Part shown: in pieces, positions 1 through 64,000 of the stretch
How positions within the stretch are numbered: position 1 is the first letter of the stretch
Layout: each line of letters begins with the position of its first letter
NCBI RefSeq assembly: GCF_005239135.1
Contig: NZ_QKNX01000001.1
Span: 310,001 to 374,000, forward strand
Direction of reading: 5' to 3'
DNA from: Natronomonas salsuginis
Lineage (GTDB): Archaea; Halobacteriota; Halobacteria; Halobacteriales; Haloarculaceae
Length of the DNA stretch: 64,000 nt
The notes under the pieces: generated by a model
Database searches by the model: none
What the model saw: the letters and a program-made list of their open reading frames with translations, nothing else
Told to the model about the DNA's origin: nothing
Program-made: the position numbers and the translations under genes

Positions 1-329
1 TGATTCCGGTCGCGAGCGCTCGAGTCGTTGGGGAGTCACTCGACGCGCGGCGCGTCCATCGCCCCGAGCGCGTCGCGGCGATCACCGGACGAACGGTCGG
101 TGAGTCGGTTCGTGCTGAGGATCTGGTCACGGTGTTGACGCACGATCGAGGCGGTCTGAAACACGTTCCGTCGGACGCTCGGGTCGTCCCGCTGATAAAC
201 ATGGTCGACGATGAGACGCTGGTATCGACGGGGCGTGAGGTCGCTACCGAGCTTCTCTCGCACCCACGGATCGACCGGGTCGTACTCGGACGGATGGATC
301 GAGGACGAGCGGTCGATGTCGTCGAATAG
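1..329 (+). CDS. yqeC: YqeC-like selenium/molybdenum-hydroxylase accessory protein, 3' part only
   Basis: The frame is open from the left edge to a TAG at 327-329, so the start lies outside the window. About 108 residues are visible. The order of landmarks (a VVGESLDARRVHRPERVAA-like stretch, then VPSDARVVPLINMVDDE, then a terminal DRVVLG) matches the C-terminal half of YqeC, a protein associated with maturation of molybdenum-containing selenium-dependent hydroxylases. It converges on the mobA gene and the formate dehydrogenase operon, which fits a role in molybdoenzyme maturation. The neighbouring FdhA has Cys rather than Sec, so a strictly selenium role is not implied. The identification rests on motif recall only. 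Confidence 0.6.
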   Translation, partial: IPVASARVVGESLDARRVHRPERVAAITGRTVGESVRAEDLVTVLTHDRGGLKHVPSDARVVPLINMVDDETLVSTGREVATELLSHPRIDRVVLGRMDRGRAVDVVE

Positions 330-341
330 CCGGACGTGCGG

Positions 342-956
342 CTACGACAGCCGACCGTCGGCCCACATGACGTCTTCGGGGGTGTCGACGCTGTCGAAAC
401 TGTCGAGTGAGCCGTATTCGAGCAGTTCATCGCGAGCGACGACCACTCGGTCGAGCGACGAAATCGGCTCGATGATCCGCGGATTTTCGTGCTGTAACGC
501 TCGGTCACACGCTTCGACGGCCGGTTCTGCCCGATACACGGCGTGGAGCGGCTCGAACCACTCATCCGGCCGCGGGATGGCCACGTCGTGTCCGGTCGCA
601 CGCTCGAAGAGGTGCGTGATGAGGTCGGGATCGAGAAACGGCATGTCGGCGGCGACGACGACGGCGTACTCGGTTTCGACGGCTTCGAGCCCCCGCTCGA
701 TACCGGCGACGGGGCCGCGGTCGGGAACGTCGTCCACGGCGAATCGCGTCTCTACGTCGAGTCCGTCGAGCGCCTCGGCGATCGCTTCGCGCTGGTCGTC
801 GCGACAATTGACGATCAGTTCGTCGGTCACCGCGGCCAGCCGATCCGCGACGCGTCGTATCAACGGTGTGCCGGCGACGCTCACGACCGTCTTTTCAGGT
901 TCGCCCATTCGCACCGACCGTCCGCCGGCGACGATTACGCCACTCCGTCGAGTCAT
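342..956 (-). CDS. mobA: Molybdenum cofactor guanylyltransferase MobA
   Basis: This 204-residue protein should transfer GMP from GTP to molybdopterin to build the bis-MGD cofactor. The N-terminus carries the nucleotidyltransferase signature VAGGRSVRMGEPEK (about residues 7-20), followed by the acidic metal-binding region AADMPFLDPDL in mid-protein. Length is normal for the family. The ATG at 954-956 overlaps the fdhA stop codon by 4 nt (ATGA), so it is the last gene of the nuoF-fdhA-mobA operon and would supply the cofactor of the enzyme encoded just upstream. Confidence 0.85.
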   Translation of the reverse strand: MTRRSGVIVAGGRSVRMGEPEKTVVSVAGTPLIRRVADRLAAVTDELIVNCRDDQREAIAEALDGLDVETRFAVDDVPDRGPVAGIERGLEAVETEYAVVVAADMPFLDPDLITHLFERATGHDVAIPRPDEWFEPLHAVYRAEPAVEACDRALQHENPRIIEPISSLDRVVVARDELLEYGSLDSFDSVDTPEDVMWADGRLS

Positions 957-3900
957 GATCCGTCTGCTCCGGCTTCGTCGGCTTCGATCGGATCGATCCG
1001 CACGCTCGCGATCTTGTACTCGGGGATCCCGCTCGTCGGATCGTACCGCTCGCCGGTCAGCGTGTTGACCGCTCCGTCTGCGAAGTGCATCGGGACGAAG
1101 ACGACGCCCTCCCCGGGGCGATCCGTGACGGTTGCTCGCACGTCGATGTGCCCGCGCTCGGATTCGACGCGGACCGTCTCGCCGTCGTCGATGCCCAACG
1201 CCTCCGCCGTCTCGGGGTGGATCTCGACGAAGCTCTCGGGAGCGTGGTCCGTGATCTCCTCGACGCGACGGGTGAGCGTCCCCGTGTGGAAGTGATACAG
1301 CAGCCGCCCCGTCGTCAGCGTCAGCGGGTACTCCTCGTCGGGGAGTTCGCCCGGTTCGCCCATGTCGGCGGGGACGAACCGCGCCTTCCCGTCGGGGAAG
1401 TTGAAGCCGTCCCCGTAGAGGAACCGCGTCCCCGGATGATCCGCGTCCGGACAGGGCCGCTGAATCCCGCCCTCGCGCTCGATCCGTTCGTGGCTCATTC
1501 CGCCGTAGATCGGCGTGAGGTCGGTCAGCTCGTCGAATATCTCCGTCGGATTCCGATAGTCCCAACGATCGCCGTCGTGGTCGATCCGGTCGGCGAGCGA
1601 CTGGAGGATCTCCCAGTCCTGCCGCGCGCCTCCCGGCGGGTCGAGCGCCTTGCCGACCCGCTGGACCCGTCGCTCGGTGTTGGTGAACGTCCCCGATTTC
1701 TCCGCGAACGCGGCGGCCGGTAGGACGACGTCGGCGTGTTCAGCCGTCTCGGTCATGAACAGGTCCTGCACGACGAGGAAGTCGGTCGTGTCGAGCGCCT
1801 CACGGGCGTGCGTGATATCGGGCTCCGAGAGCGCCGGATTCTCGCCCATCACGTAGAGGGCGCGAACGTCGCCGTCGTGGATCGCTTCGAACGTCTCCGT
1901 GACCTTCAGACCGACCTCGTCCGGCGGTCGAACGCCCCACGCGTCCTCGAACCGATCCAGCGCCGCCTCGTCGGTCACGTCCTGGTACCCGGGCAGTGTG
2001 TTCGGCAGCGTTCCCATGTCCCCGCCGCCGCCCTGGACGTTATTGTGCCCGCGGAACGGCGAGAGGCCGGCGTTTGGCTTCCCGACGTTGCCCGTGAGCA
2101 ACGCGAGGTTCGCCATCGCCCGGACGTTGTTCGTGCCGTGAGAGTGCTGTGTGAGCCCCATTGCCCACCCGAAGACGACCGAACCTGCGGTCGCGATCCG
2201 TTCCGCGGCCTCGGTCAGTTCGTCGGCCGGAATCTCGGTCAGTTCCTCGACCGCTTCAGGCGTGAACGGCTCGACTTTCGATCGGAGCGCGTCGAAGTCG
2301 CGGACGTTCGCCTCGACGAACTCGGCGTCGTGAAGGCCTTCCTCGATGATGTGGCGAGCCATCCCGTTCATCCAGGCGATGTCGTAGCCGGGCTTCGGTC
2401 GCAGGTACTGGTCGGCGTGCTCGGCGATCCCGACCTTCCGCGGATCGACGACGACGAGCTCCGCGCCGTCGCGGACGTTCCGTTTCACCTTCGTCGCCAA
2501 CACGGGGTGTGATTCCGTCGTGTTCGTCCCAGAGAACAGGTAGCAGTCGGCGTTCGAGACGTCCTCGATGCTGTTGGACATCGCGCCGTAGCCGACGGTA
2601 CCGAGGAGCGCCGCCACCGTCGAGGAGTGACACAGCCGCGCGCAGTTGTCGATGTTCTTCGTCCCGAGCACCGCGCGGGCGAACTTCTGCATTAGGTAGT
2701 CCTCCTCGTTCGTGCACTTCGAGGAGGCGAAGCAGGCGATCGAGTCGGGACCGTAGTCGTCTCGCGCCCCTTCGAGTTCCGACGCCACCCTGTCGAGTGC
2801 TTCAGCCCACGATGCCTCGCGGAAGCCGTCGCCGTCGCGTATCAGCGGCGTGTCGAGCCGGTCGTCCCGCTCGATGAACCCGTAGCCGAACTTCCCCTTC
2901 ACGCAGGTCGAGAAGTCATTTGCGGGGGCGGCGTCGGGATCGGTCGCCCGCACTCCGAGAACCCGCTCGTCGTCGCTGTAGAGTTCGAACCGACAGCCGA
3001 CCGCACAGTACCCGCAGGTCGTCTCGGTCCGATCGAGTCGGTGCAGCCTGGCGTCGCCGACACGCTTTGCGATCCCGAAGAGGATCCCCTCCGAAAAGAC
3101 ATCGGCGGCGACGCTCTCGGCGGCGTGTTCGCCCGTTTTGACGGCGCGATCGCCGGCTGCGCGGGCGATCGATCCCACGGTGTCTTTCGCTCGGTGCATG
3201 AATCCCGCGACGCCGGTAGGGGCCGGCTCGCCGGCCTCGGCGTCTCGCTTTCGATCCCGCTCGGACCGCAGTTCGCTTCCGACTGAATTTCGCTGCGTAA
3301 ATCCCGGCAGCGGCAGCGTCGTCGCGTCGACGAGTCCGTCTTCGACGAGGCTGCCGGTCGGACACACCGTGGCGCAGTGCCCACAGGAGACACACTCCGA
3401 ATCGGCCATCGTCTCGGCGTCGGTCTGAAAGCCGATCCGCGTGTCCTCCCCCGAACCTTCGAGGCGAAGGACGCCCTCGACCTGCACGTCGTTGCAGGCG
3501 TCGACGCAGCGGTTACAGAGGATACACTTGTTGCGGTCAATGTAGATCGCGGCCGTCGCGTCGAGCGGTTCGTACGCGTCGCGGTCGTCGAAGACGCCGT
3601 ATCTGGGGTGTGAGACGCCCGCCTCGATCGCCGTGTCCTGCAGTTCGCATCGCCCGTTCTTCCCGCAAGTCGTACAGCGGAGGTTGTGATCCGAGAGGAC
3701 GAGATCGAGGTTGACCGACCGCGCCTCCGCGGCCGCCGGGGCTTCGGTGTCGACGACCGCGCCGTCCGTCGCCGGGGTCGAACAGGCCGCGACGATACCC
3801 TCGCCGTCGAGGTGGACGACGCAGGTTCGGCAGGTCGATCGCGGGCCGATCTCCTCGGCGGCCTCGGTGTTGCGGTCGTAGTGACAGAGCGCGGGCACGT

Positions 3901-4144
3901 CTCGTCCGGCGGTTTCGATCGCATCCAGCAGCGTCGCATCCGACGGGACGACGACCGTCTCGCCGTCGACGGTGAGCGTGACCGGGGCGTCGGCTCCCGG
4001 ACGCCGGTCGTCCCGGCGCTCGGGCCGCGGCGGGTCGGATGCGGTCCCCGACCGGAACGTCTCCGTCAGCGGCGTTCCCGAGCGGGAGTCGTTGAGTTCC
4101 GGAACGCCCGGCATCGGCGCGTCGACTGGCTCGTCGGCGCTCAT
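953..4144 (-). CDS. fdhA: Formate dehydrogenase alpha subunit (Mo-bis-MGD, multi Fe-S)
   Basis: This 1063-residue catalytic subunit should oxidise formate to CO2 in the cytoplasm. Domains in order: a disordered N-terminal extension of about 50 residues; a 2Fe-2S ferredoxin domain (CHYD, CRTC, then a later Cys); an H-x3-C-x2-C-x5-C cluster (HNLRCTTCGKNGRC); two 4Fe-4S ferredoxin motifs (CILCNRCVDAC and CVSCGHCATVC); an unusual charged linker of about 100 residues; then the molybdopterin domain with its own cluster (TTCGYCAVGC). The metal ligand is Cys in CARLCH, where some homologues have Sec. The C-terminal molydop-binding domain is complete. The 4-nt overlaps with the flavoprotein gene and with mobA support one transcript. 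Confidence 0.88.
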   Translation of the reverse strand: MSADEPVDAPMPGVPELNDSRSGTPLTETFRSGTASDPPRPERRDDRRPGADAPVTLTVDGETVVVPSDATLLDAIETAGRDVPALCHYDRNTEAAEEIGPRSTCRTCVVHLDGEGIVAACSTPATDGAVVDTEAPAAAEARSVNLDLVLSDHNLRCTTCGKNGRCELQDTAIEAGVSHPRYGVFDDRDAYEPLDATAAIYIDRNKCILCNRCVDACNDVQVEGVLRLEGSGEDTRIGFQTDAETMADSECVSCGHCATVCPTGSLVEDGLVDATTLPLPGFTQRNSVGSELRSERDRKRDAEAGEPAPTGVAGFMHRAKDTVGSIARAAGDRAVKTGEHAAESVAADVFSEGILFGIAKRVGDARLHRLDRTETTCGYCAVGCRFELYSDDERVLGVRATDPDAAPANDFSTCVKGKFGYGFIERDDRLDTPLIRDGDGFREASWAEALDRVASELEGARDDYGPDSIACFASSKCTNEEDYLMQKFARAVLGTKNIDNCARLCHSSTVAALLGTVGYGAMSNSIEDVSNADCYLFSGTNTTESHPVLATKVKRNVRDGAELVVVDPRKVGIAEHADQYLRPKPGYDIAWMNGMARHIIEEGLHDAEFVEANVRDFDALRSKVEPFTPEAVEELTEIPADELTEAAERIATAGSVVFGWAMGLTQHSHGTNNVRAMANLALLTGNVGKPNAGLSPFRGHNNVQGGGGDMGTLPNTLPGYQDVTDEAALDRFEDAWGVRPPDEVGLKVTETFEAIHDGDVRALYVMGENPALSEPDITHAREALDTTDFLVVQDLFMTETAEHADVVLPAAAFAEKSGTFTNTERRVQRVGKALDPPGGARQDWEILQSLADRIDHDGDRWDYRNPTEIFDELTDLTPIYGGMSHERIEREGGIQRPCPDADHPGTRFLYGDGFNFPDGKARFVPADMGEPGELPDEEYPLTLTTGRLLYHFHTGTLTRRVEEITDHAPESFVEIHPETAEALGIDDGETVRVESERGHIDVRATVTDRPGEGVVFVPMHFADGAVNTLTGERYDPTSGIPEYKIASVRIDPIEADEAGADGS

Positions 4145-5595
4145 CTGAACCCCTCACAGGATCCCGTCGGACAGCGTCCCTCGGCGTGGGCTCGAAACTC
4201 CGGTTCGAAGGCGTCCAGGGCCGTTCGAATGGGGCGAGCGGCCGCCGCCCCGAACGCGCAGAGGCTCGTCGTCCGCATGACGCGGGCGAGCGTCCGCAGT
4301 CCGTCGGCGTCGAAGTCGCCGTCGTAGATCTCACGGAGCGCACCGTGCAGTTGCTTCGAGCCCTCCCGACAGGGAACACACCGCCCGCAGTTCTCCTCGC
4401 GGGCGAACGCCGCGCGCTCCCCGACCGTCGCGACGACACAGTCGTCGGGGGCGAGGACCTCGATGACGCCCTCCGTTCCGAGGTCCGCGGCCTCGAGCGC
4501 CGGTGCGCTCGCCGGAACGTCGAGCGTCTCCGTCACGCCGCCGAAGCGGCCGCCGATCACGTACCGATCACCGTCCGTCTCGACGGCGTCCAGCGCGTCG
4601 GAAAGTGGACAATTCGACGATAGTTCGACCGCCGCGGGCGTCGACACGGCACCTCGAACCGTGAACAGCCGAGTATCGCTGACCGAGGCGGTGTCGTCCG
4701 CCAGCAGCGCGCGGATCTGTAACAGCGTCCGCGGCGTGTGGACGATCGTCGGCCGACCGTATAGGCCCCATTTCTCGGGCCCCGGCGGCCGCCGTCTGGC
4801 TTCGATTCGGTCGCTCCCCTCCAGCGCTTCGAGCGCCATCGTCGGCTCGCCGACGCGGAAGGACGCCGGCGCGGTCCGAATCGTGACCTCGGATTCGACG
4901 GCGTCGAGGGGCTCACTCGCTCCGTCGCTCGCGAGGGCGACGACGTCCGGCGCGCCGACGGCGTCGGCGACGATCGACGCGGCGTCCAGAACGTGTCCGG
5001 CCGCCCCTTGACACAATAGTTCGTCCGCGGGGGCGTCCGTATCGGCCGCGTGTACCACGACGACCGGGTCGCCCGACGCGTTCCGAGCGCGTTCCCACAG
5101 ATCTGAGACGGACGCATCCCGTGCTCCGTCCGCGCGTCCGCGTCCGAGAAGCCCCGCCGCGGTGACTCGCGAGCGGATCGTGTCTGGTTCGTGCTCGTCG
5201 GCGGTCGGTCGCGGCGTCTCCGTCGGGGCGATCCACCCGCACGGACCGAGAATCTGCCGAGTACCGACTGAGAGCGGTCCCGAGTCGGGAACTGGGAGCG
5301 TTTTAATTTCGGGATCGTGTTCGACGACCGCGTCGGCGGCGTCGGTCGACACGTCGCCAGCCGCAAGGGCGGTGACAAGGTCGAACGCCTCCTCGGGCGT
5401 TGGGGTCGCGTGAAACGCGGTCGTTCCGTCGATCGTACATAGCCCCAGCGAACTCGGCGACCCGGTCGGGCCGACCGAGAGCACCGACACCGTGCCCTCG
5501 GCGGCCGCTTCGGCGGCCTCGAGAACGACAGTCCTGTCGGGCGTGTCGGCCGACACCCGGATCGTCGGGGCGGAGTCGTCCCCCGTCACAGACAT
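4141..5595 (-). CDS. NuoF/FdhB-like NADH-binding flavoprotein subunit of formate dehydrogenase
   Basis: This 484-residue protein resembles the 51-kDa (NuoF) subunit family and should pass electrons between the FdhA iron-sulfur chain and NAD(H) through FMN. The N-terminal part looks thioredoxin-like. In the middle, FRVGEPTMALEALEG and GLYGRPTIVHTPRTL align by eye with the NuoF nucleotide-binding and SLBB regions, although the glycine-rich FMN loop is diverged. The C-terminus has the expected 4Fe-4S set (ENCGRCVPCREG and TTSLCAFG). It is the first gene of the operon and overlaps fdhA by 4 nt. The pairing suggests a soluble NAD-dependent formate dehydrogenase. A separate NuoE-like protein is not present, so the N-terminal domain may stand in for it. 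Confidence 0.8.
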   Translation of the reverse strand: MSVTGDDSAPTIRVSADTPDRTVVLEAAEAAAEGTVSVLSVGPTGSPSSLGLCTIDGTTAFHATPTPEEAFDLVTALAAGDVSTDAADAVVEHDPEIKTLPVPDSGPLSVGTRQILGPCGWIAPTETPRPTADEHEPDTIRSRVTAAGLLGRGRADGARDASVSDLWERARNASGDPVVVVHAADTDAPADELLCQGAAGHVLDAASIVADAVGAPDVVALASDGASEPLDAVESEVTIRTAPASFRVGEPTMALEALEGSDRIEARRRPPGPEKWGLYGRPTIVHTPRTLLQIRALLADDTASVSDTRLFTVRGAVSTPAAVELSSNCPLSDALDAVETDGDRYVIGGRFGGVTETLDVPASAPALEAADLGTEGVIEVLAPDDCVVATVGERAAFAREENCGRCVPCREGSKQLHGALREIYDGDFDADGLRTLARVMRTTSLCAFGAAAARPIRTALDAFEPEFRAHAEGRCPTGSCEGFR

Positions 5596-5664
5596 ACCCG
5601 ACGGTTAGATGGACGAGTGATAAGCGTTGGCACCGAACGGTTGGCTCTCGGTTCGTTGAGCACG

Positions 5665-5670
5665 TTTTAA
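5665..5670 (+). promoter_or_regulatory. TATA-like element of the hisC operon
   Basis: TTTTAA lies 26-31 nt upstream of the hisC ATG. That is the spacing expected for an archaeal TATA box driving a leaderless or nearly leaderless mRNA. A second AT-rich run (TTATTAAA) directly precedes the ATG and is too close to serve as the TATA box. Confidence 0.5.
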
Positions 5671-5695
5671 GGCCTGTGACCCGCTTATTAAATCC

Positions 5696-6763
5696 ATGCA
5701 CACACGGGATCTGTCGGAGCACGTCGCCTACGAGGCTGGTAGAGGGATCGAGGAGGTGGCCCGCGAGCTGGGCATCGATCCCGCGAACCTAATAAAACTC
5801 TCATCGAACGAGAACGCCTTCGGCCCCGCACCGAAGGCGATCGAGGCGATCAAAGCGCGCGCGCCGTCGGTACACAGCTATCCGAAGTCCTCGGCCGCAG
5901 ATCTCAGAGCGCGGCTGGCCGAGCGTCACGACGTCGCGTCCGAACAGATATGGCTCGCCAACGGCGGCGACGGAGCCATCGACTGTCTCTCCCGAGCGAT
6001 GATCCGCCCCGGTGACGGGGTTCTCGTCCCCGATCCCGGTTTCGCCTACTACGGGATGAGCTCGCGGTATCACCACGGATCGGTGGGAACGTATCCGATC
6101 CGAAAGGCCGAGGACTTCGAGCAGTCGGCCGAAACCGTCTTGAACCACTACGACGGCGAACGGATCGTCTATCTCACGAGTCCGCACAATCCGACCGGCA
6201 GCGAGATGTCCGCCTCGGACGTCGAGACCATCGCGACAGACACCGACGAGGAGACGCTCGTCGTCGTCGACGAGGCGTACGTCGAGTACTCCGATTCACC
6301 CTCGGCGATCGAACTCATCGACGGCCGCGACGACATCGCGGTCATTCGGACGTTTTCGAAGGTGTACGGGCTGGCTGGACTCCGGCTCGGCTTTGCGGTC
6401 GTGCCCGAGGCGTGGGCGGATGCGTACGCCCGCGTCAACACGCCCTTCGCGGCCTCCGAGATCGCCTGTCGGGCCGGCCTCGCCGCGCTCGACGACGACG
6501 AGCACATCGAAAAGACCATCGAAACGGCCGCGTGGGCCAGAGCGTACATCTACGAGACGTTCGACGGGCCGACCTGGGAGAGTGCCGGGAACTTTGTTCT
6601 CTGTGAGGTTGGTGACGGCGGCGCGGTGACCGAGGCGGCCCAGCGAGAGGGGATTATTGTCCGCGATACGACGTCGTTCGGGCTCCCCGAGTGCGTCCGG
6701 ATCACCTGCGGGACGCGCGAGGAAACGAAGCGCGCAGTGGAGGTGTTCAACGGCCTCGTATGA
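5696..6763 (+). CDS. hisC: Histidinol-phosphate aminotransferase HisC
   Basis: This 355-residue class I/II PLP-dependent aminotransferase converts imidazole-acetol phosphate to L-histidinol phosphate in histidine synthesis. Visible marks are the N-terminal LIKLSSNENAFGPAPKAI region, LANGGDGAID near residue 85, SPHNPTGS, VVDEAYVEY, and the PLP-lysine context FSKVYGLAGLRLG near residue 225. The length is standard. No other histidine biosynthesis gene is nearby. The stop codon overlaps the next start by 4 nt, so it is transcribed with the kinase and phosphatidyltransferase genes. Confidence 0.92.
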   Translation: MHTRDLSEHVAYEAGRGIEEVARELGIDPANLIKLSSNENAFGPAPKAIEAIKARAPSVHSYPKSSAADLRARLAERHDVASEQIWLANGGDGAIDCLSRAMIRPGDGVLVPDPGFAYYGMSSRYHHGSVGTYPIRKAEDFEQSAETVLNHYDGERIVYLTSPHNPTGSEMSASDVETIATDTDEETLVVVDEAYVEYSDSPSAIELIDGRDDIAVIRTFSKVYGLAGLRLGFAVVPEAWADAYARVNTPFAASEIACRAGLAALDDDEHIEKTIETAAWARAYIYETFDGPTWESAGNFVLCEVGDGGAVTEAAQREGIIVRDTTSFGLPECVRITCGTREETKRAVEVFNGLV

Positions 6764-7266
6764 GGGTCGCCGTCACGGGCACGCCGGGCGTGGGAAAGAC
6801 GACCGCGACGGGTCGCGTCGACGCCACGCTCGACGTCGTGAATCTGAACGATCTCGTTCGCGACGAGGGGCTGACGAGCGGCACGGACGCCGACCGCGGA
6901 AGTCTCATCGCGGATCTCGACGCGGTCGCCGATCGACTCGCCGGTCGAGACGACGTGCTCGTCGAGTCCCACCTCGCACACCATCTCGACGCCGACCGCG
7001 TGATCGTGTTGCGCTGTCGCCCGGACGCACTCGAATCGCGCCTGCTCGAACGCGGAGAGTCAGCGGAGAAGGCCGCTGAAAACGCCGAAGCTGAAGCGAT
7101 CGACGTGATACTTTCGGAGGCGGTCGATCGCCACGGCCTCGACTCAGTCTACGAGATCGACACCACTGATCGATCGCCCGAGTCGGTCGCCGAGTCGATC
7201 GAGGCCGTGCTGCTCGGCGAACGCGAGGCGTCGGCCGGAACGGTAGATTTCACCGGGTATCTATGA
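6760..7266 (+). CDS. AK6/Fap7-type adenylate kinase
   Basis: This 168-residue P-loop nucleotide kinase has the Walker A motif GTPGVGKTT near residue 8. It belongs to the archaeal/eukaryotic AK6 group, whose eukaryotic member Fap7 also acts in small-subunit ribosome maturation. The start was set at the ATG overlapping the hisC stop (ATGA), because this places the P-loop at the usual N-terminal position; an upstream ATG in frame would add an unconserved tail. The next gene overlaps the stop by 4 nt. In haloarchaea this gene is often found between hisC and a CDP-alcohol phosphatidyltransferase gene. Confidence 0.85.
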   Translation: MRVAVTGTPGVGKTTATGRVDATLDVVNLNDLVRDEGLTSGTDADRGSLIADLDAVADRLAGRDDVLVESHLAHHLDADRVIVLRCRPDALESRLLERGESAEKAAENAEAEAIDVILSEAVDRHGLDSVYEIDTTDRSPESVAESIEAVLLGEREASAGTVDFTGYL

Positions 7267-7892
7267 CGCTCGACGGACTCCGCCACCTGGCGGAGCGGCT
7301 GCTCGAACCCTTCGTCGATGGAGCGGATCGTGTCGGTCTCACGCCCGACGGGATCAGCGTTATCGCGTTCGGGTTCGCCGTCCTCGCCGGCGGTTCGTAC
7401 GCCGCCGCCGGGACACCGGTTTCAGGCTACGACCCGTCACCGACTCTCTACGTCGCCGGCGCGTTCTTCGTCTTCCTGAACGGCTGGATGGACCTCCTCG
7501 ACGGTGCCTTGGCTCGACGGCAGGGAACCGATTCGATGTCGGGGGACCTATTGGATCACGTCCTCGATCGTTACGCCGACATCGTTATCATCGCCGGGCT
7601 CGCGGCGGGTATCGAATCGTTCTTCATCGGCTTTCTCGCGATCACGGGCGTGTTAATGACCTCGTACCTCGGCACACAGGCGCAGGCCGTCGGGCTCGAT
7701 CGAGTGTACGGCGGACTGGTCGGTCGCGCGGACCGACTCGCGATCATCGGCGTCGTGACGGCCGTATCCGGCGTCTTCACTGCCACGTTCGCTGGCTTGA
7801 CGCTCGTCGGCTGGCTCCTCGTCTTCCTAGCGGCCGTGGGACACTTGACTGCGCTCCAGCGGTTCTACGGTTCGATGCGCGCGCTGGATTGA
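7263..7892 (+). CDS. CDP-alcohol phosphatidyltransferase (archaetidylinositol-phosphate synthase type)
   Basis: This 209-residue integral membrane enzyme has the full family signature D-x2-DG-x2-AR-x8-G-x3-D-x3-D, seen as DLLDGALARRQG followed by GDLLDHVLD around residues 78-101. It should join a CDP-activated archaeol to a polar alcohol, most likely inositol phosphate, at the cytoplasmic membrane. Five to six hydrophobic segments are visible. It overlaps the adenylate kinase gene by 4 nt, which supports a three-gene operon with hisC. The exact acceptor alcohol cannot be read from the sequence. Confidence 0.8.
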   Translation: MTLDGLRHLAERLLEPFVDGADRVGLTPDGISVIAFGFAVLAGGSYAAAGTPVSGYDPSPTLYVAGAFFVFLNGWMDLLDGALARRQGTDSMSGDLLDHVLDRYADIVIIAGLAAGIESFFIGFLAITGVLMTSYLGTQAQAVGLDRVYGGLVGRADRLAIIGVVTAVSGVFTATFAGLTLVGWLLVFLAAVGHLTALQRFYGSMRALD

Positions 7893-7951
7893 GACGGCAT
7901 CCGGACGGCGTAGGCGGAAAACCCTTTTGTGCCGACGCGGTAAGTCCAGAT

Positions 7952-8488
7952 ATGGTCCAGTGTGAGATGTGCGGCACCGAAACGGGGTCGCCGAAGACGG
8001 TCAAGATCGAGGGGGCCGAACTCGAGGTGTGTGACGACTGTGCCGACTTCGGGACGGAGGTCCGGACGGAGCAGCCGTCGTCGTCGTCGACGAAGTACTC
8101 GACCTCGTCCTCCTCGGGGTCGGGATCGTCGGCGTCGTCGCGTGGATCGTCCGGGACGTCTGGCGGCGGTGGTAGCGGCCAGCGCCGAGACATGTTCGAC
8201 GAGATGGACGAGGTCGTCCAGGATTACGACGACCGGATTCGCACGGCTCGGGAATCGAAGGGGCTGACCCAAGAGGAGCTCGCAAAACAGCTCAATGAAA
8301 AGGCGAGCCTCATTCGGAAACTGGAACGCGGCGACGTGTTGCCGAGCGATAGCGTCCAGCGAAAGTTGGAGCGGGAACTCGGTATCGATCTCACGATGGG
8401 GGGGTCCGGCGACGACGATGCCGAGTGGTCGGCCGGGTCATCGACGAGCGGGACGACGCTCGGCGACGTCGTCAAGCGAAAGGACTGA
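7952..8488 (+). CDS. Multiprotein bridging factor 1-type (MBF1) zinc-ribbon/HTH protein
   Basis: The 178-residue protein starts with a zinc ribbon (MVQCEMCGTE, then CDDC near residue 28). It continues with a Ser-rich low-complexity linker (about residues 45-80) and ends with a cro/C1-type helix-turn-helix (RESKGLTQEELAKQLNEKAS). This is the archaeal MBF1 architecture, a putative transcription or translation cofactor. The start at 7952 places the first Cys pair at residues 4 and 7, as is usual; the longer open frame upstream is unlikely to be translated. Confidence 0.88.
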   Translation: MVQCEMCGTETGSPKTVKIEGAELEVCDDCADFGTEVRTEQPSSSSTKYSTSSSSGSGSSASSRGSSGTSGGGGSGQRRDMFDEMDEVVQDYDDRIRTARESKGLTQEELAKQLNEKASLIRKLERGDVLPSDSVQRKLERELGIDLTMGGSGDDDAEWSAGSSTSGTTLGDVVKRKD

Positions 8489-8558
8489 TACTCGGTTACC
8501 CCTCGTTCTCGAACACTACGTCGTCCACGTCCGGATTTACGGAGGATCGAGGAGAAAG

Positions 8559-8578
8559 CCCCGTGCGTTATCGCGGGG
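8559..8578 (+). repeat. G+C hairpin resembling an IS200/IS605 (IS1341-type) end
   Basis: CCCCG and CGGGG arms enclose a 10-nt loop and can be extended with a bulge. The flanks read GAGAAAGCC before and GGATGAATCCGAC after. Short GC hairpins in this setting are typical of the ends of haloarchaeal tnpB elements. No transposase frame survives beside it. Confidence 0.35.
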
Positions 8579-8756
8579 ATGAATCCGACGATAGGGACGC
8601 TCTCCACGAGTTTTATAATACCTGACAGCACATCGTTGGGTAAGCACATCGGACGAAAATTGGAGTTGGATTGGGGTCTCCACTGGCACAAAGCAACCCT
8701 GCGTCGGATGTTCTACTCGACCAGCGTGGTCGAGTCAGGTCGATGGCACGGCCAGT

Positions 8757-8930
8757 GAGGTACAAGCGGATGTCCAAGCACACCACGCCTCAAACGAGGC
8801 CCGACGCACTACTCACGAACCACAGCCGAGCCCTCGATGGTCTCGGTCAGAGTGCCTTCGGGGACGGAGGAACGACCGGCGTGCTGTCCCACGAGGGAAT
8901 CCCCGCCCTTCAGCGCGGAGAGGATGTGAA
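8757..8930 (+). mobile_element. Decayed 3' end of an IS1341-type tnpB element
   Basis: One frame reads EVQADVQAHHASNEA. This resembles the C-terminal zinc/RuvC-III stretch of haloarchaeal TnpB (consensus of the type ADVQAAxNIA), but the surrounding codons are degenerate. It ends at 8888-8930 with GGGAATCCCCGCCCTTCAGC and GAGGATGTGAA, very like the conserved right end of these elements (a GC hairpin followed by GAGGATGTCAA). The hairpin is imperfect here. I read this as an old remnant without an active transposase. Confidence 0.45.
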
Positions 8931-9175
8931 AGGGGACTGCTGATGTCGAGCGGACCCAGGTGAGTCTAACACAACACCGAATTGAAACGCCGCGGGGCTC
9001 GTCCTCGGCGTCTTGGCGATCATGTCGCGACGACCAGAAAATCCAACACGGAATCGAAGCTCCTCGATCGCGAACCCTGCAACGACGATCGCGACGGTCG
9101 CCTCCTGATCGCGGTCTCCGCGATCGCCGAGTGAACCGGGCGGCGACGGCGCCCCTCGGGGGATCGTCCGTCAGT
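8931..9175. other. Intergenic stretch without a recognisable gene
   Basis: Together with 8489-8756 this forms a gene-poor patch of almost 700 bases. Apart from the hairpin and tnpB remnants listed separately, I see no conserved protein, tRNA or promoter. The open frames on either strand here have compositions typical of GC-rich antisense shadows. Confidence 0.5.
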
Positions 9176-9628
9176 TCACTGCGCGTCGAGCACCGATTTC
9201 TCCGAATAGGTCGTCCCGCAGGCGCAGGCCGCGTAGCCGTGACACACGTCGCCTTCGGCGTAGATTCCGCCAACCGCCTCGTTCTGTTCTTCGACGAACG
9301 CGAAGACGAACTTGACGTAGTGGTCGTCCGAGCCGTCGGCGTCGGGGCACGTCCCGCCCGTGCAGTCGTCGTCGATTTCGCCCTCCGTGTTCATCGCCAT
9401 CCCGGCGAAATCCATCGCGTCGAGGCCCGTGGCTCGCTGGAACGCGGCGCGTCCGTCGTCGCCCGGAAGCACCAACACGACGCCGTCGTCGACGCGAACG
9501 CCGATCTCCGCCAGTTCTTCGATCGATCCGACGCCCTCCTCGTGGAGGTAGATCAGGATGTCGTCGGGGCGCTCCCCGCGGAGGAACGCGGCATACCGGT
9601 CCTCGTTTACCCCCTCCTCGTCACCCAT
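9176..9628 (-). CDS. Haloarchaeal conserved protein (DUF5807-like)
   Basis: This 150-residue acidic soluble protein has no recognised catalytic motif. A Cys cluster is visible in the C-terminal half (DDCTGGTCPD and VCHGYAACACGTTYS), which could hold a metal. I recall the family as DUF5807; the number is from memory. It sits upstream of the S6e gene, in the same direction and 66 nt beyond its start codon. The function is unknown. Confidence 0.65.
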   Translation of the reverse strand: MGDEEGVNEDRYAAFLRGERPDDILIYLHEEGVGSIEELAEIGVRVDDGVVLVLPGDDGRAAFQRATGLDAMDFAGMAMNTEGEIDDDCTGGTCPDADGSDDHYVKFVFAFVEEQNEAVGGIYAEGDVCHGYAACACGTTYSEKSVLDAQ

Positions 9629-9694
9629 CGATACTCCCCCCAGAGCCTGCGGACGCTGCGCTCTCCGTGTAGCGATCGAACATAACGATCGGCG

Positions 9695-10096
9695 TTACTC
9701 GTCCTCGCCGCCGTCTTCGTTCTCGCCGAGTATCGACTCGATCGATTCGTCGCCCTGGGAAGCGATCTTCGCGTTGATCTGTCGCGTCTCGTCGGAGACC
9801 TCCGCGCCGCGGACGGTGATTCGTTTTCGCTCGCCCTCGACGGTCGGTTTGAAACCGATGCCGCCGGTCGAGAGGAGTTGTTTCGTCCTGTCGCCGGAGA
9901 CCTCGCTGTGCATCGGTCGGCCGGCTTTATCGGAGCCGCCGGTGATCTCGAGCTCGTAGCCCGGCAGGCCGACCGCGTCGCCGTCGACCGTCTCGCCGAT
10001 CGATCGCCCGATGAATCGGTTCGCGTCCTGTCCGTCAACCTCGAACGAGTACGTGGTCCCGTCGTCGTCGCCGACGATGACCTGGAAGTCTGCCAT
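9695..10096 (-). CDS. rps6e: 30S ribosomal protein S6e
   Basis: The 133-residue protein matches archaeal S6e: MADFQVIVGDDDG at the start, then NRFIGRSIGETVDGDAVGL, the glycine-rich GGSDKAGRPMH, and RKRITVRGAEVSDETRQINA. It is a component of the small ribosomal subunit. The start at 10094-10096 is the first Met consistent with the conserved N-terminus; nine further in-frame codons upstream are not conserved. It carries the usual acidic haloarchaeal C-terminal tail (GENEDGGEDE). Confidence 0.95.
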   Translation of the reverse strand: MADFQVIVGDDDGTTYSFEVDGQDANRFIGRSIGETVDGDAVGLPGYELEITGGSDKAGRPMHSEVSGDRTKQLLSTGGIGFKPTVEGERKRITVRGAEVSDETRQINAKIASQGDESIESILGENEDGGEDE

Positions 10097-10263
10097 ACGC
10101 GATGAAACTGGGCGCGACGGCAAAAGGGTATTGAAACGACGGGACGCCGATCCGGGAGCGTCCGGATCGACGGGGCCTCGCTTGGGAGCGTTTATGCCGC
10201 TTCGTCCCGATCAGTCGTCGTGGAGACGACACAACGCCAATCGCCGATGCGTGGGGTCGTTCG

Positions 10264-11418
10264 ATGAACCGTCGTCGGTGGCTCTCGGGCCTCGCCACGG
10301 GACTGTCCGCCGCCCTCGCCGGCTGTCTCGGGGCTGACGACCGAGACGAGCCCCGCCGGGAACCGCTCGATCCGGGGATTGGGAACGTCCCGATGTTTCA
10401 GTACGACCGCTCGAACACCGGGCGGGCGACTGCGGCTGGGCCACGAGTCGGCGACGAGCGCTGGCGGTTTCAGACGGCCGGTCAGGTCCGCTCGTCCCCG
10501 GCAGTCGTCGACGGCGTCGTCTACGTCGGCGGCGGGAACCGGCTGTACGCCCTCGATGCGGTCGACGGCGAACCGCTGTGGTCGTTCGAGACGGACGGTG
10601 ACGTGTACGCCTCGCCGGCGGTCGCCGACGGAACGGTCTATATCGGCACCCGCGGCGGCCGAGTGTATGCTCTCGGTGCCGCTGACGGGACGGAGCGCTG
10701 GAGCATCGAGACGAACGGGGCAGTGGACGCGTCGCCGTCGATCGCTGACGGCGTCGTCTACGTCGCCAGTCGAGCGACCGACGGCCGCGTGTACGCACTG
10801 AGGGCGGCAGACGGATCGACGCGGTGGGAGTTCCGGACCGAGTACCGTGTGGTTTCCTCACCGGCCGTGACGGATAGAGCCGTGTTCGTCGGCGGCTGGG
10901 ACGCTGCCGTGTACGCGATCGACGTTGACGAGGGGACGGAACGGTGGCGCATCGAGACCAAACAACCCGTTCTCTCGTCACCGGCGATCGCCAACGAGAC
11001 CGTCTTCGTCGGCGGCAACGACCAGCGGATCGCGGCGTTGGCGACGGCCGATGGGGCTGAACGCTGGCGCGTCGAAACGAACGGCACCGCAGCGACGCCC
11101 GCCGTGGCGGACGGGACGGTCTACGTCGGCAGCGACGCGAACGCCGGCCGGTGCTACGCCCTCGATGTGACCGACGGCACCGAACGGTGGCAGGTCGACG
11201 TGGGTGCCGCCGTCAGCACGCCCGCATCGATCACCGCTGAAACGATCTATTTCGGCCAAACGGACGGAACCGTAACCGCGCTCCGTGCGAGCGACGGGAA
11301 CGAGCGGTGGCGATTCACGACCGACGATGCGGTTCGATCGGCACCGACAGTGGCTGACGGGGCGGTCTACGTTGGGAGCGACGATGGGCGGCTCTATGCG
11401 CTCGGTGCGACCGACTGA
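10264..11418 (+). CDS. PQQ-like beta-propeller lipoprotein
   Basis: This 384-residue exported protein has an N-terminal MNRRRW segment, a hydrophobic stretch and a lipobox (AALAGC near residue 21), so it should be anchored outside the cell. The two arginines suggest Tat export. The mature part consists of about eight repeats of the type DGTVYVGS...LYALDAADGTERW, the PQQ/quinoprotein (BamB-like) beta-propeller. There are no obvious cofactor-binding residues and no enzyme neighbour, so a binding or scaffold role is more likely than dehydrogenase activity. Confidence 0.85.
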   Translation: MNRRRWLSGLATGLSAALAGCLGADDRDEPRREPLDPGIGNVPMFQYDRSNTGRATAAGPRVGDERWRFQTAGQVRSSPAVVDGVVYVGGGNRLYALDAVDGEPLWSFETDGDVYASPAVADGTVYIGTRGGRVYALGAADGTERWSIETNGAVDASPSIADGVVYVASRATDGRVYALRAADGSTRWEFRTEYRVVSSPAVTDRAVFVGGWDAAVYAIDVDEGTERWRIETKQPVLSSPAIANETVFVGGNDQRIAALATADGAERWRVETNGTAATPAVADGTVYVGSDANAGRCYALDVTDGTERWQVDVGAAVSTPASITAETIYFGQTDGTVTALRASDGNERWRFTTDDAVRSAPTVADGAVYVGSDDGRLYALGATD

Positions 11419-11480
11419 TTCGACTCGATCGACCTATCCTGGCACCAGCCGACCTCGGCATCGCCCCCGGCAATCGGTAC

Positions 11481-11564
11481 TCACAACAGCGTCGCCGCCG
11501 TCGCGACGAGCCACATCGCCATCAGCAGAGCGAAGAAAATAGCGAGAATCTTCTGTCTGTCCAT
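11481..11564 (-). CDS. Very small membrane peptide (27 aa)
   Basis: An ATG at 11562-11564 opens a 27-residue frame: MDRQKILAIFFALLMAMWLV followed by ATAATLL. It has a charged N-terminus and one hydrophobic segment that fills the rest of the peptide, the layout of many small single-span haloarchaeal membrane peptides. An AT-rich run (TATATCAACTGGAGG read on the minus strand) lies about 20 nt upstream and contains a GGAGG that could act as a ribosome binding site. It lies between two forward-strand genes, on the other strand. Confidence 0.5.
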   Translation of the reverse strand: MDRQKILAIFFALLMAMWLVATAATLL

Positions 11565-11659
11565 ACCGCCTTGTATTCCTCCAGTTGATATAATTCCCCC
11601 GCTCAATCCGGCGGGCCGAACCGAAAGGCGGTTTGGCGTTCCATCGGAACGATCCATCG

Positions 11660-12841
11660 ATGCGAGACGGACCGACCCGAGCGACGCTCCCGGTGATCGT
11701 CGCGTCCGCGACGCTGACAGTGATGGCCGGGGCGGTGTTGGGGCCGGTGGTTCCGGGGATCCAAGACGGGGTGGGCGTCTCCGAATCGCTCGCGGGGCTC
11801 ATCATCACGACGCACGGCGCGTTCATCGTCTTGGCGAGTCCGATCGCTGGCGCGCTCATCGATCGCTACGGCCCGCGTCGCCCCTATCTCGCCGGGCTCG
11901 GGATCTACGCGCTCGGCGGCGGCGCGGGGCTCTTCATCGACTCGTTCCTCCCGCTTTTGGCCTCTCGAGCGATACTTGGCGTCGGCGTCGCGTTCGTCTA
12001 CACGGCGATCACAGTGTTGATCTACGACCTGTACCGCGGCGATCGGATGGACCGCGCGCTGGGACTCCGGAGCGGGGCGAACAGCGCCGGCGCGGCCGTC
12101 TGGCCGCTCGTCGGCGGCGCGCTGGGCGTCGTGTCCTGGCAGTTCCCCTTCGCGGTGTATCTCCTCGCGGTCCCGCTCGGCGTGGTGGCGCTGGCGGCGA
12201 TCCCGAACACCGGACGGGGCGGGAGCGACGTGGCCACGGACGGCGACGGACTCAGCGCCGCGACGGAGCGGTCCGGCGCGCTCGGCGTCCTCCGTCGTCG
12301 CCCCGCGCTCCTCGCCGTCTATCTTCTCTACTTCGCGGCGAATGCGCTTCTGTACGCGGTCGTCGTCTTTTACCCGCAGCTGCTCACCGGGATCGGGATC
12401 GATTCGTCGTTCGGAATCGGCCTGTATCTCTCGGCGAACGGGATCGCGGGGGGTGTCGCGGGCGTCCTCTACGGTCGCCTCAAGGGGCAGTTCGGCGCCC
12501 ACCCGCTGGTGGCGGCGGCGTTCGGGCTGTGGATCGTCGCGTTCGCGCTCGCAACTGTGGTCGCATCCCCCCTCGAGGCGTTCGCTCCCGTCGTCCTGAT
12601 CGGGGTGGGGATCGGTCTCGTCTTCCCGTCGACGTTCGTCTGGGTCGAGTCGCTGGCTCCCACGGCACAACAGGGGCAGTTCGGTTCCTACGTCGCCATG
12701 GCCGGCTACGTCGGTCAGTTCGTCTCGCCGGTCGCGTTCGGCCCTCTCGTCGCGCCGTTCGGGGTCCGCGCCGTGTTCGCCGCCGCGGCGCTCGTCGCTG
12801 TCGTTGGCCTCGCCTCGTTCGCCGCTGCCGTCCGACGGTAA
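11660..12841 (+). CDS. Major facilitator superfamily transporter
   Basis: The 393-residue protein has about 12 hydrophobic spans and the MFS loop 2-3 signature in the form GALIDRYGPRRPYLAG near residue 70. The two halves are separated by a hydrophilic stretch around residues 190-215 (RGGSDVATDGDGLSAATERS). The start at 11660 (MRDGPTRATLPVIVASATLT) leaves a short cytoplasmic tail. The substrate cannot be told; drug or metabolite export is the usual guess for this subgroup. It converges on the taw2 gene with only 8 nt between stops. Confidence 0.85.
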   Translation: MRDGPTRATLPVIVASATLTVMAGAVLGPVVPGIQDGVGVSESLAGLIITTHGAFIVLASPIAGALIDRYGPRRPYLAGLGIYALGGGAGLFIDSFLPLLASRAILGVGVAFVYTAITVLIYDLYRGDRMDRALGLRSGANSAGAAVWPLVGGALGVVSWQFPFAVYLLAVPLGVVALAAIPNTGRGGSDVATDGDGLSAATERSGALGVLRRRPALLAVYLLYFAANALLYAVVVFYPQLLTGIGIDSSFGIGLYLSANGIAGGVAGVLYGRLKGQFGAHPLVAAAFGLWIVAFALATVVASPLEAFAPVVLIGVGIGLVFPSTFVWVESLAPTAQQGQFGSYVAMAGYVGQFVSPVAFGPLVAPFGVRAVFAAAALVAVVGLASFAAAVRR

Positions 12842-12849
12842 TTCGGCCG

Positions 12850-13869
12850 CTAGTCCACGCGAGCGTCGACGACGCCGTGGAGGACGCCGGCGCTGTGGGT
12901 CTTCACCTGCCGAGTGTCGAGCACGTCGACGGTGCGCCCGGCCGCGGCGGCGGCCGTCCGGAGCCGCTCGACGGGGCGCTCGGGAAACCGTGGCTCGGGC
13001 GTCGCCTCGTGGAGGTGGACGATCCCGTCCGGAACGAGCGCGTCGAGCGCCGATTCCAGATACGCGTGGGCCTCGTAGTACCCCATCACGATCCGGTCGG
13101 CGGTCGTCTCGACCGTCCGGCAGTCGCCTAACACGGCGCGGACGTTCTCGGTCACGCCGTTCAACTGCGCGTTCTCGACGAGCCAGCGATACGAGACGGG
13201 ATCGATCTCGGCCGCCGTCACCGACGCGCCAGCGCGGGCCATTGGGAGCGCGAAGTAGCCGATGCCGGCGAACATGTCGAAGACGCGTTCGCCCGACTCG
13301 ACGACCTCGCCCATCCGGGCGCGCTCGACCTTGTTCCCCGGCGAGAACATCACCTCGGCGAGATCGAGGGCGTATCGCGTGCCGTGTTCCGTGTGGATCG
13401 TCTCCGTTTCGCCCACGCCGGCGACGACCTCCCCCGAGGGGTCCCGGCGCGTGCCGGCGATCCCGCCGCGCGCCACCACCGTGTCGGCCTCGCCGTGCAG
13501 TTCGAGGAGCGCGTCGCCGATCGCCTCGCGAGCGGGCCGATCGATCGTCTCGTCGTTGGACACGTCGCCGAAATCGACCAGCACGACGCTGCCGATCACC
13601 GCCCACGACGAGGGCGCGGCGTCGACGACGTCGTCGGCCGTCCCGCGCGCTTTGAGGAGGTCACCGAGGCCGCGCTCGCGGGGCGGGAGGTGGGTCTCGA
13701 CGAGATCGTCGATCTCGGCCTCGGTCGGCGCGTCCAGCACCGGGACCGCCGTGCTGTCGTCGTCGTACGGCTCGATCCGACGACTCGAATCGTAGACGCC
13801 CTCGGCGCGGAGCGACTCGACGACCGATTCGGTTCGCGACTTTCGGACGATCGCCGCCAGATCACTCAT
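12850..13869 (-). CDS. taw2: Taw2-like tRNA(Phe) wyosine aminocarboxypropyltransferase (TYW2 family)
   Basis: This 339-residue class I Rossmann enzyme has the SAM site FDMFAGIGYFALPMARAG near residue 195 and FSPGNKVERARM just before it. In place of the Trm5 N-P-P motif it has RIVMGYYEAHAYLESAL and HLHEATPE, the pattern I associate with archaeal Taw2. Taw2 transfers the 3-amino-3-carboxypropyl group of SAM to 4-demethylwyosine at G37 of tRNA(Phe). The terminal VKTHSAGVLHGVVDARV also fits the Trm5/TYW2 group. It overlaps the NMD3 gene by 8 nt, a pairing of RNA-related genes. A Trm5-type guanine-N1 methyltransferase is the alternative. Confidence 0.75.
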   Translation of the reverse strand: MSDLAAIVRKSRTESVVESLRAEGVYDSSRRIEPYDDDSTAVPVLDAPTEAEIDDLVETHLPPRERGLGDLLKARGTADDVVDAAPSSWAVIGSVVLVDFGDVSNDETIDRPAREAIGDALLELHGEADTVVARGGIAGTRRDPSGEVVAGVGETETIHTEHGTRYALDLAEVMFSPGNKVERARMGEVVESGERVFDMFAGIGYFALPMARAGASVTAAEIDPVSYRWLVENAQLNGVTENVRAVLGDCRTVETTADRIVMGYYEAHAYLESALDALVPDGIVHLHEATPEPRFPERPVERLRTAAAAAGRTVDVLDTRQVKTHSAGVLHGVVDARVD

Positions 13870-14992
13870 CGTCGTCTGGGTCGGGGAGGACGTGGAGCCC
13901 GTTTCGGTGTTTGAACACTCTGACCGTGTCGGCGTCGGGGTCCATATACGACGGACGCGGGATCGTCTTCGCCTCGAACGTCTCGGGGTCGAGCACCTGC
14001 ACGGCGCGTTCGTCTTCGACCGTCACGACCGTCGTCTCCTCGCCGTCGGCGCGCTCGCCGAGTTTGCGCGCTTCGGGGTCGATCCCCTCTTCGAACGAGG
14101 CCTCGTAGCGCTCGCCGGTCGCCAGCCGCGTCCCCTTGAGATTGCCGTGGGCGCTCCGCACGAGCACGGGACCGCCGTCGTCGTCGAGATCGATCACGTC
14201 GCCCGGCGTGTACGGCGGCAATCGTGCGGTAAACGTCACCCGATAGACCTCGTTGCCGTCGCCATCCTCGGTGACGAGTGTCGGCGCTTCGGAGACAGAT
14301 CCGCCCAACTCGGCGACGATCCGCTTTGCGATCCCCTGGCCCATCTGGTTCGTCGAGATCTTCATGTCGACGCCGTCGTCGGTTCGCGTCGTCTCCGTAA
14401 TAAAGGCGTTTCTGTCGCCCGTGGCCTCCCGATCGGCGATGTAGGATTCGGCGATCTCGACCGCGCGGTCGTTCTCCTCGGGCGTCGGCTCGCGGTCCGT
14501 CCCCCGAACTTGGATGATACTGGCGTAGTAGTCGCCGGCGATGCGGCCGCACCGATCGCAGGTCTGTCTCGCGATGTACACCGGCACCGTCACCTCCTCG
14601 GAGATCGGCGTTTCGCGGACGCGGCCGCCGAACAGACAGTGCATCCGGATCGTGTTCTGGTCGACCTGCTCGGGGTCGACGCCCCACTCCACTTCGTCGG
14701 CATCGACGTGGACCGACAGCCGCTCGGCCGTCTCCTCGACGGCAACCTCGGTGTAGTCGCGCGCGCCGACATCGACCCACCGGTTGCCGCGGTGGAGCGC
14801 GCCGCACTGACTGCAGACTCGGATCTCGATTCGATCGGGGGCGTCGACGAGGTCGAACGACTCGAAGTAACAGCCGTCACAGAGGACGGCGTCGGGATCG
14901 CGCGGCCCGCCGGGGAGGTCGACCTCCGGCGCGCGCTCGATCTCGTCGCCACAGCGCGGACAGAACTCGCCCGATCGTGACCCGGAACTCAT
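13862..14992 (-). CDS. NMD3-family protein
   Basis: This 376-residue protein carries four Cys pairs typical of NMD3: CPRCGDEI near residue 11, CDGC near 38, CSQCG near 60 and CDRCG near 145. Conserved blocks around NQMGQGIAKRIV and ARLPPYTPGDVIDL follow. In eukaryotes NMD3 exports the 60S subunit; in archaea it is thought to act on large-subunit ribosomes, with the role unresolved. It is the first gene of an operon with the taw2-like gene. Confidence 0.85.
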   Translation of the reverse strand: MSSGSRSGEFCPRCGDEIERAPEVDLPGGPRDPDAVLCDGCYFESFDLVDAPDRIEIRVCSQCGALHRGNRWVDVGARDYTEVAVEETAERLSVHVDADEVEWGVDPEQVDQNTIRMHCLFGGRVRETPISEEVTVPVYIARQTCDRCGRIAGDYYASIIQVRGTDREPTPEENDRAVEIAESYIADREATGDRNAFITETTRTDDGVDMKISTNQMGQGIAKRIVAELGGSVSEAPTLVTEDGDGNEVYRVTFTARLPPYTPGDVIDLDDDGGPVLVRSAHGNLKGTRLATGERYEASFEEGIDPEARKLGERADGEETTVVTVEDERAVQVLDPETFEAKTIPRPSYMDPDADTVRVFKHRNGLHVLPDPDDDE

Positions 14993-15037
14993 TGCGCACG
15001 GTAGCGCCCCGAGGCTGTTAAGCGGCCCGGACCGCGT

Positions 15038-15697
15038 TCACCGCCGCCGCTTCGGCGTGGCGCGTCGGCCACGTACCCCGCGGTCCCGATCGAGCGCCGT
15101 CGAGAGCAACGTCCGCTCGGCCTTCCGGAGATGCTCTTGCAGCGTCGCCCGGCTGATGTCGAGCGCCTCGGCGAGCTCGGCGCTCTTGATATCTCTGGGC
15201 CACTCGTAGTAGCCGCGATCGAGCGCCTCGGCCAACACGGTTCGCTGTCGGTCGGTCATCGACGGCTCTCGCCCCGTGCCGAACTCCTCGAGCTTTCCGA
15301 GCGTCACCGTCCCGAACGACGACAGGTCCTCGATGATCGCCTTGAGGTCCTCGCGGCGGAATAGCAACACGTTGTACTCCCGGTGGGTGCCCTTGATGGT
15401 GTTCGACCGTCGCAACGTCCCGTGGTTGCGATAGATCGCCGAGTAGGCTCCACAGGAGGGTTTCGTCACCAGCAGGTTTGTCTCGTCGAGCCGATCGACG
15501 TGCTCGACGTGGTCGGCCGCCTCCAGTTCTCGCTGGAAGGCGTTCGCGTCCGTCTCCGCTCCCGCCCGGAGGACGAACGTGACCGAGCCGTCGCGAACTT
15601 CCTCGATCTCGATCGGAACGGGGTCGTCGGCGTCGGCCGTGAGCCGGCGCAGGATGCATTCGCGGTGTTGCTCGAAGTGGATCGTCGCGGTGAACAT
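15038..15697 (-). CDS. Bat-like HTH_10 transcriptional regulator, divergent from hyuA
   Basis: This 219-residue protein has the bacterio-opsin-activator layout. An N-terminal sensing half (MFTATIHFEQHRECILRR to about residue 150) is followed by a C-terminal HTH_10 domain (MTDRQRTVLAEALDRGYYEW and AELAEALDISRATLQEHLRKAE). The start at 15697 begins the conserved region; the long open frame upstream is antisense to hyuA. Its gene faces hyuA across a 234-nt gap, so it probably controls the hyuAB cassette. The signal it senses is unknown. Confidence 0.8.
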   Translation of the reverse strand: MFTATIHFEQHRECILRRLTADADDPVPIEIEEVRDGSVTFVLRAGAETDANAFQRELEAADHVEHVDRLDETNLLVTKPSCGAYSAIYRNHGTLRRSNTIKGTHREYNVLLFRREDLKAIIEDLSSFGTVTLGKLEEFGTGREPSMTDRQRTVLAEALDRGYYEWPRDIKSAELAEALDISRATLQEHLRKAERTLLSTALDRDRGVRGRRATPKRRR

Positions 15698-15931
15698 CTC
15701 GGTGCGTCGCCGTAAGCATCGGCGCGAACGGATAAAAGTCTGCGGCCGTCGGTGGCGAATCGGCCCATCCGCGTTCGGATCGTCCGAACTGCTCACCGTC
15801 GGCCGGTTCCGGCGTATCGATCGACTCTCGGTCTCTGGAAGCCCCCACCGCATACACCATAAAAAGAGCCAACAGGTGTTGGGAGAACGCTTACCCCCCG
15901 CTCGCGAGTCTTTCAAAGCGTACGATATCAC

Positions 15932-17995
15932 ATGACACACAACCTCGGCGTGGACGTCGGTGGGACCTTCACCGACGTGATCGTCTTCGACGAGACCACC
16001 CACGACCTCACCATCGAGAAGGTCCTCTCGACGCCTGAAAACCCCTCGCAGGGCGTACTCACGGGCATCGAATCCGCCACGGAAAAGGCCGGCACCACCG
16101 TCTCGGAGCTCGATCTCCTCTTTCACGGCACGACCGTCGTGACGAACATGCTACTCGAGGAGACCGGTTCCCGCGTCGGGCTCATCACCTCGGCGGGCCA
16201 CGAGGACATCCTCCACTTGGCCCGCGCGTGGACGCCCGGACCGCTGTACGGCTGGATGGCCATGGAGAAGCCGGACCCGCTGGCGGACCTGGTCGACACT
16301 CGCGGCGTCTCGGGCTCGATCAGCTCCCCCGATGGGGCGGTATCCGAATCGCTCGACGAGACCGAGGTCCGAGAGGCCGTCAACGAACTCGCGGATTCGG
16401 GCGTCGAGTCGCTGACCGTCGCGTTGCTCAACGCCTATCTCAACCCTGTCCACGAGGAGCGGATCCGCGAGATCGTCGCGGAGGAAGCGCCCGATCTACC
16501 GGTGTCGATCTCCTCGGAGATCGTCCCCGAGTACGGCGAGTACGAACGGACGCTCACGACGGTGATCAACGACTACGCCCGCCCGCAGGTGATCCGGTAT
16601 CTGGACGACCTCGACGACTCGCTGGAGGCCGCGGGGTCGTCAGCGAAGATGAACGTCGTCCGCTCGGACGGCGGGCTGATGAGCTCGCGCGCGGCGAAGA
16701 ACCACCCCGTCGAACTCGCGCTGTCGGGACCGAGTGGTGGCGTCGTCGGCGCCGCGACGATCGCCGGCACGAAGGGCGTCCCGGACGTGCTGACGCTGGA
16801 CATGGGCGGCACCTCGACGGACGTCTCGCTCGTCGAGGACGGCACCCCCGAGACGAGCCGACAGACCAAGGTCGGCTATCGGGAGTTCAAATCCCGCTCC
16901 GTCGACGTGAACACCGTCGGCGCGGGCGGCGGATCGATCGCTCGCGTCCAGCTGAGCGGCTCGCTGCAGGTCGGCCCCGAGTCGGCGGGCGCGGACCCCG
17001 GTCCGGCCTGCTACGGCCAGGGCGGCGAGGAGCCCACCGTCACCGACGCGAACGTCGTCCTGGGTCGCATCCCCTCGACGGTCCAACTCGGCGGGCGGAT
17101 GGACCTCGATCGGGACGCTGCCCACGAGGCCATCGCGACGATCGCCGAGGAGCGCGGGACCTCGGTCGAGGAGGCCGCCCAGGCGATCCTCGACATCGTC
17201 AACGAGAACATGCACGGCGCGCTCCGAGTCGTCTCCGTCGAGCGCGGCTACGATCCCCGCGACTTCGGACTCGTGGCCTTCGGGGGCGCGGGCCCGATGC
17301 ACGCCAACGCCCTCGCGGACGTGATGGGCGCGTATCCGCTCATCATTCCGCCGGGCCCCGGCGTCATGTCGGCGTTCGGCTTTCTCACCTCCGACATCCA
17401 AAACGAGTTCGCCGAGACCTACCTCGAGACGGATCTCGACGTCGACGGCGAGGACGTCCACGACGAACTCCGTACGCTCCGCGAGGAGGCAACGGAGTGG
17501 CTCGATTCGGAGGGCGTCGACGAGGCCGACCACGCCTTCGAGTACTACGCGGAGTGTCGGTACTTCCGTCAGGACATCCGGATGTCGATCCCCGTCGACG
17601 TCGACAACCTGCGGAGCGACACCGGCCTCGCGGAGATCAAAGACGACTTCGAGACGCGTCACGAGCGCCAGTTCGGGTTCGCGCTCGACGCGCCGCTCGA
17701 AATCGCCAATCTCAGAGTGATCGGCAAGGGGACCGTCGAGGGCGTCGCGATCGACGAACACGAGCTCGCCGACGCCGATCCCAGCGCCGCCGAGGTCGGC
17801 ACCGAGTCGATCTACTTCGACGGTGAGTATCGAGAGACGCCGGTGTACGACCGAACCGATCTGCTGCCCGGAAACGAGCTGTCGGGCCCGGCCATCGTCG
17901 TCGACGACGACTCGACGGTCGTCGTCCAGCCCGATCACGTCGCGACGATCGATCGCTACGCGAACATCGAGATCAACAGAGGTGAGTCCCAATGA
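15932..17995 (+). CDS. hyuA: Hydantoinase/oxoprolinase subunit A (HyuA)
   Basis: This 687-residue ATP-dependent amidohydrolase subunit has two actin-like phosphate loops: DVGGTFTDVIVFDE at residue 8 and DMGGTSTDVSLVEDG near residue 290. The family uses ATP to open cyclic amides such as 5-oxoproline, hydantoins and N-methylhydantoin, or carboxylates acetone/acetophenone-type substrates. The start follows the divergent regulator region. The 4-nt overlap with hyuB (ATGA at 17992) indicates coupled synthesis of the two subunits. The substrate is not determined by sequence. Confidence 0.88.
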   Translation: MTHNLGVDVGGTFTDVIVFDETTHDLTIEKVLSTPENPSQGVLTGIESATEKAGTTVSELDLLFHGTTVVTNMLLEETGSRVGLITSAGHEDILHLARAWTPGPLYGWMAMEKPDPLADLVDTRGVSGSISSPDGAVSESLDETEVREAVNELADSGVESLTVALLNAYLNPVHEERIREIVAEEAPDLPVSISSEIVPEYGEYERTLTTVINDYARPQVIRYLDDLDDSLEAAGSSAKMNVVRSDGGLMSSRAAKNHPVELALSGPSGGVVGAATIAGTKGVPDVLTLDMGGTSTDVSLVEDGTPETSRQTKVGYREFKSRSVDVNTVGAGGGSIARVQLSGSLQVGPESAGADPGPACYGQGGEEPTVTDANVVLGRIPSTVQLGGRMDLDRDAAHEAIATIAEERGTSVEEAAQAILDIVNENMHGALRVVSVERGYDPRDFGLVAFGGAGPMHANALADVMGAYPLIIPPGPGVMSAFGFLTSDIQNEFAETYLETDLDVDGEDVHDELRTLREEATEWLDSEGVDEADHAFEYYAECRYFRQDIRMSIPVDVDNLRSDTGLAEIKDDFETRHERQFGFALDAPLEIANLRVIGKGTVEGVAIDEHELADADPSAAEVGTESIYFDGEYRETPVYDRTDLLPGNELSGPAIVVDDDSTVVVQPDHVATIDRYANIEINRGESQ

Positions 17996-19842
17996 GCACC
18001 ACGCCCGACTTCGTCGGCGACCACGACATCGATCAGACGACACTCGACATCATCGAGAGCACGCTCGCGAACACCAGAGAGGAGATGGACCGGGTCGTCG
18101 AGACGACGGCGATCAGCCCCGTCATCCGCGAGCAGTCCGACCAGTTCCCGCTCATCGCCGACCGGAAGGGTCGGATGGTGATGGGGCAGTTCGGCTCGGC
18201 CATCGACACGATCATCGAGAACTCGCCGTTCGAGGTCGACGACTTAGAGGACGGCGACGTGATCGCGACCAACGATCCGTACATGTGCGCCGGCGCGGTG
18301 TCACACACGCCGGACATGCTGTTGCTCCGGCCGATCTTCTACGACGGCGACCTCGTCGGTTACTCGAGCCAGTGGGGGAACCTGATGGACGTCGGCGGGA
18401 AGACGCCGGGCAGCATGCCCGTCCAGGCGCGGACGATCTTCGAGGAGGGAATGCGGCTCCCGCCCGTCAAGCTGTACAAACAGGGGGAGTTTGACTCCGA
18501 ACTGCTGGAGACGTTCGCGCACAACACCCGCCTACCCGAGCACGCCGAGGCCGATATCAAGGCGCTCGCGGCGGGGACGAAGGCCGCCGAAACGCGCGTT
18601 CACGGGCTCTGCGATCGGTTCGGCAAGGAGACGTACGTCGAAGGGTGCGACGCCATCCTCGATCGGACCCGTGACGGCATGATCGATCTCATCCGCGAGT
18701 TCGTCCCGGAGGGCGAACGCTACACGTTCGAGGACTACGTCGACGACGACGGGATGGGCAACGGGCCGATCAAACTCCACCTCGAGATCTACCGGGAGGG
18801 CGACACCGTCCACCTCGATTGGACCGGCACGGACGAGCAGGTCCCGGGGACGGTGAACTTCCTGTTGAACGAGAAGATGTTCAAGATGTTCACCGGGGTC
18901 TTTCTCATCATGGCGTTCGACCCGCTGCTCACGTTCAACGACGGCTACTACGACCTCTTCGAGGTGACGCTGCCCGAGGGGTCGGTCGTCCAACCGGAGT
19001 TCCCGGCGGCGCTCGGCAACCGCCTGCCGATGATGGCCCGGCAGTTCGACGTGCTGCAGGCGACGTTCTCGAAGCTCATCGACGGCTTCTCCGTGGCCGG
19101 CAGCTACGGCACCTCGCCAAACCTCGTCTACGCCGGTACGGACTCGGAGGGCAACGACTTCCAGATGCTCGAGATCCTCTACGGCGGGATCCCGGCCCGC
19201 CCGGGCGGCGACGGCCTCGACGGCCACTCGTGGTGGCCGCTGTTCCGGACGGTGCCCGCGGAGTACCAGGAGGCGTACTACCCGCTGACGATCGACGAGT
19301 ACAGCACTCGAGCCGACACAGGCGGCCCCGGCGAGTTCCGCGGCGGCCACGGCATCACGAAGGTGTACACCTTCGAGGAGCCGGGCGCGATCACCTTCCA
19401 GGACGACCGCGCACACACCTATCCGTGGGGCGTCGACGGCGGTACACACGCCGAGCGGAGCCAAAAGCGCCTCGTCCGCGCCGACGGCTCCGAGGAGACA
19501 TTGCCGTCGAAAGTCGAGAACGTCCCGGTCGCGGCTGGCGACAAACTCGTCTTCAGCACCGCCGGTGGCGGTGGCCTGGGCGATCCGCTCGACCGCGACC
19601 CCGACGTCGTGGCGACCGAAGTCCGGCGAGGGCTCGTCTCCGAATCGGCCGCCGAATCGGCGTACGGCGTCGTCCTGTCCGACGGCGCGGTCGATGCGGA
19701 CGCGACCGAGGCGCGCCGCGAGGCGATCCGCGCCGACCGCGATGACCCGCCGGAGTTCGACTACGGCCCGCTCCCGGACGAGGAAGACCTCGAAGCCGAG
19801 ATCGCCGCCGAACGCCGCGAGTTCGAGGACGGAGACCGGTGA
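17992..19842 (+). CDS. hyuB: Hydantoinase/oxoprolinase subunit B (HyuB)
   Basis: This 616-residue partner of HyuA contains the family blocks AISPVIREQSDQFPLIAD, NDPYMCAGAVSHTPDM, GNRLPMMARQFDVLQ, and the glycine-rich ending GDKLVFSTAGGGGLGDPLDRD near residue 520. Full length is typical. It overlaps hyuA by 4 nt and is followed after 10 nt by the amidohydrolase gene, so all four catabolic genes run in one direction. Confidence 0.88.
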   Translation: MSTTPDFVGDHDIDQTTLDIIESTLANTREEMDRVVETTAISPVIREQSDQFPLIADRKGRMVMGQFGSAIDTIIENSPFEVDDLEDGDVIATNDPYMCAGAVSHTPDMLLLRPIFYDGDLVGYSSQWGNLMDVGGKTPGSMPVQARTIFEEGMRLPPVKLYKQGEFDSELLETFAHNTRLPEHAEADIKALAAGTKAAETRVHGLCDRFGKETYVEGCDAILDRTRDGMIDLIREFVPEGERYTFEDYVDDDGMGNGPIKLHLEIYREGDTVHLDWTGTDEQVPGTVNFLLNEKMFKMFTGVFLIMAFDPLLTFNDGYYDLFEVTLPEGSVVQPEFPAALGNRLPMMARQFDVLQATFSKLIDGFSVAGSYGTSPNLVYAGTDSEGNDFQMLEILYGGIPARPGGDGLDGHSWWPLFRTVPAEYQEAYYPLTIDEYSTRADTGGPGEFRGGHGITKVYTFEEPGAITFQDDRAHTYPWGVDGGTHAERSQKRLVRADGSEETLPSKVENVPVAAGDKLVFSTAGGGGLGDPLDRDPDVVATEVRRGLVSESAAESAYGVVLSDGAVDADATEARREAIRADRDDPPEFDYGPLPDEEDLEAEIAAERREFEDGDR

Positions 19843-19852
19843 TGGCGAAGCG

Positions 19853-20503
19853 ATGACCGATCCGGAAACGACGGCCGAAGTGCGGGAGCGGTACGGGGTC
19901 GGCGCGTTCGGCGAGCGCGTCGGAGTGGGCGACAGACCGGCGCTCGTCGTCGTCGACCTGATAAACGCCTTCACGGACCCGGACACCAATCTCGGCTCCG
20001 AGCTCGGAGGCATGCTCGATCGGGTCGCCGTACTCCTCGACGCGTTCCGCGCACACGACCTGCCCCGGTACTTCACCACGATCGCCTTCGAGGACTCGTA
20101 CGGCGACGCCGGTCGCTTCGTCGAGAAGGTCCCGGCGCTCCGCGAACTCCGGCTCGGCACCGAGGCCGTCGAGGTCGACGACCGAGTCGAGCCGATCGGC
20201 GACGAACGGGTGATCCTAAAAAAGTACGCCAGCGCCTTCTTCGGCACCGATCTGAGCACCGAACTGACCACCGACGGCGTCGACACGCTCGTCGTTACCG
20301 GCGTGACGACGAGCGGCTGCGTTCGGGCGACGGCCGTCGACAGCCTGCAACACGGCTATCGGACGATCGTCCCCGCTGACGCCGTCGGCGACCGGGCCGA
20401 CGAGCCTCACCGGGCGAACCTCTTCGACATCGACGCGAAGTACGGCGACGTGGTCGCGTCGGCGGACGTGATCGACCACCTCGAGGACGGTGAGGGATCG
20501 TGA
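19853..20503 (+). CDS. Isochorismatase-fold cysteine amidohydrolase (N-carbamoylsarcosine amidase-like)
   Basis: This 216-residue enzyme shows the family triad: Asp in VVVDLINAF near residue 35, Lys in VILKKYASAFFGTDL, and the nucleophile Cys in TGVTTSGCVRATAVDS. The last block is especially like N-carbamoylsarcosine and maleamate amidohydrolases, which release ammonia from a linear amide. This suits a position after HyuAB: a ring opened by HyuAB would give an N-carbamoyl compound that this enzyme could hydrolyse. The start at 19853 lies 10 nt after hyuB. Confidence 0.78.
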   Translation: MTDPETTAEVRERYGVGAFGERVGVGDRPALVVVDLINAFTDPDTNLGSELGGMLDRVAVLLDAFRAHDLPRYFTTIAFEDSYGDAGRFVEKVPALRELRLGTEAVEVDDRVEPIGDERVILKKYASAFFGTDLSTELTTDGVDTLVVTGVTTSGCVRATAVDSLQHGYRTIVPADAVGDRADEPHRANLFDIDAKYGDVVASADVIDHLEDGEGS

Positions 20504-20555
20504 CTGCCGACGGTTCGATCGATATCGGTTTGACGAACGAGGGGGAATCGACGCT

Positions 20556-21500
20556 ATGACGACGTACGGCGACACGCTCAGAGACCGGCTCGCGCGCGAC
20601 GAACTGCTGGTCTGTCCGGGCGTCCACGACCCCCTGACAGCCGCGGTGGCCGACCACGTCGGCTTCGACGTCATCTACATGACCGGCTACGGGACCTCGC
20701 TGTCGAAGATCGGTTACCCCGACGGCGGTTTCATCACGATGCCCGAGATGATCGAGAACGCCGGAAACATCCAAGAGCGGATCGATGTGCCGCTCATCGC
20801 CGACGCGGACAACGGCTACGGTAACGCGACGAACGTGATTCGGACAGTCCGAGAGTACATCAAAGCCGGCGTCGGCGGGATCCACATCGAGGATCAGACG
20901 TTCCCGAAGCGCTGCGGGCACACGAAGGGCCGACAGGTGATCCCGAGAGAGGAGGCCGTCGGCAAGATCGCGGCTGCGGCCGACGTCCGCGACGAGCGTG
21001 ACGAGGGGTTCGTCATCATCGCGCGGACCGACGCTCGCGGGACGGGCGGCGGCTCCCTCGACGAGGGTATCGAGCGGGTCAACGCCTTTCTCGACGCGGG
21101 GGCGGATGTCGCCTTCGTCGAGGGGCCGACGGACGAGGCAGAACTCGAACGCGTCGGCCGAGCGGTCGAGGGCCCTCTCGTGTACAACTTCGTCGGCGAC
21201 CTCGGGACCTCGCCGTACGTCGATCTCGACGACCTCGAGTCGTGGGGCTTCGACATCGTGCTGTTCCCGATCGTCTCGACGCTATCGACGATCGCGAACG
21301 TCCACGCCGACCTGTCGGTGTTCGCCGACGACCCCGTCGAGTCGATGCGGCGCGTCGACGAGGCGTTCTCAGGGACACCAGTCGGCAGTCTCCACGAGTT
21401 CTCGGGGTTTCCGGAGGTCCTCGAGTGGGAGAGCGCCTATCTCCCCGAATCCGACCGCGAGAAGTACGAGGGTTCGATCGGCGACGAGCTCGACGGCTAG
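20556..21500 (+). CDS. Isocitrate lyase/PEP mutase-family carbon-carbon lyase
   Basis: This 314-residue TIM-barrel protein has the family signature as EDQTFPKRCGHTKGRQVI, with the catalytic Cys in the KRCGH loop. Metal-binding acids lie in ADADNGYGNATNV. Members of this length cleave 2-methylisocitrate, 2,3-dimethylmalate or oxaloacetate-like substrates. The start (MTTYGDTLRDRLARDELLV) lies 52 nt after the amidohydrolase gene. It is probably the last gene of the hyu cassette, handling a carbon skeleton left after deamidation. The exact substrate is unknown. Confidence 0.78.
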   Translation: MTTYGDTLRDRLARDELLVCPGVHDPLTAAVADHVGFDVIYMTGYGTSLSKIGYPDGGFITMPEMIENAGNIQERIDVPLIADADNGYGNATNVIRTVREYIKAGVGGIHIEDQTFPKRCGHTKGRQVIPREEAVGKIAAAADVRDERDEGFVIIARTDARGTGGGSLDEGIERVNAFLDAGADVAFVEGPTDEAELERVGRAVEGPLVYNFVGDLGTSPYVDLDDLESWGFDIVLFPIVSTLSTIANVHADLSVFADDPVESMRRVDEAFSGTPVGSLHEFSGFPEVLEWESAYLPESDREKYEGSIGDELDG

Positions 21501-21513
21501 TCGCACCCTTTCG

Positions 21514-22104
21514 CTACTGATAGCCCTCGGTCAGGCTCTCGACGTACTTCGCGACCACGTCGACCTCGAGGTGGACGGGATCGCCGATCGACTTCTCCGA
21601 GAGCGTCGTCAGCTCGTAGGTCGCCGGGATGATCGCGACAGTGAACTCCTCCTCGTCGAGCGCCGCGACAGTCAGCGAGATGCCGTCGATAGCGATCGAG
21701 CCCTTCTCGACGACGTACCGCCGTAACTCGTCCGGCAGGGAGAAGCCGAACGTCCAGTCGCCGCCGACCTGCTCGATGTGGGTGACGTCGCCGACGCCGT
21801 CGACGTGTCCCTGCACGAAGTGGCCGTCGAAGCGCCCGTCTGCGGGAAGCGCGCGCTCGAGGTTGACCCGGTCGCCGACCGCGACGGCGTCGAGGTACGT
21901 TCGCTCGAGCGTCTCCGCCGAGAGATACAGCTCGAACGTGTCGTCGTCGAACTCCTCGACGGTGAGGCAGGCACCGCTTATCGCGACGCTTTGTCCGTAC
22001 TCGAGTTCGTCACAGAACGGCGCGGTGACGCGAAGCCGCCGTCCCTCGTCGGTGTCCTCTATCGAGACAATTTCGCCCGTCGACTCGACGATTCCGGTGA
22101 ACAT
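21514..22104 (-). CDS. ribE: Riboflavin synthase alpha chain
   Basis: This 196-residue protein has the two tandem lumazine-binding domains of the bacterial-type enzyme. It starts with MFTGIVESTGEI, has SISGACLTV-type AISGACLTVEEF near residue 45, FVQGHVDGVGDV near 95, and the repeat GISLTVAAL near 140. It dismutates two 6,7-dimethyl-8-ribityllumazine molecules to riboflavin. The start at 22104 is the conserved MFTGIV; the upstream frame extension is not part of the family. It converges on the hyu cassette with 13 nt between stops. Confidence 0.92.
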   Translation of the reverse strand: MFTGIVESTGEIVSIEDTDEGRRLRVTAPFCDELEYGQSVAISGACLTVEEFDDDTFELYLSAETLERTYLDAVAVGDRVNLERALPADGRFDGHFVQGHVDGVGDVTHIEQVGGDWTFGFSLPDELRRYVVEKGSIAIDGISLTVAALDEEEFTVAIIPATYELTTLSEKSIGDPVHLEVDVVAKYVESLTEGYQ

Positions 22105-22180
22105 ACCGTCGGCTTGGGTCGTCGATGCCGAAAGGCTATCGTCATCGGCGACCGGCGGCGGTGTGTCGGCTTCGCTTCGT

Positions 22181-22504
22181 TCAGTCGCCGCTCGCGGGGA
22201 CGCTGCCGGGTCCGACGGTTCGGCGATCCCCGACGTGAACCGATCCGTCGCTACCGACCGTGATATCACAGCCAGCGTACGCGAACGACACCTCGCCGTC
22301 CGTCATCCCGTTTATAAGTGAGTCGAGCGCGCCAGGATCGATCTGATCGTACAGCGGCGGAAGTTCCGTCTCGTCTCGGTGCGTTCTCCTCGCGACCGCC
22401 CGCACGACGCCTTCCGATACCTGTAGTTCTCCCCCAACCATACCCACCAGATCGATCCCCGCATATATATGCCCACGATCGAACTCACCGCTCGAAACGG
22501 CCAT
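22181..22504 (-). CDS. Stand-alone HalOD1 output-domain protein
   Basis: This 107-residue protein consists mostly of a HalOD1 domain (haloarchaeal output domain 1). Marks are LPPLYDQIDPGALDSLI in the middle and VSFAYAGCDITVGSDGSVHV near the C-terminus. In larger haloarchaeal proteins this domain follows receiver or sensor domains; here nothing else is attached. The start at 22504 gives MAVSSGEFDRGHIYAGI. It is 77 nt upstream of ribE on the same strand. The function is inferred to be signalling only from the domain name. Confidence 0.7.
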   Translation of the reverse strand: MAVSSGEFDRGHIYAGIDLVGMVGGELQVSEGVVRAVARRTHRDETELPPLYDQIDPGALDSLINGMTDGEVSFAYAGCDITVGSDGSVHVGDRRTVGPGSVPASGD

Positions 22505-22560
22505 CGTCGCTCCCGGATCGAACGGCGGATTTTTGTTCGCGACCGCCCTCTCGTATATAA

Positions 22561-22806
22561 ATGAAGCTGCTGGATACGATCACGCTCTTCGGGACGGTCG
22601 TCCTCGCCGCCCCGATCGGTCTCCTCGGCGTCGAGTTCCTCGTCGAGGGGCGGCTCGTCGCGGGCGCGGGCTTTCTGTTCGTCGCGCTCGCGCTCGTCGT
22701 TGGCGGATACCTCAAACCGAGTGTAAACGGGATCGTGGCCGACACCGTCGCCGACATCGTCACTGAGGACTCCGACGCCCGTGACGAAGAGACCTATAAG
22801 GACTGA
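22561..22806 (+). CDS. Small two-span membrane protein (DUF7533-like), copy 1
   Basis: This 81-residue protein has two hydrophobic segments (TLFGTVVLAAPIGLLGVEFL and AGFLFVALALVVGGYL) and a charged C-terminal tail. It is clearly related to the protein encoded 15 nt downstream: both contain the pattern AxPIGxxGVxxxxEGR followed by a second span. A TATATAAA sequence abuts the ATG directly, too near to be its own TATA box by the usual spacing. The function is unknown, and the DUF number is from memory. Confidence 0.65.
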   Translation: MKLLDTITLFGTVVLAAPIGLLGVEFLVEGRLVAGAGFLFVALALVVGGYLKPSVNGIVADTVADIVTEDSDARDEETYKD

Positions 22807-22821
22807 GGGAAAACTGGCGGT

Positions 22822-23052
22822 ATGGCCCTCGGTATCGTCCGAACCCTCCAACTTGCCGCGACGCTCGTCGTCGCCGGACCGATCGGCATGGTGGGGGTGT
22901 TCAACGTCCTCGAGGGGCGACCCGCGCTCGGCGCGTTCTTCATCCTCGCCTCGCTCGGCCTCGTTCTCGTCAGCGAGTATATATACATCCGACTGACGAG
23001 CCGGACGCTCGGTGGCCTGCGGCGGGTGAAGAACGTGCGCGGCGGCGAGTGA
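22822..23052 (+). CDS. Small two-span membrane protein (DUF7533-like), copy 2
   Basis: This 76-residue paralogue of the preceding protein has spans TLQLAATLVVAGPIGMVGVF and ALGAFFILASLGLVLVSEYI, ending in a basic tail (RTLGGLRRVKNVRGGE). The basic tail contrasts with the acidic tail of copy 1. The 15-nt gap implies co-transcription. A tandem duplication followed by divergence is the simplest history. It converges on larC. Confidence 0.65.
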   Translation: MALGIVRTLQLAATLVVAGPIGMVGVFNVLEGRPALGAFFILASLGLVLVSEYIYIRLTSRTLGGLRRVKNVRGGE

Positions 23053-23067
23053 TCGGGACCGTGACGC

Positions 23068-24411
23068 TCAGTTCGACTCCCGGTACGTCGACTCGGCGCA
23101 CCTGATCACCTCGCGGATTGGCGCGCCGGATTCGGCGGCTACCGCCGCACAGTCGTCGTACTCCGCGCTCACGTCGTAGGTCTTCCCGGCGTCGTCGCTG
23201 GCGACTTTGACTGATACCTCGTAGCTGTCGCCTCCGACGTCGATCGAGACGGATTCGATCGAACGCTCGGCGATCCAGCGGTGCGTGGCCGACGTCTCTC
23301 TGATTCCGAGGGTTCCGGTTTCGGCGGCGAGCGACCGGGCCACTTCCGCGACGTCGCTCGGCTTGACGATCACCCGGATCTGGTGCCCAGGCCGGGACTT
23401 TTTCATCGTCGTCGGGACGACGCTCACGTCGCGCGCGCCGGCGTCGGCGAGTCGCTCGTGGAGGCCGCCGAGGACTTCGGGCGTCGCGTCGTCCACGTTC
23501 GTTTCGAGCACCCGGATCTCGTCGCGGACGAGCCCCCCCGACGATTCGCCGACCGTCGCGCGCAAGACGTTCGGGTGGTCGGAGAATGACTTATCGCCCG
23601 CGCCGTAGCCGACCCGATCGATCGACAGCGGCGGCAGCGACTCGACGCCGTCGGCGAAGTGCGCGAGGATCGCTGCCCCGGTCGGCGTCAACAGCTCCGT
23701 CTCGATCGGTCCCCCGCGCAGCGTCCAAGCGGCCGCCTCGGCGATGTAGGTGACCGCGGGCGTCGGCACCGGGTAGGTCCCGTGACTCATCGACGCCTCG
23801 CCGCCGCCGGCCGAGACGGGCGTCGTCACGACGCGCCCGACGCCGAGGTCGTCGACGAGGAGCGCGGCACCGACGATGTCGGCGATCGCGTCGTCCGCGC
23901 CGACCTCGTGGAAGTGCGTCGCGTCGAGGTCGGTACCGTGGACGCGCGATTCGGCTTCGCCGAGGCGTTCGAAGATCGCCAACGCGTCCGCTTCGGCCGG
24001 TTCGGGAAGGTCCATCTCGGCGACGATCTCTCGGCACTCGGCGTACGTTCGGTTCGGACCTGCCCCCTCCGCGTGTGTGTGCTCGTGTTCGTGGCTGTGA
24101 TCGTGCCCGTGGTGATGTGCGTGTTCCTCGCTATCGTGCGTGTGGTCGTGATGGCCATGTTCGTGACTGTGGTCGTGTTCGTGTTCGTGACCGTCGTCTG
24201 CGGCGGTTTCGTTGCCGTTCGTCTCCTCGACGAGCACGTCGACGGTCGTGGCGGCGATCCCGTTCTTCGTCGTCTCGCCGATCCGGTACTCGACGGGGAG
24301 GGCGGCCTCGACGGGTGAGAGCGCGTCGGGGTTCGCACCGACCGCGAGGAGCGCGGCGAGGATCATGTCGCCGCTGGCCCCGGTCCGGCCGTCGAACGCG
24401 AGCGTGTGCAT
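23068..24411 (-). CDS. larC: Nickel pincer cofactor biosynthesis protein LarC
   Basis: This 447-residue protein inserts nickel into the pyridinium-dithiocarboxylate pincer cofactor used by lactate racemase and relatives. Family marks are MHTLAFDGRTGASGDMILAA at the start, RVHGTDLDATHFHEVGADDA in the middle, LTPTGAAIL near residue 240, and KKSRPGHQIRVI near 335. Residues about 74-118 form a long His/Asp/Glu-rich run that probably binds or stores Ni(II). Unlike the Lactobacillus gene, which needs a programmed frameshift, this is one uninterrupted frame. No larA, larB or larE is in the window. Confidence 0.88.
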   Translation of the reverse strand: MHTLAFDGRTGASGDMILAALLAVGANPDALSPVEAALPVEYRIGETTKNGIAATTVDVLVEETNGNETAADDGHEHEHDHSHEHGHHDHTHDSEEHAHHHGHDHSHEHEHTHAEGAGPNRTYAECREIVAEMDLPEPAEADALAIFERLGEAESRVHGTDLDATHFHEVGADDAIADIVGAALLVDDLGVGRVVTTPVSAGGGEASMSHGTYPVPTPAVTYIAEAAAWTLRGGPIETELLTPTGAAILAHFADGVESLPPLSIDRVGYGAGDKSFSDHPNVLRATVGESSGGLVRDEIRVLETNVDDATPEVLGGLHERLADAGARDVSVVPTTMKKSRPGHQIRVIVKPSDVAEVARSLAAETGTLGIRETSATHRWIAERSIESVSIDVGGDSYEVSVKVASDDAGKTYDVSAEYDDCAAVAAESGAPIREVIRCAESTYRESN

Positions 24412-24496
24412 GTCGATCGATCCGGTCGCGGCGGCGAAAAAGGGACCGGTCGCGGTGCTGTCGCTGCCGATCGGGGGAACGCGAGAAGCCGGTTCC

Positions 24497-24640
24497 TCAG
24501 CGGAGATCCGGGACGAGCGGTGCCGCTACTTCACCGACATCGTAGCGCTGTTTCTGGCCGCCGTCGGCGCGAACGGTCGTCGCAGGGCTGTCGTCTGTCG
24601 GCATGATCGGGACCATCGGTTCGATCTCGTCTCGGGACAT
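24497..24640 (-). CDS. Putative 47-residue protein upstream of larC
   Basis: An ATG at 24638-24640 opens MSRDEIEPMVPIMPTDDSPA, continuing to a TGA at 24497 (ending VGEVAAPLVPDLR). The peptide is hydrophilic and acidic with no Cys and no membrane segment. A TATA-like TTTAAG lies about 30 nt upstream, and an inverted repeat overlaps that promoter region. The gene runs in the same direction as larC, 85 nt ahead of it. I do not recognise a family; coding is inferred from position and promoter spacing. Confidence 0.4.
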   Translation of the reverse strand: MSRDEIEPMVPIMPTDDSPATTVRADGGQKQRYDVGEVAAPLVPDLR

Positions 24641-24648
24641 CTACGTCA

Positions 24649-24688
24649 ATCAACAACCGTCATGGTCTTAAATGTAATGATTGTTGAT
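24649..24688. promoter_or_regulatory. Inverted repeat over the promoter of the 47-aa gene/larC unit
   Basis: ATCAACAA (24649-24656) and TTGTTGAT (24681-24688) are perfect inverted 8-mers separated by 24 nt. A TTTAAG TATA-like element (minus strand) lies between them. The geometry suggests a repressor operator spanning the promoter of the genes leading into larC. Confidence 0.45.
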
Positions 24689-24728
24689 AAAGAATACGGC
24701 AAAAACTGCTGGACCGGCTCCCGAACCC

Positions 24729-25433
24729 TCACGGAGCGAGCCGATCGAGGATCGGGATCTCCTCGCGGCGCGCCTCGTCGAGCGCCGACCAGTCGATCCC
24801 TGCCGGCTTCGGTCCGGCGTCGGTCCGGATCGTTCGGGTCGGCGTACAGACGACGTCGATCGGCACGTCGTGCGCGTCGGTCGTGAGCGTCTCCTCGACG
24901 ACCTGCGTGTCGTGGACGGTCGTCACCGTCGTCGTGTCGCCGTCGACGAGACCGAACTCCCGGAGAATCGCGTACTCGAGATCGCTGTAGCCCTCGCCCT
25001 TTCCGATCCGCGCTCCCGAGGCGTCCACGGCGACGCTACCGACAACGATCGCGTCGAGTTTCGGGAGGGCGTCCGGCCCGAGTCGCGTCCCGTGGTCGTC
25101 CATATGCGAGACGGTCGGTGCGGCGTCGAGGTCGGATAGCTCGGCGGGATCGAGTTCGACGAAACACGCCGCATCGGCAAGCCGCGGGACGGCCATGTAC
25201 ACCGTCGTCCTGTTCTTCAACAGCCGACGACGGAGCGGCAACTGCGGGGCATCGGGGTTGGCCTTGACCGCGGCGGCGCTCGCGAGTTCCGGGAGCGCCA
25301 TCGCTCGCTCGGCCGCCGCCCGCGCGCCGTCGAAGTTGCTGATGCGGCCGTGCGGCGGGAAGGGAAAGCGCGCGATTCCGTCGCGTTCGAGGCGGTCCCA
25401 GAGCCGCGTTCTGATCGCGTCCTTGTCGACCAT
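24729..25433 (-). CDS. 5-formyltetrahydrofolate cyclo-ligase family protein
   Basis: This 234-residue protein has the conserved block LDAIVVGSVAVDASGARIGKG followed by EGYSDLEYAIL, the nucleotide/folate-binding core of the MTHFS family. MTHFS recycles 5-formyl-THF to 5,10-methenyl-THF with ATP. The start MVDKDAIRTRLWDRL is standard. It lies 1 nt after the stop of the DUF420 gene, so the two are probably co-transcribed. In archaea the family may act on a related folate or methanopterin-like substrate. Confidence 0.82.
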   Translation of the reverse strand: MVDKDAIRTRLWDRLERDGIARFPFPPHGRISNFDGARAAAERAMALPELASAAAVKANPDAPQLPLRRRLLKNRTTVYMAVPRLADAACFVELDPAELSDLDAAPTVSHMDDHGTRLGPDALPKLDAIVVGSVAVDASGARIGKGEGYSDLEYAILREFGLVDGDTTTVTTVHDTQVVEETLTTDAHDVPIDVVCTPTRTIRTDAGPKPAGIDWSALDEARREEIPILDRLAP

Positions 25434-25434
25434 C

Positions 25435-26037
25435 CTACGCTATTCCGCGGACGAACTCGATCTGTTCGGGACCGTAGTAGAACGTTAGCATGCCGTAGGC
25501 GAGCAGTCCCAACACGAGGCTCACGAGCCACGCTGTCACCGCCACTCGCCCGACCGTCGCGTGGGCGGTCTGACGGAGTTCGGCCGGCGTGTGCGTCAGC
25601 CCGAGCGTGATCGCGTAGAGGACGAACGGCACGGCCAGTACCGAGAGGAAGATGTGGATACCGAGGCTACCGAGATAGAGGCTCCGGAGTGGCGCGCCCG
25701 CGATGATCTCCTTTCGACCGCCGCCGCCGGTCTTCAGCAGGTACATCACCAAGAACAGGAGGATGAGCCCGAACGCCGCGAGCATCGCCGCGCGGTGTTT
25801 CTCGATCTCGCCGCGTTTGATCCAACGGATCCCGAGAACGAGACAGACGATCGTCGCCGCGTTGACGACCGAGATCGCGTGTGCGAGCAGATCGACCGTC
25901 GATTCGGAAATCTCGGGGTAGATCCCGAGATCCCCATAGAGCGTCCCGATCACGACGACGTACCCGACGACCGTCAGGAGGGCCGCGAACGCGCGTGGGT
26001 GCTCCCGAGCGAACTGCGGGCGGCGTACGGTTGACAT
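25435..26037 (-). CDS. DUF420 integral membrane protein
   Basis: The 200-residue protein has about five hydrophobic spans and matches the DUF420 pattern: a charged N-terminus, DLLAHAISVVNAATIVCLVLG, KHRAAMLAAF, and late HIFLSVLAVPFVLYA with conserved His residues. DUF420 proteins resemble cytochrome-oxidase-associated membrane proteins (CtaG/YozB-like), and a heme-copper link is known only by gene neighbourhood. The start was set at 26037 (MSTVRRPQFAREHPRAFAAL). The upstream ABC-2 permease gene ends 64 nt away. Confidence 0.78.
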   Translation of the reverse strand: MSTVRRPQFAREHPRAFAALLTVVGYVVVIGTLYGDLGIYPEISESTVDLLAHAISVVNAATIVCLVLGIRWIKRGEIEKHRAAMLAAFGLILLFLVMYLLKTGGGGRKEIIAGAPLRSLYLGSLGIHIFLSVLAVPFVLYAITLGLTHTPAELRQTAHATVGRVAVTAWLVSLVLGLLAYGMLTFYYGPEQIEFVRGIA

Positions 26038-26101
26038 ACCTCCCCTTCGGCACCCCGAACAAAGGTCGCTTCGCTTTCCCGTCTCGCTGTCCGGTTTCGT
26101 G

Positions 26102-26887
26102 TCAGTCCGTCCGCGGGAGCGCGTACGCGCCGACGGCGAAGAAGCCGACCGCCAGCCCCGCGAGTACGAGGAGGTTGAGGAGCGGATCGGTCCCGACGAG
26201 TCCCGCCCCGCTCGCTCCCACATCGGCCGGCGCTCCGTAGGTCGCGGACCGAAGCCCGCGCGCGAAGTACGTCAACGGCGACAGCTGCATGAACGGCACG
26301 AACCACTCGGGGAGCAGCGCCGGCGGGACGAACGTCTCCGAGAGGAACAACAGCGGGATCGCGACGCCGTTTGAGGCCGCGATGACGCCGTCCTGTGAGC
26401 CGGCGACGCTTCCGAGCACCGCGCCAAACCCACAGAAGAGCGCGACGCCCAGCGCGACGTAAGGAACGACGAGCGGCGAGGCGACGAAGCTCGCGTCCGT
26501 GACGAGTAACACCATCGCGAGGATGACGAGCGAGGCGAGGCCGATGACGGCGACGTTGACGAGCGTCTGCGCGACGAGCCACTCGGGGCGCGATAGCGGC
26601 GTCGTCGCCAGCTTCTCGAAGCGGTTCCCTTCCCGGTGGCGGGCGACCTCGCTGCCGACGCGCGACAGCGGGGTGAACAGCACGACGACCGCGAGGTAGC
26701 CGGCGACGTAGTAGCCCGCCGGCTCGGCGAACAGGCCGCCGCCCGTCGGATCGGTTCGGATCAGTGCGCCGAAGATGAGGATCAGGATAATCGGGAAGAA
26801 GAAGGTGAAAAACACCGCCGTCCGCCGCCGCACGAAGGCGTACCACGACGCTCGGGTCTCGGCGGCGATCCGGCCGAGCCGACTCAC
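26102..26887 (-). CDS. ABC-2 type transporter permease
   Basis: This 261-residue membrane protein has six hydrophobic spans. The ABC-2 motif region begins FRR-like after the first span (VARHREGNRFEKLATTPLSR, residues about 85-105), followed by the conserved core. It pairs with the ATPase whose gene overlaps by 4 nt. Such two-gene systems export drugs, polysaccharides or lipids, or act in Na+ extrusion; the substrate is unknown. Confidence 0.85.
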   Translation of the reverse strand: MSRLGRIAAETRASWYAFVRRRTAVFFTFFFPIILILIFGALIRTDPTGGGLFAEPAGYYVAGYLAVVVLFTPLSRVGSEVARHREGNRFEKLATTPLSRPEWLVAQTLVNVAVIGLASLVILAMVLLVTDASFVASPLVVPYVALGVALFCGFGAVLGSVAGSQDGVIAASNGVAIPLLFLSETFVPPALLPEWFVPFMQLSPLTYFARGLRSATYGAPADVGASGAGLVGTDPLLNLLVLAGLAVGFFAVGAYALPRTD

Positions 26888-27804
26888 GCCACTCCCCCCG
26901 AGGCTATCGCGTCGGCGGAACCCGCGTCCGTCCCGGTCAGCGCGATGTAGACGTCCTCCAGGGTCGGCTGTCGCCAGGCCAACCCCTCGTAGACGACGCC
27001 CGATTCGGCGAGCGCCTCGACGACTGACGGGATCTCCGTCGCCTCAGCGGGGACCGCGACGCGGCGGTCCTCGGAGATGAGTTCGTAGCCGGCGTCAGTC
27101 AGCGCGTCGACGGCGGCCTCGTCGTCTTCGGCCTCGATGACGAGGCGGCTCTCACCGCCGTATCGATCGATGAGTTCCGATGGTGAGCCGAGCGCGACGA
27201 GTTCGCCGTCGGCCAACAGCCCGACGCGGTCGGCCAGTTCCTCGGCTTCCTCCATGTAGTGGGTCGTCAACACGACAGTCGTCCCGCCGTTGGCGAGCCC
27301 CTCGATCAGCTCCCAGAGGTCGCGACGGCCGGTCGGATCGATCCCGGTCGTCGGCTCGTCGAGCATGAGCAGTTCGGGGTCGTTGACCAGCGCCGTCCCC
27401 ACGCAGACGCGGCGCTTTTGTCCCCCCGAGAGGTTCTCGTAGAACGTGTCGGCGCTGTCGGTGAGTCCGACGTCGGCGAGTACCGATTCGGGATCCCGTG
27501 ACTCGTCGTACAGCCCCGCGTAGTACGCAACGAGCTCTCCGGCCGTGAGCCGGTCGGCCGGCGTGAACTCCTGTGGGAGGAGGCCGATCCGATCGCGCGC
27601 GACCTCGGCGGGCGACCCACCGAAGACCGAGACCGTCCCCTCGGCGTCGGTCGTCCCCGACAGCGCGCGAACGAGCGTCGTCTTCCCAGCGCCGTTGGGG
27701 CCGATGAGCGCGAAGATCTCGCCTTCGTCCACGGAGAAGGACACGCCGTCGAGGGCGACCGTCTCGCCGTACCGACGGCGAACGTCCACCGCATCGATAA
27801 TCAT
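26884..27804 (-). CDS. ABC transporter ATP-binding protein (ABC-2 partner)
   Basis: This 306-residue ATPase has Walker A GPNGAGKTT near residue 36, signature LSGGQKRR near 130, Walker B LMLDEPTTG near 152 and the H-loop TTHYMEEAEELADR. The C-terminal 80 residues form the regulatory extension typical of DrrA/CcmA-like exporters (EDRRVAVPAEATEIPSVVEA). It is the first gene of the exporter operon. Confidence 0.9.
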   Translation of the reverse strand: MIIDAVDVRRRYGETVALDGVSFSVDEGEIFALIGPNGAGKTTLVRALSGTTDAEGTVSVFGGSPAEVARDRIGLLPQEFTPADRLTAGELVAYYAGLYDESRDPESVLADVGLTDSADTFYENLSGGQKRRVCVGTALVNDPELLMLDEPTTGIDPTGRRDLWELIEGLANGGTTVVLTTHYMEEAEELADRVGLLADGELVALGSPSELIDRYGGESRLVIEAEDDEAAVDALTDAGYELISEDRRVAVPAEATEIPSVVEALAESGVVYEGLAWRQPTLEDVYIALTGTDAGSADAIASGGVA

Positions 27805-27868
27805 ACGAAAACCGCGGGTGTCTCCGACCTAAAGGCTGCCGTTCGCGTCGTCCGGGTGGTGTCAGAGT

Positions 27869-28693
27869 TCACAACCGGTACCGCTCGCCGTCGACCGCCA
27901 TGTCGTCGTCGAAGGCCTCCTCGGTCGGAATGTAGTGTGAGAGGTGGACGAGGCGGTACTCGTCGGCGTCGAGATCGTCGGCCATCGCCCGCGCGCCCTC
28001 GATCGTCATGTGCTTGGTCCCGAACGTCCGGTAGACGCCGTTCTCGTCGGAATGGTCGCCACCGAGCGGGTGATATTCGGTGTGTTTCGCCGGCACGATC
28101 CCGTCGACGAAACAGAGGTCGGGATCGTCGAGCGCGTCGCGGGACGCATCGGATATCCCGTAGTTCGTGTCACCGGAGATCGAGAGCGTCCCGCCGGTTT
28201 CGGGATCCTCGATGGCCAGCCCGTAACAGACCAACGGCGGGTGCTCGACGGGGACGAGCGTCACCTCGAAGCCGCATGTCTCGAAGGGCTCGAACGGCGT
28301 CTTGGGGCGGACCGTTATCGTATCGAGGTAGTGGTACTTTTCGTCGACCGTCTCCGCGACACTCTGTCCCGTCTGGGGATCCGTCTCGTTCGCCGCGAAG
28401 ACCGGCACGTCGTCCAGCAGTCGGTAGGCGTTGCCGAGCCCGTCGAGGTGGTCGAAGTGGACGTGGCTGACGATGATCGAATCCGGCAGCGACACGTCCT
28501 GCGTGAGAAACTGATAGCGGAAATCGGGACTCGCGTCGACGAGCAGCGATTCCCCCGTTCGCTCGTTGTGCACGTGCACCGAAAAGCGGGTCCGCTCGAC
28601 CCCCAGGTCGCGGGCACGTTCGCAGGTGTCGCAGTCGCATCTCGGCGTGGGCGTCCCGGTCGTGTCCCCGGTGCCGAGCAGCGTGACTTCCAT
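27869..28693 (-). CDS. MBL-fold metallo-hydrolase (PhnP/lipoate-ligase-associated type)
   Basis: This 274-residue metallo-beta-lactamase-fold protein has a zinc knuckle near the start (CDCDTCERA, residues 18-26), the metal motif SHVHFDHLDG near residue 82, and later His/Asp ligands (SGDTNYG and VHLSHYI). The N-terminal Cys cluster and short length resemble PhnP-type phosphodiesterases. Its ATG shares one nucleotide with the AAA+ ATPase stop (TGATG), indicating translational coupling. The substrate is unknown. Confidence 0.78.
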   Translation of the reverse strand: MEVTLLGTGDTTGTPTPRCDCDTCERARDLGVERTRFSVHVHNERTGESLLVDASPDFRYQFLTQDVSLPDSIIVSHVHFDHLDGLGNAYRLLDDVPVFAANETDPQTGQSVAETVDEKYHYLDTITVRPKTPFEPFETCGFEVTLVPVEHPPLVCYGLAIEDPETGGTLSISGDTNYGISDASRDALDDPDLCFVDGIVPAKHTEYHPLGGDHSDENGVYRTFGTKHMTIEGARAMADDLDADEYRLVHLSHYIPTEEAFDDDMAVDGERYRL

Positions 28694-30015
28694 CAGTGAT
28701 CGTGATCGTGGTCGTGACCGTCCGACCCGCCGGCGATGAGCACGTCGGCGTCACCCTCGATCATATCCATGTTCTTCAGATTATCGCGCTCCTCGAAGCC
28801 GGCGATCGCCTCCATCAGATCGGCCTGCGTCAGGGTGATTCGCTCCTCGGTCAGCGCGTCGAGGACGGCCTCACGAAGCACGAGTCGGAGGTCGCTGCCG
28901 GTCAGCCCCTCCGTCTCGTCGGCGAGCGCATCGGGGTCGAAGTCCTCGACGTCCATCCGGCGGGTGACGATCTGCAGGATGTCCGATCGCATTCCCGCAT
29001 CGGGCTTCGGGAAGTTGACGATCTCGTCGAAGCGTCGCCAGGCGGCCGCGTCGAGCTGGTCGGGGTGGTTCGTCGCGCCGATGAGCAACACGTCGTCTTG
29101 GATCAGCGAGATCTCGTCGATGCTCTTCAGCAGGGTGTTGACGGCGCGCTTGATCGCCGCGTGCTCGTCGGACGCGCGCGTCTTCGCGACGAAGTCGAAC
29201 TCGTCCATGAAGAGGATGCACGGCGAGAGTCGCTTGGCGATCTCGAACGTCTTGTCGACGTTCTTCGCCGTCTCGCCGAGATACTGGCTCGTGATCATCG
29301 AGAGTTTGACCTCGACGAACGGGAGATCGAGGTCCTGTGCGAGCGCGCGGGCGACCGAGGTCTTGCCGGTGCCCGGCGGGCCGACGAACAGGAGTTTACC
29401 GATCTCTCGGAGGCCGATCTCCGCGAGGTAGTCGCGGTGTTCGATCGCCTTGACGATCTTGTGGATCTCGTTCTCCTGATCGGCGGTCAACACGAGATCG
29501 TCGAGCGTCATCTCGATCTCTTCGGGCGCGCGGATCTCGACGAGGTCCAGCATCTCCTCTTCGTCCTCGTCGAACATCTCCTCCAACAGCGAGTCGATCC
29601 AGACGCGGTCGGCGTGGATCGGGCGGTTCGTCTCGCGGGCGGCCTCGTAGTCGACCTCGCTGTCGAACCGGTCGCCGAAGGCGTACGCGAGCGTCGGGTT
29701 CTCCCCGAGCGCGTCGGCGGACGTCCGATCGAGGAACCACGATTCGGCCATCTCGCGGTCGGTGAACTCGATCTTCCCGGAGAAGTCGTCGCGGTCGGTG
29801 AACATCAGTCCGGAGATCGCGTCCCACGGTCGTTCGACGCCGGTCGCCGCGGCGATGGTGTTGGTCGTCGTCGTCAACGGTCGTTCGACCGTCCCGTCCT
29901 TCCAGAAGACCTGCCGGTATCGGGGGGGAAGATCGCGTTCGTCGAGATCGCGGTTTTCGGTGTAGATAGCCGCAGTCAACAGGAACTCAACGACATCGAG
30001 TTCGGGGCTACTCAT
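28693..30015 (-). CDS. AAA+ ATPase with His-rich tail
   Basis: This 440-residue protein has an unrecognised N-terminal domain of about 210 residues (MSSPELDVVEFLLTAAIYTE; acidic run DEDEEEMLDL near 160) and one AAA module. The module shows Walker A GPPGTGKTS near residue 217, Walker B CILFMDEFD near 280, sensor GATNHPDQLD and an arginine-finger region AAWRRFDE. The last residues are GSDGHDHDHDH, a likely metal-binding tail. It resembles CDC48/spastin-like single-ring AAA proteins, but no protease or unfoldase partner is present. The gene is coupled by a 1-nt overlap to the MBL hydrolase, which suggests that the two act together. Confidence 0.8.
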   Translation of the reverse strand: MSSPELDVVEFLLTAAIYTENRDLDERDLPPRYRQVFWKDGTVERPLTTTTNTIAAATGVERPWDAISGLMFTDRDDFSGKIEFTDREMAESWFLDRTSADALGENPTLAYAFGDRFDSEVDYEAARETNRPIHADRVWIDSLLEEMFDEDEEEMLDLVEIRAPEEIEMTLDDLVLTADQENEIHKIVKAIEHRDYLAEIGLREIGKLLFVGPPGTGKTSVARALAQDLDLPFVEVKLSMITSQYLGETAKNVDKTFEIAKRLSPCILFMDEFDFVAKTRASDEHAAIKRAVNTLLKSIDEISLIQDDVLLIGATNHPDQLDAAAWRRFDEIVNFPKPDAGMRSDILQIVTRRMDVEDFDPDALADETEGLTGSDLRLVLREAVLDALTEERITLTQADLMEAIAGFEERDNLKNMDMIEGDADVLIAGGSDGHDHDHDH

Positions 30016-30127
30016 TCCCAGTAGTCTTGCCGTGGAGGGGGTATAAGCCCGTCGAAAAACCGACATCGGGTGTCGACGCGTGGCGTGACACCGAAGTCGG
30101 TTTATCAGTGCCGCCGTTCGTTGGTGT

Positions 30128-31060
30128 ATGTCGCTTCGCGTGACCTTTCTGGGGACCGGCGGCGCCGTGCCGACGACCCGCCGAAACACGAGTTCGATCT
30201 TTCTGCGCCGGGAGGGCGATCGGCTGCTCTTCGACTGCGGGGAGGGGACCCAACGCCAGATGATGCGCTTCGGAACCGGGTTCACCGTCTCGCACATCTT
30301 CGTCACGCACATCCACGGCGATCACACCCTCGGGATTCCGGGACTGCTCCAGACGATGGACTTCAACGAGCGCGAGGCCGCGCTGTCGATACACGTCCCC
30401 ACGGCGGCGCGGAGCCGGCTCGAAGCGTTCATCGACGCCGCGGCCGGCCGCCCCTCGTTTCCGCTCCGAATCGACGGCGTCGACGACGGCGACACCGTCC
30501 TCGACGGCGACGGCTACGAGATCACCGCCTTCCGCACGGACCACGACACCCCGTCGGTCGGCTACGCGCTCAGAGAGGACGATCGCAAGGGCCGATTCGA
30601 TCGCGAGCGCGCCGAGGAGCTCGGCGTTCCCGTCGGCCCGATGTTCCAGCAACTGCACGCCGGCGAGGCGGTCGAACTCGACGACGGGACGGTCGTCGAG
30701 CCCGAGCAGGTCGTCGGGCCGCCGCGTCCCGGCCGGAGCGTGGTCTATACCGGCGACACGCGCCCAACCGAGCGGACCGTCGAAGTCGCCCGCGATGCGG
30801 ACCTGTTGATCCACGACGCGACCTTCGCGGCCGACCACGAGACGCGCGCCCGCCGGACCGGCCACTCGACGGCCGAGCGGGCGGCGAACATCGCGAACCG
30901 CGCCGACGCGAAACGGCTCGCGCTGGTCCATATCTCCTCTCGATACGCCGGCAACGCCGACCCGATCGAGCGGAACGCGCGCGAGGCGTTCTCGGGCGAG
31001 GAGGCGTTCGTCCCCGAAGATGGCGACGTCGTCGAGATCCCGTACCCGGACGCCGACTGA
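30128..31060 (+). CDS. rnz: Ribonuclease Z (tRNA 3'-processing endonuclease)
   Basis: This 310-residue enzyme starts MSLRVTFLGTGGAVPTTRRN. It carries the zinc motif THIHGDHTLGIPGL (residues about 60-72) and further ligands in YTGDTRPT and RTGHSTAERAANIA, all standard for RNase Z, which cleaves tRNA precursors after the discriminator base. Length and motif order are complete. It is divergent from the AAA+ gene across 112 nt. Confidence 0.93.
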   Translation: MSLRVTFLGTGGAVPTTRRNTSSIFLRREGDRLLFDCGEGTQRQMMRFGTGFTVSHIFVTHIHGDHTLGIPGLLQTMDFNEREAALSIHVPTAARSRLEAFIDAAAGRPSFPLRIDGVDDGDTVLDGDGYEITAFRTDHDTPSVGYALREDDRKGRFDRERAEELGVPVGPMFQQLHAGEAVELDDGTVVEPEQVVGPPRPGRSVVYTGDTRPTERTVEVARDADLLIHDATFAADHETRARRTGHSTAERAANIANRADAKRLALVHISSRYAGNADPIERNAREAFSGEEAFVPEDGDVVEIPYPDAD

Positions 31061-31107
31061 CGGCCGTCGAAGGAAGGGTATAGGGGGCTCCGCCGACAGC
31101 CTCGGGT

Positions 31108-32166
31108 ATGGAGACGTCCCACCGCGCCTTCGTCGGCGATTCCCGGGAGATGACGGCACTTTCCGAGGACAGCGTCGAGCTCGTGGTCACCTCGCCGCCG
31201 TATCCGATGATCGAGATGTGGGACGACCTGTTTCGGTCGCTCGATCCGGCCGTCGGGAACGCCCTCGACGACGGCGACGGGCGGCGGGCGTTCGAGCTGA
31301 TGCACGAAGCGCTCGGCGACGTGTGGGACGAACTCGCCCGCGTGCTGGTCGACGGCGGGGTCGCCTGCGTCAACGTCGGCGACGCGACGCGGACCGTCGG
31401 GGATAGCTTCCGGGTGTATCAGAACCACGCCCGGATCGTCGAAGCCTTCGACGCGCTGGGCTTCGAGCCGCTGCCCGACATCCTCTGGCGAAAACCGGCC
31501 AACTCCGCGGCGAAGTTCATGGGATCGGGGATGCTCCCGCCGAACGCCTACGCGACGCTCGAACACGAGTACCTCCTCGTGTTCAGAAACGGCACCGAGC
31601 GGCGATCCTTCGAGCCGGGAGCCGAGCGGCGCTACGAGTCGGCGTACTTCTGGGAGGAGCGAAACGAGTGGTTCTCGGACCTGTGGATGGACGTCCGCGG
31701 GACGGTGCAGACGATCGAGACAGACGAGGGAGCCGACGGTGACCTCCGGGAGCGCTCTGCAGCCTACCCCTTCGAGATCCCGTCGCGCCTGATACACATG
31801 TACAGCGTCTACGGCGACACCGTGCTCGATCCGTTCTGGGGGACGGGAACGACGTCGATCGCCGCGATGGCCGCCGCCCGGAACTCCGTCGGCTACGAAC
31901 TCGACGAAGGGTTTATAAATGTCTTCGAGGAGGCCGTGGCGGATATAAAAACGATCTCGCGGCGTGCCGCCGAAGCCCGCCTCGGCCGCCACGAGCGGTT
32001 CGTCGAGGAACGGCGCGCCGAGGGCGAGACGTTCGCGTACGACGCCGAGCATTACGACGTCCCCGTCACGACGAAGCAGGAGCGGCGGATCCGTTTATAT
32101 ACTATCGGGTCGGTCGAGGCGGTCGAGAACGGCTACGACGTGGCGCACGAGCCGTATACGGCGTAG
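31108..32166 (+). CDS. zim: Orphan DNA methyltransferase, probably CTAG-specific (Zim type)
   Basis: This 352-residue methyltransferase has TSPPYPMIEMW (residues 28-38) early and the SAM-binding motif LDPFWGTGTTSIAAMAAARN late (near residue 240). This beta-type order with TSPPY fits N4-cytosine or N6-adenine methylases. The sequence resembles the conserved haloarchaeal orphan enzyme that modifies CTAG (Zim; the Haloferax volcanii homologue is, from memory, HVO_0794). No restriction endonuclease is adjacent. CTAG is conspicuously rare in most of this window, consistent with that biology. The recognition sequence itself is inferred. Confidence 0.7.
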   Translation: METSHRAFVGDSREMTALSEDSVELVVTSPPYPMIEMWDDLFRSLDPAVGNALDDGDGRRAFELMHEALGDVWDELARVLVDGGVACVNVGDATRTVGDSFRVYQNHARIVEAFDALGFEPLPDILWRKPANSAAKFMGSGMLPPNAYATLEHEYLLVFRNGTERRSFEPGAERRYESAYFWEERNEWFSDLWMDVRGTVQTIETDEGADGDLRERSAAYPFEIPSRLIHMYSVYGDTVLDPFWGTGTTSIAAMAAARNSVGYELDEGFINVFEEAVADIKTISRRAAEARLGRHERFVEERRAEGETFAYDAEHYDVPVTTKQERRIRLYTIGSVEAVENGYDVAHEPYTA

Positions 32167-32194
32167 CCGTGCCGTGGTGACGGCGGTGGGACTA

Positions 32195-32237
32195 TTTATA
32201 TATTATATAAACTCCCAACGAGGTGTATATAAACACC
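32195..32237. terminator. AT-rich palindromes between convergent genes
   Basis: A near-palindrome TTTATATATTATATAAA (32195-32211) is followed by a small hairpin GGTGT-ATATAA-ACACC (32222-32237). They lie between the convergent stops of the methylase and triose-phosphate isomerase genes and may end transcription from both sides. The long T-run expected of archaeal terminators is absent, so this is tentative. Confidence 0.35.
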
Positions 32238-32258
32238 CGACCGGCCGGTCGACGACCC

Positions 32259-32942
32259 TCAGCCGCTCGTTAGGGCGTCCGCGACCGCCGAGAGCCACGC
32301 ATCCCTGTCGTCGGCATTCATAAACGCCGACGCCGCCCCGGCCGCGTCCGCACCGCTATCGAGCGCGTCCGCGACGTCCGCCGCGTCGGTGATTCCGCCG
32401 CCGAGAAGCACGCGCGTCCGGGGGTTCTCCAAGTCGACCATCGCCACGAACGCCTCGACTCGCCCGGGGTGACTCCGCGTCATCGCGCGGCCCGTCGCGA
32501 TGTCCGCGGGCGTCTCGAACAGCAGACAGTCCGGATCGAACGCCAGCGCCGCCCGCCCCGCCTCGACGCTGTCGACGCAGACGATCGATTCGAGGCCGAA
32601 GGACGCACACTCCGCGACGAACGCCTCGACGTCCGTGAGCGTATCCGGGCTCTCGGGGTGATTAATAAGCACGCCGTCGGCTCCCGCCGCGGCGACCGCC
32701 TGTATCGATATCTCCCCGTTTCCGCGCCCCGGCTCCACGGCGTCGATCGCCTGCGCGACGATCGGGAGCGAGGTCTCTTCGGCGAGCAGGCGAACGTCGG
32801 GCGTCTGCGGCGCGACGGCGAAGGTGGCGTCGGTCCGCGAGCCGACCGCCTCGATCGTCTGCGCGAGGTCGAGGCCGGCGTCGCCAGCCGTCCCCTCGTA
32901 GCGCTTGAAGTTGATGAGGAAGTGTGTATAGTCGAGTGGCAT
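32259..32942 (-). CDS. Triose-phosphate isomerase family protein, divergent
   Basis: This 227-residue TIM-barrel protein matches the archaeal TpiA length and plan: a Lys in FLINFKRYEG near the N-terminus, ILINHPES (catalytic-His position of the usual NHSERR), FETPADIATG (catalytic Glu) and the phosphate loop GGGITDAADVADAL. Lys, His and Glu are therefore retained, but the SERR part of the His loop is replaced by PESP, so specificity may differ from glycolytic TpiA. The start at 32942 (MPLDYTHFLINFKRYEG) was preferred to an upstream ATG. A second, canonical tpiA probably exists elsewhere in the genome; that is inference. Confidence 0.65.
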   Translation of the reverse strand: MPLDYTHFLINFKRYEGTAGDAGLDLAQTIEAVGSRTDATFAVAPQTPDVRLLAEETSLPIVAQAIDAVEPGRGNGEISIQAVAAAGADGVLINHPESPDTLTDVEAFVAECASFGLESIVCVDSVEAGRAALAFDPDCLLFETPADIATGRAMTRSHPGRVEAFVAMVDLENPRTRVLLGGGITDAADVADALDSGADAAGAASAFMNADDRDAWLSAVADALTSG

Positions 32943-33338
32943 CGAGTAAGTCGGGGAGCCGTGGGGTGTTAGTTCAGTCGCCACTTTCTCGATTCTCACA
33001 GCGGTACGAAGTGGAATCTCACGATGTCAGTCGGAGGTCACTAACGCACGATGTGTTAGCACTAGCTCTCGGAGAGCCGCCGTATCGAGTGGGGTAATAG
33101 TATGACAAGTTCCATCATTGGTGTAAAAAATAGACGCAGTGACCGATCGATCGGATATATCGTTCTGTAAACTCTTCTACTGCGGATTGTGTGACCGGAA
33201 TCGACGCGTCAGTCATCGCTTTCTCGATAGGGAAGTAGATTCTCCGGACGCAGTCGTAACTCGCCGAGACGTTGGTGACGTTTCGTCAGGTGACGACGAA
33301 CGGTACGAATCCGCTATTCCCCGGTAGCCCGATTTTTG
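32943..33338. other. Left edge of the low-G+C accessory island, no clear gene
   Basis: Base composition falls noticeably from about 33.0 kb. A weak hairpin CTAAC...GTTAG lies at 33041-33059. A 62-codon open frame at 33139-33327 (beginning MTDRSDISFCKLFYCGLCDR) has an atypical composition and no recognisable family; I do not call it a gene. Confidence 0.5.
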
Positions 33339-33539
33339 ATGGAGGCCACGCTGGACATTCTGGATACCTAACTACTGGCCTACATGGCCAACGAGGCCGA
33401 GCCGTGGGCAGTTGAGCTTCACGAAGAGATCCTTCAGGGCGAGCGTATCGTGTTCCCCTCTCAGTACGTCGCAACCGAGTTCTATCAAGTGATGGAGCGA
33501 AACCGGGGCGATGAGGGCACTAAAGCCGGCATTTCGTAA
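33339..33539 (+). pseudogene. N-terminal fragment of a VapC-like PIN-domain toxin with a premature stop
   Basis: From an ATG at 33339 the frame reads MEATLDILDT, then TAA (33369-33371), then LLAYMANEAEPWAVELHEEI and FPSQYVATEFYQVMERNRGD, ending at a TAA at 33537. LDT(N)LLAY is the first active-site region of PIN domains, with the Asn codon apparently replaced by the stop. The Glu in VATEF matches the second acidic site. The remaining two-thirds of the domain is missing and the sequence runs into the antisense end of the antiporter gene. No VapB gene was found. Confidence 0.65.
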
Positions 33540-34868
33540 CGATTCGATAGTCGCCTCATCCCGCTCAATGATGACGACGTTTTCGCCTCGGTCTTCGAGG
33601 CGTTCAGCGAGCGCGCGACCCACCTGTCCGGCTCCGACTATGATGACTCTCATGGGTATCACATTGAGGTATTGTGCGATGTAGCGTGCCAGCCCTCCCT
33701 GAACGAGGGCTGTAACAAAGATGACCAGAAACACCGTTCCGAGTAACAAGTCCGCTTGCTGCGCTAGTGTTGGGTTATTGAGTTCCGTAGCAGCCGTTCT
33801 GAGTTCGGTGGCGAAGAGCGTCGCGACTGACGCTGGAATGATCCCTCGTGGGCCGATCGCGCTAATAAATAATCGCTCCGGAATGGTGAACCGGTCGCCG
33901 ACAGTCGAGATGAACACTAATAGTGGGCGGATTACTACTGTGACCACGACGACCACACCGAGTCCAGCGACCCCGACGTCAAATATCGCCTCTGGTGGCA
34001 GTTGGGCGGCGAGTGCCATAAACACAAACGCCAAGACGAGGAGCGTGATGTCGCCCTTGAAATCGGTGATCTCCACTTTGTAGGGAATGTCCAAATTCCC
34101 TAGAGCTAACCCAGCAGTGGCGGCCGCCGCGACCCCGGCCTCGCTTGCCAGTTGATTCGCGCCTGCATACGCAGCCAACGCTCCAGCGAGTACGAGCAAG
34201 CGCGCATTCCGGGGTGCTGCGCCGGGTGAGTGATCAACGCACCGAAGCAGGTAGTAGAGGAGTGCCGCGACGAGGAGTCCGACGAGCAGTCCTTCGCCGA
34301 GACGGAGAGCAAACCCCTGAATCAGTCCCTCGGAGGACACCGTTGGACTCACCGTCTCAAAGAGCACGACCGCCGTGATCGCTGCCGTTACGTCGTTGAC
34401 GATTCCCTCGGTCTCCAAGACGGCAGATACCCGATCTCTAACCAGGACGACATCAAGGGTGGGGGTGATAACTGTCGGCCCCGTCGCGACTAATAGCGCG
34501 CCGATCACGTACGAGAGCCCCCACGGCACTCCTTCCAAGAGGCGAACAGCTACCGCAGTTCCAACCAATGCGATAGAACCAATGGTAACGAGCTGGACGG
34601 CCGCACGTGGGGTTTTTTGAATCCGCTCAAACTCCAAGTGGAAGGCTCCCTCAAACACGATAATCGCTACTGCGAGGCCAACGACTGCTGGGAGGGCGTC
34701 ACCGAAACTCGCGTTCGTGACGATCCCGGGGCCCAGCCGAACGATAATCAACCCGACAAGCACGAAGAAGATGATACTCGGAATCCGGAGGCGAACAGCA
34801 AGCACCTAGGCAAGGATGCCAAGCCCGATGATACCTGCAACAAGCGGGATCAGTAGATCTCCTGCCAC
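33372..34868 (-). pseudogene. CPA-type Na+(K+)/H+ antiporter with TrkA-N domain, disrupted
   Basis: The main frame (34805 down to 33372) encodes about 12 membrane spans with antiporter marks TGPTVITPTL, ETEGIVNDVTAA and IGPRGIIPAS, then a Rossmann-type TrkA-N start (MRVIIVGAGQVGRALAERLE). Two lesions are visible. First, an in-frame TAG at 34806-34808 separates it from upstream codons LLIPLVAGIIGLGILA (GTG start at 34868), which restore the expected first membrane helix; a CAG-to-TAG change is the simplest explanation. Second, homology stops after NAGFSALI near 33520, where the frame becomes antisense to the vapC fragment, so most of the TrkA domain is lost. A shortened product from GTG 34805 cannot be excluded. 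Confidence 0.7.
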
Positions 34869-34924
34869 ACTTGATTCCCCGTGCGACTCCTCAATTGGCG
34901 GTACGGTATAAGATAGCTGGGGAA

Positions 34925-35089
34925 TTACTCTGTCGTCCGTGGACTCGGTGGAAGTGTTGACAGGGTGGGCATCGGTCGGGACCGTTTGAGTGTTCCTTCA
35001 TCTGGGATTTCGCCGGTTGCGTCCCGGATGCGGTCGGCTGTCCAGCGTGCGACGTTCCAGATTTTTGAGGCGGCGTCTCCGAGCGAGTC
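34925..35089 (-). pseudogene. TnpB N-terminal fragment (IS1341-type)
   Basis: The minus-strand frame ending at a TAA at 34925-34927 reads DSLGDAASKIWNVARWTADR followed by IRDATGEIPDEGTLK. This matches the N-terminal region of haloarchaeal TnpB (typical form DxLGWxASKLWNVARYTADRVWDATGEIP). Only about 35 residues are recognisable before the sequence becomes unrelated. The fragment starts without a Met and joins the crcB fragment in a different frame. Confidence 0.6.
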
Positions 35090-35168
35090 GAACCGTCTCG
35101 ACGGCGAACGACGAGAACGTCGTGAACGCGCCGCAGAAGCCGACCGACAGCGATCGATCAGCGATGGT
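35085..35168 (-). pseudogene. crcB/fluC fluoride channel fragment
   Basis: The minus-strand frame after a TGA reads TIADRSLSVGFCGAFTTFSS followed by FAVETVRLA. GFCGxFTTFSxF is the signature of the Fluc (CrcB) fluoride channel, including its conserved Phe/Thr pore residues. Both the first half of the protein and the last helices are missing. It abuts the tnpB fragment. Confidence 0.6.
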
Positions 35169-35211
35169 TCACCGGAGCCGCCTTTTTCGAGACGCAGCCG
35201 AAAGTACGGGT

Positions 35212-35604
35212 ATGGACACCAGTGATTCGCCGACGGGGACTGCTCGTTACGTATTCAAGATCAGGTTCCGAGTCGAACCCTTGATACCGGAGGTGTCGGT
35301 CGATCCCGCGGAGTTCCAGACGACGCTGTACTGGGCGGCGGACCCTCCGGGGGAAGCCGGCTGGCTCTTCTTCCGCGATCATCTCTGGCGCGGCGACGTG
35401 GGGGACGAACCGTACCTACGCGAGATCGCCGAAGATGCCCTCGGTGTACCAGTGACGTCGATTTCGTTCAGCGAACTCCGGACGGATCGGGCGTATCTCG
35501 ACGCGTTCCGAGATGCGATCGGTGCCAACCTCGATGCGTTCAGGGCGGATACGGTCGAGGGGGCGATGAAGAAGTACCTCGGGAGTTCGATCCACGTCGT
35601 GTGA
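35212..35604 (+). CDS. lwrS: LWR-salt protein
   Basis: This 130-residue haloarchaeal protein carries the family block GWLFFRDHLWRGDVGDEPYL with the LWR triplet. It begins YVFKIRFRVEPLIPEVSVDP and ends with YLGSSIHVV. The function is unknown; the family is characteristic of haloarchaea. The start at 35212 is the Met just ahead of the conserved region. Its G+C content and codon use are like the chromosomal backbone, so it and the next gene look like core sequence stranded inside the island. Confidence 0.82.
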   Translation: MDTSDSPTGTARYVFKIRFRVEPLIPEVSVDPAEFQTTLYWAADPPGEAGWLFFRDHLWRGDVGDEPYLREIAEDALGVPVTSISFSELRTDRAYLDAFRDAIGANLDAFRADTVEGAMKKYLGSSIHVV

Positions 35605-35644
35605 CGACAGCGGTTCGGGTACGACTCTCCTGCAGGGGCGATGG

Positions 35645-35653
35645 TTTATATAT
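35645..35653 (+). promoter_or_regulatory. TATA box of the pilin-like gene
   Basis: TTTATATAT is centred about 26 nt before the ATG at 35675, the classic spacing for a leaderless haloarchaeal transcript. Confidence 0.55.
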
Positions 35654-35674
35654 CGAGACGGGACCGGATGGCTC

Positions 35675-36016
35675 ATGCGACGGATACAGCGGTTCAACTC
35701 GGATACGCGAGGGATCGAAGGGATGCCGGTCAGACTCGTCATCGCGTTGGTCGTCGGCGTCGCGAGCCTCTCGGTGATGATGAACATGATCTCGGGAATC
35801 TCGGGCGCGACGGTCATCGCCCGCGGTGGCTCGGCACGCCTCGACGGCGTCGAGGCGGCGACGACCGACCAAAACGGCGTCGCGGAGCTGGAGTTGTCGC
35901 CCGAACTCCGCCCGAATCAGGGTGACGGGACGGTCGAGTTCGAAGTCAAGCCGCCGGCCGGAAGCGAGTACGCCGACGAACGGGGGAACACGGCGCTGCT
36001 CGTGGTGAGCGATTGA
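35675..36016 (+). CDS. Membrane-anchored, pilin-like N-terminus protein (DUF7382-like)
   Basis: The 113-residue protein begins MRRIQRFNSDTRGIEGMPVR and then has one hydrophobic helix (LVIALVVGVASLSVMMNMIS). The outer part (ARLDGVEAATTDQNGVAELE onwards) resembles a small beta-sandwich. A helix this close to a basic N-terminus is reminiscent of archaeal type IV pilins, but no clear prepilin peptidase site is visible. The family number is recalled, not verified. Confidence 0.6.
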   Translation: MRRIQRFNSDTRGIEGMPVRLVIALVVGVASLSVMMNMISGISGATVIARGGSARLDGVEAATTDQNGVAELELSPELRPNQGDGTVEFEVKPPAGSEYADERGNTALLVVSD

Positions 36017-36138
36017 CGACGGACGATGTAGTCCGTATCGAGCGTGGAGACCGTGTGGCAGATCCCGAACCGCTCGCCGGCCGCCGGGGTGCGGTACCAA
36101 TATAAAAACGGACCGCGATACCCGTGTGTGGTCAATAT

Positions 36139-36297
36139 ATGCTCGCAAATGGCATCACGTTCGGAGATCTGAGCCGAGAGGAAATACTGAACTACGGCGC
36201 TCTCGCAGAAGGGCGGGGGCTCGAGTCGATCTGGGTCGGTGAGTCGTGGGGGAGTGACTCGGTGTTGTCCTCTACATCTGGTGGTGAAAGAAGCTGA
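36139..36297 (+). pseudogene. 5' stub of an LLM-class flavin/F420-dependent oxidoreductase
   Basis: A TATA-like ATATAAAA lies upstream, then MLANGITFGDLSREEILNYG and ALAEGRGLESIWVGESWGSD. This is the N-terminal strand-helix of luciferase-like (Mer/F420) enzymes (pattern ALAEERGLESVWVGES). After SWGSDSVL the homology ends abruptly and a TGA follows at 36295. G+C drops at the same point, so the gene was cut by the event that brought in the 36.3-40.2 kb segment. Confidence 0.6.
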
Positions 36298-36397
36298 ACT
36301 GTCTCTTTGTGACTATTCCAAACGACTCTACCGAATCGTTATTCCGGTGACAACCGCTGTTTATCTGTCTCAACTGAACGCGTTGCGTTAGCCGCCG

Positions 36398-37029
36398 TCA
36401 GAAACTATCACGTTCAGCAGCGCTATTCTTCTCTAACTCGCCAATTACAGCCGAGTCGTGTCCTGACGCGTATCCGTTCAGTTTGGCCGCTGCGGGAGAC
36501 TCACGAAGTTGTGTAGCATCGTATCCTAGCTCTTCGAACGCGTCCATGAAAACGCGTTTCGAGCGGAGCGTGTACTTTTGATGATAGTCTTCGGCGGGGT
36601 AGAACTGCGAGAGCTGTTCGATCCGAGCGTCGATTGCGTCCGTCGAAAGCCCCCGTGTCTGTAGGAACGCTTCAAGCGCGTTCTGTTGAGCAGCCATCTC
36701 TGTGAGTGCGATATTTTGATACTGCGTCTTCCGCGTCTGCGAGCGAGGGTCGTGGCTCCGGAAGACGTGATCAACGGGGTCGGAATAGCTGATGACATCG
36801 GTGTCGAAATCGAGTTGAAACACTTCAGTGTGGTTGCCAGGCGAATGGTACGTCGGGTCGGTTTTCGTGCCCCCGCGCATCCGACTCGTGTTCGGACAAC
36901 GCTGTCCAGTGCGCCGAACTTCGCATCCGGTCCCCAGAAACACCCTACCCCAAACGTTGCTGTCTCGGTCAGCTCACTGGCTGGTGCCTGCGTGTCGTAC
37001 TCGCGTATCGCGGTTGGTGTTGGTGTCAT
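36398..37029 (-). pseudogene. msrA: Peptide-methionine (S)-S-oxide reductase MsrA, frameshifted
   Basis: The first frame (ATG 37027-37029) reads MTPTPTAIREYDTQ... and TFGVGCFWGPDAKFGALD, which includes the catalytic Cys of GCFWGPD. It loses homology after VRTRVGCAG. The next frame picks up exactly there with GGTKTDPTYHSPGNHTEVFQ, then SQFYPAEDYHQKYTLRSKR, to 36398. One extra G in the run of five C's at 36870-36874 (plus strand) would join the frames. So either the gene is inactivated by a one-base deletion or the assembly has a homopolymer error. All other MsrA landmarks are intact. The enzyme would reduce oxidised methionine residues. Confidence 0.75.
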
Positions 37030-37183
37030 GGGTCTGAACCTCCGGTGAAACGTGCGGAGCAGCTGCCGTACACGCCGCTGCATCGTATATTGGTACGCGT
37101 TCGCGACAAAAGACATCACCGACAAGAAATCAATACTCTGGTCACCGTCCTTCAGGGCCCACCGAAGATCGGCAACACGAGTT

Positions 37184-37408
37184 TCACCATCCGCTGAAGT
37201 AGGTAACGGCTTGGATCTCAGGCTTTACTTCGACGATCGGATCGGCATCACAGTTGCTGCACCGTGGTGGCTTCTCGACATCTGCGTACACCGTCTCACA
37301 CCCTTCGCAGACGAAATATCTGAGTCCTAGCACAGTAGTGGATTGGGACCGTTCGTGCAAATTGCTGTCGCAGGCTAAGCGGATCGGGCAACTGGACTGT
37401 TCGCTCAT
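37184..37408 (-). CDS. Small zinc-ribbon protein
   Basis: This 74-residue protein has a central zinc ribbon (VCEGCETVYADVEKPPRCSN then C), two CxxC pairs about 16 residues apart, and another Cys pair in the N-terminal part. Its start overlaps the stop of the upstream methyltransferase gene by 4 nt, so it is made together with it. Such haloarchaeal CPxCG-type small proteins often act as partners or regulators; no specific role is known here. Confidence 0.65.
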   Translation of the reverse strand: MSEQSSCPIRLACDSNLHERSQSTTVLGLRYFVCEGCETVYADVEKPPRCSNCDADPIVEVKPEIQAVTYFSGW

Positions 37409-38019
37409 TCCGGCGGCTGTCGACCGATGACCGCATAAAATGGGTCCGTCCCCGGTTGGTCGATGATTCGCTCCGTCGCTCCGAATCCCCCAGCCTTAAA
37501 GTACTCTTCGACGAGCGCCGCTCGTTCGTCCATCGATCGGGTTCGCCAAGCCCGAATCGCTTTTGTCGGAAACATTCGGTTGGTGAAACTCACGATCGCA
37601 GCGCCGTCAGCCGTGAGGGCGCGGCCGAATTCGCTGAACACGTCACCGGGGTACTGCAGATACTGTACTGACAAGGCACAACAGACGACATCGAACGAAT
37701 CTTCTTCGAGTGGGAGCGTCTGGTTGCTATTGAAATCCTGCAGGAAATATTCGTCTAGACAGTCGTTTGCTTCGAGTTCAGCTTCGTTGAGGCCGTGGGC
37801 AACAACGTACCCCGGTGAGATGTCCGGGAGAAACGACACCCAGCTACTCATCGCATCAAAGACACGATCTCCCGGCGTCATCTCCGATTCGTATACTGTC
37901 GTTAGCCGAGTCGTGAATGCATCGTCTGCGTGAGTGACGAATCGAGGTGACTCGTAAAAATGCGTGTCGTCACTGGTATCGATCTTCTGCCGATCGACAT
38001 CTGATAGAACTCTCGGCAC
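37405..38019 (-). CDS. Class I SAM-dependent methyltransferase
   Basis: The open frame extends to 38166, but the conserved part begins PRVLSDVDRQKIDTSDDTHF. I prefer a GTG start at 38019 (204 residues), which avoids overlapping the IscU-like gene. The SAM site is diverged (GDRVFDAMSSWVSFLPD near residue 60). DVVCCALSVQYLQYPGDVF is the motif IV/post-motif region of UbiE-type methyltransferases. The target is unknown; the UbiE-like pattern suggests a small molecule. Confidence 0.7.
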   Translation of the reverse strand: MPRVLSDVDRQKIDTSDDTHFYESPRFVTHADDAFTTRLTTVYESEMTPGDRVFDAMSSWVSFLPDISPGYVVAHGLNEAELEANDCLDEYFLQDFNSNQTLPLEEDSFDVVCCALSVQYLQYPGDVFSEFGRALTADGAAIVSFTNRMFPTKAIRAWRTRSMDERAALVEEYFKAGGFGATERIIDQPGTDPFYAVIGRQPPE

Positions 38020-38114
38020 AGTACTCCCAGTCAGGGCTTTGAGAGTTAAGTACACACTGTCTGCTGAACAGGTCGTCACATTTCCGGAACTGGAGGACAG
38101 CCGCTGGTGATCGG

Positions 38115-38513
38115 CTAGCAGTCCTCGGCGGCGTTTCGGAACGCGACAAGCGCCAGTTCGGCACACCGGAGCCGTGACGGTGTCAGATCCATCCCGACTA
38201 CGTCTTCAAGCGTTTCACTATCCCATTCAACGATCTCGGTGACCGGTGCCCCGATCATTTGCTCGGAGAGCAGTGAGGCCGTTGCCTGTGAGAGTGTACA
38301 GCCTCGACCAGTGAACTGGACCGTTTCGACGACCGGTGGTGTCTCGTCGGACAGGTTCACCGTTATTGCTATTTCATCACCATCGGGATGTGTCGGGCCG
38401 ACACACTGAGGGTTGCTCGTTTCATTCTCGATATCTGGATCCGTAAGCGTCCCGTAGTTCCGGGGATTTCGTGAGTGGTCAGCGAGCAACTCCCTAATCA
38501 GCGTCTTGTCCAT
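38115..38513 (-). CDS. IscU/SufU-type iron-sulfur cluster scaffold protein
   Basis: This 132-residue protein has the three scaffold Cys positions in context: NPQC near residue 37, GRGCTLSQATASLLSE near 70 and LRCAELALVAFRNAAED at the end. It begins MDKTLIRELLADHSRNPRNY, the usual SufU start. Between the first Cys and the GD pair that normally follows at once (NPxCGD) there is a short insertion (VGPTHPD). Possible roles are cluster assembly for an accessory enzyme or sulfur transfer. The stop codon is a TAG within a CTAG site. Confidence 0.75.
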   Translation of the reverse strand: MDKTLIRELLADHSRNPRNYGTLTDPDIENETSNPQCVGPTHPDGDEIAITVNLSDETPPVVETVQFTGRGCTLSQATASLLSEQMIGAPVTEIVEWDSETLEDVVGMDLTPSRLRCAELALVAFRNAAEDC

Positions 38514-38527
38514 ACATAGTACTGGGC

Positions 38528-38863
38528 TTGAATGATGAAGAAGGGTCTGGACATTACCAGTATGACGCTGGAATACATCCTGATGCTGACCAGTATCCAG
38601 ACTCAGTGACTGCTGCACGCCTCGATATTCGGTGGTTTGCGACGGACGGTTTTTCGATTCATTCTGTCGAAACACGAGCGGATAACGACACCTGGGAGTG
38701 TCAACGGGATCGGCACCCAAACGCCCACAGAACCCGATTACGCTTTCATGAACCGCCATCAGGAGCGGACATTATTGAGGTTGAACTTGCGTCTGTGCAT
38801 CCGCTCGAAGTCTACTCGACAATTATGAACGCGATCAAACAGCGTATTGATCACCTGCGGTGA
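38528..38863 (+). CDS. Small protein, possible TumE-like toxin (DUF6516-related)
   Basis: The frame has no ATG. A TTG at 38528 gives 111 residues, while a GTG at 38606 gives 86 and begins MTAARLDIRWFATDGFSIHS. The core is TWECQRDRHPNAHRTRLRFHEPP. The WxCxxDxHPNxHxxRxHFHxPP-type pattern recurs in small haloarchaeal proteins that look related to TumE-family toxins, in which aligned His/Arg/Asp residues are thought to act on RNA. The relationship is a guess from pattern. A 53-codon gene follows 39 nt downstream. Confidence 0.5.
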   Translation: MNDEEGSGHYQYDAGIHPDADQYPDSVTAARLDIRWFATDGFSIHSVETRADNDTWECQRDRHPNAHRTRLRFHEPPSGADIIEVELASVHPLEVYSTIMNAIKQRIDHLR

Positions 38864-38902
38864 GTTCGTTCTTACCGAGAGTGCACTAATGACACAGATC
38901 AG

Positions 38903-39064
38903 ATGATCCGTGCTGTGTCAACCTTCTCAGCTGAAATGCGTGAGTTGCGTGAGACACTCGAAATGTACAAAGGACAGTTCGTTGTCGATTACTCAACGTT
39001 CGCTGAGACATTTCGGACAGATCCGACACCACACAATGGGGCCATAGAGGAGACTCTACGCTGA
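38903..39064 (+). CDS. 53-residue protein, possible antitoxin partner or its remnant
   Basis: An ATG at 38903 opens MIRAVSTFSAEMRELRETLE, then MYKGQFVVDYSTFAETFRTD, ending ETLR. It is amphipathic and charged, and it runs in the same direction 39 nt after the possible toxin gene. The order toxin then small charged protein suits a toxin-antitoxin pair, but no DNA-binding motif is visible, so it may be the tail of a broken HTH antitoxin. Confidence 0.4.
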   Translation: MIRAVSTFSAEMRELRETLEMYKGQFVVDYSTFAETFRTDPTPHNGAIEETLR

Positions 39065-39174
39065 TATAAATCCGTAGACGCAGATCAGTGGCAGATTGCA
39101 GCCGATACGTCTCCTTGTTAAACAGTACCGCAGTCAACGCCAGCGAACAAGGAGTGCAGCAGGCAGTAGTTCAA

Positions 39175-39591
39175 TTACTTCCCAGGCATCGAGCGCGTGT
39201 ACCACCACGCCCACAGGATGAGGACGCCTTGCAGCGGAAGCCGACTCCATTGGGCGGTCGGAGACGGGTTAAGCGTCCAACCAAACACACCCGTCACCGT
39301 CACGTCACTGACGGCCATATAGATGTTCGCCGGGAAGATGACAATCAGGAGGGCGATAACACCCCAAGCAGCGAGTTTTCGCGTCCGTGAGGACAACAAT
39401 CCGACGCCAAGAGCAATCTCGGCGACGCCCGAGAGATACGCAAGCACAAGCGGATAGGGAAGCATTGGGGGGACGATCTGTGCGAACGCTTCCGGGATGA
39501 TGAAATGGGTGATTCCGGCGATGATATAACTCAAGGCCATCACGTAGAGCAACGGTCGTTTCAGGCGAGCGAGAAAATAACTGGCGTCCAT
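39175..39591 (-). CDS. DoxX-family membrane protein
   Basis: This 138-residue protein has four hydrophobic spans with the DoxX marks GITHFIIPEAFAQIVPP, YLSGVAEIALGVGLLSSRTR and, near the end, RLPLQGVLILWAWWY. DoxX relatives include the quinol-oxidase-associated subunit of thermophilic archaea and membrane oxidoreductase partners; this isolated form has no assigned reaction. Its composition is intermediate between island and backbone. Confidence 0.8.
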   Translation of the reverse strand: MDASYFLARLKRPLLYVMALSYIIAGITHFIIPEAFAQIVPPMLPYPLVLAYLSGVAEIALGVGLLSSRTRKLAAWGVIALLIVIFPANIYMAVSDVTVTGVFGWTLNPSPTAQWSRLPLQGVLILWAWWYTRSMPGK

Positions 39592-39676
39592 ACTGTCTAT
39601 CTCTTAGCTTGCGGGGACAAGAGATCTTACCCACGAGTTGTAGTGGTAGTTTGTTCCACAGAGTGACGGAGCGTAT

Positions 39677-39696
39677 CCACGCCGTGAACGGCGTGG
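39677..39696. repeat. Perfect GC hairpin resembling an IS200/IS605 end
   Basis: CCACGCCGT-GA-ACGGCGTGG is a perfect 9-bp stem with a 2-nt loop followed by TATTTCGCC. Hairpins of nearly this sequence occur at the ends of haloarchaeal IS1341-type elements. No tnpB frame is present, so this may be a solo end left after excision. Confidence 0.35.
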
Positions 39697-39775
39697 TATT
39701 TCGCCTGTTCAGCTTATAAAAATCGAATTACCCGTCTGCCACTCGGCTTTTGCACTTCCGTTTCGTACAGCATAT

Positions 39776-40084
39776 ATGGATGAGAACCCTACTGGCGACG
39801 AAGCAGATCACTCAGAGATTATTTTCGAACTACACGAGGAATTAGCCGCAACAGCGGAGCGACCCGTCGAACAAACTCCCAGCAGATATATCGGCGAAGC
39901 GGAAGCGATCGCGGCCGATCTTATCGATGCACCGACTGATCGGGAACTGATCCGGAACCGCGCGACACACATCGTCTCGCTACTGGAAAACGTCAAAGAG
40001 ACGGGGGATCAAGCGGCGACTGAGCGTGTCGAAACCGCGAAGACGCTCGCTACCAAGCTTTCTTCCGAAGACCCGCCGGATTGA
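39776..40084 (+). CDS. Conserved acidic hypothetical protein
   Basis: This 102-residue protein (MDENPTGDEADHSEIIFELH onward) is acidic and mostly helical in appearance, with no Cys and no membrane span. The pattern RYIGEAEAIAADLIDAPTDR suggests a helical bundle. A TATA-like TTATAAAAA lies about 55-60 nt upstream. I do not recognise the family. It is the last gene of the island; an A+T-rich stretch of 180 nt follows. Confidence 0.6.
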   Translation: MDENPTGDEADHSEIIFELHEELAATAERPVEQTPSRYIGEAEAIAADLIDAPTDRELIRNRATHIVSLLENVKETGDQAATERVETAKTLATKLSSEDPPD

Positions 40085-40264
40085 CTCACGGAGCTTCGAG
40101 GCGTTGATACTGTCGGGCATACCTTCGTACTAATATACGACATCTTGATACGCAATTTTTCACAGGCTTGACTCCGACAGGATAATAATAGCTTGTTCTC
40201 CTATAGAGTCGTTGTAGCGATTTAGCAAACATCGCCGATATGGCTGGTGATGGCGGCTAACAGA

Positions 40265-42073
40265 CTACTTCCCCCAGAACGGGTCACGCTTGCGGCGTTT
40301 GTCTAGATACATCCGCAGCGCCTCCAGTTCGTCGGCGGGGATTTCGTCGGCCAACTCCTGCTCCAGAATCTTCGCGTGTTTTTCGGGGAGCTCGGTCCAC
40401 AGCTCGTCGCCCTCCTCGATCTGGCGGCCGACCGTCGGGCCGTCGATGGAGGCGGCGATCGACTCGCCGGCGCGGGCCGAATCGACGTCTTCGCCAGCGT
40501 CCTGCAGCGACTTCAGCTCGCCGATGCGCTCGGGCTCGTTGCCCGCCCACTTGACGACGCGGGAGTTTCGCTTGAGGGTCCCCGAGAGAACCTCGACGCC
40601 GACGACGGCCGGGTTCGACTGTCTGAAGGTGTGATCTTCGAGGATGCGGAATCGGCAGGGTCGTTGTATCTTGTCGAGGATCTGCTCCTGTTGGGCGTCC
40701 TCGATCGCGGCGACGTGTTCCTCGTACTCCTCGATGAGCTGGTAGATGACGTCGTCAGCGAAGAGATTGACGTTCCCCTGCTCGATCTCGCGAGCAGCGT
40801 CGTCGAGGACGTCGACGTTGAACGCGAGGATGGCGGCGTGTTTCGGTTCGTCGGCCGTGGAGGCGACGGCCACGTCCCGGGGAGCCACGTCGCCCACTTC
40901 CGCGCGGACGATCGGGATCTCGGCCTCGCCGAGCGCCGCGGCGATCGCTTCGAGCGAGCCGAGCGTGTCGGCCTTGACGACGACGCCCTGCTCTTCAGTG
41001 ACGACCTCGATGTCGGCGAGTTCGGCGCGGACCTCCGCGACGACCTCCTCGAGGTTCCGATCCCGGACGACGCGGACGGGCGCGCCCGCCATCGCGTCGT
41101 CGAGGTCCGGCGCGGCGATCTTGACACCCGCGGCCGCCCGGACGATATCGACCTGTTCGAACTGCTTTTCGGTCCGGATCTCCGCCAGCGGTCGCGGTTG
41201 GAGCAGCGCCCGCACGTCCGTGATGATCGGTTCGTTCTTCCCGCCGACGACGATGGTGTCATCGCCCCGGAGCGTCCCGTCGTAGAGGACGGTGTCGATC
41301 GTCGCGCCGAAGCCGCGTTCCTCTTTGACCTCGAGGACGGTCCCGATCCCCGGCCCCTCGGTGTCGATCGACATCTCGGATTTGAGATACCGCTGTGAGA
41401 GGCCCATGAGGACGGTCAGGAGGTCCGGGATCCCCTCGCCGGTCTCGGCGGAGACGGGGACGACGCCGATGTTCTCACGGAAGTTCTGGACGCGCCAGTA
41501 CATGTCGGCCGAAAAGCCCTCCTCGGAGAGTTCCCCGATGAGTTCGTAGAGCTTCTCGTTGAGCCGCGACTCCGCCCGATCACTCTGGCGTTCGAGCGTC
41601 GCCTGCACCGGCGTGTCCGGGTTGGGGTTCCAGCCGGGGATCGTGTCGATCTTGTTCGCGGCGACGATGAACGGCGTCTGCGTGCGTTTCAGGATGTCGA
41701 GCGCCTCGTGGGTCTGCGGCTGGAAGCCGTCGTTCACGTCGACGACGAGAATGGCGATATCGGCGAGCGCGCCGCCGCGCGAACGGAGCGTCGAGAACGA
41801 ATGGTGTCCCGGCGTGTCGATGAACAGCAGGCCGGGCAGGTCGAAATCGTCCGGGTTGACGAGGCTGCCGGCGATATCCGAGATCGTCGAGAGCGGGACG
41901 GCGGTCGCCCCGATGTGTTGGGTGATCGCTCCGGCCTCGCCCGCCGTGACGGCGGAGCCGCGGACCTCGTCCAGCAGACTCGTCTTTCCGTGATCGACGT
42001 GGCCGAGGACGGCCACGATCGGCGTCCGCAACTGCGTGCCGTCTCCGGCGTCGGTGGTGTCGGATTCAGACAT
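40265..42073 (-). CDS. infB: Translation initiation factor aIF5B (IF-2 family)
   Basis: This 602-residue GTPase promotes subunit joining and placement of initiator tRNA. Visible are G1 GHVDHGKTS near residue 24, the G2 region ITQHIGATAVPL, G3 DTPGHHSF, G4 NKID and the aIF5B-specific C-terminal domains. The end YLDKRRKRDPFWGK is typical. It marks the return to high-G+C core sequence. There is no intein or interruption. Confidence 0.95.
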   Translation of the reverse strand: MSESDTTDAGDGTQLRTPIVAVLGHVDHGKTSLLDEVRGSAVTAGEAGAITQHIGATAVPLSTISDIAGSLVNPDDFDLPGLLFIDTPGHHSFSTLRSRGGALADIAILVVDVNDGFQPQTHEALDILKRTQTPFIVAANKIDTIPGWNPNPDTPVQATLERQSDRAESRLNEKLYELIGELSEEGFSADMYWRVQNFRENIGVVPVSAETGEGIPDLLTVLMGLSQRYLKSEMSIDTEGPGIGTVLEVKEERGFGATIDTVLYDGTLRGDDTIVVGGKNEPIITDVRALLQPRPLAEIRTEKQFEQVDIVRAAAGVKIAAPDLDDAMAGAPVRVVRDRNLEEVVAEVRAELADIEVVTEEQGVVVKADTLGSLEAIAAALGEAEIPIVRAEVGDVAPRDVAVASTADEPKHAAILAFNVDVLDDAAREIEQGNVNLFADDVIYQLIEEYEEHVAAIEDAQQEQILDKIQRPCRFRILEDHTFRQSNPAVVGVEVLSGTLKRNSRVVKWAGNEPERIGELKSLQDAGEDVDSARAGESIAASIDGPTVGRQIEEGDELWTELPEKHAKILEQELADEIPADELEALRMYLDKRRKRDPFWGK

Positions 42074-42218
42074 AGAAAAGCCCCTTATCCTTTGTGGCCC
42101 CCCGCGCCATATAACCGTTTCAATGTCCGGACGACGGGGATCCGAGCACGCGGCCGTCGACCGCTACCGCGATCGCTCGCGTTACGCTTTTTCGTTCTCG
42201 CCTCCTACGCGGTCGTAG

Positions 42219-42920
42219 ATGGACTCCGCCGCACTGCTCGATCTGCTCGGCAACGAGAACCGTAGGCGGATCCTGCGATTGCTCTCGCGGAAGCCCTGTT
42301 ACGTTACGGAGATCAGCGAGTACCTCGGCGTGAGTCCGAAGGCGGTCATCGACCACCTCCGAAAGCTCGAAGAGGCCGGGCTAGTCGAATCGCACGTCGA
42401 CGATGGCCGGCGAAAGTATTTCTCGATCGCCAGAAACCTCCGACTGGAGGTGAACGTCTCGCCGTACGAGTTCGGGACGAAGAGCGCCTACTCGGCCTCT
42501 CCGAACCTCGACATCACCTCCTGGCGTCACGTCTCGTTGCACGTCGACCGCGCGAACGCGGCGAGAGACGGGCGTGAGGACGCGCACAGCGGGGCCGACG
42601 ACCGCGACATCGCCGCCCTCGCTGCGGACCTCGAACAGCTCGAACAACTCGAAAACGAGCTCTCGATGGCCCAGAGATGGGTGCAGGGTCGGCTCACGGA
42701 CACGCTGGATCGAATCAGCGCACACTTCGAGGGGGTCGACGGGCGTTTCTACGGCGACCTCCTCCGCGGGCTCGCATGCGGCCCGGAAACGGCCGAAAGT
42801 CTCGCCAAGAAGGCCGAAGCGCCGCCGGAGATCGTCCGCGATGCGCTCGAGGGGCTCTCGGCGCACGGCGTCGTCGACCGCGACGGCGACCACTGGCGAC
42901 TCGTCGCCGGCGAGCCCTGA
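42219..42920 (+). CDS. ArsR-family winged-helix transcriptional regulator
   Basis: The 233-residue protein opens with an ArsR-type winged helix (LGNENRRRILRLLSRKPCYV and VSPKAVIDHLRKLEEAGLVE). It continues with a hydrophilic region containing a short coiled-coil-like stretch (ADLEQLEQLENELSMAQRWV near residue 140) and ends with a second winged-helix-like segment (ALEGLSAHGVVDRDGDHWRL). Two DNA-binding domains joined by a dimerisation helix would suit long operators. It is divergent from the aIF5B gene; its targets are unknown. Confidence 0.82.
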   Translation: MDSAALLDLLGNENRRRILRLLSRKPCYVTEISEYLGVSPKAVIDHLRKLEEAGLVESHVDDGRRKYFSIARNLRLEVNVSPYEFGTKSAYSASPNLDITSWRHVSLHVDRANAARDGREDAHSGADDRDIAALAADLEQLEQLENELSMAQRWVQGRLTDTLDRISAHFEGVDGRFYGDLLRGLACGPETAESLAKKAEAPPEIVRDALEGLSAHGVVDRDGDHWRLVAGEP

Positions 42921-42928
42921 CCGGCCCT

Positions 42929-43447
42929 TCAGAGCTCTCTTGTCAGCCCGTCTCGGAGGTCCCGGCCGAAGTACATCCCGGCCGCTGCAACGATTGCGCC
43001 GATCCCGCCCGCGAGCGCCGCGAGCGAGATCCCGACGCCGCCGAGGAAAGCCACGACGGCGAAGTCGAGGAGCGTGCTCACGGCGGCGGCGAGTCCGCCC
43101 GCCAGGGCTGTCTCGGCGTATCTGCGCTCCGAGGTGACGAGTCCGAACAGGAACGTTGCGGCGAAGATCCCGAGGAGCCCGGCACCGGGAAGCGGGATCA
43201 CGGTGCCCGCAGCGAAGACGCCGCCCGCGGTGAGGAGCAACGCCGCGAGGAAGATCCGGGGCGCGAACAGCGTCCCGGCGCGCTCGGCGGCGCGGGCACG
43301 GAGGCCTCCCGACGCCTTCTCGGTCCTCGCCCGCGGTCGCTGTCCGTCGGCGTCGGTCTCGAACTCCGGGGCGAGTTCGAACTCGGCGTGGAACTCGTCA
43401 TCGCCGTCACCGGAACGATCCCGAGTCCGGGTTCGATCGCGGCTCAT
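42929..43447 (-). CDS. Four-span membrane protein of unknown function
   Basis: The 172-residue protein has a hydrophilic N-terminal half (MSRDRTRTRDRSGDGDDEFH to about residue 58) and then four hydrophobic spans rich in Gly and Ala (for example FLAALLLTAGGVFAAGTVIP and GGIGAIVAAAGMYFGRDLRD). It resembles haloarchaeal DUF456/DUF5518-like membrane proteins. The start at 43447 was chosen as the first Met of the coding-like segment. It ends 8 nt from the convergent ArsR gene. Confidence 0.65.
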   Translation of the reverse strand: MSRDRTRTRDRSGDGDDEFHAEFELAPEFETDADGQRPRARTEKASGGLRARAAERAGTLFAPRIFLAALLLTAGGVFAAGTVIPLPGAGLLGIFAATFLFGLVTSERRYAETALAGGLAAAVSTLLDFAVVAFLGGVGISLAALAGGIGAIVAAAGMYFGRDLRDGLTREL

Positions 43448-43571
43448 ACCGTCCGTTGGATCGCAAGCGGTATCGGTCTTTCCCACCCGGTAGCGACGAG
43501 ACGCCTCCGGCGATCCCGGCACGTTCGTCTGGTTAGCCAACAGTTGTGACCCCGTGGCCCCACACGAACGT

Positions 43572-44339
43572 ATGAGTACATCCGATGGCGGACACCGCAG
43601 CGAGGCGGTCGCGGCTATTGCCGACCGCGAGTACGGGACCGCGGGCGACAGATACACCCGCGCCGGGAGGCGCGTCCTCGCCGACCCCCGCCCCGACGTC
43701 GACCCGTTCGCCTCCGACCCGAAGGGCTGGGTCGGCATCGGGATCGGGTATCTGGCGACCGCCGCCGTCTGCTACCGCGTGGCCGGGGCGGGCGAGCGAG
43801 CCACTCGACGGAGCGTCGAGGGCATCGCCGTCGCGCGGGACCTCGCCGCCGGCCTGGATCGCCCCGTCCAGCGGGCCTGCCTCGCGGAGTTCGTCGCCGA
43901 CTTCCGGGTGATCGGGGGGACCGGCGACGCGGCCACCGCGTACGACGAGGCGGCCGACGCCTACGAATCCTCGCCGCCGGACGAGCGGGGGCCACAGTAC
44001 TGGGGGACGACGCCCCTCTTCGAGGCCGCCGCCGCGCCAATCAAACAGGTCGCCAGAACCCTGGATAACGGCGAAATTGCCGTCACCTGGGAGGACCTCC
44101 ACGGCTCCGACCCCGCCGATCTCGGGGCCTTCCTCGGTGCGCGCCCGACCTACAAGCGACAGCGATTCCCGGGGCTGTTGGAGCGCGTGACCGAGGCCGG
44201 CGTCCTCGCCGCCCCCCGCGGGACGACGGAGTACTCGACCGACCACCACCGCTGTCCCGACTGCGGGAGCACCGACGTCAACTGGGCCGCCGAGAACACG
44301 CTCTGTCTGCGGTGTTCGCGCCCGACTGCGGAGCAGTGA
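43572..44339 (+). CDS. Haloarchaeal protein with C-terminal zinc ribbon
   Basis: This 255-residue protein has an Ala-rich helical body resembling TPR-like helical pairs (YGTAGDRYTRAGRRVLADPR; AATAYDEAADAYE) and a C-terminal zinc ribbon (HHRCPDCGSTDVNWAAENTL then CLRC). The combination suggests a protein- or RNA-binding adaptor. The start at 43572 (MSTSDGGHRSEAVAAIADRE) follows a short non-conserved extension. I do not recognise a named family. Confidence 0.65.
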   Translation: MSTSDGGHRSEAVAAIADREYGTAGDRYTRAGRRVLADPRPDVDPFASDPKGWVGIGIGYLATAAVCYRVAGAGERATRRSVEGIAVARDLAAGLDRPVQRACLAEFVADFRVIGGTGDAATAYDEAADAYESSPPDERGPQYWGTTPLFEAAAAPIKQVARTLDNGEIAVTWEDLHGSDPADLGAFLGARPTYKRQRFPGLLERVTEAGVLAAPRGTTEYSTDHHRCPDCGSTDVNWAAENTLCLRCSRPTAEQ

Positions 44340-44370
44340 CCGCCCCACACCCAACGTCGACGGATCGGGG

Positions 44371-45021
44371 TCAGATCCCGTAGGGATCGAACGACGGGCG
44401 GGTGTCCGTCCCCCGCGGACAGTCGTACTCCGCTCGGAACCGGTCGGCGAGCTCGCGGCCCGCCGCCGAAAACAGCAGAAGAACGCCGTAGGGCTCCGTG
44501 TGCGTCGACGCGCCCAGTTCGTCTGGATCGAGGAACACCGCCTCGGCGGCCGGATCGCCGACGCCAGGGATCGACTCGAAGAGGTCCTCGAGCGGCAACA
44601 GCCCAGTCAACACGTTCGGGACGAACGCGCCTTCGGGCAGCGGTTCGCGGGGCTGCAGACAGCAGACCCCGACCGGGTCGTCGCCCGCGGTCATGGTGAC
44701 CGAGATGGGTTCCGTCGCTCCTGGCTCCCAGGCCTCCCGGGCAACGTCGGGCGGCGTGACGCCGACGGCAAAGCCCGCGTCGACGCGGTCGAGCCGTTCC
44801 AGCGCCGTCAGCCGCCAAGGCTCCGACTCGGCCGCGGGATCGCCCTCGAGGGTCGCCTCGATCCGATCGCCGGTTCGGAGCTCGTCGACCGATGGCTGCA
44901 ACCCGCCGTAGCCGGACTGGTAAACGGTGTAGAGCGTAGGCGCGTCCGTTGACTGGAGGTTGTAGTGGGGCACCGACTCGAAGACGCGATAGACGCGGAA
45001 GGTCCCGGAGCGTTCGGCCAT
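44371..45021 (-). CDS. Haloarchaeal conserved protein (DUF6663-like)
   Basis: This 216-residue soluble protein starts MAERSGTFRVYRVFESVPHY and has a beta-rich pattern (YQSGYGGLQPSVDELRTGDR, an OB-like stretch). Further on it has VCCLQPREPLPEGAFVPNVL and a C-terminal domain. I recall the family as DUF6663; the function is unknown. It lies 78 nt after the SDR gene on the same strand. Confidence 0.65.
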   Translation of the reverse strand: MAERSGTFRVYRVFESVPHYNLQSTDAPTLYTVYQSGYGGLQPSVDELRTGDRIEATLEGDPAAESEPWRLTALERLDRVDAGFAVGVTPPDVAREAWEPGATEPISVTMTAGDDPVGVCCLQPREPLPEGAFVPNVLTGLLPLEDLFESIPGVGDPAAEAVFLDPDELGASTHTEPYGVLLLFSAAGRELADRFRAEYDCPRGTDTRPSFDPYGI

Positions 45022-45099
45022 GTTCGCACGACGGGTTCCAGCGGCCTCCGTCTTCCGGCCCGATGGCTCGCGATCTCGTATCTCGTCCCGGCAGAGCCC

Positions 45100-45843
45100 T
45101 CAGCGCTCGGGCAAGCGCCCCCCGTCGATCGCGACGTTCTCGCCGCTTACGTACTCGGCCGCGTCGCTCAGGAAAAACAGCGTCGGCGCGGCGACGTCGT
45201 CGAAGCTGGCCGCCCGCCCACGCGGGAACGACGACACGTCGGAGACGGTGTTCTCGACGGCGAACGGCGAGACGGCGTTCACCGTGACGCCGTCGTCTTG
45301 GGTGTCGGCGGCCGCCATCCGAGTGAACATCAACACGCCGGTCTTCGCGACGAAGTAGGGGAAGTTCACCGGGTGAGCGTGCATCCGGTCGCTGTCGGCG
45401 AAGCCGACGTTGACGATCCGGCCCCACCCGGACTCGCACATGGCGGGGAGCGCACGCCGCGAGCAAAGCACCGTCCCGTAAAACGTCGTTTCGACGACGT
45501 TTCGCCACGACTCCCACTCTATTTTCGTCCAGTGTCGGGCGTCGAAGTCGCCGACGTTGTTGATCAATACGTCGACCGGTCCCAGTTCCGACTCGACGGC
45601 CTCGAACATCGAGTCGACGTCGTCCGGGTCAGTGATGTCGGCGCCGACGGTGACGGCGTCGACGCCGCGCTCGCGCGCTTCCGCTGCGGTGGCCTCCGCG
45701 GCAGCGTCGCTCTCGTTGTAGTGGACCGCGACGTTCGCACCACAGTTGGCGATCCGAAGCAGTAGTTCCCGACCGACGCGTTTCGCGCTGCCGGTCACGA
45801 GCGCCGTGCGTCCGCTCAGGTCCGGTGACAGGGACATAGACAA
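45100..45843 (-). CDS. Short-chain dehydrogenase/reductase (pteridine-reductase-like)
   Basis: This 247-residue Rossmann enzyme has the cofactor loop TGSAKRVGRELL, the NNVGD motif, and YFVAK as the YxxxK catalytic pair, with Ser in NVGFADS. The SAKRVGR form of the glycine loop is typical of PTR1/FolM-like NADPH-dependent pteridine reductases, so a pterin or dihydrofolate substrate is possible. The start gives MSMSLSPDLSGRTALVTG. The upstream FAD oxidoreductase gene is 66 nt away on the same strand. Confidence 0.75.
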   Translation of the reverse strand: MSMSLSPDLSGRTALVTGSAKRVGRELLLRIANCGANVAVHYNESDAAAEATAAEARERGVDAVTVGADITDPDDVDSMFEAVESELGPVDVLINNVGDFDARHWTKIEWESWRNVVETTFYGTVLCSRRALPAMCESGWGRIVNVGFADSDRMHAHPVNFPYFVAKTGVLMFTRMAAADTQDDGVTVNAVSPFAVENTVSDVSSFPRGRAASFDDVAAPTLFFLSDAAEYVSGENVAIDGGRLPER

Positions 45844-45909
45844 CGTAGGGGGCTCGCCGTCTTGAACCGACGGGTGGCGGCGACGCTCTCCTCACGTCCA
45901 GGCCTCGGA

Positions 45910-46947
45910 TCAGATCGAGTGCGCGACTCGTTCGCCGACGTCGAGGCCGTTCGAAAGCGCCGCGTGGACTCGTCCCTCACCGGCGACCCAATCGCCGAGA
46001 CAGTACAGGTCGGCCGCTTCGGCCGCGAGCACAGGGTCGCGCGCGACGCCAGCCTCGGGCAGCGCGTACCGCCACCCCTGGTGATCGCTCCACGTCGGCT
46101 CTCCGAGGCGCTCGTCGCCGACGATGTCCGCCGCGAGTTCGGCCAACTCGGCGACGTTCTCGGCGGGGTCGCGGTCGTAGTGCTCGCTCGACCACTCGCC
46201 GCCCGCCTGTACGACGAGCACCGACTCGCCCTCGGGGGCGTGCCCCGTTTTGCACTCCTCGCGGGAGATCCACCCGACAGCGTGGTCCTTTTTGGGATTG
46301 ACGAGCCCGTAGTACGGGCGATCGAGCCGGAAGGGATACCGAAGGACGGCCGTCCAAATCGTCCGATACGGAACCGCTGCGGCCGCCTCGCGGAGCGCGT
46401 CCCCACGCTCGTCGTCCCACTCGGCGTCGTCGAGCAACGCGGCCGTCTGCGGCGCGGGCGGATTCAGACACAACACGTCGAACGGTCCCCACGAGCCGCC
46501 CTCCGCGTCGACGAGCGTCCAGCTCTCGCCATCTCGCCGGATCGTCTCGACGGGCGTTCGTCGGTGAACCGTCGCCTCGGCCCGCTCGAAGAGCCGCTTT
46601 GCGATCTGGGTCAGGCCGGTTTCGTAGCTCCACTTGTGACCGTCCGCGTCGCGCCCCGGCGAGACTGCTCCCGATCTATCGAAGGTGTAGATCGGCTCGG
46701 AGATATCCGCGATTCCGTCCGTTTCCAGCGTCTCGGTGAGGAGTTCGACGACGCGCTCGTCGTCGGATTTGACGTAGTTCGCGCCGTAGTCGTAGATGAG
46801 GCCGTCGCCTCGCCGAGTCGCGGCGCGGCCGCAGAGCCCGCCGGACTTCTCGAGGACGGTCACGTCGGCCTTGGGGACGGTTCGTTCGATGGTGAACGCC
46901 GCGGCGGCGGCGGCCGCACCGGCACCGACGATCCCGATGGTTTGCAT
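45910..46947 (-). CDS. FAD-dependent amine-oxidase/renalase-like oxidoreductase
   Basis: This 345-residue flavoprotein begins MQTIGIVGAGAAAAAAAFTI, a GxGxxG dinucleotide fold, followed by the GG doublet region KSGGLCGRAATRR and the substrate-side YDYGANYVKS. The C-terminal LYCLGDWVAGEGRVHAALSN is the flavin-closing motif of this superfamily. Size and motifs suggest renalase-like NAD(P)H or amine oxidation; the true substrate is unknown. Confidence 0.8.
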   Translation of the reverse strand: MQTIGIVGAGAAAAAAAFTIERTVPKADVTVLEKSGGLCGRAATRRGDGLIYDYGANYVKSDDERVVELLTETLETDGIADISEPIYTFDRSGAVSPGRDADGHKWSYETGLTQIAKRLFERAEATVHRRTPVETIRRDGESWTLVDAEGGSWGPFDVLCLNPPAPQTAALLDDAEWDDERGDALREAAAAVPYRTIWTAVLRYPFRLDRPYYGLVNPKKDHAVGWISREECKTGHAPEGESVLVVQAGGEWSSEHYDRDPAENVAELAELAADIVGDERLGEPTWSDHQGWRYALPEAGVARDPVLAAEAADLYCLGDWVAGEGRVHAALSNGLDVGERVAHSI

Positions 46948-47045
46948 ACCTCTCCGGACGTGCCGAACGCACTAAAACACCGGTTTCGCGGTCATCCGCG
47001 ACGGCGTATCCCAACGATTAGAACCCTCATCGATGGAGGACGACC

Positions 47046-47285
47046 ATGGTCAGACGGCGGCTCGGGACGAGCCTCTACGCCGGGGTGTTGTTCACCGCGC
47101 TCGGGCTGCTCCCGTGGGCGAGCGGCCGGCCGTTCATCTTCCCGAGTCTCGGTCCGTCAGCGTTCACCTTGACATTCGACCGGGCCCGAACGTACCGGGT
47201 CGTCGGTAGCCACGCCATCGACACAGTCGCCGGGTTCGCGCTCGGAGTCACACCCGCGATCGTGGGGTCGTTCTTCGATCGTTGA
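47046..47285 (+). pseudogene. Truncated HPP-family membrane protein
   Basis: The 79-codon frame begins like an HPP-family protein: LYAGVLFTALGLLPWASGRP and FIFPSLGPSAFTLTF, which includes the family's PxxGPSAF signature. It stays in register to YRVVGSHAIDTVAG. The remaining spans are missing; the sequence runs into an unrelated minus-strand MoaD-like fragment, and the stop codon is fortuitous. An HPP protein would be expected to continue for about 80 or more residues. Confidence 0.6.
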
Positions 47286-47544
47286 TCGCCACGCGAGCGA
47301 ACGCGCGCGCCCGTTCGCCCTCGGGGTTCTTCTTCCGGGTCCCCGACGGGTCGCCGTCGGTCGGAGCCCAGCCGCCCGTCGTCGCGTCCGCTTCGGTCTC
47401 GGCGATGGGCATGTCCGCGACGTCGTACTCCTCGAAGAAGACCTTCAAGAAGTCCCGGAGCGTCGATCCCTCGAAGGTGTACTCGAAGCTGTGCTTGCCG
47501 ATCTCAGTCCTGACGTTGCCGGTACATCGGACCTCGACGGTCGT
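47270..47544 (-). pseudogene. MoaD/ThiS-like ubiquitin-fold protein fragment
   Basis: The minus-strand frame reads TTVEVRCTGNVRTEIGKHSF followed by EYTFEGSTLRDFLKVFFEEY and later KNPEGERARAFARVAINDR. This resembles the first two-thirds of a haloarchaeal MoaD-type protein. Both an ATG and the terminal region with the Gly-Gly end are missing. The 3' end of the fragment is fused to the truncated HPP gene. Confidence 0.5.
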
Positions 47545-47807
47545 TTGCGTCCTCGACGCCCGCCGGGAGATCGCAGTCGTACCCTGCCGGAACGTACGCG
47601 CAAAGCGGATCGCTCGCGAGCGGGTCCCCGGTGGTCGCGAACGCCCGCGAACGGCTGCCGAAATGGACGACGACGTGACCGTGGTACAGCTCAACGACCG
47701 AGAGCCGCAGTTTCTCTACCGAAGCTCGATGACAGAGGATACACCTACGCGACGATCGAAACTGACGACAGCGCCGTGACCGCGATCTGGGAGTAGCCGT
47801 TAGGCCG
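47545..47807. other. Decayed coding sequence of unknown family
   Basis: On the plus strand MDDDVTVVQLNDREPQFLY (ATG at 47664) shifts by one frame into PKLDDRGYTYATIETDDSAV before the TAG at 47794-47796. The codon pattern is protein-like on both sides of the shift, so this looks like the end of a broken gene. I do not recognise it. Nothing else is evident in this stretch. Confidence 0.35.
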
Positions 47808-48041
47808 TTACCGCTTCGGGAATCGGGCGACGAACTCGTTCGGATGTCGCTGTTCGACCTCGTAGCCCTCGGCGTCGAAGGCCTCAACCTCCGCTTGGAA
47901 CTCGCAGAACAACGGCTTCGGTTCGTGGTCCTCGAGGATCGTCAGCGTCTCGCCGGGCGACCACTCCCCAAAGGCCGAGTGGATCTTTGGGTGGCGCTCC
48001 GCCGGCGGGACGTCTCGAACGTCGAGTGTGGTACCGGACAT
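47808..48041 (-). CDS. DUF2249 domain protein
   Basis: This 77-residue protein matches DUF2249: LDVRDVPPAERHPKIHSAF with the conserved Arg/Pro/His, then ETLTILEDHEPKPL and terminal EFVARFPKR. DUF2249 has a TusA-like fold and is often found near hemerythrins and nitrogen-oxide or low-oxygen genes. The full domain is present and the start codon is the first Met. Its placement close to a NarO/DmsR-type regulator agrees with that association. Confidence 0.8.
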   Translation of the reverse strand: MSGTTLDVRDVPPAERHPKIHSAFGEWSPGETLTILEDHEPKPLFCEFQAEVEAFDAEGYEVEQRHPNEFVARFPKR

Positions 48042-48160
48042 GCACGCTCGGCTACCCGTTCACCTCCCGAGACGCCGTTGCCGAACACGTTCGGACGGCG
48101 CGATCCCGCCGCCTGAGATCCCCCGGGGCGATTTATGTGCCGCGCCTCCAACCGTCGCAC

Positions 48161-48364
48161 ATGACCGACTCCACCAGCGGGTTCGGATCGAAGCGCGGTC
48201 GGGCATCGGGACACCCTTACACCCTCGAAGTGCTCCCGAACGGTCCCGACGATCCGAACGGCGAGTACACGTTCGTCCCGCAGAATGCGGACGGCGACGA
48301 GCGGCTCACCCAGTGGATCAGCGCTGACCGAGGAGTGATCGTCGAGCTCTCGGCGTGGCGCTGA
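48161..48364 (+). CDS. Small haloarchaeal protein (DUF7511-like)
   Basis: The 67-residue protein starts MTDSTSGFGSKRGRASGHPY and has the core YTLEVLPNGPDDPNGEYTFV with LTQWISADRGVIVELSAWR at the end. Similar small proteins are common and often multi-copy in haloarchaea. No function is known; I recall a DUF7511 label. A start codon nearer the left edge of the long open frame would add non-conserved residues and was rejected. Confidence 0.6.
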   Translation: MTDSTSGFGSKRGRASGHPYTLEVLPNGPDDPNGEYTFVPQNADGDERLTQWISADRGVIVELSAWR

Positions 48365-48411
48365 CCACCAGCATAAGTCAATGATAAGTATTGGGGGACG
48401 GTTTTCGGCGT

Positions 48412-48864
48412 ATGGCAATCGATCGCCGGACCAAGATGTCGCCCGAGGAGACCGATGCCTTCCTCGGATCCCACGAGACGGGGGTGATGTCGCTCGCGCG
48501 GACGGACGAGCCGTACGCGATCCCGATATCGTACGGGTACGATGCGTCGAACGGGCAGTTTTACACGCGATTGGTCTCGACCCCGGAGAGCGAAAAGCGA
48601 CGATTTCTCGACTCGAATCCGGACGCACGGTTGGTCGTCTACGAGGCCGACGGCGACACGTATCGGAGCGTCATCGCCACCGGGACGCTCGTTCGGATTG
48701 ACCCGCAGGAACTGACCGTCGAAGATGTCCAACAGTACGGCGACGCCAAGCGGCCGCTCTTCGAGATATGGCCGAAACAGAAGGGGGAACTCGATATCGA
48801 ACTCTACCGGCTCGACCCGGAGACGCTCAGCGGCCGTCTCATCGAAATCTCCCGCGAAAAGTAG
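48412..48864 (+). CDS. Pyridoxamine 5'-phosphate oxidase-like FMN-binding protein
   Basis: This 150-residue split-barrel protein begins MAIDRRTKMSPEETDAFLGS and continues HETGVMSLARTDEPYAIPIS, YGYDASNGQFYTRLV and KRRFLDSNPDARLVVYEADG. This is the PNPOx-like pattern of flavin- or F420-binding proteins (the HugZ/NimA-like group). It probably binds FMN or heme and acts as a small reductase. It faces the same way as the DUF7511-like gene 47 nt upstream. Confidence 0.78.
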   Translation: MAIDRRTKMSPEETDAFLGSHETGVMSLARTDEPYAIPISYGYDASNGQFYTRLVSTPESEKRRFLDSNPDARLVVYEADGDTYRSVIATGTLVRIDPQELTVEDVQQYGDAKRPLFEIWPKQKGELDIELYRLDPETLSGRLIEISREK

Positions 48865-48885
48865 CCCGCGCGCTGGCTGCCCGGG

Positions 48886-49023
48886 TCACGCCATCTCGAA
48901 GTGCGTCGCCCTCACGGACTCGATGCACACCGGACAGCCGCTCGAGAGGATCGCCTCTCGCATCGAGGCGTTGACCTCGATCTCCTGTTTGCAGTCGGGG
49001 CAGACGAAGATGTACGTACTCAT
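48886..49023 (-). CDS. Small zinc-ribbon protein (DUF7560-like)
   Basis: This 45-residue protein, MSTYIFVCPDCKQEIEVNAS with a later CPVC pair, forms one compact zinc ribbon. Such proteins are frequent in haloarchaea and often accompany transcription regulators. The ATG at 49021-49023 is the only reasonable start. A TATA-like GATATATC lies about 60 nt upstream. Confidence 0.7.
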   Translation of the reverse strand: MSTYIFVCPDCKQEIEVNASMREAILSSGCPVCIESVRATHFEMA

Positions 49024-49156
49024 TGTCGGATCTCGGCCACCGGGCGTGCGGTCGTTTCGCGTGTACGACATTCTATGTGATATATCGATTGGGTTTCGGA
49101 CGGCTGCGGCAGTCGATTCGTGCGATTCGGGTCGGAAGCGCCGAAAGTCGACACTG

Positions 49157-49534
49157 TCAGTCGGCCGCCTCTGGCGTCGCGACACTCGAGGAGAGCCCGA
49201 TGGTCAGGCCCTCGGACTCCCCGAGCGAGATGGTGACGTCGTCGAACGTTCGCCGATACTCGCTCGCGTGTTTGCCGTCGGTGCTGAGCCGAACGCGCTC
49301 TTCGACGAGCCCCGCCTCGGTCAGCTGTTCGAGTTTTCGGTAGGTCGTCGAGCGCGGGACGTCGCACCGCTCGGTCAGCTCGCCCGCGGTCAGCGCCTCG
49401 TCAGTCGTCGCTTCGAGCAGCGCCCGGCAGTCGGGATCCTCAAGCGCGGCCAGGATCGCCCCGCAGTCGGCCACGCTCGAACGGTCCTTCGTCGTCGCTC
49501 GTAGGCCATCTCTCGGGTGAACTTCGGCTGCCAT
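49157..49534 (-). CDS. Winged-helix transcriptional regulator
   Basis: This 125-residue protein has a clear winged helix: DCRALLEATTDEALTAGELT, the recognition helix CDVPRSTTYRKLEQLTEAGL and the wing VEERVRLSTDGKHASEYRRT. The C-terminal tail is short. An inverted repeat (TTACGC N16 GCGTAA) lies 10-37 nt upstream of its start and could be its own operator. It is divergent from the NarO/DmsR-like regulator gene. Confidence 0.78.
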   Translation of the reverse strand: MAAEVHPRDGLRATTKDRSSVADCGAILAALEDPDCRALLEATTDEALTAGELTERCDVPRSTTYRKLEQLTEAGLVEERVRLSTDGKHASEYRRTFDDVTISLGESEGLTIGLSSSVATPEAAD

Positions 49535-49543
49535 TGTCGTGTC

Positions 49544-49571
49544 TTACGCAACGTCCTGTCCGGTGGCGTAA
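49544..49571. promoter_or_regulatory. Inverted repeat between divergent regulator genes
   Basis: TTACGC (49544-49549) and GCGTAA (49566-49571) are perfect inverted 6-mers 16 nt apart, next to the start of the winged-helix regulator gene. A further small palindrome CCCTC-AGTATA-GAGGG follows, and TTTTATAA (about 49592-49599) could serve as a TATA box for the forward gene. Confidence 0.4.
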
Positions 49572-49663
49572 TCCATCCCTCAGTATAGAGGGTATTTTAT
49601 AACGCGGCCGAGGGATTCGCGACAGCAGACAGACTTAGGTGCGTCCGGATTCAAGCCCGCTCG

Positions 49664-50311
49664 ATGGGTTCGGGGATCCGCGCTGAGATCCGCGTCGCCG
49701 CCGACGGGACCTGCCCGATCGTCGAGGCGTCGTCTGATCTCGGTTCGCCGTCATACACAATCGCGCGCGGCGTCACGGGCGGAGCGCCCGACCGGGTCAA
49801 CGAGGAGTTCATGCTCGAGAGCGGCGGCGACCCCGAAGCGAGCGTCGAGTTGACCGAAATCTTCGATTACGGCGCGAAGACGATGTACCGATTCAGCCGC
49901 GAGCGCGGCCGCGGCTGTCCATGCGAAACCGTCGAGCTGTTCGACTGCCCGATCGTCGACCTCCACGCACGCGACGGCTCGCTGTACCTCGTCTTCCACG
50001 CGACCGACATGGAGACGCTTCAGGAGACGATCGTGACGCTCCGGAACCGGTACTCGGCGGTGGACGTGCGACGGCTGCTCCGCAGCGAACACGACGCGCC
50101 CGAGGACGATCTGGTGTTGCTCGACCGGAGCCGACTCACCGAACGCCAACGCGAGGTGCTCGAAACCGCGAACTCGATGGGCTATTTCGAGCATCCGAAA
50201 GGGGCGAACGCCGGCGAGGTCGCCGACGAACTCGGGATCACCACCTCGACGTTCTCCGAGCACCTGGCGGCGTCCCAGTCGAAGTTGATGGACGCGATTT
50301 TGGACATTTAA
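49664..50311 (+). CDS. NarO/DmsR-type HTH_10 regulator with CXnCXCX7C motif
   Basis: This 215-residue Bat-family regulator has a Cys at residue 17 and then CPCETVELFDC, giving C-Xn-C-X-C-X7-C. That is the N-terminal motif reported for haloarchaeal NarO and DmsR, activators of denitrification and DMSO respiration. The C-terminal HTH_10 is complete (LTERQREVLETANSMGYFEH and ADELGITTSTFSEHLAASQS). A redox-sensitive metal or Fe-S site is the likely sensor. No nitrate, nitrite or DMSO reductase is in the window, so its targets lie elsewhere or are the small genes next to it. Confidence 0.78.
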   Translation: MGSGIRAEIRVAADGTCPIVEASSDLGSPSYTIARGVTGGAPDRVNEEFMLESGGDPEASVELTEIFDYGAKTMYRFSRERGRGCPCETVELFDCPIVDLHARDGSLYLVFHATDMETLQETIVTLRNRYSAVDVRRLLRSEHDAPEDDLVLLDRSRLTERQREVLETANSMGYFEHPKGANAGEVADELGITTSTFSEHLAASQSKLMDAILDI

Positions 50312-50329
50312 CCGCGATGACATCTCGGC

Positions 50330-52018
50330 TTACAGCCGCTTCGAAACGTACGGGCCATCCTGATAGTACTCGAGTTTCTCGCGGTAGTACTCTCTGACGC
50401 CGATCCCTGAGATGACCGACAGTTTCTCGAAGCCGGCGTCCGCCGCCATCGCCTCGGCCGTTTCGAGCAATCGACGGCCGTAGCCCCGGTGTTGGTGGTC
50501 GTCGCCGCTCGCCTCCCCGACGCCGACCTCGCTGCCGTAGACGTGGAGTTCGCGGACCACGGCCGCGCCTTCGAGTTCGGGCCTGATCGGGTCGTCCGTC
50601 GGGAGCGGCCCCTCGTCGGGCGAGCCGCCGGGGAACCGGAGCCGACAGAAGCCGATCAGGAGGTCCTGCTCGAAGTCCTCGGCGGAGATGAAGTGTTCCG
50701 TCCCGCCGGCGGCCTCGTAGGTGTGTACGTCCAGCTCGACGGTGTCCGGCTCGGCATCGTTCATCCCGACCTCCCGACAGCGGATGCACTCGCACGTCCA
50801 GCCGTGTTCCTCCATCCGCTGTCGAGCCAGCTGGCGGAGGTTCGACTTCCAGACGCCCGCGTCGATGAAGTCCGCGGGAATGTCGCGCTGCACCCGCTGG
50901 AGCCGGGTGTACCGCGGGATCATCGATTTGATCTCTGCGACGAGTTCCGCGGCCTCCTCGTTCGTGAGCGGCTCGTACTCTCCGCGCCGCCACATGTCGT
51001 AGGTGATCGTGTCGCGGACGACGAGCGTCGGATAGATCTTGAGGTAGTCCGGCCGCCAGTCGGCGTTCTCGAAGAGCTCACGGAAGTCCTGCAAACACAT
51101 CTCCGCCGACATTCCCGGCTGGCCGGGCATCATGTGAAAGCCGACTTTGAACCCGGCGTTACGGAGCCGACGATTCGCGTCGAGCGACGCCTGGATGCCG
51201 TGGCCGCGGTGCATCTCACGGTTGACCCGCTCGTAGGTCGTCTGGACGCCGACCTCGACCTTCGTCCCGCCCAGCGCGAGCATCCGGTCGATCTGTTCGG
51301 GGTCACACCAGTCGGGCTTCGTCTCGAACGTCGTCCCGATGTTCCGGATCTCGTTCGTCTCGTTTTCGGCGATCACGTCCTCGAGGTACCTGAACTCGGC
51401 GTCACTGGGATCCGGCTTGAACGACTCGGATTCGCTCGGTGCCGGCGACGCGTCGAGGTCGTAGTCGTTCATCGCCTCCAGCGCGCGCTTGACGAACCAC
51501 TCCTGGTAGTCGTGGCTCCGCGCGGTCATCGTCCCGCCCATCAGGATGAGTTCGACCTTGTCGACGGGGTGACCGATCTCCCGAAGCTGGTGGAGCCGAA
51601 GCGTTACCTGCCCGTACGGGTCGTAGTCGTTTTGGACGCCCCGCGCCGCCGCCGGCTCGTGGCCCGTGTAGCTCTGCGATGAGGAGAACTCAGAGGCCGG
51701 CCCGCCCGGACAGTACAGACACTTGCCGTGCGGGCACGTGTGCGGCGAGGTCATGATCGCGACCGGGGAGACGCCCGACGCCGTCCGGACCGGTTTCCGC
51801 TGGAGCACCGATTCGAGCTCCTCGCGGTGCTCGTCGGGCGCGTAGTCGAGCAGTTCGGTGTTCTTCGGCACTTTCGGCGCGGAGTGTTCGCGGCAGGCGT
51901 CCATCTTCGCGCTCTCGACGTCGTCGCGGTCGATCTCGCCGGCGAGAATCGACTCGACGAGCGACGCACAGACGCGTTCGAACGCCTCTGACTCCGCGGG
52001 ATCGACGTCGGTACTCAT
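50330..52018 (-). CDS. elp3: Elp3: tRNA U34 carboxymethyl-modification radical SAM/acetyltransferase
   Basis: This 562-residue archaeal Elp3 combines a radical SAM domain (cluster motif CPHGKCLYCPGG near residue 95) with a C-terminal GNAT acetyltransferase (HRGYGRRLLETAEAMAADAG near 520). A zinc-binding Cys group between them appears in CECIRCREVG near 405. It installs the carboxymethyl group at wobble uridine C5. Archaeal Elp3 acts without the other Elongator subunits. The length is standard and the start is MSTDVDPAESEAFERVCASL. Confidence 0.92.
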   Translation of the reverse strand: MSTDVDPAESEAFERVCASLVESILAGEIDRDDVESAKMDACREHSAPKVPKNTELLDYAPDEHREELESVLQRKPVRTASGVSPVAIMTSPHTCPHGKCLYCPGGPASEFSSSQSYTGHEPAAARGVQNDYDPYGQVTLRLHQLREIGHPVDKVELILMGGTMTARSHDYQEWFVKRALEAMNDYDLDASPAPSESESFKPDPSDAEFRYLEDVIAENETNEIRNIGTTFETKPDWCDPEQIDRMLALGGTKVEVGVQTTYERVNREMHRGHGIQASLDANRRLRNAGFKVGFHMMPGQPGMSAEMCLQDFRELFENADWRPDYLKIYPTLVVRDTITYDMWRRGEYEPLTNEEAAELVAEIKSMIPRYTRLQRVQRDIPADFIDAGVWKSNLRQLARQRMEEHGWTCECIRCREVGMNDAEPDTVELDVHTYEAAGGTEHFISAEDFEQDLLIGFCRLRFPGGSPDEGPLPTDDPIRPELEGAAVVRELHVYGSEVGVGEASGDDHQHRGYGRRLLETAEAMAADAGFEKLSVISGIGVREYYREKLEYYQDGPYVSKRL

Positions 52019-52053
52019 TCGCTACCGGCACAACGGGGCGCGACGGGAAATGG

Positions 52054-52962
52054 CTAGCGGTTGTGTTCGACGATTCGGACGGTGAAGGTCACGTCCTCGA
52101 CGGCGAGGAGGTCCCCGGGACCGACGGGTTCGTCCCGGACCGTCGCCGAGTCGAGGTATCTGAACGCCACATCTGCCCCGGCGTTTCGAAACCGCACGGT
52201 CGACACGTCGCGAAGTTGGGGGATCGAGTCCCAGAACATCGGGATCGCGCCGACCGCCTCCGGCACGAGCTCGACGGCGTCCGCCGCGTCGTCCACCCGT
52301 TCGAAGACGAGATCCATCTCGGCCCGCAATCCGGTGTCGATTCGGACGACGTCGTCACCGCGGGCGGTCGGCTCCCGTCTCGGGACCATGCGGAACTGCG
52401 TTCCGTTGACCTCGAACAGCGCGCCAATCGACTGCGGTTCGCGGTCGCCTCTGCGGCGCACCGACTCGACGCGGACGTATCGCCCCGGCCCCAACACCGA
52501 CAGTCCGAACACTTGCCGTACGACGTGTCCCCGTCGCCATCGGTCGTTGGGGGCGAGCACGGAGATCTCGCTCCGTCCAGCCTGTGGTGCGTTGATCGGC
52601 ACCCACCGATGACCGCTGTCTTTCAGCAGCTCCCAGCCGGTTTCGACCACGAGCTCGGCCGTGTTCCCGTTCGTGACGTACATCGACCCGGCCGGATTCT
52701 TCGGGGTGAACCGTTCTCTAGAGGGCGCGACGTACGCCGATTCGGATCGGTCGTCGAGCCGGTGAAAGCAGGTAACGCCATCGGGTCCGCGTACGTCCGC
52801 ACCGAACTGCGACTCGCCGACCGGGATCGCAGCGCCCGCCATACGCGGATCCGAGGGTACCTCGACCGGTGTGACAGTCGGGCGTAGCACGTCCGGCTCC
52901 TCGCGACTGCTACAGCCCGCAACGACCGCCGAGACGCCTGCGAGAAACGTTCGACGGTGCAT
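52054..52962 (-). CDS. Predicted lipoprotein of unknown function
   Basis: This 302-residue protein begins MHRRTFLAGVSAVVAGCSSR, with a double arginine and the lipobox VVAGC at residue 17, so it is probably a Tat-exported lipoprotein. The mature part is beta-rich (ITERTFTPKN-like SRERFTPKNPAGSMYVTNGN; GPGRYVRVESVRRRGDREPQ) and lacks metal-binding or catalytic signatures. The start at 52962 was chosen because it places the signal at the N-terminus. I do not recognise the family. Confidence 0.7.
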   Translation of the reverse strand: MHRRTFLAGVSAVVAGCSSREEPDVLRPTVTPVEVPSDPRMAGAAIPVGESQFGADVRGPDGVTCFHRLDDRSESAYVAPSRERFTPKNPAGSMYVTNGNTAELVVETGWELLKDSGHRWVPINAPQAGRSEISVLAPNDRWRRGHVVRQVFGLSVLGPGRYVRVESVRRRGDREPQSIGALFEVNGTQFRMVPRREPTARGDDVVRIDTGLRAEMDLVFERVDDAADAVELVPEAVGAIPMFWDSIPQLRDVSTVRFRNAGADVAFRYLDSATVRDEPVGPGDLLAVEDVTFTVRIVEHNR

Positions 52963-53017
52963 GTCCGCGAATACGAGCGCGAAAGATAAAAGTTCGATCG
53001 GTGCCGGCGGTTCGGGG

Positions 53018-55084
53018 TTACGCCGACGGCGTCGCGATTGCCGCCCCGACAGCTTCGACAGCAACTTCGATGACCACGTCGCGTTCGCCGACGAGGAACT
53101 CGATTTTCGGCTCGCGAGCGCCGGGGTCGGCGATGCCGGCGTCCGGTGCCGCCGATTCGAGCTGAGCGACGACCGCGCCGAGATCCAGTTGGCCATTGGT
53201 TCGGACGTGGAGTTCGTCGGTGCCGACGCCGATGACCGCAGCCGAGTCGAGCCGACGGGAGAGTTCGTCCAGCAGGAGTCGCGTCGGCGGGAAGTCGTAT
53301 CGGTGCGTGTACGCGTCCGTGTCGAGGACGGCCACCGAGACGCCGTCGACGGTCCGCTCGTCGAGGTTCGGGACGGCTGTGTCGAGTTCCGCGTCGAGTT
53401 TCGTCCCGAACTGTTCGGAGACCTGCGCGGCGAGGCCGGTCCGCTTCTCGAACAGCAGATCGATGATGAGCTCGCGTTTGTCCTCGTAGGACTGATAGTA
53501 CGCCTCCAGCGCGATCGATTCGCGAAGCTGCTTCGCTGCTTTGGCGTCGACGCCGGCCTCGACGGCGAGTTCGTCGTAGACTGCTGGGGCGTCCGCCCAG
53601 TAGCTCACCGCCGGCAGGTGGCGCACGTCATCGCGAACGTCGCCGTTGACCGCCGCGGCGAGGGTGGCGGCGACGGTCGAGGCGGTCCGATCCTCGACCG
53701 TGACGAGCGAGTCGACGCGCTCGGCGACCGCTTCGTCGGCGCTGCGTCCGTCGAGGACGACGCGCGGGGCGTCGTAGATGTCCAACAGCTCGAGGCCGTC
53801 CGTCGAAGCCGCCGTCGAGCCGGCGGCGGCGAACACGAACAGCGGCAGCGTCTCGCCGTGACGGTCGCGGTCGGAGAGCATGCGCGTCACGTCCTTCGTC
53901 GCGTCGTTCATGTCGTAGACGCCGTCCTCGAGCGGTCGGCGGTCGAAGTAGTGATAGACCGCGTCGGCCGTCCCGTGTTCGGCCTCGACGAGCGGGAGGA
54001 CGGCACGCTCGATCGCCGCCCCGGCGACGTAGCCGTCGGCCGTCGCGTCGTGGCGAACGACGATCGGACGAGACTCGATCACCGCGCGACGGATCTCCGT
54101 CGCGGCGGCCTCGGCGTCATCAACGACGGCCGCGATCTCGGGATCGTCCGCGATCGGCTCGAACGGTTCGGGACTCGCGCGGTCCTCGAGGGCGTCGTCG
54201 ATCCGCGTCTCGACGGTCGACTGTGCCTCGTCGTCGAGCGCGACGAGCGATTCGGTCTCGACCTGGATCTCGCCGCGTCGAAGCTGCACTTCGCCATCCA
54301 ACCGCACGACATCGTCGACGTCGACGTCCGGGTACGCTCGGACACCGGCTTCGATGAACGCCGCACAGTCGACGATACCGGTTTCGTCGCGGAGTTCGAA
54401 CACCGTCGGTCCGGACGTCTGTCGGACCGAGGCGAGCGTCCCTTCGAGCCGAACCATCTCGCCGACGCGATCTTCGAGTGAGTCGATTTCGACGCGCTCG
54501 ATGTCGGCCGCCTCGGCCGCTGCCTCGGCCGCGTCGGAATCAGTCGCCAGCTCCGCCAGTTCGGCGTCGCTCGGGTTGCCGCCGCTTTGCTCGTCGGCGC
54601 CGCCCGTCGTCCCCGGCTCTCCGGCCGTGGGTTCGTCGTCGGTGTCGGCATCGGCGTCAGCGTCCGGCTCGGGGTCGGGTTCCGCTTGCGGCTCGTCCTC
54701 GTCGTCCTTCTCGGGGAGTTCGTCGCCCTCGGGCGTCTGGACGAGTCGCCCGCGGAAGTCGTCCGGCGACTGTCGGATCGACCAGTTGAGGTCGATGTCG
54801 CCGTTGTCGCGAACGTTGTTGACCTGCACACAGACCTCATCGCCAACCTCCCAATCGAGGCTCTCGAGTCGTCGATCGAGCTTGCTTCTGTGGAGCAATC
54901 CGGTGACGTGACCGATGTTGACGAACACACCGAAATCGGCGTAGCCGTCGACGCTCCCGAGATAGAAGCGTCCGGGCGTCAGCTGCGACGGTTGGTTTCC
55001 AGTGAATTCGAAGACGACGTCCTCTTGGTGGACCTCACAGATCGGTCCGTCGGCGGACGTGCCGCAAATGATACAGTTACCCAT
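53018..55084 (-). CDS. RecJ-like DHH-family protein with zinc finger, S1 and OB domains
   Basis: This 688-residue protein has an N-terminal CxxC...CxxH zinc finger (C4, C7, C16, H19) and an S1 RNA-binding domain (GRFYLGSVDGYADFGVFVNI near residue 38). A long acidic linker (about 125-185) precedes an OB-fold (MVRLEGTLASVRQTSGPTVF), and a DHH-superfamily core follows (VVRHDATADGYVAGAAIE near 345; YHYFDRRPLEDGVYDMNDAT). The region expected to hold the DHH triad reads RVVLDGRSADEA, so that motif is not canonical. It probably acts on nucleic acids in repair or RNA turnover; nuclease activity is uncertain. Confidence 0.78.
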   Translation of the reverse strand: MGNCIICGTSADGPICEVHQEDVVFEFTGNQPSQLTPGRFYLGSVDGYADFGVFVNIGHVTGLLHRSKLDRRLESLDWEVGDEVCVQVNNVRDNGDIDLNWSIRQSPDDFRGRLVQTPEGDELPEKDDEDEPQAEPDPEPDADADADTDDEPTAGEPGTTGGADEQSGGNPSDAELAELATDSDAAEAAAEAADIERVEIDSLEDRVGEMVRLEGTLASVRQTSGPTVFELRDETGIVDCAAFIEAGVRAYPDVDVDDVVRLDGEVQLRRGEIQVETESLVALDDEAQSTVETRIDDALEDRASPEPFEPIADDPEIAAVVDDAEAAATEIRRAVIESRPIVVRHDATADGYVAGAAIERAVLPLVEAEHGTADAVYHYFDRRPLEDGVYDMNDATKDVTRMLSDRDRHGETLPLFVFAAAGSTAASTDGLELLDIYDAPRVVLDGRSADEAVAERVDSLVTVEDRTASTVAATLAAAVNGDVRDDVRHLPAVSYWADAPAVYDELAVEAGVDAKAAKQLRESIALEAYYQSYEDKRELIIDLLFEKRTGLAAQVSEQFGTKLDAELDTAVPNLDERTVDGVSVAVLDTDAYTHRYDFPPTRLLLDELSRRLDSAAVIGVGTDELHVRTNGQLDLGAVVAQLESAAPDAGIADPGAREPKIEFLVGERDVVIEVAVEAVGAAIATPSA

Positions 55085-55150
55085 TAGCGGAACACAACAG
55101 TTGGGGCTTAAAACGGTTGTCGGAATCCACGCGCCCCGCTGTCGGTGGCC

Positions 55151-55735
55151 TCACCGATCGTTTGCGCCAACGTTTTGGGTCGACTCGATCGTCCGCGGAT
55201 CCGGTTCGATACTCGCGTACTCGACCATCCGGCGGCCGAGCACTTCCACGCGATCGCGAACGTCCTCGTCGACGATCTCGCCGTTCTCGAAGCAGCGATG
55301 GGCTCTCGGGATCGCCACTTGATGCGGGACGACCCACGCGTCGAGCGCGCGACTCACGGCTCGGAGGTGATCGAGCGTCGTCGTCGGGAACGATCCCCCA
55401 GCGACGCACAGCAGTCCGACCGTCGTGTCTTCGAACTCGTCGAAGCCGCAGTAATCGAGCGCGTTCTTCAGCGCCGAGGCGTACGAGCCGTGGTAGACGG
55501 GGCTCCCGAGGATGATCGAGTCAGCATCGCGGAGCCGCGCTCTGAGTTCGGCCGCGTCGCCCGCCTCGTCGTCGGCGGCGTCGTACACCGGCAACGACAC
55601 GTCGCGGAGATCGACGAGATCCGTCTCGACCGCTTCGTACGTCGCCGCCTCGTCGAGCGCGTGCCGACACGCCGGCCGGGTGTAGCTGCCGTCACGCAGG
55701 CTGCCGACGAGTGCTGCGACCCGTATCTCGGTCAT
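55151..55735 (-). CDS. NADPH-dependent FMN reductase (flavodoxin fold)
   Basis: This 194-residue protein begins RVAALVGSLRDGSYTRPACR, the phosphate-binding loop GSxRxxSxxR of the family. It contains ADSIILGSPVYHGSYASALK, the conserved SPxYxGSxxxxLKNALD block near residue 75. It should reduce flavins or quinones using NAD(P)H in the cytoplasm. It is 42 nt downstream of the BMP-type permease gene on the same strand, which may be incidental. Confidence 0.85.
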   Translation of the reverse strand: MTEIRVAALVGSLRDGSYTRPACRHALDEAATYEAVETDLVDLRDVSLPVYDAADDEAGDAAELRARLRDADSIILGSPVYHGSYASALKNALDYCGFDEFEDTTVGLLCVAGGSFPTTTLDHLRAVSRALDAWVVPHQVAIPRAHRCFENGEIVDEDVRDRVEVLGRRMVEYASIEPDPRTIESTQNVGANDR

Positions 55736-55777
55736 GGGTGATCAGTTCGCGGGTCGGGACAAAGACGTTCACGGTGG

Positions 55778-56848
55778 CTACTCCTCGTCGTCGTAGTGTT
55801 GGCCGAGCGCCGCCGGCAGGCGGGTCCCACCGATGAGCGTCAACACGACGATGACGACGATGAAGGGCAAGACGCCGAACAGCGCGCTCGGGACGTCCAG
55901 TTCGGAGATCTGTTGGAGCCGAAGCTGCAGGGAGTCGAAACTGGCGAACAGGAGCGCGCCGCCCAGCGAGGTGATCGGATTGTAGTTGCCGAACAGGTAC
56001 GCGACGATTCCAAGGAAGCCGCGGCCGTCGATGCTCGTCTGGCCCGCGCCGACGAACCGGCCGAGCTGGCCGAGCGTGAAGCCCGCGCCGCCGATACCGC
56101 AGAGAACGCCGGAGAGCAAGACGCCGACGTATCGGGTCCGACTGACGCTCACTCCGGCCGTATCGAGCGCTCTGGGATTCTCGCCGCTGGCTCTGATTCG
56201 CCGGCCGAGCCGCGTGTGTCTGAGCACGTACCAACTGACGGGCGTCGCGACGAGCAGCAGATACACCATCGGCGACGCGTCGAACAACACCGGGCCGATT
56301 CCGGGAATGTCCGCGAGCAGCGGGATCCGCCACGTCCCGAACGTCTCCACGGACGGGCTGTTGACGCTCTCGAACAGCACGAGCGAGACGAACGGCGCGA
56401 CGCCGAGGGAGATCAGCCAGATCGCCAGCCCGGCGATGACCTGATCGGCCTCGTACCGGATGACGAAGACGGCGAACACGGCCGCCGCGGCGACGCTCAC
56501 GAGGATGCCCGCGAGGAACGCGGTCCAAAGCGCCGCGGTCGTCCCGACGCCCGCCTCGGCGAGCCCGTGGAACGCGACGACGCTGCTCAGCGCAGAGAGC
56601 ACGAGAAATCCCTCGATACCGATGTTGATGACGCCGGATTTCTCGGCGAAGATGCCGCCGAGCGCCGCGAAGCCGATCGGCACGCTGACGCGGAGGACGG
56701 CGCTGGCGTAACTCGTCGTGAGCAGCGCGTCAAACACCTGTGCTGTCACCGAGCCCGCCGGTGCGAGGAACTGTCCGACGAACAGCGCCCCGATCGCCGC
56801 GACGACCAGCAGTCCCCACTTGAGCGTCGTTCGGCCGAGAACGCTCAT
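55778..56848 (-). CDS. ABC transporter permease 2 of a BMP/nucleoside-type system (NupQ-like)
   Basis: This 356-residue membrane protein has about ten hydrophobic spans and the BPD_transp_2 core: FAEKSGVINIGIEGFLVLSA near residue 65, and GENPRALDTAGVSVSRTRYV near 220. This matches the second permease of simple-sugar or nucleoside importers of the BmpA-NupOPQ type. It overlaps the first permease gene by 4 nt and is the last gene of the operon. Confidence 0.88.
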   Translation of the reverse strand: MSVLGRTTLKWGLLVVAAIGALFVGQFLAPAGSVTAQVFDALLTTSYASAVLRVSVPIGFAALGGIFAEKSGVINIGIEGFLVLSALSSVVAFHGLAEAGVGTTAALWTAFLAGILVSVAAAAVFAVFVIRYEADQVIAGLAIWLISLGVAPFVSLVLFESVNSPSVETFGTWRIPLLADIPGIGPVLFDASPMVYLLLVATPVSWYVLRHTRLGRRIRASGENPRALDTAGVSVSRTRYVGVLLSGVLCGIGGAGFTLGQLGRFVGAGQTSIDGRGFLGIVAYLFGNYNPITSLGGALLFASFDSLQLRLQQISELDVPSALFGVLPFIVVIVVLTLIGGTRLPAALGQHYDDEE

Positions 56849-58038
56849 CGGTCCGCCCCCTCGTTCCGAAGGTCGACCGTTCCGCGTCGGTCGAGGTGGC
56901 TACCGAGCATCCGGAACAGTTCCGGCGTCGCGACGAAGAGGATAATCAGTCCCTGCAACACGCCGATGAGCTCACCGGGCACGTCGAGTTGGAACTCGAT
57001 GGCCTGACTGCCGCTGTCGAGCGCGCCGAACAGCAGTCCAGCCGGTATCAGCCCGATCGGGTTGTTTCCGGCGAGGATCGAGACGGCGATCCCGTCGAAC
57101 CCCACCGACGGCGCGCCGCTTTGCCACCGGCCGAGCACCATCAGAATAAAGATCGCACCACCGAGTCCGGCGATCACGCCGGCGAGCGTCATCGAAAACA
57201 GCGTGGTGAACCGCTCGCTGACGCCGCCGAAGGCGGCCGCCTTTGGCTGCGTCCCGACCGACTGAATGTCGTAGCCGATCGTCGTCCGCGTGAGTAAGTA
57301 GAAGAACAGCCCCACGACGACGAGCGCGAGGACGAAGACCGGCAGCGAAAACTCGCTTCCCTGTGGGAACACCCGCGGGTCGAGCGTCGCCACGTCCGGG
57401 ATCGATTCGGTCGCGGTTCCCTGCACCGTCTCGTCGTTGAAATATCGGTCGACGAGGACGAACGCGACCGCCGTCGCGATGAAGTTCAAAAGCAGCGTCG
57501 TGATGACCTCGTTGGTGTCGTACTGGACCTTCAAGAATCCCGGCAAGAGGCCGTACAGTCCTCCGACGACACAGCCGGCCAGTACCCCAGCGGAAACGAG
57601 CAGCGCGCCCCCGGCGACGCCCGTCGGTGCCAACGGGGCGAGCGCGAGGACGACGACGGTCGTCGCCAGCGATCCGAGGACGAACTGCCCCTGCGCTCCG
57701 ATGTTGAAGAGGCCGCCCTTGTACGCGATGGCGAAGCTCAATCCGGTGCACAAAAGCAGCGTCGTGCGCTGAAGCGTGGCGGCGACGTTGTAGGAGTTCC
57801 CGAACGCGCCACCGATCAACACGGTGTACACCTCGATCGGATCGTAGCAAAACTGCACGCCGAAGACGACGAGCTTCGGCGACGAACAGGCGGCCATCGA
57901 CCCCGCGGCCAGGATGATCCCCATCCCGACGACGATGGCCGCGACGACGGCGGCCAGACTCAGCAGTATTCGCTCGCTCGCCGAGAGTCCGAGCAACGCA
58001 TCGAACAGGCGCTCGAGGCGGTCCCAGACGGACGTCAC
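56845..58038 (-). CDS. ABC transporter permease 1 of a BMP/nucleoside-type system (NupP-like)
   Basis: This 397-residue permease has ten or so spans and the core [20 protein letters not shown] near residue 105, the counterpart of the NIGxEGQxxxG motif. It also has [20 protein letters not shown] and [20 protein letters not shown], as in YufP/NupP. The first 40 residues hold an extra hydrophobic segment. Its gene overlaps the ATPase gene and the second permease gene by 4 nt each. Confidence 0.88.
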
Positions 58039-59579
58039 GAGGTGTTCACCGTCCTTTCGGGTCGTTCGCCGGCCATCAGCAGTCCAAGCCGCTCTTCGGT
58101 GACCGAGTCCGGCCTGACCACGTCGACGAACGAGCCGTCGTGGATGACGCCGATCCGGTCCGAGAGGCCGGTCACTTCGTCAAGCGACGCCGAGACGAGC
58201 AAGATTGCGACGCCGCGTTCTCGCATCTCCAAGAGCTGTTCGTGGATGAATTCCATGCTTCCGATGTCGACGCCGCGCGTGGGATGGGCCGCGACTACGA
58301 TGTCCGGATCGCGGGCAAACTCACGTCCGACGACGAACTTCTGTTGATTTCCCCCAGACAGCGACCGCGCGATCGCGGTCGGGTCCGGCGGTCGAACGTC
58401 GTAGGTGCGGATGATCTCCTCAGTGTGCGATCTGGCCGCGTCCCAGTCGATCCGCCGCCCGTCGCTGAACGCCGACCGACGCTGGCTCCCGAGCACCGCG
58501 TTTTTCACCAGGTCGAAATCGAGGACGAGCGCCCGTTCTTGCCGTTCGCCCGGGATATACGACAGTCCGCGCGCCATGCGCGTTCGACGCGAGTCGTTCG
58601 TGACATCGTCGCCGTCGAACTCGATCGTGCCGGCTGCGACGTCCTGCAGCCCCGTGATCGCCTCGACGAGCTCCGTTTGACCGTTGCCGTCCACGCCGGC
58701 GATCCCAAGGATCTCCCCGGCATGCACAGAGAGATCGAGGTTCGTTACCTTCTCGATCCCGCGCTCGTTTTCGACGGTCAGATTCGACACCGAGAGCCGC
58801 TCGTTCCCCTTCGACGTCTGGCGCGGTTCGACGTCCAACAGGACGTCCCGGCCGACCATCTTCTGTGCGAGGGCCTCCTCGTTCGTTTCGTCGGCGGCGA
58901 CCGTCTCGACGTTCCTGCCCTCGCGAAGGACGGTGACCTCGTCGGCCGCGCTCAGCGCCTCGTCGAGCTTGTGGGTGATGAAGATTATCGTCTTGCCCTG
59001 TGCGGTCAGCTCTTCGAAGATCCGGAACAGGTCGGTCGCCTCCTGCGGCGTCAACACGGCCGTCGGCTCGTCGAAGATGAACACGTCCGCCCCGCGGTAC
59101 AGCGTCTTGATGACTTCGACGCGCTGTTGGACGCCGACGCTCAACTCCTGGATCGGCGTGCGTACCACGTCCCCGAGGTCGAACCCGTAGCGCTCGTTCA
59201 GCGCTCGAATCTCCGACTCGACGCGGTCGTCGTCGACCGCGACCCCGCCGTACTTGACCGGTTCCCAGCCCAGCGCGACGTTTTCGAGGACCGTCATCGG
59301 ATCCACGAGCGTGAAGTGTTGGTGAATCATCCCGACGCCGTGCTCGATGGCGTCCTGCGGCGAGTCGAACGCCACCGGGTCGCCGTCGACGCGGATCGTC
59401 CCGTCAGTCGGCTCGTAGAGCCCGTACAGGACGTTCATTAGCGTCGTCTTTCCCGCACCGTTCTCACCGAGCAGCGCGTGCACCGTGCCCTTCTCGACCG
59501 CGAGGTCGACCCCGTCGTTAGCGAGGACGCCTCCCGGAAACCGCTTGGTTATGTTTTGTAAATGGACTGCCTTGGTCAT
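58035..59579 (-). CDS. Two-domain ABC ATPase of a BMP/nucleoside-type system (NupO-like)
   Basis: This 514-residue ATPase has two ABC modules. The first has Walker [21 protein letters not shown] near residue 34 and signature [10 protein letters not shown]. The second has a modified Walker [10 protein letters not shown] and signature LSGGNQQK. This asymmetric pair is usual for the sugar/nucleoside importer ATPases (RbsA, NupO). The start at 59579 ([17 protein letters not shown]) was preferred to an ATG three codons upstream. It lies 78 nt after the binding-protein gene. Confidence 0.88.
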
Positions 59580-59657
59580 GCGGAGCATTGTATGCCGGTC
59601 TGGACCGCCGGTTTCTCACCTGTGGGGTCGACCCCGAGGCGTCGACCCTGCCTACGG

Positions 59658-60803
59658 CTATGCCGAAACGTCGATCTCGCCGTTGGCGATCGCTTCCTTG
59701 GTGGCCGCCGCCTCGTCTTTGATCTCCTGTGGGATCTCGTCGCCGATCTCGACACCCCACGGGAGGTCGAAGCCGCCCTCGCCGGCACCGAGCTCGAGCG
59801 TTCGACCGCCCTCGAACTCACCTTCGACGACGCGTTCGACAGCGCGAACGACGCTCGCGTCGACGCCCTTGATGATGCTTCCGAGTATGACGTCCGCGAA
59901 CTCCGAGGCCGTCTCGGACTGTCGACTGTCGGCTCCGAAGGCGAATCGACCGCGGTTCTGGCAGGCCTGGAACATGCCAGAGCCGCCGGCTCCAGCCCCG
60001 TGAAGCAGTACGTCCGCGCCGTTGTCGATCATCGAGATCGCCGCTTCCTCGACCGCGCCCGGGTTGGCGAATCCGCCGACGTAGCTGCTCAGGACCTCGA
60101 ACTCCTCGTCAACGCTCTGTGCGCCGGCGCGAAAGCCCGCTTCGAACGCCTGCACGACAGGCACTTCGACGCCACCGATAAACCCGAGCGTCTTGTTCTC
60201 GGGATCGGTCTCGGCGCCACCGGCGGAGAACTCCTGCTGTGAGAGCTTCGCCGCGGCCTCGCCAGCCATATACGCGCCCTGCTCTTCGGCGTACACCCAG
60301 CTTTCGACGTTGGGTGCGTCGATCGAATCGTCGAGAAGCGCCCACTTCTGATCGGAATACTGCGCCGCGTTCTCTTCGAGATCCGAGACATGCTCGAAGC
60401 CGAGACAGATGATGAGATCGTAGTTGGGATCGCTCGATCGTGCGAACTGCTGCTGATAGGATCCGAAGTCGCCGCTGTCCTGCGGCCCCGCGTCCTGGAA
60501 ACTGATACCGAACTCGTCGACCGCTTCGTTGATGCCGCGATTCGCGGCGTCGCTGAACGACTGATCGCCGGTCCCGCCGAGGGCGTAGATCATCCCGACG
60601 TTGACGTCGGAGCCCGATCCCGACGCGTCGTCCCCATTGCCGTTGCCGCCGTTCCCATTTCCGTTGCCGCCGCCATTTCCACCGTTTCCGTTCCCGTTTC
60701 CATTGCCGCCGTTTCCGTTGCCGCCGCCGTTACCTGTACAACCCGCGACACCGGCTGTCAATCCGATCGCGCTCGTTTTGAGCACGTTACGCCGTGAAAC
60801 CAT
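59658..60803 (-). CDS. BMP-family nucleoside-binding lipoprotein
   Basis: This 381-residue substrate-binding protein begins MVSRRNVLKTSAIGLTAGVA, a Tat-type SRRxxLK signal followed by a lipobox (VAGC). Then comes a long Gly/Asn repeat linker of about 45 residues (GNGGGNGNGG type) before the BMP domain. In that domain, DVNVGMIYALGGTGDQSFSD and the block around GFIGGVEVPVVQAFEAGFRA match the Med/PnrA-like nucleoside-binding family. It is the first gene of the transporter operon and probably delivers purine nucleosides to the permeases. Confidence 0.87.
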   Translation of the reverse strand: MVSRRNVLKTSAIGLTAGVAGCTGNGGGNGNGGNGNGNGNGGNGGGNGNGNGGNGNGDDASGSGSDVNVGMIYALGGTGDQSFSDAANRGINEAVDEFGISFQDAGPQDSGDFGSYQQQFARSSDPNYDLIICLGFEHVSDLEENAAQYSDQKWALLDDSIDAPNVESWVYAEEQGAYMAGEAAAKLSQQEFSAGGAETDPENKTLGFIGGVEVPVVQAFEAGFRAGAQSVDEEFEVLSSYVGGFANPGAVEEAAISMIDNGADVLLHGAGAGGSGMFQACQNRGRFAFGADSRQSETASEFADVILGSIIKGVDASVVRAVERVVEGEFEGGRTLELGAGEGGFDLPWGVEIGDEIPQEIKDEAAATKEAIANGEIDVSA

Positions 60804-60869
60804 GCCGAATGGCACCCATCGGACGCTGATATAATTTATCACTTAGGGGCGTCAGAACCGCGGAGAGCG

Positions 60870-62117
60870 TTAGAAACTGCTGTCAGGGTGTTCCCACTCC
60901 TCACCGTAGGCGCGCTGGCTCTCGATCATCTTCTCCGTCGAGAGGCCGAGCGTCTCCAGCTTCATGCTCGCGACCTCGCGGTCGAGGCGGTCCGGAATGT
61001 TGTACAGCCCCGGCTCCAACTCGGGATCGTCGACGAGCATGTCGTAGGCCGCCACGAACATCATCGCAAACGTGGTGTCCATCACCTCTGCCGGGTGTCC
61101 CTGGCTATACGGTCCGGTCAAGTTGACGAGTCGCCCTTCGGCGAGTAGGTTCAGCCGACGGCCGTCGGGCATGTGGTATCTGGTCACGCCCTCCTTCGGC
61201 GTCGTCGTTTTCTCGGCCAGTTCCTCCAGCCCGTCCAGATCGAGTTCGACGTCGAAGTGCCCGGAGTTGGCGAGGATGACGCCGTCGTCCATCCGCTCGA
61301 AGTGCTCGGCGCGGATGACGTCTCGGTTGCCCGTGGCGGAGATGAACAGGTCGCCGGCCTCGGCCGCCTCGTCCATGTCCATCACGCGGTGGCCGTTCAT
61401 GTGCGCCTGCAGCGCCTTGCGCGGATCGACCTCGGTGACGATCGTCTTTCCGCCGAGTTCGCGGGCCTTGTTCGCGATGCCGCGGCCGCAGTAGCCGTAT
61501 CCGCAGACGACGATGTCCTTGCCGGCGATGATGGAGTTCGACGTAATCGCGATGTTCGTCAGCGAGGACTCGCCGGTCCCGTGGACGTTGTCGAAGAAGT
61601 GCTTCATTGGCGTGTCGTTGACGCCGTACACCGGAAACTGGAGGACGTCCTCGGCTTCCATCGCTTCGAGACGGGTGATTCCGGCGGTCGTCTGCTCACC
61701 GCCGCCGATGACGTTCGCGGCCACGTCCGGGTGTTCGGCGTGGACCTTCGCGATGAGTTCGCAGCCGTCGTCGAGGATGAAGTCCGGCTCCTCCTCCAGC
61801 AGTTCGTGCTGGGCGTTGTCGAACTCGTCGTCGGTCATGCCCTCCCACGCGAAAGCGGTGATCCCCTCTCTGGCGTCAAGGGCGTCGACGACGGGGCCGT
61901 GGGTGCTCTGCGGTTCGCTCGGTGCGAACAGCACGTCCGCGCCCGCCTCGTGGAGCGTTTCGATGGCGACACCGGATTTCGTCTCCAGGTGTGACGCGAA
62001 CGCGATCGTGTAGCCGTCGAGCGGGGTCGTCTCGCCGTACTCCGCTTGATACGCGGCGAGAATGGGGGTGTAATCGCGCGCCCAGGACAGCGGATCGTCC
62101 TCGTCTGTTTGTGCCAT
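60870..62117 (-). CDS. ahcY: Adenosylhomocysteinase
   Basis: This 415-residue enzyme splits S-adenosylhomocysteine to adenosine and homocysteine, closing the methyl cycle. Visible are TIAFASHLETKSGVAIETLH near residue 35, the NAD site IVVCGYGYCGRGIANKAREL near 205, ANSGHFDVELDL, and the C-terminal QRAYGEEWEHPD. The length is typical of archaeal forms. It is 66 nt upstream of the nucleoside-type transporter operon in the same direction, so adenosine release and nucleoside uptake may be co-expressed. Confidence 0.93.
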   Translation of the reverse strand: MAQTDEDDPLSWARDYTPILAAYQAEYGETTPLDGYTIAFASHLETKSGVAIETLHEAGADVLFAPSEPQSTHGPVVDALDAREGITAFAWEGMTDDEFDNAQHELLEEEPDFILDDGCELIAKVHAEHPDVAANVIGGGEQTTAGITRLEAMEAEDVLQFPVYGVNDTPMKHFFDNVHGTGESSLTNIAITSNSIIAGKDIVVCGYGYCGRGIANKARELGGKTIVTEVDPRKALQAHMNGHRVMDMDEAAEAGDLFISATGNRDVIRAEHFERMDDGVILANSGHFDVELDLDGLEELAEKTTTPKEGVTRYHMPDGRRLNLLAEGRLVNLTGPYSQGHPAEVMDTTFAMMFVAAYDMLVDDPELEPGLYNIPDRLDREVASMKLETLGLSTEKMIESQRAYGEEWEHPDSSF

Positions 62118-62221
62118 AGGCGTAGCTTTCGGCAGATCGGATTAAAGACTCCGCATTCGGTCGTCGACGGTGCGTCGGTGAGTCGGCCGACTTTTTATCG
62201 GGGGCGTCGACGGATCTGCAT

Positions 62222-63097
62222 ATGGACATCATCGTCACCGGCGGTCGTGGGACGACCGGCCGCTGGATCGTCGATCGTCTCGCCGACGAGCATCGGGTCG
62301 TCTGTCTCGATCGATCGCCCCCCGACGGAGACGGCCACTCGGACGTCGAGTACTATGCGCTCGACCTCACCGACGCCGGGAGCGTCCTCGACGTGATGAC
62401 CGATATCGACCCCGATACGGTCGTCCACTGGGCGGCGATCCCCGTCGCGGGCACACACCCCGGCGTCGACCTCTACCGGAACAACACCCTCGCGGCGCAC
62501 TCGGTTCTCACGGCATCGGGCCGCGTCGGCGCGCGAGTCGTGCAAGCCTCCTCCGACGGCGCGTACGGGTTCTTCTTCGCCGAGGAGACGCCCGTGCCCG
62601 ACTCGATCCCCGTCCCGGAAGCGCACGCATGCCGTCCCGAAGATCCGTACGGACTCTCGAAGGTCGTCACGGAGGAGATCGGCGAAACGATCGCCCGACG
62701 CGACGGCGTTTCGATCGCGTCGCTTCGCCCCACGTGGATCCAAGAGCCCGGCGCGTACCCCTGTAGAGACGACTCGTACGTCTCGGATCGGTCGGCCGGG
62801 GCCGGGAACTTCTGGTCGTACGTCGACGTTCGCGACGTGGTCGACATGGTCGTGGCCGCGCTCGCCGCCGACATCGACGGTCACGAGGCGTTCAACTGCG
62901 CGGCCGCGGACAACGCCCTTGGCGAAACCCTCGCCGAGCTCGTGGAGGAGTATTACGGGAGTCTACCGGACGACTGCGGCGTCGTCGGCGATGCGTCCGT
63001 GTACGACACGTCGAAAGCCGAGCGATTGCTCGATTGGACGCCGACGCACTCGTGGCGCGACGCGGCCGAGGAGGAAATCGACCCGCCGACCGTGTGA
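62222..63097 (+). CDS. NAD-dependent epimerase/dehydratase (extended SDR)
   Basis: This 291-residue protein has the Rossmann loop VTGGRGTTGRWIVDRL at the N-terminus, the D-rich DLTDAGSV stretch, and YGLSK as the catalytic YxxxK near residue 143, with Ser/Thr in the preceding QASSDGAYG. It resembles uronate dehydrogenases and nucleotide-sugar epimerases of haloarchaea. The start is ATG 62222, with a TATA-like TTTTTATC about 28 nt upstream. It is divergent from ahcY, and the substrate is unknown. Confidence 0.82.
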   Translation: MDIIVTGGRGTTGRWIVDRLADEHRVVCLDRSPPDGDGHSDVEYYALDLTDAGSVLDVMTDIDPDTVVHWAAIPVAGTHPGVDLYRNNTLAAHSVLTASGRVGARVVQASSDGAYGFFFAEETPVPDSIPVPEAHACRPEDPYGLSKVVTEEIGETIARRDGVSIASLRPTWIQEPGAYPCRDDSYVSDRSAGAGNFWSYVDVRDVVDMVVAALAADIDGHEAFNCAAADNALGETLAELVEEYYGSLPDDCGVVGDASVYDTSKAERLLDWTPTHSWRDAAEEEIDPPTV

Positions 63098-63298
63098 GCG
63101 ACCGGGCCCGCGTGCTGAGTGCAGCGGATGTGTTTATCGAATCGAGGCCGCATCGGGACGCCGCTCCGCCGGTGGCCGATCCGGCGGTCTCCCGCGCCAC
63201 CGGCAGCGGGGAGTTACATGCTCCGCTCACGGTGTCGTTGGAAAAGCGCAGCGTGTTTCTCGTACCCAGGGATCGACAGCTCCGGGATCGCAACGGCG

Positions 63299-64000
63299 TC
63301 ACTCCCGGAGACGAGCGGCGGTTTCCTCGCCGGCCTCGACAACGTCGATTAACCCGTCCTCAGCCAGATCTGACAGTAACTCACGGAGCCACTCTCGACC
63401 GTGGGTACCGTCCGGAGAGTAGTCCACGCGGATCCGGTGGCCCAACTCGTCGATTCCGATCTCATCGCACTCGCCGAGCGTTCGCACGATCCGTCCACGG
63501 AACTGCCGACGGCTTCCCTCGAAACTCGGCTGTGTGGGTGCGTCCGGCGCAGTGAAGTCGCCGGTCTGGTAGGCGTGACACCACTCGCGCCACGGACAGC
63601 CCGCAGCGTCGCATTTCGGTCTCTTCTTACAGGCGACACCGCCGAGTTCCATAATCGCGTTGTTCCAGATTCGGGACTCTCCAGGCAGCATGAGGGCGTT
63701 CGCAACGGATTCGTAGTCAGGATCGTCCGCATTATGGATTTCCGAAAATGACCGATACAACACCCGCTTGACGTTCGTGTCGACGACCGCGTCGCCGTCG
63801 TTGAACGCGAAGGAGGCCACCGCGTTCGCGGTGTAGGGGCCGACGCCCATCAGCTCCTGCAACTCGGTCGGCGTCCTTGGGAACGCCCCGTCGTACTCCT
63901 CGACCACCTGTTGCGCCGCCTCGTGGAGGTACTTCGCGCGATTGTTGTAGCCGAGCGAGTGGCTCGTCCAGAAGCCTACGACATCGGCTCTGTCCGCGGC
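63299..64000 (-). CDS. mutY: A/G-specific adenine glycosylase MutY, N-terminus beyond the right edge
   Basis: The frame is open to the right edge (234 codons visible). It contains WTSHSLGYNNRAKYLHEAAQ, the helix-hairpin-helix LMGVGPYTANAVASFAF, the catalytic Asp in VVDTNVKRVLYR, and a 4Fe-4S cluster in CKKRPKCDAAGCPWREWC. The C-terminal part is short, with a small winged-helix-like tail (LRELLSDLAEDGLIDVVEAG) rather than the bacterial NUDIX-like domain. The enzyme removes adenine mispaired with 8-oxoguanine. The glutamate that would lie in the N-terminal part is outside the window. Confidence 0.85.
   Translation of the reverse strand, partial: AADRADVVGFWTSHSLGYNNRAKYLHEAAQQVVEEYDGAFPRTPTELQELMGVGPYTANAVASFAFNDGDAVVDTNVKRVLYRSFSEIHNADDPDYESVANALMLPGESRIWNNAIMELGGVACKKRPKCDAAGCPWREWCHAYQTGDFTAPDAPTQPSFEGSRRQFRGRIVRTLGECDEIGIDELGHRIRVDYSPDGTHGREWLRELLSDLAEDGLIDVVEAGEETAARLRE

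Follow-up and report, generated by a model that had tools for sequence, protein, structure and literature searches.

The window (the whole stretch of DNA analyzed here, 64,000 nucleotides) belongs to a haloarchaeal genome of 2.9 Mb in 12 contigs that is 99.94% complete and whose nearest named relatives are Natronomonas. The locus of interest contains a DmsR/NarO-type regulator, a divergent winged-helix gene, and four further small genes. All six are open frames with their domains kept:

47808–48041, minus strand: DUF2249 protein, 77 aa, with the Pfam domain
48161–48364, plus strand: DUF7511 small protein, 67 aa, found near the regulator by tblastn in only 2 of 80 named loci
48412–48864, plus strand: PNPOx-like (Pyridox_ox_2) protein, 150 aa, with a homolog near the regulator in 40 of 80 named loci
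48886–49023, minus strand: DUF7560 zinc-ribbon-like small protein, 45 aa, with a homolog near the regulator in 42 of 80 named loci
49157–49534, minus strand: divergent winged-helix (HTH_20/ArsR-like) regulator, 125 aa, with a homolog near the DmsR-type regulator in 44 of 80 named loci
49664–50311, plus strand: DmsR_N + HTH_10 transcription regulator, 215 aa, with C17, C85, C87, and C95

A preliminary description of this stretch had named the same neighbors and had remarked that no respiratory operon is adjacent. Domain searches returned HTH_20, DUF7560, Pyridox_ox_2, DUF7511, and DUF2249, and no respiratory operon adjoins the regulator among the listed frames. The PNPOx protein matches the solved structures 2hti (E = 3.2e-6) and 2hq9 (E = 2.7e-4).

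The regulator matches the Pfam families DmsR_N (PF24277; residues 1–141, E = 2.8e-47, 160.9 bits versus a cut-off of 27) and HTH_10 (residues 158–210, E = 1.4e-19, 70 bits versus a cut-off of 23.1). Its only cysteines are C17, C85, C87, and C95, and their spacing (C-X67-C-X-C-X7-C) fits the motif CXnCXCX7C, which, according to the preliminary description, is reportedly a label of DmsR/NarO-type regulators. The assignment made there from the exact cysteine spacing agrees with both domain matches and with the four cysteines. Identity to the nearest named relatives, both Natronomonas, is 80% (LN261) and 73% (LUM.42). The cysteines of the DmsR_N part would serve to sense low oxygen or NO, through a metal, an Fe-S center, or thiols. 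A predicted model of the regulator (pLDDT 85.9, pTM 0.59) has an ACT/ferredoxin-like N-terminal part and an HTH and contains no metal. The best hit of a structure search with the N-terminal part was Ta1207 (5m86; Z 9.9, rmsd 3.4, 134 residues aligned), and no solved structure matching the regulator by sequence was found. The modeled ACT/ferredoxin-like fold is a common arrangement and points to no particular ligand. Related genes occur elsewhere: the genome holds a second PF24277 match, another HTH_10 (bat-like) regulator lies at 15038–15697 of the window (minus strand; 13 HTH_10 matches in the genome), and two congeners have a second DmsR-type paralog, at L072 7198–7827 (5.8 kb from the ortholog) and L073 299–934 (1.3 kb).

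Conservation of the module in related genomes

The regulator is present at 61% identity or above in ten of the 14 genomes of the genus, the host included, and is missing at that level from G225, G226, G230, and G232. Eleven ortholog loci (nine congeners and two others, 50%–80% identity) were compared. Each of the 11 has a winged-helix and a DUF7560 homolog, and nine have PNPOx; in LN261, the PNPOx gene is on a separate contig (L087). The preliminary description had made its reading depend on neighbors that are conserved with the regulator, and the counts over 80 named loci listed above show this conservation for the winged-helix, DUF7560, and PNPOx genes. Homologs of ahb, Htur_1727, NorB, NirK, or NosZ genes are within reach of the regulator in only 20 of the 80.

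Where such genes are present, they can stand directly beside the module. It adjoins nosZ in G229 and G227 (NosZ and NosD domains were confirmed for G229) and an AhbC-like TIGR04347 gene in G119 and G029 (88% identical in G029). The G119 module also adjoins Htur_1727, the identity of which was confirmed, and the AhbD-like TIGR04053. The gene at L072:8415–9617 is TIGR04347, with AhbC/NirJ1 nearest, and that at L072:9986–11101 is TIGR04053, with AhbD next. In nine of ten Haloferax loci, dmsR is divergent from the winged-helix gene and is followed by homologs of Htur_1727 and TIGR04347; the regulator of the tenth locus (L203) is a distant paralog.

G225, G226, and G232 (the last also with NorB) have NosZ but lack a close regulator ortholog; across the genus, the module and denitrification therefore do not always go together. 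Five congeners keep the regulator without NosZ and NorB (G224, G029, G119, G228, and G233); NirK is present in G224, G119, and G233, and TIGR04347 in G224, G029, and G119. In G228 (L076), the module is intact and there is no full-strength match for NosZ, TIGR04347, NorB, TIGR04053, or NirK. With respect to the denitrification and ahb genes searched, G228 may be a second orphaned module.

The cysteines are less uniform. Of 80 regulators (the window and 79 loci, the truncated L163 excluded), 68 retain C17, C85, and C87, and 46 have the full set of four. The 12 regulators without them are L160, L190, and all ten Halorubrum orthologs (L177, L182, L185, L186, L187, L189, L192, L193, L195, and L200). 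DUF7560 and PNPOx are still present with all twelve, and the ten Halorubrum loci keep the winged helix and the promoter palindrome described below as well.

Promoter elements

Three elements were considered in the gaps between genes:

48082–48093, no strand assigned: CGAACACGTTCG, a CGAA-N4-TTCG box 40 bases before the ATG of DUF2249 and 67 before that of DUF7511
49544–49571, no strand assigned: inverted repeat TTACGC-N16-GCGTAA, present, not conserved
49577–49601, plus strand: promoter element CCC-N10-GGG-N3-TTTATA between the two regulators, conserved, beside the inverted repeat

The inverted repeat had been singled out in the preliminary description as part of a response module. It is present, but its significance did not stand. 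It occurs at the same place in none of the 11 ortholog loci, and the search of the genome for further copies that had been proposed found none. The exact string appeared in 0 of 100 shuffles, but it had been picked after the fact; any perfect 6-bp inverted repeat with a spacer of 0–20 appears in 40% of shuffles of the 129-bp gap (P about 0.4). Unconserved, present once in the genome, and expected by chance in a gap of this kind, it was rejected as an operator.

Alignment of the gap in relatives revealed instead CCC-N10-GGG followed by TTTATA, with the palindrome 2–4 bp upstream of a TATA-like box. The strict pattern has 12 distinct sites in 450 kb (the window and 20 loci) versus 2.1 expected from local shuffling. 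These sites are at dmsR promoters in the window, L069, and L072–L077, beside dmsR in the opposite orientation in L078, and away from any dmsR promoter in L083, L084, and L085; the strict pattern fails in L070, L071, and L079. The host genome has one match at 0–1 mismatch, the exact site in the window, and a reversed control pattern also gave one. With a slightly looser pattern, the palindrome precedes dmsR in 40 of 43 loci that have a divergent winged helix versus 3 of 37 that do not (Fisher 1.2e-15, in which independence is overstated because kinship is ignored; shuffled rate 0.00075 per upstream region). One of the three misses with a winged helix, L132, has the palindrome on the other strand. 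On a tree of 77 rows (the window and 76 loci, four short rows excluded), the pair is found in Halorubrum, Haloferax, and Natronomonas/Natrialbaceae, the latter two joined with weak support, and its distribution requires about 4 changes versus 25.9 for shuffled labels. The winged-helix protein would bind the palindrome and set the expression of the divergent pair.

The box before DUF2249 has published counterparts. Promoters of the denitrification genes and of ahbD in Haloferax volcanii reportedly carry CGAA-X4-TTCG, which nirK requires for its transcription (excerpts of PMC5746218). Work on Hfx. mediterranei describes a related motif, CGAAYATDKTYG; mutating it significantly lowered the nor and nos promoters but not nirK (excerpts of PMC10062603 and PMC11218638). 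Excerpted text on the same species also gives a NarO homolog as not found (PMC10062603) and four DUF2249 genes as induced under denitrification (PMC11218638).

At 20 related loci, 24 of 42 box–gene pairs within 200 bp have the box 30–49 bp before the start, and genes preceded by it include MoaD-like, AhbD-like, Htur_1727, and DUF2249 genes. At the corresponding position, G119 carries the box with one mismatch. A genome-wide scan for the form CGAAYRYRTTCG returned 23 places, of which only the one at this locus is 36–46 bp before a called gene; two others (L116 and L215) precede, by 35 and 37 bp, short frames of 44 and 56 aa that are themselves within other genes. Counts in the window are near expectation for CGAA-N4-TTCG (3 versus 3.2), and CGAAYATDKTYG at one mismatch is not enriched (4 versus 4.2). 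Of box occurrences, only the position before starts carries information. The box at 48082–48093, near a start codon as is looked for with DmsR/NarO-type regulators, is a candidate site, and the regulator would act at this remaining copy.

Remnants of lost genes

Three fragments lie before the DUF2249 gene:

47275–47574, minus strand: MoaD/ThiS-like gene remnant, 72% identical to G029, frame open
47561–47665, minus strand: AhbD-like radical SAM remnant (TIGR04053), residues about 329–363, 74%–81% identical to G119
47660–47790, plus strand: second DUF2249 gene remnant, residues 47–90 of the relative's 93, in two frames

Gene order in G119 is MoaD-like, TIGR04347, Htur_1727, TIGR04053, second DUF2249, DUF2249, DUF7511, and PNPOx, and the fragments at 47275–47790 follow it as MoaD-like, TIGR04053, and second DUF2249. 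The core of the TIGR04053 remnant is residues 332–363 at 81% (47564–47659), and a separate genome search recovered the same fragment (residues 329–363, 74%, E = 5.5e-11). The sole upstream start for the MoaD-like remnant, a TTG at 47694, is not within the stretch that matches. Values of dN/dS range from 0.11 to 0.49 for the kept genes, and the MoaD-like remnant also has 0.26 (versus G029). This falls within the range of the kept genes, so dN/dS did not discriminate and does not demonstrate selection after the loss. Because gene remnants are in place, the lack of an adjacent respiratory operon looks like a secondary loss, as judged from the sequence.

Searches of the genome for the corresponding intact genes returned no full-length TIGR04053 (AhbD), the other match being a distant radical SAM gene, and for TIGR04347 (AhbC) only that same distant gene. 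NosZ had only distant matches to its cupredoxin part, NorB had none, and the best NirK match was 67.8 bits versus a cut-off of 296.3. No nitrate or DMSO reductase was found; the sole PF00384 molybdopterin enzyme found is formate dehydrogenase alpha-like (TIGR01591; window 953–4144, minus strand). The nar, nir, and dms genes that would mark an ortholog of NarO or DmsR were found neither linked to the regulator nor elsewhere in the genome. A short TIGR04053 (AhbD-like) fragment also occurs in a congener without a full-length match (G224:C47:136924–137001, residues 6–30, 72%) and is perhaps a separate loss.

Interpretation of the locus

The locus is probably an anaerobic/NO regulator module that was kept while most of its targets were lost, a reading drawn from sequence comparisons. 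It would represent a conserved haloarchaeal control module made up of a DmsR/NarO-type regulator, a divergent winged helix, a DUF7560 zinc ribbon, and a PNPOx-like protein; several relatives have this set next to genes for anaerobic heme synthesis (ahb) or denitrification. The present Natronomonas lineage would no longer have these targets: ahbC and ahbD, along with portions of two small genes, would have been lost at the locus, with fragments left, and denitrification would have been lost genome-wide too. A compact oxygen- or NO-response module had been proposed in the preliminary description. The link to anaerobiosis or NO is supported, since modules of congeners adjoin nosZ or the AhbC-like TIGR04347 and an anaerobic box precedes DUF2249, and the part of the proposal that fell away is the inverted repeat as operator. 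By family the module is ordinary, but it has a widespread partner set, of which no description was found in the literature searched, with most subscription papers outside the search. Read this way, the locus would be a natural experiment in which an anaerobic-type regulator is kept after adjacent genes were deleted and the scar is still readable, and the Halorubrum clade offers the same module minus the sensor cysteines.

Other readings concern the palindrome and the present role of the module. The palindrome could be the DmsR-type regulator's own site, used for autoregulation, with the winged-helix protein acting elsewhere, and we regard this as possible but tentative. The distance to the TATA-like box is an activator position, and the site of the bacterioopsin activator, to which the palindrome's position can be likened, also sits upstream of TATA. 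In L078, the palindrome remains beside dmsR though the winged-helix gene is 1.2 kb away, and a search of the regions preceding the winged-helix homologs in L078, L080, and L081 found no palindrome. However, 34 of 37 loci without a divergent winged helix are also without the palindrome, and the published box of NarO-controlled genes is CGAA-X4-TTCG (excerpt of PMC5746218). A wider proposal, for which the evidence leaves us hesitant, is that winged helix, palindrome, and DmsR form a haloarchaea-wide two-regulator switch apart from respiration, with a shared bidirectional promoter and a PNPOx/DUF7560 response, that persists without respiratory genes (in the host and probably G228) and without sensor cysteines (in Halorubrum).

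Doubtful, in our view, is a module that is not anaerobic here and serves in general stress (oxidative, nitrosative, or flavin/zinc) through PNPOx and DUF7560, with the CGAA box a leftover. The absence of the searched denitrification and ahb genes while the module is intact, the same state in G228, and the loss of cysteines in 12 of 80 regulators agree with it, but the window protein retains all four cysteines and the sole CGAAYRYRTTCG place 36–46 bp before a called gene is at this locus. We consider it unlikely that the module is now functionless and decaying as its lost targets did: the six genes are open with domains kept, the promoter element is exact, and the five congeners named above keep the regulator without NosZ and NorB, though some have NirK or TIGR04347. 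Broken adjacent genes, and dN/dS values compatible with recent relaxation, are what such decay would have in its favor.

Comparison with known systems

NarO of Haloferax volcanii was reportedly described by Hattori in 2016. The host regulator is likened to it by description, not by NarO sequence, as a bacterioopsin-activator-like regulator without PAS/GAF (excerpts of PMC5746218, PMC10062603, and PMC11218638) and in its anaerobic control with CGAA-X4-TTCG boxes at regulon promoters. Unlike NarO, it has a winged-helix gene, DUF7560, and PNPOx as partners, its box is a candidate site, and searches of the host genome found no genes of the nar, nir, nor, nos, or dms type. Likeness to DmsR of Halobacterium salinarum was established by family model, through the N-terminal family named after it (PF24277; excerpt of PMC11218638) and HTH_10, whereas in the host a DMSO reductase gene was not found and the sole PF00384 enzyme is the formate dehydrogenase-like one. 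Natronomonas G119 shares the order DUF2249–DUF7511–PNPOx–DUF7560–winged helix–DmsR and differs by intact TIGR04347, Htur_1727, TIGR04053, second DUF2249, and MoaD-like genes, with NirK elsewhere in its genome.

The Haloferax ahbC locus (HVO_1118–HVO_1121) also has a winged helix divergent from a DmsR-type regulator, a small zinc-ribbon gene, and the same kind of palindrome, but retains halocyanin-like, Htur_1727, and AhbC-like genes, and a PNPOx gene beside it was not detected. The promoter element and the partner genes (winged helix, DUF7560, and PNPOx-like) are thereby named and testable in Haloferax, with an AhbC-like gene beside the same pair. In the literature, HVO_1121 is ahbC (excerpt of PMC8305020) and HVO_1118 encodes a small protein with a zinc finger (excerpt of PMC6562870); both tags are tied to the locus by gene order alone. 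In the Haloferax locus L154, two genes named by eye, one zinc-ribbon-like (44 aa) and one halocyanin-like, separate dmsR from the Htur_1727/TIGR04347 homologs. This zinc-ribbon-like gene, 725–859 past the regulator start, takes the place of DUF7560 as judged by eye.
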